Shown one piece after another: positions 1 to 22,502 of a stretch of 22,502 nt of DNA. The stretch's first letter is position 1. Each line of letters opens with the position of its first letter. The notes beneath the pieces were generated by a model. The model was not told the DNA's origin, did not search any database, and worked only from the letters and a program-made list of their open reading frames with translations. The stretch covers positions 1 to 22,502 of IMG/VR virus record IMGVR_UViG_3300012928_000047; one strand, written 5' to 3'. The translations under genes were made by a program, and so were the position numbers. The stretch comes from a virus.

Positions 1-27
1 ACCTGTTCTAGATGTATTCTGACGAGC

Positions 28-1074
28 TTATGAAGCAGCAGACTTGCGGCACTCAAACTCTTTTACAAGGTAGTTGACCTCACGATTGCTGGCATCGATG
101 AACTTACGGTAGTTCTTGTCAACGATAGAGAAGTCAATCTCTGTCTCTGTTCTCTCCGCATACTCAACCCAGAATGATTCGATGACTTTGCTTACAGATT
201 TGTGGTCAACAACAGCAATGTCAAGGTCAGGATCATCGATCTCGATGTAAGTAGGATTCTCGTATGCATCCTTGCTTGCTTGATTCTGAAGGTTGTCCTG
301 AAGTGCTGTATCTGTCTCTGCCTCTTCGATGTCATTCTGTTCGTAACTAGGAACATCAAGGTGTGCAGGGTCATCACCGTCGATACCCTGTGAATCAGTG
401 TCATCGTAGGTATACTCTTGCTCATCAGAGTCATTGTCACCAGGGTCAACCATGTCAACAGTTTGGTCGCCGCCAGACTGTGCACTTGCATCTTCTGGTG
501 CCTTCTGGTTCTCTTGCTGTTCCTTACGCTTCTGTTGCTCAAGGTCGTAGATGACACGAGCAGCGTCAACACAGTCAGAGAAGGTCTCACACTCGTCAAC
601 TAGGTCAACGTACTGCTTCTCATCGCTCTGGAAAGGAATCATTGCATATGTACCGATCTTGAAGTGAAGATTGATACGGTCGATGAGTTTCAGTCTAGAA
701 AGATCAGTGTTCTGAACGTTGAAGAAGTCACGCTCATGAAGGTGTTGGTATCCACGGTAGAAACACTTGGATAGACCAGGGAATTTATACTTCATCTTCT
801 TCTCAATACGAGCATCCTCAGTCACGTTCACGTATGAACGGGGGATGTCGCTAGGAATTGCCTCTTGCTCAGTAGTAGGAGTGTAGAGTGCGTGTCCTAC
901 CTCGTGACCGACGAGCAAATCATATGTATCGTTGTCAAGGTCTTTCCAGATAGGAAGGACAAGTACGCGACGGTCAACGTCAAACGAAGCAGTCTCACAC
1001 ACGCGGTGCTCCACTACAAGATTTTCGGTAGCAAGCAGTTTAGCGAGGGTACCTTTGATTTCTTGAGTGGTCAT
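28..1074 (-). CDS. VWA-type zinc metallopeptidase, N-terminal part, ended by an in-frame TAA
   Basis: The protein carries a zincin motif HEVGH (His57, Glu58, His61, numbered from the ATG at 1074), followed by a TEDAR segment whose Glu86 could be a third zinc ligand. A very acidic, Asp/Gln-rich linker covers about residues 195-265. This layout fits the large cyanophage peptidases that carry a C-terminal von Willebrand A domain, but that domain is not visible here. The frame could start 16 codons upstream, but MTTQEIKG is a more natural start. Translation ends at a TAA at 28-30. Past that stop the same frame stays open to the window edge and reads ARQNTSRTG, which resembles my memory of the family where a Tyr-Ala-Arg follows. 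The gene may therefore be broken by a point change or a sequencing error. The substrate is unknown. Confidence 0.75.
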   Translation of the reverse strand: MTTQEIKGTLAKLLATENLVVEHRVCETASFDVDRRVLVLPIWKDLDNDTYDLLVGHEVGHALYTPTTEQEAIPSDIPRSYVNVTEDARIEKKMKYKFPGLSKCFYRGYQHLHERDFFNVQNTDLSRLKLIDRINLHFKIGTYAMIPFQSDEKQYVDLVDECETFSDCVDAARVIYDLEQQKRKEQQENQKAPEDASAQSGGDQTVDMVDPGDNDSDEQEYTYDDTDSQGIDGDDPAHLDVPSYEQNDIEEAETDTALQDNLQNQASKDAYENPTYIEIDDPDLDIAVVDHKSVSKVIESFWVEYAERTETEIDFSIVDKNYRKFIDASNREVNYLVKEFECRKSAAS

Positions 1075-1109
1075 GTAATTCTGTGTGTCTGTATATGGAT
1101 ATAATAATA

Positions 1110-1139
1110 CCCCTAGAGGCACCTGTGTGCTCCTAGGGG
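1110..1139 (-). terminator. hairpin between the 63-residue gene and the metallopeptidase gene
   Basis: A 30-base inverted repeat has arms CCCCTAGAGGCAC and GTGCTCCTAGGGG around a 4-base loop. The outer 7 and inner 4 pairs match, with one wobble and one mismatch between them. On the minus strand the stem is followed by TATTATTATAT, a weak U-rich tail. It sits just after the stop of the upstream gene, so it probably ends the gp55-gp47-gp46 transcript. Confidence 0.6.
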
Positions 1140-1157
1140 ACGGTTTGTGAACTGTCT

Positions 1158-1349
1158 CTAGTCTAACCTAGCGTTTTGTTCCATTTCCATCCTTTCACTT
1201 ACAAGAATATCATAGAAAATATCTGCGAGTGTGATGGCATGCTCTGCTTTAGACAAGTCTGGTTGTTGCTTAGCATAGGCAGATAACGCCTCGTACAAGA
1301 TTTGGGTATCATTATACCCAATATCAATCTTCTCTCCTTCCCTCGCCAT
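1158..1349 (-). CDS. small cyanophage protein of unknown function (63 aa)
   Basis: I do not recognise a domain. The 63-residue product is mostly predicted helix, with a repeated pattern of Ala, Leu and acidic residues and no Cys or membrane segment. The ATG at 1349 has a GAGAGG ribosome-binding sequence about 10 bases upstream and lies inside the 3' end of the small membrane protein gene, overlapping it by 26 bases. It is the last gene before the hairpin at 1110-1139 and looks like the distal member of the gp46 operon. Confidence 0.7.
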   Translation of the reverse strand: MAREGEKIDIGYNDTQILYEALSAYAKQQPDLSKAEHAITLADIFYDILVSERMEMEQNARLD

Positions 1350-1488
1350 GTCCTAGGTACCTCTCTGGTTCTTTTAGTGAATCGATCATAAAATATGTGA
1401 TGGGAAATAAAATTAACGCACCGAGTATACAGGGTATAACGGGTTTGTTCAACATCACTCCGACATATTCTGCGATTTGTAGCATCAT
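1324..1488 (-). CDS. single-pass small membrane protein (54 aa)
   Basis: This gene was found by hand translation. It reads MMLQIAEYVGVMLNKPV and continues through one hydrophobic segment at about residues 16-34 (PVIPCILGALILFPITYF), then a charged tail ending GRRED. Two adjacent in-frame ATG codons (1488 and 1485) overlap the TGA of gp46, so translation is probably coupled to it. It also overlaps the next gene by 26 bases. The function is unknown; the arrangement with gene overlaps on both sides argues that it is a real gene. Confidence 0.6.
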   Translation of the reverse strand: MMLQIAEYVGVMLNKPVIPCILGALILFPITYFMIDSLKEPERYLGHGEGRRED

Positions 1489-3194
1489 TCTTCTGTCATC
1501 TGAGAGAAATCGTTCGGTTTATCAAAGGTCACAGTGCGATTAAACTTATCGAGAAGGATTTCGCCCTTATGACTGATGATAAACAGATTGGTATTGTCAC
1601 CCAGACCTTTCAAAATCTTGAATAGTTCGTCAGTTGCAGAACTATCAAGAGAAGAATCAAATACCTCATCAAGAATCAAGAGATTACAACTTGTACTGTT
1701 CTTAAGTTTGGCAATCGCTCGCCAAGTAAAGAGTAATGCAAGGTCAATCTTTTGTTTCTCACCTTCAGAAAAAGATGCATAGGAAAATACATCTCTAAAA
1801 CGTGATTTGATGACTTCATTGAACTCTTCGTCAAGTGTGAAGTTGACAAAGAAGTCCATTTCAGATAGGTATTTATTAATTTTTAAGTTGATGGTTGGAA
1901 TGAACTTATTAATGATCTTGGTTTTGATGCCACCATCCTTTAATAGGTTACCAACAACTTTTAGATTGTCAAACCTAGCACCAACCTGAGCACACTCTGC
2001 CTGTTTCTCATCTCTTGCTACTAGGAATGCGTTTAGACTATCACGTTCCTTGTCAACATTAGGCGTACCCTTGTTGAGTTCTTCTGTTAGACGATTGTTT
2101 TCCTTAGACAGGTTGTTCTCCTCGCGGAGCATGGAAGAAATCGTATAACGTTTGTCCGTGATGTCCATATTGATTGAATCAATAGTGGAGATCTGTGTGG
2201 TGATCAACTCTATTTTAGATTTTAGATCAGTTAACGCTGTATTGTATTTGAGGATACGCTCATTAAGTGTACCACACTGTTCTTCTTTCCATTTAGTATC
2301 AATGGTTTGTGAGCATGTGGGACACTCATCGTTATCGTTGTAGAACTTAAGATCTTTCTTTCCTTTACGGAAGTTGTAATTAATTTTACTCTGAAGTTCT
2401 TTGAGTTTTTCCATATTACTGGTCAGTTCCCCATGTTTCAGGGTTTCTGGTTCCAGTTTCATGATTGCAGTATCAAGTGCTGCTACCTCTGAATTGATTT
2501 CAGAGATACGTTGTAGATTTGCAGAGATCTTTTCCTGCTTTTCTTTATTATATTTGCCTGACTGTGCCTCTAATTGATCTATAAATGCTGTCTTTAGATC
2601 TACTTCCTTCTGTGCCATCTCCAACAGATGAGAGCAGTCTTTAATCTCTTCTTTAGTGTCCTTGACTCGATCTTTTAGGATCGCATTCATCCGCGAGAAG
2701 ACTTGAATGTCGAGAAGATCTTCGATAACCTCCCTTCTATGCGGAGCAGACAGTTGCATGAAAGGAACAAAAGTGCTACTACCAAGAATAACAACCTGAG
2801 TGAAAGACTTGAAGTTAAGTTTAAGTATGCTCTGCTCAAGGTATTTCTGATAGTCCTTGTTCGCGGCATCCTGATCGATAAGCGATCCGTTACGGTAGAT
2901 TTCAAATACATTGGGTTTGATACCGCGTATTACTTGGTACTCTACACTGCCGATTCGGAAATCAATCGAAACTACACATTCCTTTTCGTTTACACTGTTG
3001 ATCAGTTGACCCTTCTTAATCTGACGGAAGGGTTTATTAAACAAAACAAAGGTCAGTGCGTCTAGCATCGTGGACTTACCTGCACCGTTCCTACCAATCA
3101 CAAGTGTGGAAGGAGACTTTACTAGGTCAAGTTCAATAAAGTTATTGCCAGTGGAGAGAAAGTTCTTCCAACGCAATTTTTCAAATACAATCAT
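1485..3194 (-). CDS. 46: gp46 recombination endonuclease subunit, Rad50/SbcC-like ATPase
   Basis: In T4, gp46 and gp47 form a Rad50-Mre11-like nuclease that resects DNA ends for recombination-dependent replication and degrades host DNA. The 569-residue protein shows the family parts in order: Walker A GRNGAGKS at 34-41, a coiled-coil arm from about 180, a zinc-hook CPTC at 291-294, a second coiled-coil arm to about 400, the ABC signature FSEGEKQ at 475-481, Walker B LLILDE at 505-510 and the switch SHK at 541-543. Its length is close to T4 gp46 (560). The ATG overlaps the stop of the 94-residue gene by 4 bases (ATGA), and its own stop overlaps a small membrane protein gene. Confidence 0.97.
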   Translation of the reverse strand: MIVFEKLRWKNFLSTGNNFIELDLVKSPSTLVIGRNGAGKSTMLDALTFVLFNKPFRQIKKGQLINSVNEKECVVSIDFRIGSVEYQVIRGIKPNVFEIYRNGSLIDQDAANKDYQKYLEQSILKLNFKSFTQVVILGSSTFVPFMQLSAPHRREVIEDLLDIQVFSRMNAILKDRVKDTKEEIKDCSHLLEMAQKEVDLKTAFIDQLEAQSGKYNKEKQEKISANLQRISEINSEVAALDTAIMKLEPETLKHGELTSNMEKLKELQSKINYNFRKGKKDLKFYNDNDECPTCSQTIDTKWKEEQCGTLNERILKYNTALTDLKSKIELITTQISTIDSINMDITDKRYTISSMLREENNLSKENNRLTEELNKGTPNVDKERDSLNAFLVARDEKQAECAQVGARFDNLKVVGNLLKDGGIKTKIINKFIPTINLKINKYLSEMDFFVNFTLDEEFNEVIKSRFRDVFSYASFSEGEKQKIDLALLFTWRAIAKLKNSTSCNLLILDEVFDSSLDSSATDELFKILKGLGDNTNLFIISHKGEILLDKFNRTVTFDKPNDFSQMTEE

Positions 3195-3475
3195 GCTTTA
3201 GGAATGTCTTCTAAGTCTTCTTCAGGTGGTGGAACGATAATGTCATCAGGAGTGATGATGGTAAACATGTATCCGTGCATAGCACAGTTGTCTTTTACCA
3301 CGTCACTCTCAACCTCGGTCACTGTTAGTGCACGAGCAAATCCATTTGCTTCCAGGAGACTATAATACCTGACAGCATCGTCCTTGTCAACGAACATAGT
3401 TACAACTTGACGCCCGTCCGAATCATCTTTTACAGCGTAAACGCCGCCAGTTGCATCATCTGTTAGTACAAACAT
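3191..3475 (-). CDS. DUF3110-like protein between gp47 and gp46
   Basis: This 94-residue acidic protein has a pattern that I associate with DUF3110, a small family of cyanobacteria and plant plastids. The pattern is an N-terminal beta strand (MFVLTDD), then GRQVVTMFVDKDDAVRYYSLLEANGF, then a Cys followed by a GY...TIITPDDIIVPPP ending. No biochemical role is known to me. Its ATG shares a base with the gp47 stop (TAATG), and its stop overlaps the gp46 start by 4 bases. It is therefore locked between the two nuclease subunits and is probably made with them. The family call is from memory of the profile, not a search. Confidence 0.6.
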   Translation of the reverse strand: MFVLTDDATGGVYAVKDDSDGRQVVTMFVDKDDAVRYYSLLEANGFARALTVTEVESDVVKDNCAMHGYMFTIITPDDIIVPPPEEDLEDIPKA

Positions 3476-4497
3476 TATTGCTGTGCTTCCAAGTACAAGG
3501 ATTTGAGTATAGCAAAGACATCATCTTTGTTGTCCAGATCAGACACACATCTTTCTAGAGTTGTGAGAGTGTCCTCAGTTTCAATAGCATCATCTACATC
3601 ACCAAGATCGACCGTAAGATCTTCAATGATCTTAAGATCTGCACAACCAATAGTTTGTAACTGCTGGACTACCTGATCAAATTTAACCTGATCGGTTTTC
3701 TTTTCGACAATGAGTTTGACAAAGGATCCCTTGAGATTTTTAGGGAGTTTAAGTTCTTGCGTATCGTCATAGTACACCTTCTGGAAGATGTCATATGGGT
3801 TAGGGAAGAACGTCAGTTTCAGAGTATCAGTATTTAGTACATGGAAACCACGCTTCTGTGCGTAGTCACCCCAATAAAGTTGGTACGGGTTGCCGAGGTA
3901 GTTAACATTACCTCTGCGGGACTTCATGTGAAAATGTCCTGAGCAGACCAGATCAAATTTGTCAAAGGGGGTGGGGTCATCTCCGTGGTCCATGAAGTGA
4001 CCTGGGATAGCTTCAAAACCATTAAGCTCAAGATGCCCCATACAGACAGTTGCATCACTTTTATCAACAAAATCCATGGAACTCTTTCGGTTCTCATCAC
4101 ATATCCAAGGAAGAAGAAGTATGTCACGACCACCAAAGTTATACTGACAAGGTTCGTGAACGACTGATATGTTGGTATACTCTGAGAGTAATAGTTCGGG
4201 TGCATTAACACGTAGAGTGTTCTTGTAGTAAATGTCATGATTGCCTACAAGCATGTGCATGGTGACACCTCTCTCTTGTAGAGGAGTGAACCACATTTCT
4301 TTTGCAGCATCCAGAGATGCAAAGTTAATACTTTTTCGCTTATCAAAAGTATCACCAAGACATATAATCTCAGTGATACCATGCTTATCAATAAATGGAA
4401 TGACGACGTTGTTATAAAATTTCTTGTACTTGTCAACGAATACTTGGTTGTCATTCCGTACACCAAAGTGCTGATCAGTTATTAGTAGGACTTTCAT
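3475..4497 (-). CDS. 47: gp47 recombination endonuclease subunit, Mre11/SbcD-like phosphoesterase
   Basis: This is the nuclease partner of gp46. Numbered from the ATG at 4497 (340 residues), the calcineurin-type metal-binding motifs are all present: Asp8 and His10 in ITDQH, Asp49 in LGDTFD, Asn86-His87 in GNHD, His155 in GHLE, and His188 and His190 in GHFH. The reading frame extends 11 codons further upstream, but MKVLLITDQHFG is the normal family start and has a GAGT sequence 8 bases before it. It begins inside the end of the preceding 63-residue gene (23-base overlap). T4 gp47 is 339 residues, which matches. Confidence 0.97.
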   Translation of the reverse strand: MKVLLITDQHFGVRNDNQVFVDKYKKFYNNVVIPFIDKHGITEIICLGDTFDKRKSINFASLDAAKEMWFTPLQERGVTMHMLVGNHDIYYKNTLRVNAPELLLSEYTNISVVHEPCQYNFGGRDILLLPWICDENRKSSMDFVDKSDATVCMGHLELNGFEAIPGHFMDHGDDPTPFDKFDLVCSGHFHMKSRRGNVNYLGNPYQLYWGDYAQKRGFHVLNTDTLKLTFFPNPYDIFQKVYYDDTQELKLPKNLKGSFVKLIVEKKTDQVKFDQVVQQLQTIGCADLKIIEDLTVDLGDVDDAIETEDTLTTLERCVSDLDNKDDVFAILKSLYLEAQQ

Positions 4498-4666
4498 AGG
4501 GGTACTCAATAACGATACGTCGTGACTCATTACCTCTTGAGTCTACCACAATTACCTCCGAAGCGGTACCCCCAACAAATTCACTTAACTGATCTATAAG
4601 TTCTGCCTTGCGGTCTGTGCACTTGTTACAGAGTTTACCACCCCAGTAGTCTGATGTATAACTCAT
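4475..4666 (-). CDS. small protein with one CxxC pair, unknown function (63 aa)
   Basis: No family is recognised. The N-terminal part contains Cys-Asn-Lys-Cys at 13-16, which could be half of a metal site, and the rest is a short helix followed by beta strands rich in Val and Ile. Its ATG shares a base with the stop of the preceding gene (TAATG), with GAGGG about 9 bases upstream. Its 3' end overlaps the gp47 start by 23 bases, so it is likely translated with gp47. Confidence 0.7.
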   Translation of the reverse strand: MSYTSDYWGGKLCNKCTDRKAELIDQLSEFVGGTASEVIVVDSRGNESRRIVIEYPYESPTNN

Positions 4667-4935
4667 TAGAGTTTACCCTCAACGATACCTTTACCGACAA
4701 CCCTGACGCTACCCTCAGGCCATCCTTCTTGCTCACACTTGAGGTGCCAACGGGTCATCTCAATAGCACCATCACGTACACCAGCGGTGAGCATTTGACG
4801 CCCTGCTGTGGTCATTGTAGAGAAGAGACCAAAACGTGTCTCCCATACCCAGAAGCAGTCGTCGATAAGTTCAGCACCATCAGGCACCGTCACTTCCTCC
4901 GTCTTCTCCGTCGGTTGTGTCTGTTGTGTCTCCAT
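4666..4935 (-). CDS. conserved cyanophage protein of unknown function (89 aa)
   Basis: The product starts METQQTQPTEKTEE, a polar acidic tail, followed by a Trp-rich folded part (WVWETRFGLFSTMTTAGRQM) and an ending GIVEGKL. I chose the ATG at 4935. The frame extends upstream only through a GTG inside the preceding gene, and those extra residues look like translated overlap. The 5' end overlaps the 83-residue gene by 56 bases in another frame. No domain can be named; the position just before gp47 suggests a replication or recombination-phase gene. Confidence 0.65.
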   Translation of the reverse strand: METQQTQPTEKTEEVTVPDGAELIDDCFWVWETRFGLFSTMTTAGRQMLTAGVRDGAIEMTRWHLKCEQEGWPEGSVRVVGKGIVEGKL

Positions 4936-5131
4936 CTTTTTTGTTAAATCCAAAGGGTCCGATTTTGTTTGCAGCACGCTCACGCATAACTGCACCAGTA
5001 AGTGCTTCCATTACTTTCAGCACGTCCTCAGCACGACCTTCAATACGTTGTGAAACGAAGTCGTACTTAGCAAAGAAATCATCAGCGACATCTTTGTAGT
5101 CTTCTACCGAGATTGGTTTGTCCTTACTCAT
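4880..5131 (-). CDS. small acidic-tailed protein, unknown function (83 aa)
   Basis: The first 60 residues look helical (SVEDYKDVADDFFAKYDFVS onward), and the last 20 are a disordered Asp/Gly/Thr tail. The ATG has GAGGA about 8 bases upstream and follows the gp55 stop by two bases. Its acidic tail is encoded in DNA that also encodes the N-terminus of the next gene in another frame. The function is unknown. Confidence 0.7.
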   Translation of the reverse strand: MSKDKPISVEDYKDVADDFFAKYDFVSQRIEGRAEDVLKVMEALTGAVMRERAANKIGPFGFNKKDGDTTDTTDGEDGGSDGA

Positions 5132-5133
5132 AA

Positions 5134-5610
5134 TTAATTCCTCATGTTGGATTCAATACGGTATTTGATGGAGTTCATTTCTGCATGACTATGTTCGCCA
5201 TCAGAGTGGAAGACTTCATCAAAACCTTTCTTCTCTATAAGTTTGTCTTTAATATCCATCTGCCGCTTCTCTTTAGAAATACGCCGCAAATAAGCATAGT
5301 AGACGATTTGAGTGAAATAAGCAAAGGGATTTGATGATTTTGCGGGATCAAAATTATCGATGTACTGTACACAATTTTCTATACCATCACCAATCATGTC
5401 TTCTTTGTACATGTAGTTGATGAAGTTTGGTCTATATGAAAGGTGAGTTGCAATCTTGAGAAAGCACTCACCGATATATTCTGTAATTCTTGGTTTTTTT
5501 AGACCACGTTCTTTGGCGACATGGACTCGTTTACGATACTTGACGAGTTCTTCAAGAAATTTCTTGTTGTCAACGTAGTGCTGTTTTTTCTTCGGAGCCA
5601 TAATTGCCAT
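5134..5610 (-). CDS. 55: gp55 late-transcription sigma factor
   Basis: T4 gp55 is a small sigma-like factor that binds host RNA polymerase core and recognises the TATAAATA late promoter, assisted by gp33 and the sliding clamp. The 158-residue product has the gp55 layout: a basic N-terminus (MAPKKKQHYVDNKKF), a sigma-2-like helical core with MIGDGIENCVQYIDNFDPAKS and NPFAYFTQIVYYAYLRRI at about 72-110, and a KRQMDIKDK segment. Starts at 5610 or 5601 (MAPKKK) are both possible. It stands alone behind a promoter-like sequence in the preceding gap, so it could be expressed before the late genes that depend on it. Target promoters occur elsewhere in this window. Confidence 0.93.
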   Translation of the reverse strand: MAIMAPKKKQHYVDNKKFLEELVKYRKRVHVAKERGLKKPRITEYIGECFLKIATHLSYRPNFINYMYKEDMIGDGIENCVQYIDNFDPAKSSNPFAYFTQIVYYAYLRRISKEKRQMDIKDKLIEKKGFDEVFHSDGEHSHAEMNSIKYRIESNMRN

Positions 5611-5632
5611 GAGAACATTTGCACCTATAGAT

Positions 5633-5672
5633 ATTATACTACATTAATAGTGCTCATGTGTCAAGCTTGACA
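5633..5672 (-). promoter_or_regulatory. sigma-70-like promoter with palindromic -35 region, upstream of gp55
   Basis: Reading the minus strand, TTGACA lies at 5664-5659 and TATAAT at 5638-5633, with a long 20-base spacer. An overlapping TAGTAT (5641-5636) gives the standard 17-base spacing. The -35 is half of a perfect 14-base palindrome, TGTCAAGCTTGACA (5659-5672), which could also bind a dimeric regulator. The gp55 start follows about 25 bases downstream of the -10. Confidence 0.5.
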
Positions 5673-5707
5673 AAGTGACCAATACTAATTAAACTAACAC
5701 TGTAAGG

Positions 5708-5740
5708 GTTCAGAAGAGATCTATTAGCTCTTATCTGAAC
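5708..5740 (-). terminator. hairpin overlapping the stop of the 151-residue gene
   Basis: Arms GTTCAGAAGAG (5708-5718) and CTCTTATCTGAAC (5728-5740) pair with a 2-base bulge around a 9-base loop. The stop codon lies in the stem. The tail on the minus strand (CCCTTACAGTG) is not a clear U tract, so this is a weak terminator or an mRNA 3'-end structure separating the uvsW operon from gp55. Confidence 0.4.
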
Positions 5741-6179
5741 TAGGGGCATTGAATAATTTTTCTAAGAAGGACTTAGCAGTTGTAACTGAACCTAGAGAAC
5801 CCATGTTTTCACTGACTTCTCTATAGAAAGGATGTTCTTCTGACTTATCTTCTATTCCTTCTTCTGTTTTTAACCATCGTTTATATGCAGCGATACCTGT
5901 GGGACTCATAGGAGAGATGCACAGAATATCTTTCTCGGGAATAATGTAGAAGTGCTCATCCGAGAAGTATTGCCACTTAAGTAGACCGACGCCCACACCC
6001 ATCTGTCCTTGTTTCTCTACCTCTACTGCTTTACTTCTAGCAGGATGGGTAATAAAAACAATAGATGTACCTGGTGACTCAGCATCGTCCGTGACAATTA
6101 ACTCCCCCATGATTTCTTCACCTTGGGAGAGTTTAATGACGCCGTAGAATTCTTTGTCGTGTTGAATGTAATTAATCAT
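5724..6179 (-). CDS. conserved cyanophage protein of unknown function (151 aa)
   Basis: The N-terminal part (YGVIKLSQGEEIMGELIVTD) reads like alternating beta strands with a Gly-Glu-Glu turn, reminiscent of small beta-barrel (Sm-like) folds, but this is only a visual resemblance. A later segment (SPTGIAAYKRWLKTEEG) and the C-terminal KSFLEKLFNAPSS look helical. It starts inside the end of uvsW with a 4-base ATGA overlap and closes that operon. I do not recognise a function. Confidence 0.75.
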   Translation of the reverse strand: MINYIQHDKEFYGVIKLSQGEEIMGELIVTDDAESPGTSIVFITHPARSKAVEVEKQGQMGVGVGLLKWQYFSDEHFYIIPEKDILCISPMSPTGIAAYKRWLKTEEGIEDKSEEHPFYREVSENMGSLGSVTTAKSFLEKLFNAPSSDKS

Positions 6180-7636
6180 GTTTTGAATCTAATTTTCGAG
6201 ACTTCATAATTAAACTTTTCCTCTGTATAAATTTTGATTCTTTCAACCAAATGTCTCAGAGTGTAGTTTTGTCTTGATCCTCTAGAGCAATCATCAGCAA
6301 TATCATAAAGAACTGCTTGAGATTTATTTTCACCTTTCCGCAATACACGACCGATAGATTGTAGGTTTCGTACGCGGGACTTAGAAGGGGAAGCGAAAAT
6401 TATATTGTGGAGATTCCGAATATTAATACCAGTAGAGAAGGTCCCATAACTGGCAAGAATGATTGCGTTCGATTCTGTTTCGCAGATCTGACGCGCACGT
6501 TCACGTTCGGTAGTCTCAACACCACCGTGGATATAGAAAACCTTGCGGTCTTCTGTTACACAATTATTTAGCACTTCTAAAAGCGGGTCACCGTGCTTCT
6601 CCACGTAGTTGAATAGTATGAGTGTGTTGCCATCCAAGTCCTCTGCCAGTTTGGCGATGAACTTATTTCGCTTGGGATGTGATACAATGAAGTCCATCTC
6701 TTGCTGATAGGAATCAAATGGCACGTAACCATGCTGCAGGACTAAGCACTTCACTTTCAGTTTTGTCAAGGTACCTGCGTTCATTAAGTCGGCGGTCTTT
6801 GTCACCTGGTTACATTTACCAAAGAGTCCTTCAAGGACCAACTGATGTGTTTTCATTCCGTCAAGGGTCCCTGTCAGACCGATCCGATACCTAGCGTCAT
6901 GACACTTTGTCAGGATACCTGTCAAGGACTTTGCCTTGTATAGGTGCGCCTCGTCACCGATGATCACGTCGAAACGTTTGAAGAACTTCTTAGGTTCCTT
7001 ATAAATTGATTGCCAAGTAGATATAACAACAGGCGTCTCTACATATTTTTCTCTACCACCCATGATCTGATGGACATAATGATCCGCTGCCCATCCATAA
7101 TCCTTGAGGTCTTGTGTCAACTGTGACACCAGAGACGTGGTAGGTACAATGATTAGAATTTCTCTCTTATACTTCAGGTGCCATCTCAACAGGCAGTAGA
7201 TAATCAGGGATTTTCCTGATCCTGTGGGCGAGAGTAGAAGTTTGCGATTGTTCTTAAGAGCTGAGAATACTGCTTTGAGTTGGTAATCTCTGATTTTGAA
7301 AGGTAGGTTGAGAGACCCAACAAACCCCGCAACACTCTCAGGTGTGATGAAAGGGTCGGTATCGGTCGGTCTTCCATAGTGTTCACTGGTTTCAATGTTA
7401 TATATGTACCCTCTCTGTTTTAAGAAGTCTGTGACATAATCAAAAAGACCCGCGTATATCTCACCTGTTGCTGGTGAGTATAAACGAATCTTTCCATCCC
7501 ATACATGAGATCTATAGTGTGGCATATACTTTGCCCCTGGTACATCGAAGCAAAAATAATCTGCTAACTCCTGATGCACATGAGGTTCCGCGTTTACCTT
7601 GATGTAAACCTCATTCTTCTTAATGATTGTAGTCAT
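6176..7636 (-). CDS. uvsW: UvsW superfamily 2 DNA/RNA helicase
   Basis: T4 UvsW unwinds R-loops and branched DNA and drives branch migration, switching phage replication from origin-dependent to recombination-dependent mode. Numbered from the ATG at 7636 (486 residues), it has motif I SPTGSGKS at 136-143, motif II DEAH at 228-231, motif III TGT at 255-257 and motif VI QSIGRVLRKG at 426-435. The N-terminal 100 residues (HVWDGKIRLYSPATGEIYAG) match the UvsW DNA-binding domain. The codon before this ATG is TTG; I prefer the ATG because it forms TGATG with the uvsY stop. T4 UvsW is 503 residues. Confidence 0.96.
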   Translation of the reverse strand: MTTIIKKNEVYIKVNAEPHVHQELADYFCFDVPGAKYMPHYRSHVWDGKIRLYSPATGEIYAGLFDYVTDFLKQRGYIYNIETSEHYGRPTDTDPFITPESVAGFVGSLNLPFKIRDYQLKAVFSALKNNRKLLLSPTGSGKSLIIYCLLRWHLKYKREILIIVPTTSLVSQLTQDLKDYGWAADHYVHQIMGGREKYVETPVVISTWQSIYKEPKKFFKRFDVIIGDEAHLYKAKSLTGILTKCHDARYRIGLTGTLDGMKTHQLVLEGLFGKCNQVTKTADLMNAGTLTKLKVKCLVLQHGYVPFDSYQQEMDFIVSHPKRNKFIAKLAEDLDGNTLILFNYVEKHGDPLLEVLNNCVTEDRKVFYIHGGVETTERERARQICETESNAIILASYGTFSTGINIRNLHNIIFASPSKSRVRNLQSIGRVLRKGENKSQAVLYDIADDCSRGSRQNYTLRHLVERIKIYTEEKFNYEVSKIRFKT

Positions 7637-8070
7637 CAAAAACCTGCTTCAAACTTTCTCAAATCAATGACGTTCTTGATTGTGTAACCTCGATTAGAGA
7701 TCTGTCTTAGAACGCCCTCTATGTAATATAGGCAAGTTTCAAGGTAGTCTATTTTCTGCTTTGCTTTGATCCACTCGTCATCGGCATAGACATACTTGTC
7801 TAGATCACCTTTGAGAACTTTGTGATCAAAAGGTTTTTCTTTATACACTGCTGCAGGTGACTTGCCTGCATAGTATTCGTACTTAAATTTTGTGACACGA
7901 CTAAGGTTCGCTGTCGCATCACTATGCATCAACTTAAATGTGCTATAGTATGTCATCCAGCGTTGATGGAGACCAGGCACAGCAAGTGCTTGATTAACTA
8001 AATCATGCTCATCAATAGGTGCATCCTCTGCCCATTGTTCTTGGATGCGCTCAAGGTTCAAGACTGCCAT
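7636..8070 (-). CDS. uvsY: UvsY recombination mediator
   Basis: UvsY loads the UvsX recombinase onto gp32-coated single-stranded DNA. The 144-residue product is close to T4 UvsY (137) in size. It shares with it the central YYAGK...KG region and especially the C-terminus, where RGYTIKNVIDLRKFEAG aligns with RGFAIKHIQDMRAFEAG as I remember the T4 protein. The ATG shares a base with the stop of the tail-tube-fold gene (TAATG), and its stop overlaps the uvsW start, so uvsY and uvsW are coupled. Confidence 0.93.
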   Translation of the reverse strand: MAVLNLERIQEQWAEDAPIDEHDLVNQALAVPGLHQRWMTYYSTFKLMHSDATANLSRVTKFKYEYYAGKSPAAVYKEKPFDHKVLKGDLDKYVYADDEWIKAKQKIDYLETCLYYIEGVLRQISNRGYTIKNVIDLRKFEAGF

Positions 8071-8636
8071 TATTCAAGTGCTTTATTACGAGAACCCTCC
8101 AGTGCTTGAATTTCGTAAGACCTATATCTAAATGTTACTGAGGCAGCAGCATATTCTGTGCCGTCTACCGTAGCATTAAAATCCAACGCACTAAGAGATA
8201 TTGGTATTATATCATAAAATACCACTTGGAAGTTGGATTTGAAGTTTGAGTTAAGGACAGTGAGAGTCGCATCAGCGAACTTTGTATCACCACCCTCTGC
8301 GTTATATGATAACTTTGCCTGCTTGTCTAGGAATTCTCTACGCTCACTAAAACGATCAGGCACACCAAGACCCCTGATCCAGTTGTGTAGGATCAGGTAA
8401 TTCTCAATGTTTTCATCCACGAGGAAATTCATGGTGAACGGGTCATAACTGATGTTACCATCAGTGGGTAGAGGTCTACCATACACAGTAGGTTGCTCTA
8501 CAATGCCCAGGTTGATTGCAGGTATATTAGCAGACTGAGAAAGGTACGCAATTTTTGGATACTTTGCCAGTATAAACTTGAACCCAATAGGACTCAAGAA
8601 GTTTTTATTAGCTATCTGGTTGTTCCACGTTGCCAC
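8070..8636 (-). CDS. tail-tube-fold virion protein (gp19/gp54-like)
   Basis: The 188-residue product has the pattern of tail-tube proteins: GFKFILAKYPKIAYLSQSANIPAINLG near the N-terminus, then PFTMNFLVDENIENYLILHNWIRGLG, and a C-terminal IPISLSALDF...VTFRYRSYEI. The C-terminal part resembles the end of T4 gp54, the baseplate tube initiator, and gp19 itself is encoded elsewhere (14337-15032). The product could be a tube initiator, a tube terminator or a second tube subunit. The start is GTG (GTG GCA ACG TGG), since no ATG fits the family N-terminus. A perfect TATAAATA lies 25 bases upstream, inside the preceding gene. Confidence 0.8.
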   Translation of the reverse strand: MATWNNQIANKNFLSPIGFKFILAKYPKIAYLSQSANIPAINLGIVEQPTVYGRPLPTDGNISYDPFTMNFLVDENIENYLILHNWIRGLGVPDRFSERREFLDKQAKLSYNAEGGDTKFADATLTVLNSNFKSNFQVVFYDIIPISLSALDFNATVDGTEYAAASVTFRYRSYEIQALEGSRNKALE

Positions 8637-8859
8637 TTTGTTGCTCTGTAAGACTTCTAGTATTTATAGAAGCAAGGTATAGTTTGAACTGACTCTCAAC
8701 CAGAGAGGAATCAGGGTTACCTTGACTTACATATGTATCTGAGAACTCATAGACTGCCTGAGGATATTCACCCAGGTATGGTTTCAGGATACGAAAAACT
8801 TCATCTCGGAGTGCCATGCGGGCATCCGAGTATCGCCAATCAGAATTAGTGAGTTTCAT
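8608..8859 (-). CDS. conserved cyanophage protein of unknown function (83 aa)
   Basis: The product is a helix-rich, mixed-charge protein (MKLTNSDWRYSDARMALRDE) with aromatic residues through the middle (YLGEYPQAVYEFSDTYV) and a polar C-terminus. No domain is recognised. Its ATG overlaps the stop of the small membrane protein gene by 4 bases, and its 3' end overlaps the tail-tube-fold gene by 29 bases. A late promoter element for that next gene is embedded in its coding sequence. Confidence 0.75.
   Translation of the reverse strand: MKLTNSDWRYSDARMALRDEVFRILKPYLGEYPQAVYEFSDTYVSQGNPDSSLVESQFKLYLASINTRSLTEQQSGNVEQPDS
8661..8668 (-). promoter_or_regulatory. late promoter TATAAATA inside a coding region
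   Basis: The minus strand reads TCTATAAATACTA, an exact match to the T4-type late promoter octamer. Its downstream edge is 25 bases from the GTG of the tail-tube-fold gene, the right distance for a short leader. It codes for Ser-Ile-Asn-Thr in the upstream gene. Confidence 0.65.
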
Positions 8860-9035
8860 AATTTAATTTCTAACCAGGGTAGTAGGGGAGGAATTACTCC
8901 AATGAGCCTGAGGAGACCTTCAGCAAATAGAGAAAGAACAACCCACCCAACAATGACAGAAATAATTCCAGCATTACGGTTGTGTCTACGAATTGCGGCA
9001 TCAATCATCTCCTGTACTTTTTCTTCGGTAACCAT
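8856..9035 (-). CDS. single-pass small membrane protein (59 aa)
   Basis: This gene was found by hand translation. The N-terminal 20 residues are charged (MVTEEKVQEMIDAAIRRHNR), followed by a hydrophobic segment at about 22-38 (AGIISVIVGWVVLSLFA) and a Pro-rich hydrophobic end. The ATG forms TAATG with the stop of the upstream 54-residue gene, and the stop forms ATGA with the next start. The function is unknown. Confidence 0.65.
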   Translation of the reverse strand: MVTEEKVQEMIDAAIRRHNRNAGIISVIVGWVVLSLFAEGLLRLIGVIPPLLPWLEIKL

Positions 9036-9199
9036 TAGTAACGATATTCTTGTAGGAGGTCTAGTATGCGGTTAAGCATGGTGTGTGCACCTTCGTGCCA
9101 ATCACCGTTACGAGCAGACCATGACCCATCATACAGCTCATTCTTCAATTTGAGAACCCTTGTCTCGAATTCTGCTTTGGTCATATTGTTTCTCGGCAT
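9035..9199 (-). CDS. conserved small cyanophage protein (54 aa)
   Basis: This gene was found by hand translation and reads MPRNNMTKAEFETRVLKLKN, followed by ELYDGSWSARNGDWHEGAHT and a helical end ILDLLQEYRY. I recall near-identical short proteins in other cyanophages, but no function. An internal ATG at 9184 (MTKAEF) is an alternative start. It is the first gene after the gp23 terminator and so opens the uvsY-uvsW operon. Confidence 0.7.
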   Translation of the reverse strand: MPRNNMTKAEFETRVLKLKNELYDGSWSARNGDWHEGAHTMLNRILDLLQEYRY

Positions 9200-9221
9200 A
9201 CTGACTTCATAACTATAACTC

Positions 9222-9229
9222 TATTTAAT
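9222..9229 (-). promoter_or_regulatory. weak late-promoter-like ATTAAATA
   Basis: On the minus strand, ATTAAATA (6 of 8 matches to TATAAATA) lies directly after the gp23 terminator tail and 22 bases before the 54-residue gene. Something must restart transcription here, but the match is poor and AT-rich sequence gives such matches by chance. Confidence 0.3.
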
Positions 9230-9254
9230 AAAAAAGGCGACCCGTAGGTCGCCT
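9226..9254 (-). terminator. rho-independent terminator after gp23
   Basis: A perfect 8-base stem, AGGCGACC (9235-9242) with GGTCGCCT (9247-9254), closes a 4-base loop. On the minus strand it is followed directly by a run of T (TTTTTATTAAA). It lies 26 bases after the gp23 stop and is the clearest terminator in the window. Confidence 0.92.
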
Positions 9255-9279
9255 GATATACTCGTATGTGAGTAATTGA

Positions 9280-10629
9280 TCACATGAGGTTGTCAACCAG
9301 TGTACGTCTGTAGTAACGGTTAGCGTTAGCGTTAAGAGCGCCACTACCTTGACCTGTACCCTCAGCGAAGGGGTTAGCGACCATACCATATCTGGTCTTG
9401 AAGCCAATTTTCGGTTGGAAGGTGTCCTGACCGACGGCACGTACCATCTGGAGGGGTACATATGGGCAGTAGAACAGTCCAGCGTCATAGGCAGAAGAAC
9501 CCTTATAACCAGCAACGTAGAAGTGACGGTCACTTACGTTAGCAGAGTAAGGATCAACATAAACCTTGATTCTACCGTTCAGAGTACCAGCAAGAGTGCT
9601 GCTGTTGTCATCAGGGAGAAGACCGCTGTTACCAGCAAGTGCAGGAGTGTAGTCCAGAACGCCAGCCATAGACAGTGCAGATGCAACGTCAGCAGAGCAG
9701 ATCAGGATGTTACCCTTTCCACGACGAGTCTCATGACCGATCGCGTTCATGTCTCTTTCGATTTGGAACAGAAGACCTTTGAACTTCTCAACCGACCATC
9801 TACCGTTGGAGTCAACGTCAAGGTCGAAGATACCAGCAGTTGCGGTATTGTTCTGAGCGCCAGGGCGAGCAATCTTGTAGACGGTTCTAACAACTTCTCT
9901 GTTGATCTCAGCGAGAACTTCAGTAGAAAGGATGTTAGCAAGTTCGCTCTCAGCGTCCAGACCGTGAACTGCCTTAAGGTCTTGTGCCAGTTCCAAACTG
10001 TACTCAGCTTTGAGGGCTCTGGACTTAGCAGTCACAGTAACCTTCTCAATGCTGAAGTTCATTTCAGCGAACTGGTTTCCAGCAGCGTCACCCAGTGCTT
10101 CTGCCTCAGCAGTAGGCATACCATCAGAGGTATTGTAGGTGCCACTATCGTTGAGCAGACCAGGGTTGGATCCTGCCTGAGCAGTTCTTCCAAGGTCGCT
10201 TGCTGCGTTCTCTGCGGAGAACTCGGTGTCTGCCTCGTTGAAGAATGCTTCGTTGGAGGTTCCAGTACGTGTTGTGCCGTAGCGTGAGCGCATTGCGAAG
10301 ATCAGTCCAGTAGGACCAGTCATCGGTTGAACGCCAGCGATGTCATAAGCAATCAGCTTAGGCATGCTACGTCTGATCAAGGAGATCAGCACAGGGTCGA
10401 AACCAGCAACAGGACCAGTTGCAGTGGAAGAACCACTAAAACCAGCGGTGCCAGCAGACATTGTAGGTGCGGCTTCAGTCAGCACACCTGCTTCCTCTTT
10501 GAGGAATTTTTCTTGGTTTTCGAGCAGGATAGAGGTGACAGCCTTTCTATACTTGTCGGAGATGTTATCAATCTCGGAGTGTTCCAGAATAGGTGCCCAC
10601 TTTTCCTGCAAAGATTCGGAATTGAACAT
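9280..10629 (-). CDS. 23: gp23 major capsid protein
   Basis: This is the HK97-fold subunit of the head hexamers. The 449-residue product has the gp23 N-terminus (MFNSESLQEKWAPILEHSEI), the conserved RSMPKLIAYDIAGVQPMTGPTGLIFAMRSRY block at about 98-128 and the C-terminal FQPKIGFKTRYGMVANPFAEG. T4 gp23 is 521 residues, and cyanophage versions are shorter. The N-terminal 52 residues are probably removed by gp21 after LTE (Leu50-Glu52). The gene ends at a strong terminator. An AAGG sequence lies about 10 bases before the ATG. No good late promoter octamer is visible directly upstream. Confidence 0.98.
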   Translation of the reverse strand: MFNSESLQEKWAPILEHSEIDNISDKYRKAVTSILLENQEKFLKEEAGVLTEAAPTMSAGTAGFSGSSTATGPVAGFDPVLISLIRRSMPKLIAYDIAGVQPMTGPTGLIFAMRSRYGTTRTGTSNEAFFNEADTEFSAENAASDLGRTAQAGSNPGLLNDSGTYNTSDGMPTAEAEALGDAAGNQFAEMNFSIEKVTVTAKSRALKAEYSLELAQDLKAVHGLDAESELANILSTEVLAEINREVVRTVYKIARPGAQNNTATAGIFDLDVDSNGRWSVEKFKGLLFQIERDMNAIGHETRRGKGNILICSADVASALSMAGVLDYTPALAGNSGLLPDDNSSTLAGTLNGRIKVYVDPYSANVSDRHFYVAGYKGSSAYDAGLFYCPYVPLQMVRAVGQDTFQPKIGFKTRYGMVANPFAEGTGQGSGALNANANRYYRRTLVDNLM

Positions 10630-10680
10630 TGCTTTGTATACCTTATTTGGTGGTAAAGTGAACTAAATTACGATCTAAAA

Positions 10681-11724
10681 TCATTTAGACCAGCGAGAGA
10701 GTGCTTGGACATAGTGCGACATGGTGTCACCTACATCTTGATTCTCGACTTTCACGTCCTCAGTCAACTCACTAGGAGTAACATTGGGCTTAGTGGAGAA
10801 GTACGACTCACGTAGAGTTGCAACCTTCTCGCGGTAGGATGTTTCATCTTCAAACTCAACTGCCTCAGCAAGTGCAGCCAACTTTTCCTTTTGGGTAAGT
10901 GACAGACCTTCTGAAACTTCGCTCACAATCCCATTCTTGGTGTATGCGCCAATCTCTTTTACAAGAGAGACGTTCTCCTCGACTTGATCGTTGAGTTTTT
11001 TCTCCATAATATCGAGTTGTTCGGTCATCTCGTCAACCAAATCAACTTTTTCATCAGAGATTTCGATGTAGTTCTCTGTGAAAACTTGTTTGAGACCTTC
11101 CATAACGGATTCCGCCATCTCGACTCTAATGCCGTGCTCGATAGCGATCTCGTTCTTGTTAACCCACTGGTCTACAGCGTAGCTAAGGTATTCATCTACC
11201 TTCTCAGCGAGTTCACCTTTTACGGTCTCAATTTCTTCTTCCAGAACTTTGGCATACTCTTCATGCATGACCTTCAGTTCTTCATTCAAACGAGTAACAA
11301 CCGCTGCTTCAAAAATGGTTGCTGCTTTCTCTTTGAATTCTTCGGAAAGATCTTCACCCTCAGTAAGTGCTGCAACGTCAGCAGAAAGATCAACCTCGAT
11401 TACGGTTTCTTCTTCTGACTCTTCTTCAGCAATTACCTCACCCTCGGGTTCGTGGGATGCTTGTACATCACCCTTGGCAGAGAATTCTGCTTTCTGCCCT
11501 GAAGCGGCGGAAGGTTTGGTGGAAGGGGGTGTCGCGGATTTACCGACGATCTTGTACTTGTTAGACTCATCGTCGGGCTTACTGTTCTGAGGGGTAGGTC
11601 CACCCAGATCAGTAACGCCAGCAAGACCACTGCCGTCATTCTCCAGTTTCCCTTGGGGATCAGCAGGTTTTGCGCCAGCGGTTACGCTCGATTCGTCCAA
11701 AGTTGTTTCAATACTTTCTGACAT
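10681..11724 (-). CDS. 22: gp22 prohead core scaffold protein
   Basis: gp22 is the main inner scaffold of the prohead and is digested by gp21 after assembly. This 347-residue protein has an acidic, disordered N-terminal third rich in Pro, Ser and Gly, then a long helical region with heptad-like Leu and Glu pattern (about 125-300), and the ending MSHYVQALSRWSK, which fits gp22. The extended N-terminal region makes it longer than T4 gp22 (269). It lies between gp21 and gp23, as in T4. A GGAG ribosome-binding sequence precedes the ATG, and CATAAATA lies 38 bases upstream. Confidence 0.93.
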   Translation of the reverse strand: MSESIETTLDESSVTAGAKPADPQGKLENDGSGLAGVTDLGGPTPQNSKPDDESNKYKIVGKSATPPSTKPSAASGQKAEFSAKGDVQASHEPEGEVIAEEESEEETVIEVDLSADVAALTEGEDLSEEFKEKAATIFEAAVVTRLNEELKVMHEEYAKVLEEEIETVKGELAEKVDEYLSYAVDQWVNKNEIAIEHGIRVEMAESVMEGLKQVFTENYIEISDEKVDLVDEMTEQLDIMEKKLNDQVEENVSLVKEIGAYTKNGIVSEVSEGLSLTQKEKLAALAEAVEFEDETSYREKVATLRESYFSTKPNVTPSELTEDVKVENQDVGDTMSHYVQALSRWSK

Positions 11725-11761
11725 TGTAGTCTCCTGACAATTTCTACGAATTTGCTATAGT

Positions 11762-11769
11762 TATTTATG
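11762..11769 (-). promoter_or_regulatory. late promoter CATAAATA upstream of gp22
   Basis: The minus strand reads CATAAATAACT, 7 of 8 to the late octamer. It shares ATAAATAACT with the gp20 promoter. It lies at the very end of gp21, 38 bases before the gp22 start. Confidence 0.65.
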
Positions 11770-11770
11770 A

Positions 11771-12418
11771 TTACAGATTTTTCAAGAACTGGTTAAAGGC
11801 AAATAATTTGCGCTCTTCCAGTTGTTGATGCGCTGCATTGTCGATTTGGTTCTTAATTCTCTCAAGTTTTTGCTCGGAGATAAGACCATTTTCCCAGACC
11901 CACTCTCTTCCTTCCATGATTCCGTTAACGAAAGCATCAGGAGCAGATGGATCTGCCACAATATCTGCAGCAGTTGCCAACATAAAGTCGTCTGCAACAA
12001 CTTTCATGCCGTTTGTTTCCTTTAAGGAACCAAGACCACGGGATGATACACCCAGTTTCACACCCTCATCAAGAAGTGATTTGGCAATGCGACCCATGGG
12101 AGTATCCAGGATACGCGCTCTGCCAACAAAGTTATTACCTTCTCTCTTGAGAGATTGAATGCTGTGTGATACACGATCAAGATTAATGGTCGGACCTTCG
12201 GGATGTCCCAATTCACCCAGCGCACGACCTTTTTGAATGTAACTCTGATCATATTTGGTTACTTCTCTTTCAAGAAGACCAACAGGATACATTCTGCCGT
12301 TGCGGTTTTTGAGATCACCTTGAAGGAAGATGCCTTCAATGAAGTGGTTTTTTTGACCAGATTTGCCTTCGGTAATAACTACCTTGGCTTCTTCAATCGT
12401 TTCCGTTATCAGTTTCAT
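11771..12418 (-). CDS. 21: gp21 prohead maturation protease
   Basis: gp21 is the serine protease that digests the prohead core and trims gp23. From the ATG at 12418 the protein is 215 residues, close to T4 gp21 (212). The likely catalytic residues are His72 in GELGHPEGP and Ser125 or Ser126 in GVSSRG, spaced as in the HK97/gp21 protease group. The reading frame extends 39 codons upstream, but those residues are very basic and overlap the gp67-like gene in another frame, so I treat them as not translated. The gene overlaps that upstream gene by 26 bases. Confidence 0.95.
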   Translation of the reverse strand: MKLITETIEEAKVVITEGKSGQKNHFIEGIFLQGDLKNRNGRMYPVGLLEREVTKYDQSYIQKGRALGELGHPEGPTINLDRVSHSIQSLKREGNNFVGRARILDTPMGRIAKSLLDEGVKLGVSSRGLGSLKETNGMKVVADDFMLATAADIVADPSAPDAFVNGIMEGREWVWENGLISEQKLERIKNQIDNAAHQQLEERKLFAFNQFLKNL

Positions 12419-12641
12419 CAGGAGTTTCCTCTTGTGGTTCGGATGTCGCTTCGGGTGCTTCGACCTCTTCCTCCTCAGGGGAGTCTGGAGTAGGAGCGAA
12501 AGCCTGCTTACCGTATTCGACCTTCTTTGCGCCAATGGCGTCTAGTGCTTTGTCGTGCATTGCATCTTTAACATAATCAGAAAGGTCTTTCTGACCTGCA
12601 AAGATTGCATTAACGATGTCACTTGCTGCTTGGGATGCCAT
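12393..12641 (-). CDS. 67: gp67-like prohead core protein
   Basis: T4 gp67 is a small acidic core protein encoded between gp20 and gp21. This 82-residue product sits in that place and has the same design: a helical N-terminus (ASDIVNAIFAGQKDLSDYVK), the segment KKVEYGKQAF, and a disordered tail very rich in Glu, Pro and Thr. A GTG three codons upstream is less likely than the ATG at 12641. T4 also has gp68 here, which I do not see. The assignment rests on position and composition more than on conserved residues. Confidence 0.75.
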   Translation of the reverse strand: MASQAASDIVNAIFAGQKDLSDYVKDAMHDKALDAIGAKKVEYGKQAFAPTPDSPEEEEVEAPEATSEPQEETPDETDNGND

Positions 12642-12661
12642 GATTTTCACACATTATGTAC

Positions 12662-12669
12662 TATTTAGA
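12662..12669 (-). promoter_or_regulatory. probable late promoter TCTAAATA upstream of the gp67-like gene
   Basis: The minus strand reads TTCTAAATAGT, one mismatch from the late octamer. The same 11 bases occur upstream of gp18. It lies 21 bases before the ATG, between gp20 and the gp67-like gene. Confidence 0.5.
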
Positions 12670-12673
12670 AAGT

Positions 12674-14281
12674 TTAGATATTACCGCGCTCATAATCCTC
12701 TGGAGATACACCTTCTTCCTGTTCAGGTTCGGGTGGTTGCAGTGACATTGCCATCTGTTCAACCTCCATTTGTTGCATTGACATAGGATCAATGAGTTTG
12801 CCTTCCTGTATTTCCTTCGCCATCTGCTTATCGATCTCGCGGATCTCTTCGTCAGTTTGCTTAAGGACTTGACGGCGCAGATAATCTAGTGAGAAATATC
12901 TGCCAGCAAGGGGGTCCATCTGTTGTAAAAGAGCAAGACGTTCGTTGAGAATTTCTTTCTCTTTTAGTTCACTGAAGTAGTTGTCAGCAATGAAATCATA
13001 TTGGATTTGCTCCTTGATCTCATCCCATTCTTCTAGTTCAATGACACCTTTCAGAACCAGTTGTGTTTTCAGCAGATCATTGAACATGTCGCTGAAACGT
13101 TTGCGGAGACGTGTGATAAATTTCTGGAACTTAACTTCGTCTCTAGTAATCTCGGCACTACGACCAAGATTGAAACTGGATTCCGCTGCCTCTAGACGTG
13201 ACTCGGGCACGTTGAGTGCACGATAGAGTTTTTTCTGGAAGTATTTTACGTCTTCCAGTTCACCGAGGTTTTGCCCGCCAGGTAGGGTAGAAATTTCAGT
13301 GCCGCGCCCTCCCTCGCGTCTTGGAAGCCAGAAGTCCTCCAACATTGACATGAATTTCTTATCGTCTCTGATCTCGCCAGTGTCCGCATTGTACACCAAC
13401 TTGTTTCTATAACGGGACATAACCTCACGGAGGTATTGTTCCGCCTTCTGCTTAGGAAGATTACCAACATCGATGTAGAAAATTCTACGCTCGGGTGCTC
13501 TGCTCAGACGATAAATGACCAGAGAGTCCTCAATCATTCTAAGTTGATTGAGAGCTTTGATTGATTTATGTAGGTGAGAAAGAACATAGTTGCGCTGCAT
13601 ATCCAGCACACCAGAGTGACAATAACAAATAGCATCAGGTGCAATTCTTACGCCCTGGTTCTCATACCCTTTCAAACCTTTGGGTGCATAAATGTAATAC
13701 TCGACAGACTTAGGAGCAAGACTTCCTTGCTGCGGATCGACAGGTGCCTGACGATCTTTGGGTTTGTCGAACTCAATAACTTTCTTGATCTTGCGAGGAT
13801 CGATGTATCTAAGTTCTGTGATACCCTTGTTTGGATCCTTTGGATCAATTACTTTGTGGAAGAACAAGCGACCATCAATATACCAGCGACGGAAGAGATC
13901 ATATGCTTTACGATCAAAATCCAGAAGAGATAGGATGTTCGCAAACTCATCACGAATGACACGTTTCAAACTCTCCGACACGCGGAGATTTGACAACTCA
14001 ACATCTACAGGATGATTGTCTAGATCACCTGCGATTGCCTCGTTGACAATATCATTAATTGCAGAATCACATTCGGGATGGATCGACATCTCACGGTATC
14101 TACCGATAAGATCCGACTCCGATGCTTTGTTTGCAGCATCGCCAAGGTCAACGTATTGACCGAAGTATCCCCCAGCACTGACGGGCGCTGCTCCGTCTTC
14201 GCTGTCTTTACGCACAAAAGAAGGACCAGCAGGTTGCTGACCCTTCTTACGAGCTAGAGAATAACCAAAAAGGTTTGCCAT
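12674..14281 (-). CDS. 20: gp20 portal vertex protein
   Basis: gp20 forms the dodecameric portal through which DNA enters and leaves the head, and it nucleates prohead assembly. The 535-residue product matches T4 gp20 (524) in length. It has the typical cyanophage features GGYFGQYVDLGDAANKASES near the N-terminus, SIHPECDSAINDIVNEAI, and the central VIYRLSRAPERRIFYIDVGN block followed by LPGGQNLGELEDVKYFQKKLYRALNVPESRL. The C-terminus is Gln/Met/Glu-rich. The gene has its own late promoter in the gap after gp19. Confidence 0.98.
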   Translation of the reverse strand: MANLFGYSLARKKGQQPAGPSFVRKDSEDGAAPVSAGGYFGQYVDLGDAANKASESDLIGRYREMSIHPECDSAINDIVNEAIAGDLDNHPVDVELSNLRVSESLKRVIRDEFANILSLLDFDRKAYDLFRRWYIDGRLFFHKVIDPKDPNKGITELRYIDPRKIKKVIEFDKPKDRQAPVDPQQGSLAPKSVEYYIYAPKGLKGYENQGVRIAPDAICYCHSGVLDMQRNYVLSHLHKSIKALNQLRMIEDSLVIYRLSRAPERRIFYIDVGNLPKQKAEQYLREVMSRYRNKLVYNADTGEIRDDKKFMSMLEDFWLPRREGGRGTEISTLPGGQNLGELEDVKYFQKKLYRALNVPESRLEAAESSFNLGRSAEITRDEVKFQKFITRLRKRFSDMFNDLLKTQLVLKGVIELEEWDEIKEQIQYDFIADNYFSELKEKEILNERLALLQQMDPLAGRYFSLDYLRRQVLKQTDEEIREIDKQMAKEIQEGKLIDPMSMQQMEVEQMAMSLQPPEPEQEEGVSPEDYERGNI

Positions 14282-14299
14282 TATTAAACCTGTATTTGT

Positions 14300-14324
14300 G
14301 CCTTATACGAGTTATTTATAAGGC
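14300..14324 (-). promoter_or_regulatory. late promoter TATAAATA within an inverted repeat, upstream of gp20
   Basis: An exact late octamer lies at 14320-14313 on the minus strand, 32 bases before the gp20 ATG. It overlaps one arm of a perfect 8-base inverted repeat, GCCTTATA (14300-14307) and TATAAGGC (14317-14324). The RNA from gp19 would fold here, while the DNA serves as the gp20 promoter. Confidence 0.75.
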
Positions 14325-14336
14325 ATCAAAAACTAC

Positions 14337-15032
14337 TTATACCTGACTGTTCTTTTGAACAGCGTTACCAGCGTTGACATCATCTGCGAATGTCCAGAAC
14401 TGTACCTGGAATTCAACGGTGTACTCTTCAGGAGTATCGTTGTTATCCCATGCCAGATCGATTGCGCTAATGCTGCTAGGCCAGATGCCTTGGAAGGAGT
14501 ATGCCTTCTTCTGATCACCCTGTCTAGAATACTGACGCACGATAGCGTTAGACTGGTAGTCGCCAATTTCTTTGGCGTCTTGGATGTTCTGCTGCAAGTT
14601 CTGAATGCGGGATGCCCACTCTTCAAACTTGGTGCGAAGTCTAAACTCTTGATCGTTCAGCACTGTAACTGTCCAAGGTTCAAAGGTGCGGTCACCTGCG
14701 ATCTTGAGCATACGTCCTCTGTAAGGAACCTCGATAACACCGATGGTCGATGCGGGGAGGTTTGCTGCCTTCACAAGGAAGGTAGACATCATGTTTGATC
14801 CTGCGAGAGATTCAGGTGCGGCACCTGCTTCTTCTTGCTTTCTGTTTTCCGATGATCCGACGTTACCGCCGACACCAGGACGACCTGAGGATACTAACTC
14901 AGGGAATTGAATCTCCACTTGGAACAGATTAGGGCGAGCAAGATCTTCGATCTTGTCGCGGAAATTAAAGATGGGAGAGTCGATAAACCCACCTTCCACT
15001 TGTCCTGGAGATCTTCTACGTTGTTCAGCCAT
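14337..15032 (-). CDS. 19: gp19 tail tube protein
   Basis: This is the subunit of the inner tail tube. The 231-residue product has the tube pattern FNFRDKIEDLARPNLFQVEIQFPEL near the N-terminus, then FLVKAANLPASTIGVIEVPYRGRMLKIAGDRTFEPWTVTV and a C-terminal WPSSISAIDLAWDNNDTPEEYTVEFQVQFWTF. It is longer than T4 gp19 (163), partly through a Gly/Ser/Glu-rich insertion at about residues 49-80. It lies directly after gp18, as in T4. A CGGAG ribosome-binding sequence is 7 bases before the ATG. Confidence 0.95.
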   Translation of the reverse strand: MAEQRRRSPGQVEGGFIDSPIFNFRDKIEDLARPNLFQVEIQFPELVSSGRPGVGGNVGSSENRKQEEAGAAPESLAGSNMMSTFLVKAANLPASTIGVIEVPYRGRMLKIAGDRTFEPWTVTVLNDQEFRLRTKFEEWASRIQNLQQNIQDAKEIGDYQSNAIVRQYSRQGDQKKAYSFQGIWPSSISAIDLAWDNNDTPEEYTVEFQVQFWTFADDVNAGNAVQKNSQV

Positions 15033-15047
15033 TGTTTACTCCGAAAT

Positions 15048-15055
15048 TTTTTATA
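15048..15055 (-). promoter_or_regulatory. late-promoter-like TATAAAAA upstream of gp19
   Basis: The minus strand reads CTATAAAAAATT, 7 of 8 to the late octamer, but its edge is only 16 bases from the gp19 start, which leaves a very short leader. It follows the hairpin at 15071-15088. Confidence 0.35.
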
Positions 15056-15070
15056 GAGAAGAAAGATTAT

Positions 15071-15088
15071 GGGGGTCGCTTGACCCCC
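15071..15088 (-). terminator. GC-rich hairpin after gp18
   Basis: A perfect 7-base stem, GGGGGTC and GACCCCC, encloses a 4-base loop (GCTT). On the minus strand it is followed by ATAATCTTTCTTCTC, U-rich but interrupted. It sits 12 bases after the gp18 stop and probably partly terminates or stabilises the gp18 mRNA. Confidence 0.7.
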
Positions 15089-15099
15089 TAAGGACTAAA

Positions 15100-17868
15100 T
15101 CAGGAGGTGATTTCCGAGAAGGAAGCACCAGTTCTCGTCGCCGTGAAGGTGAGAGTGATGTAGTTGATAGAGCGTGTGGGTTTCACGAAGATTTCCGCGA
15201 AGAACTCGCCACGGTCGATTGCGTCAGGTGGGTTGTTGGTTCCGTCGCAAACTACGAGGAAGTCAACTACGCCACGACGTGATTGGATACGACGCAAGAA
15301 GGGTTCAACAATATTCTTGAAGGACTGTCTTGTGAACTCGTCGTTCAATTCAAAGAGTTGAGTCTTCGCTGCTTCGGCAATCGCTTGCTCCATTACCAGG
15401 AACAGACGACGGACGTTGATCCTGTCGAATGCGGACTGGTAGGCAAGAGCAGTCTTGTCACCGTAAAGAACGATGCCCTGACCAGGGAATGCAACAATCG
15501 GGTTAACTCTTGATGCGTACAAGATGTCTCTGTGATCTTTCAGAGGAGAGTAAGCAAGTTTGATTGCGTTACGGAGTTGACCTCTGTTGAAACCAGCAGG
15601 TGAGAACCAGGGTTCTTGGTTCAGAGTGGTGCTCAAAGTGAGACCAGCAACGTCAGCGTTGCAAGGAATATAACGATACTTGTCGTTGTACTTATCGTAG
15701 ATGTACTTGTAGTTGTTGTCAAAGACAGCGTAAGAAGTGCTGCTCAGTTGATCAAAGAACTCAACCGAACGATCTACAATCTGGCGGGCAGTAGGAACGC
15801 CGATAACGTCGCTGCGCTGAGGTGAAATGAATGCGATACAGTCCTTACGGAGTGCAGCGATGTCAATTACCTTCTGTGCTTTAGCGAGACTATCAAGTTC
15901 TGTGCTCATGGAAGGACCCATGATGATGTAGTCAACTTCCTGTGTCTCTGCATCAGAGATCAGGTCGTAACCAGCAAGAACTTTCTGACGACTCAGGGTG
16001 TAACCATCAACACCACCTTGAAGTGAAGACTTCAGAGATGACTGACCCTTTGTCAAAGGCAATGCCTTAGAGTCAGAGTTAGTGTTGTAAGGATTATCCA
16101 GAGTTTCAAGTGCAGCGGAAGACTTGAGCAGGTCGAAGTCAGTGCCAACACCAGTGCGTCCGAATGAACCGTTAGCAGTACCGTCCTTGTCGAACAGTTG
16201 AGTGGTCTCGTGTGCACCCCAGTAGATGTAAGAAGAGTTGTTCTTGATTACATCCTTGTAGTAAAGTGCTTCACCTTGTGGTCCGCGAGCGTCAGTTGCC
16301 TTAGAAACATTCAAGTGCTTCTCAACAACTGTGCCAGGAGTACCAGTCAGGATGCCGTCACCGTCAATGACCAGGATGTGCATCAGGTCATGGCGACCAC
16401 CTCTATCCAGAACCCACTGTGAAGAAGTAGGACGGGTTGCGATGTTTACCCAGAGTGCATTGTTACCATATACTCTCTCTGCATATGCATCACCAACGTT
16501 AGCGATAGTGATCGTAGCAGCGTTTGCGTCACCAACACTTTGGTTGGAGAGGAAACGAGGAGATCCAGAGTTGAGTGAGACATACAGTCTACGCTCAATC
16601 GATTCGATTTGACCAGAGTCACCAGTTGCAGATCCAGCAGCGCCGTTGTTGTTTGCCAGTTCTGTCAGACTATCTTCAACCTCGAATACATCAGAAGATG
16701 TACCAGCGATTGTGATTTCCAGTCTGCGGAGTGCGCGATCCCAAGCAACAACGCGACCAGTGGTGTTACCACCGTTAGCGGTGAAGAAGTTATCTGCTGC
16801 CCAGTCACCAACCAGATTGCTTGCCTTAAGTGTAAGAACAACGCTGTAGCTGTAGACCTTACCGTAAGTGTTGGTGTTAGAGAATGCAACCTCTGCGCCG
16901 TTGGTGAATTCCCACTCAGCGGAAGTAGGTTGTGTCAGATACAGAATTTGATCTGCGCCTGCGTCAGTCATCACAACTCTCAAAGAGTTGCCGTAGATGC
17001 CAGGGTTACGTGCTGCCCACTTGTAGTTGTTTGATGCTGTCTCAACAGTGTTCTCGTAGGTATCGAGATTTTTGATGATAGGAGCAGAAACACCAGTAGA
17101 GGTAGACTCGTTAATGGTTGTCTTGTTTGCTGTTACAGTCTGCTTAGTAACAGTAGAAGAGTTGGTATGTGCTGCAGCAGAAGTACCAAGTTGTGCGCGA
17201 GTAACCGTAAGGTCGTCGCCAGCAATGGCAGTAACGCGAAGAATTTCGTCGTCAATTCTGATGTAGTCGTTAGTCGATACACTCAGTGATGCTACCGATG
17301 TAACAGTCAGTGTGGTATCGGAATCGGTGAAGGTACCGCCTTCATCGATAGTAGTGACCGAAGCGGTTGGTTCGATCAGGGTGATGTCAGAAGCAGCGGC
17401 GTGAGAGGTTGCTGCGGTACTAAGTTGTCCGCGAGTAACCGATACGTCGTTACCACTAACTGCCGTGATCGAGATAAGTTCTGCGTCGATCAAGAGCAGA
17501 TCTGACACGTCAAAGTCAGTCGAATCCGCGACTGTCAGCGTTGTGTCAACTGCTGAGAAAGTTGTTACTGTGAACTGAGCAGTATCAATAGCGTTCTTAA
17601 GTGAAGCGTTGTCTGCACGGATAACCTTTAGGCTACCACCATACAGTAAATATTGTGCTGCCGAAAACCAGTATTCGTAGTTATAATCGGTAGGCTTGCC
17701 GAACACAGAGAGAAGTTCGCTTTCAGAAGCAATAGAAATTACCTCTTCAACGGGTCCTTTTTCAAAAGAACCGACGATAGCGCCAACGTTATCCACCGTT
17801 GCGTTAACTACCGTTGTTAGATCCCTCTCCTTTACGACAACCCCAGGGGAAAGCTGCGTTGATGCCAT
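15100..17868 (-). CDS. 18: gp18 tail sheath protein
   Basis: This is the contractile sheath subunit. The 922-residue product has the sheath N-terminus (STQLSPGVVVKERDLTTVVN, then GAIVGSFEKGPVEE) and C-terminus (FIPNPIVAFPG-type region VNPIVAFPGQGIVLYGDKTA, then RRLFLVMEQAIAEAAK and FLVVCDGTNNPPDAIDRGEF). It is much longer than T4 gp18 (659). Two tandem beta-rich repeats at about residues 104-166 and 180-242 account for part of the extra length and would form a surface-exposed inserted domain. An AAGGAG sequence precedes the ATG. The gene has a probable promoter 41 bases upstream and a hairpin downstream. Confidence 0.96.
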   Translation of the reverse strand: MASTQLSPGVVVKERDLTTVVNATVDNVGAIVGSFEKGPVEEVISIASESELLSVFGKPTDYNYEYWFSAAQYLLYGGSLKVIRADNASLKNAIDTAQFTVTTFSAVDTTLTVADSTDFDVSDLLLIDAELISITAVSGNDVSVTRGQLSTAATSHAAASDITLIEPTASVTTIDEGGTFTDSDTTLTVTSVASLSVSTNDYIRIDDEILRVTAIAGDDLTVTRAQLGTSAAAHTNSSTVTKQTVTANKTTINESTSTGVSAPIIKNLDTYENTVETASNNYKWAARNPGIYGNSLRVVMTDAGADQILYLTQPTSAEWEFTNGAEVAFSNTNTYGKVYSYSVVLTLKASNLVGDWAADNFFTANGGNTTGRVVAWDRALRRLEITIAGTSSDVFEVEDSLTELANNNGAAGSATGDSGQIESIERRLYVSLNSGSPRFLSNQSVGDANAATITIANVGDAYAERVYGNNALWVNIATRPTSSQWVLDRGGRHDLMHILVIDGDGILTGTPGTVVEKHLNVSKATDARGPQGEALYYKDVIKNNSSYIYWGAHETTQLFDKDGTANGSFGRTGVGTDFDLLKSSAALETLDNPYNTNSDSKALPLTKGQSSLKSSLQGGVDGYTLSRQKVLAGYDLISDAETQEVDYIIMGPSMSTELDSLAKAQKVIDIAALRKDCIAFISPQRSDVIGVPTARQIVDRSVEFFDQLSSTSYAVFDNNYKYIYDKYNDKYRYIPCNADVAGLTLSTTLNQEPWFSPAGFNRGQLRNAIKLAYSPLKDHRDILYASRVNPIVAFPGQGIVLYGDKTALAYQSAFDRINVRRLFLVMEQAIAEAAKTQLFELNDEFTRQSFKNIVEPFLRRIQSRRGVVDFLVVCDGTNNPPDAIDRGEFFAEIFVKPTRSINYITLTFTATRTGASFSEITS
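17143..17559 (-). repeat. tandem domain repeat within gp18
   Basis: Two copies of about 63 residues, offset by 76, align as DTTLTVADSTDFDVSDLLLI with DTTLTVTSVASLSVSTNDYI, then ITAVSGNDVSVTRGQLSTAA with VTAIAGDDLTVTRAQLGTSA, then SHAAAS with AHTNSS. The DNA copies have diverged, so the duplication is old. This beta-repeat pattern recurs in phage surface proteins. Confidence 0.8.
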
Positions 17869-17908
17869 CTGTAAACTCCTTGGAAGTATTCAAGTCTGAT
17901 GCTGAAAC

Positions 17909-17916
17909 TATTTAGA
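17909..17916 (-). promoter_or_regulatory. probable late promoter TCTAAATA upstream of gp18
   Basis: The minus strand reads TTCTAAATAGT, one mismatch from the late octamer and identical over 11 bases to the element before the gp67-like gene. It is 41 bases before the gp18 start. Confidence 0.5.
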
Positions 17917-17956
17917 ATTTTGGATGTTTACAGTGGGGAAACGGGACGTGAACCCT

Positions 17957-18190
17957 TTACCAGTCGGGATATTGCCACATTCCTTGGTCGTCTGTTCTTG
18001 AATTCTGAATTCTCTTGATAGTACACTGCTTACATTCGTATGCATAAGCAGAAGGTAGACTACCTCTATCCTTTCTAGTTAGATAAAAACTATCCAGCAG
18101 AACTTTAACCTGACCACAAGTACGACACTTTCTGTCAACAAATAGCAGGTGTTCTAGATCTGGATTAAATGTCAATGCAAATACTCCCAC
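17957..18190 (-). CDS. small zinc-ribbon-like protein between gp17 and gp18 (77 aa)
   Basis: Two Cys pairs, C22-RT-C25 and C53-KQ-C56, about 28 residues apart, suggest one structural zinc site. Similar ribbons occur at the front of phage HNH nucleases, but there is no HNH core here. The C-terminus is GMWQYPDW. The frame opens with a GTG at 18190 that overlaps the gp17 end by 19 bases. An in-frame TTG at 18175, with GGAG 8 bases upstream, is an alternative start, and no ATG is available. The function is unknown. Confidence 0.65.
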   Translation of the reverse strand: MGVFALTFNPDLEHLLFVDRKCRTCGQVKVLLDSFYLTRKDRGSLPSAYAYECKQCTIKRIQNSRTDDQGMWQYPDW

Positions 18191-19836
18191 ATGTGGGACA
18201 TATCACCATACTCACCGACAGTCTCAGCATTTGTCCACGTCTGTCCTTCGGGATCAACAAACGTATCATCTTCTAGACCATCTGATATAAATCCAAACGG
18301 TGCCATGTCTGCTTCGATTGCTTCTTTCTGTTCCAGATACATGCGGTTTCTTACATCAGCATCATGCAACTCTTTGAAGTAATCTGTGAGTGCAACCCAT
18401 GCAAATATAACGAGACACATAGCAAGGTCATCATTACATCCCTCCTCTGCCTCCCACGCTTGTCCTCTCTGGATGAACGTAGTAAGTTCTGAGATGATCT
18501 CGTAGTCAGATAGTTCTAGTTTATCATCTTCAATCAATGCTTTTAGGTTAGAGCATCCCGTCTTCTTAACTGTGGTAGTCATCTTGACACCTAGTTGTGT
18601 CTTGCTACCAGAGAATCCTTGCCCAACAACTTGTCCTGCACGTCCGCGCATTGCACACATGAAGAGGTTATCATACTCCAGATCAAACTGTAGGATGTCC
18701 GCAACCTGTCCACCAATATCATTAACCTCAATCATGACATACGCATGATTATATGCTTTCGCTACATCATTAATGACGTTAGGGAACAGTAATGGTTTGA
18801 TTTGATTGTTCCTATATTTTGCTACAAGTTTATATGGTATGGTGGTGGTATCTATCACGCAGAACGCACTATAATCCTTTGTGACACCACGCGCCACGTC
18901 CACAGTCATTACATATGTCTTACCTTCTTCTGGTTGCACGTATACATCTAGTCCCGCATTCCTAGTTATTGGGTCCTCATAGACCATCGTTCGTAACTTG
19001 GATGCAGAAATTAGTGTGTCAACAGATCCAAGGAATTCACATTCAAACTCAACTCGGAACTGTTCTTCTGACGTGTTAGCAATAGTTTGTTCTTTCCACT
19101 TGGCGTCCCTACCAGGGACCTGAGACCAGTGGACTTCTGTTGTAGTGTATTCGTTCTTACCTCTCTCAGCATCATGCCAGAGTTTGTAGAACATATTCAT
19201 CCCGTGTGGGGTAGAGATGATAATAACTTTGGTAGATTTACCAGATGAAATAGTAGGATAAACAGAACTAAAGAATTGATCAGCAATATGATTCGGGATA
19301 AACGCAAATTCGTCAAGGAAGATAACATTAAAAGACATGCCCTGTACAGCAGAAGCAGAAGTAGATGCAGCCATGATTTTGCTGCCGTTCTCCAATTCCA
19401 AACTGCCTCGGTTCCATTGGGAGATTCCTTGCTGGAGCCATTTGGGGAGGTTTTCATATGATAACTGCAATCTCTGAAGCATTTCTCTAGCAGTCGCCGC
19501 CTTGTTAGCGAGAATTGCTACGTTTACATTGGCATTAAAAAGAACATACCACAACAGGTAAGAAGTCACAATGGTGGACTTCCCAGACTGTCGTGGTAGT
19601 TTAGCGATATTAAATCTATTCTCATGGAACTTGTAGGTCATATCGACCTGGAAGTCATACATCTCAAATGGGATGAGACCTCTGTCCAGAGAGATGATCT
19701 TGATATACTTCTGAATGAAATATACTGGATCTTGACTACACTTCACATACTCCTTGACCTGATCAGGCGTAAAGTTGATTGCAACGTTAGCCTTCTTTAG
19801 ATTAGGATTACCAAGATATATGTTGTCGGTTGCCAT
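18172..19836 (-). CDS. 17: gp17 terminase large subunit
   Basis: This is the DNA-packaging motor and headful nuclease. The 554-residue product has Walker A PRQSGKST at 81-88, Walker B VIFLDEF at 171-177, a coupling motif STP at 208-210, and the RNase H-like nuclease acids Asp313 in TVDVARG, Glu370 in MIEVNDIG and Asp469/Asp470 in GCNDDLAM. These match T4 gp17 in order; T4 gp17 is 610 residues. The ATG is one base past the stop of the 66-residue gene, with GAG 6 bases upstream. Confidence 0.98.
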   Translation of the reverse strand: MATDNIYLGNPNLKKANVAINFTPDQVKEYVKCSQDPVYFIQKYIKIISLDRGLIPFEMYDFQVDMTYKFHENRFNIAKLPRQSGKSTIVTSYLLWYVLFNANVNVAILANKAATAREMLQRLQLSYENLPKWLQQGISQWNRGSLELENGSKIMAASTSASAVQGMSFNVIFLDEFAFIPNHIADQFFSSVYPTISSGKSTKVIIISTPHGMNMFYKLWHDAERGKNEYTTTEVHWSQVPGRDAKWKEQTIANTSEEQFRVEFECEFLGSVDTLISASKLRTMVYEDPITRNAGLDVYVQPEEGKTYVMTVDVARGVTKDYSAFCVIDTTTIPYKLVAKYRNNQIKPLLFPNVINDVAKAYNHAYVMIEVNDIGGQVADILQFDLEYDNLFMCAMRGRAGQVVGQGFSGSKTQLGVKMTTTVKKTGCSNLKALIEDDKLELSDYEIISELTTFIQRGQAWEAEEGCNDDLAMCLVIFAWVALTDYFKELHDADVRNRMYLEQKEAIEADMAPFGFISDGLEDDTFVDPEGQTWTNAETVGEYGDMSHMWEYLH

Positions 19837-19837
19837 G

Positions 19838-20038
19838 TCACTCTAAGTATTTTTCAATTACGTGGATTCTTTCTTCTTCTTTAGCGATGATGTCAATCTG
19901 AGTTTCCATCGCACCCATCACATCAGGGTGCTCACCAATACCAACAGAACTAGAAAGATAAACTTCAATGTTCATCTTTGCTCTCTTGATGTTACCAATA
20001 GCACTTGCTTTAAGTGCTTCTAGCATTTCACGTCTCAT
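19838..20038 (-). CDS. small helical protein in the gp16 position (66 aa)
   Basis: The product is a helical, charged protein (MRREMLEALKASAIGNIKRA) with a conserved-looking VGIGEHPDVMGAMETQIDII centre and an amphipathic end. I recall close relatives upstream of gp17 in many marine T4-like phages, annotated only as hypothetical. In T4 this slot holds the small terminase gp16 (164 residues), but no resemblance is visible. Its ATG overlaps the nuclease stop by 4 bases, and gp17 follows after one base. Confidence 0.75.
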   Translation of the reverse strand: MRREMLEALKASAIGNIKRAKMNIEVYLSSSVGIGEHPDVMGAMETQIDIIAKEEERIHVIEKYLE

Positions 20039-20493
20039 ACTAAAGTTCCATGTGCGCGGCGGATTTCTTTAAGTTCACCGAAGTCTTTCTGCTTGGTACC
20101 GCCGTCGTATGCCCAAGCATAACCTTCAGTAATCATTTGCTCATTAAGGGACACATTCTCGTCCCCGACATAAAGCCAACCGAGTAAGCGACCATACTTA
20201 CCGACACCACCAACAAGTTCAGTCCTAATAGACAACTGATCATCACCAGCGAGAGTTGACTCCAATTTTTCTTTGAGCCAGTTTGTTGCGTCAATTCCAA
20301 GTGCTTTTTCTTCTAAATCACGAGTACGTTTTTCGGGTGTGTCAACACCTGCTACGCGGACTCGTTCTTTTTTATATAGATCGAAACCTAGATCGATTGT
20401 AACATCAATCGTGTCTCCATCAATGACTCGGTTAATTTCTGTAACTCTAAAATTATAGCAGGATTTCCTGCTTGGTGGAACCATTGCTCCCAT
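20035..20493 (-). CDS. staphylococcal nuclease-like (thermonuclease) protein
   Basis: The product is a calcium-dependent SNase-fold nuclease that could cut DNA or RNA. From the ATG at 20493 it has 152 residues. The catalytic set is complete: Asp25 and Asp27 in IDGDT, Arg46, Asp51 and Glu54 in RVAGVDTPE, and Arg102 in KYGR, matching Asp21, Arg35, Asp40, Glu43 and Arg87 of the staphylococcal enzyme. The frame opens 23 codons earlier, but the ATG at 20493 has an AAGGAG sequence at a good distance. No signal peptide is visible, so it acts inside the cell. It overlaps the upstream gene by 41 bases and may help break down host DNA or trim DNA at packaging, but that is inference. Confidence 0.88.
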   Translation of the reverse strand: MGAMVPPSRKSCYNFRVTEINRVIDGDTIDVTIDLGFDLYKKERVRVAGVDTPEKRTRDLEEKALGIDATNWLKEKLESTLAGDDQLSIRTELVGGVGKYGRLLGWLYVGDENVSLNEQMITEGYAWAYDGGTKQKDFGELKEIRRAHGTLV

Positions 20494-20752
20494 AATTGAA
20501 CTCCTTTGCGTCTGCGTCTGGTGATGATGCGATAATACCGATAATGAATGTCGCTGCTGCAATTACTGCACCAGCACCAGCAACCCACTTCTCTAACGTG
20601 CGAATACGATCTTGAAGTTTTTCGATTTCTTCATTCGTGTCATCGACACGTTTATGAACCATCTCAATGCGGCGAATAGAGTTTTCTAATGTGCTAGACA
20701 TTACAGCAATCGCTGTATCCTGCTCTGCATCTTTATTTGTAAGGTCACTCAT
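20453..20752 (-). CDS. coiled-coil membrane protein, XhlA-like (99 aa)
   Basis: Residues 8-55 form a predicted coiled coil (RIEMVHKRVDDTNEEIEKLQ), followed by one hydrophobic helix at 57-76 and a polar tail. This layout matches XhlA-type haemolysin/holin-partner proteins, which act in host lysis, but also other small membrane anchors. The ATG has AAGGA about 8 bases upstream and overlaps the stop of the 47-residue membrane gene. Being beside another membrane gene suggests a lysis-related pair, which is inference. Confidence 0.7.
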   Translation of the reverse strand: MSDLTNKDAEQDTAIAVMSSTLENSIRRIEMVHKRVDDTNEEIEKLQDRIRTLEKWVAGAGAVIAAATFIIGIIASSPDADAKEFNYGSNGSTKQEILL

Positions 20753-20888
20753 CTTCCAATTCCTTGAATGCCATTCTCATTATATAGACAATATAATATG
20801 ATACCCCCGCCAGTAGTATAATCAGAATAATGATTACACTCCATACAGGATCATTGGCGTTATCAAGAGGTCTAAGTATCAGGTTCAC
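20745..20888 (-). CDS. single-pass small membrane protein (47 aa)
   Basis: This gene was found by hand translation. The frame from GTG at 20888 reads MNLILRPLDNANDPVW, then a very hydrophobic helix (about residues 17-36, SVIIILIILLAGVSYYIVYI), then RMAFKELEDE. The stop overlaps the next gene by 8 bases. No ATG or clear ribosome-binding sequence is present, so the start is uncertain, but the strong membrane helix and clean end support a real gene. It may be a holin partner. Confidence 0.55.
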   Translation of the reverse strand: MNLILRPLDNANDPVWSVIIILIILLAGVSYYIVYIMRMAFKELEDE

Positions 20889-21204
20889 TTGGTTTGAATG
20901 ATATGCTTATGTTGTCTAGTCCTGGAACTTCAGAGGGTTCTGATGTTGTGATGGTGTTCTTCTTTAATAGATCTTCTTGATCCCACTGTTCATGAATCTC
21001 TTCCACCTGTTTATCAACAGATGCCATCTCCATTTTTACTTTACCCTCTATCCATTTAATCCATAACCATTCAATAAATCCTAACGCAAGATGTTGAACA
21101 ATGGGGTTCTGTTTCTTTGCCCATCGCTTACTCTTGGTATACCAGGTATCTTCGCCACCCCACTGGTATTCAAATTCATATTGAAACTTTGGATCAGCAG
21201 CCAT
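20872..21204 (-). CDS. conserved cyanophage protein of unknown function (110 aa)
   Basis: The product is rich in Trp, Lys and Glu in the first two thirds (DTWYTKSKRWAKKQNPIVQH, then IEWLWIKWIEGKVKMEMASV), with a polar C-terminal tail. The WLWIKW segment could lie on a membrane surface. The ATG is inside the end of the 60-residue gene (11-base overlap), and its own end overlaps the small membrane gene by 17 bases. No domain is recognised. Confidence 0.7.
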   Translation of the reverse strand: MAADPKFQYEFEYQWGGEDTWYTKSKRWAKKQNPIVQHLALGFIEWLWIKWIEGKVKMEMASVDKQVEEIHEQWDQEDLLKKNTITTSEPSEVPGLDNISISFKPSEPDT

Positions 21205-21376
21205 TTCCTTTCTTGTAATCTTTACGGCATTTCTTTAATTCTTTTTGTTCCTGCTTGATCATCTGATATGCTTCTTCAGGAGATAATTTTCTACCCATCT
21301 CCATAGCACAGATAAACTCTACCCGAGTTCCAAAATGCTTTAGTGCTTCTTCAAAGCAATTTAGTTCTTCATACAT
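21194..21376 (-). CDS. conserved small cyanophage protein (60 aa)
   Basis: The product is helical with a conserved-looking centre (ALKHFGTRVEFICAMEMGRK) and a Lys-rich end. I recall relatives of this size in cyanophages but no function. The ATG shares a base with the stop of the 52-residue gene (TAATG) and has GGAG about 6 bases upstream. Confidence 0.75.
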   Translation of the reverse strand: MYEELNCFEEALKHFGTRVEFICAMEMGRKLSPEEAYQMIKQEQKELKKCRKDYKKGNGC

Positions 21377-21534
21377 TAGATACCATCTCCTATAAAAACA
21401 TCGGGTTCTTCGTCATCGTCAATATACTCCGTCATGCGAAGTTGTTTGATACGTTCTCGCAAATTTTTTCTTAGTTCTCTTTGCTCCTCCCTTTCCTCTG
21501 CACTTAGAGGACCGTGACGTTTGTCTAAACTCAT
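21376..21534 (-). CDS. small charged protein downstream of zwf (52 aa)
   Basis: This gene was found by hand translation and reads MSLDKRHGPLSAEEREEQRE, then a basic helix and an acidic end (EYIDDDEEPDVFIGDGI). The ATG overlaps the zwf stop by 4 bases (ATGA), and its stop forms TAATG with the next gene, so it is translationally coupled on both sides. The function is unknown. Confidence 0.65.
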   Translation of the reverse strand: MSLDKRHGPLSAEEREEQRELRKNLRERIKQLRMTEYIDDDEEPDVFIGDGI

Positions 21535-22502
21535 GCAGGATAATCCCAGTTGGTAATAAACTCCGTTTTGTGAACTGGTCCCCAGAGACCAGGATGATAA
21601 ATGTATGGGTGGGTACGAACCTTACACTTACTTCCAGTGCATAGAAGATCGTCAACGATTCTCCATGACTCTAGAACTTCCTCTGAGTGAACAAAGTGTG
21701 ATTGATCCTGATGGCAAATGTCATGCAACAATCTCACATAACCATCCATAGCATTAGGAGGATAACTGTGTGCTAGTGTTGCAGTCTGCACCCTGTCGTT
21801 TAGACCAGGTGATTTCATATCAATACGAATGTCCATATGAGGATCAGGTTGGAACCTCATAACAATACGATCATTATATTCATGCCCCTCAAATAGATTG
21901 AGAGGAGGTGCCTTCAATTTAATAACAACTTCAACGCACTGATAAGGCATCTTTTTACCAGTCATGAAGTAGAAAGGTACACCTTCCCACCTCCAATTAT
22001 CTATATAAATATCGCCTGCACAATAGGTGGGTGTGTCCGAACTTGGACCGACACCAACTTCATCTCTATACCCATCATACTGACCAGCAATATACTTGCC
22101 ACCCATTCTGGCAGCAGCAAGAACTTTTACTTTCTCTCTACGAATTTCTTTTGAGTCTAGTTTGCATGGAGCATCCATTGCAATCAATGCCAACACCTGC
22201 AGCATATGATTCTGCAACATATCACGGACAGCACCAGAACCCTCATAGTATTGAGCTCTACCTTCTACACCGATTGTCTCAGTTGCAAAGATCTGAACCT
22301 CATCAATATACTGTCTGTTCCAAAGTGGTTCTAGAAGAACATTGCTAAAACGGGTAGCAATAATATTGGACACAGTATCCTTGCCAAGATAATGATCAAT
22401 ACGATATACCTGTTTCTCACGGAGGTTCGCTGATACAACCTCTTGCAATTTTTCAGCACTTTCGAGATCGTGCCCGAAAGGTTTTTCAATAACCACTCTG
22501 GA
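21531..22502 (-). CDS. zwf: glucose-6-phosphate dehydrogenase, 3' part (partial)
   Basis: The enzyme converts glucose 6-phosphate to 6-phosphogluconolactone with NADP+ as acceptor, the first step of the oxidative pentose phosphate pathway. The visible 323 residues contain EKPFG near the window edge, the substrate-binding signature RIDHYLGK at visible residues 34-41, and RAQYYEGSGAVRDMLQNH and PFYFMTGKKM downstream. The N-terminal Rossmann segment lies outside the window. The C-terminus ends in NWDYPA and looks complete. Phages carry this gene to redirect host carbon to NADPH and ribose for nucleotide synthesis. The stop overlaps the next gene by 4 bases. Confidence 0.97.
   Translation of the reverse strand, partial: SRVVIEKPFGHDLESAEKLQEVVSANLREKQVYRIDHYLGKDTVSNIIATRFSNVLLEPLWNRQYIDEVQIFATETIGVEGRAQYYEGSGAVRDMLQNHMLQVLALIAMDAPCKLDSKEIRREKVKVLAAARMGGKYIAGQYDGYRDEVGVGPSSDTPTYCAGDIYIDNWRWEGVPFYFMTGKKMPYQCVEVVIKLKAPPLNLFEGHEYNDRIVMRFQPDPHMDIRIDMKSPGLNDRVQTATLAHSYPPNAMDGYVRLLHDICHQDQSHFVHSEEVLESWRIVDDLLCTGSKCKVRTHPYIYHPGLWGPVHKTEFITNWDYPA

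Follow-up and report, generated by a model that had tools for sequence, protein, structure and literature searches.

A probable single-base lesion at a metagenomic contig end interrupts a conserved cyanophage peptidase-VWA gene

The peptidase gene that runs off base 1 of the window (a whole linear IMG/VR metagenomic virus record of 22,502 bases, in which base 1 is a contig end) is interrupted by an in-frame TAA on the minus strand (28..30). This is most likely an isolated lesion, artefactual or real, at the contig end, with no new mechanism involved. The stop is really in the sequence, and both the frame and the homology continue past it. The contig end cuts through a conserved peptidase-plus-VWA gene following gp46, and, 28 bases in from that end, one T/C-to-A difference would turn a Tyr codon into TAA before the VWA domain. 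Taken as a joint reading, a single-base lesion of this kind (a tip error or minority variant, or a recent nonsense mutation) very probably accounts for the stop.

Translation of bases 1-1074 (minus strand) gives 348 residues from an ATG, ending KEFECRKSAAS, then the TAA at 28-30, then nine open codons reading ARQNTSRTG to the edge (1..27); the first-pass annotation had both the coordinates and the residues right. The 5' part of the gene (28..1074, minus strand) comprises a metallopeptidase-like half with HEVGH, an acidic linker and the start of an EVNYLVKEFEC motif. These 348 residues match positions 1-371 of the 736-position phrog_459 'peptidase' profile (E = 2e-115), and therefore about half of the length of phrog_459 is absent. 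The N-terminal metallopeptidase half with HEVGH is matched over its full length, and gp46 immediately precedes the gene in a T4-like order, both as in members of phrog_459. Its upstream neighbour encodes a gp46-like (SbcC-like) endonuclease subunit (1485..3194, minus strand); isolate genomes have the order gp47, small gene, gp46, peptidase gene, and so does the window. In phrog_459 a C-terminal VWA-like half with DWSGS would be expected in the same frame; the window shows nine homologous codons past the stop, and then the contig ends. The length of a 27-base open tail is meaningless by itself; what counts is its homology to relatives.

The window is a fragment of a T4-like marine cyanophage. 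We place the virus among the T4-like cyanophages because its major capsid protein (9280-10629) shares 92-94% identity with the capsid proteins of P-RSM6, S-WAM1 and P-TIM40. The peptidase (28-1074) reaches only about 44% identity with the best isolates listed, as against up to 94% for the capsid protein, and by this comparison the peptidase region looks either strongly diverged or derived from another lineage. Terminal repeats were looked for at the window ends and none was found. A DNA-level search of phage records with window bases 1-1500 returned no match, and a search with an exact pattern over the stop site, aimed at the same virus continuing past base 1, returned none either in a collection that may lack near relatives. 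Elsewhere in the window, the tail tube family phrog_45 is matched by two separate genes (8070-8636 and 14337-15032).

At the protein level, 462 phage records match the peptidase, almost all with less than 60% identity; the relatives are the peptidase genes of Synechococcus and Prochlorococcus myoviruses. The cyanophage (Kyanoviridae) 'peptidase' genes of phrog_459 share with the window the HEVGH half, the acidic linker and the EVNYLVKEFEC block, aligned over 348 residues, as well as the place after gp46. They differ in extending about 370 residues further, into a VWA domain, whereas the window has the stop and then the contig end. Closer relatives were found among IMG/VR contigs: six loci (L002-L007) are 74-78% identical and share the same block and frame at the site, and three more (L008-L010) are 58% identical. 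All nine differ from the window in having TAT or TAC where it has TAA, with the frame continuing; they read KSAASYARQ..SRTG or KSASSYARATTSRTG. This bears out the pattern given in the first-pass annotation, Tyr-Ala-Arg and then Ser/Thr-Arg-Thr-Gly, with a Tyr codon one base from TAA. The site corresponds to Y346 of L002, and the window tail ARQNTSRTG matches the ARQSVSRTG or ARATTSRTG of the nearest relatives.

The suggestion that the stop falls just before an expected VWA domain also holds, since relatives that are complete at the 3' end (717-721 residues) run in the same frame into a VWA domain with LDWSGSM. None of these complete relatives ends at the residue where the window stops. Among the closest loci, L002, L004, L005 and L007 are complete at 717-720 residues; in L003 and L006 the frame is still open where their contigs end. 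The proposed alignment to cyanophage peptidases likewise gave the anticipated result; in tblastn, residues 1-355 of the complete L002 protein (717 residues) align to bases 1074-1 at 77% identity, crossing the stop, which occupies a single internal column, and reaching base 1. Past the stop, the codons differ from those of relatives synonymously (e.g. AGA/CGT and ACA/ACT), and homology stays in frame to base 1, so the downstream codons have not decayed. Because these 27 bases still look coding, the change is either recent or not real.

Across 213 homologous loci, the site column contains Tyr in 210 and His in two, and a stop only in the window, although a pattern requiring Tyr was used to collect about 120 of the 213, which are hence not independent evidence on the site. 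The 80 loci whose retrieval did not depend on the site show 78 Tyr and two His. We also scanned viral contigs for the motif with TAR (TAA or TAG) in place of TAY. This gave seven matches, all in unrelated sequence and none of them a homologue, against at least 120 matches for the motif with TAY, nearly all homologues. Within the window, the TAR version occurs once, with 0 occurrences expected by shuffling. The peptidase gene of S-SKS1 (L141, 1511-3601, HQ633071.1) was considered as a second lesion and rejected; the site is unannotated but the gene is open as a 696-residue ORF, making this an annotation gap in the record.

Internal stops are rare in this gene. Among the 213 loci (147,473 aligned residues) there is one elsewhere (L117) and no frameshift; such lesions are therefore sporadic. 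On contig IMGVR_UViG_3300017706_000966, at about position 4631 on the + strand, a Tyr codon in the linker of the L117 peptidase gene is replaced by an isolated in-frame TAA, and a 97% identical locus (L128) is intact, with Tyr at this position. The two cases are alike in that an isolated in-frame TAA replaces Tyr in the peptidase gene with intact flanks, but L117 is affected at a different Tyr, in the linker, and in the interior of its contig. As Tyr codons are one base from TAA, two such cases need no special cause. Considered together, they suggest that natural phages may occasionally carry a broken peptidase gene.

Three causes had been offered for the stop in the first-pass annotation, namely programmed read-through, nonsense mutation and sequence error, of which we retain the last two. 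Programmed or suppressed read-through of the TAA, or its reassignment to Tyr in this phage, has in its favour only that the frame continues with homology past the stop and that L117 also has a TAA for Tyr, albeit at a different site. However, no relative shares a stop at this site, as a conserved read-through signal would have it, so read-through is unsupported, and TAA followed by G is not known to be a leaky context. Reassignment is similarly unsupported, because the nine other TAA-ended genes in the window, itself only a fragment, stop normally with short tails to the next stop, and because no tRNA genes were found in the window. We therefore regard read-through or reassignment as very unlikely. 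The broader idea that marine cyanophages repeatedly carry, and tolerate or suppress, a TAA for Tyr here (as in the window and L117), producing the peptidase half alongside the full-length peptidase-VWA protein, seems more improbable still. As the stop separates the peptidase half from the VWA domain, it could also be read as dividing the gene functionally into two, one for the peptidase and one for the VWA part. Yet the conserved EVNYLVKEFEC...YAR...SRTG block is itself interrupted by the stop, and all complete relatives examined have one unbroken gene, leaving us to give this split hardly any credence.

What has to be weighed, then, is whether the lesion is artefactual or real. The likelier cause is that the contig tip carries a sequencing or assembly error or represents a minority strain variant; the linear metagenomic record ends 27 bases past the stop, the stop is unique to the window among homologues at this site, and the window showed no further lesion. 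The remaining core genes have family matches and no detected break, while the only visible lesion falls in the last ten codons of the contig, which we estimate would happen by chance about 0.3% of the time for either end; this combination points to the tip. On the other hand, tips of related contigs show no significant excess of mismatches. In 54 pairs of related contigs, 55 of 1620 positions were mismatched in the last 30 bases (3.4%) vs 206 of 5400 in the preceding 100 (3.8%). For pairs with 99% identity or more, the counts were 3/630 vs 4/2100 (p = 0.20, not significant). A tentative but credible alternative is that a natural phage recently acquired a genuine nonsense mutation, which would leave it with a truncated metallopeptidase lacking the VWA domain. 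The codons downstream of the stop are still conserved, as for a recent change, and L117, with its interior TAA for Tyr on an independent contig and its intact relative L128, suggests that such alleles may exist. Against this, nearly all homologues keep the gene intact (147,473 residues contain just one further stop), and the window's stop sits right at the contig tip. Our preference for a contig-tip error over a real nonsense allele is only moderate, and as the tip test found no overall mismatch excess, it is argued from position only.

A real stop would be no more than an ordinary nonsense mutation affecting a known gene. The product would then be a 348-residue metallopeptidase half without the VWA domain, and the protein would probably be inactivated or uncoupled. 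Should such an allele also be common in the population, it would show that cyanophages can do without the VWA half of a protein that is widely retained. More generally, gene ends at the tips of metagenomic contigs should not be taken as real gene ends.

The complete peptidase-VWA protein is widespread in cyanophages, yet it has no Pfam or PDB sequence match; searches with the full-length L002 and L004 proteins gave no Pfam family above the cut-off and no solved structure by PDB sequence search. The region downstream of it was viewed in isolates at loci L011, L013 and L142. In S-CAM3 and S-SCSM1, CobS lies close downstream with one or two genes between, and P-TIM40 has an AAA/cbbQ-type gene in this place.
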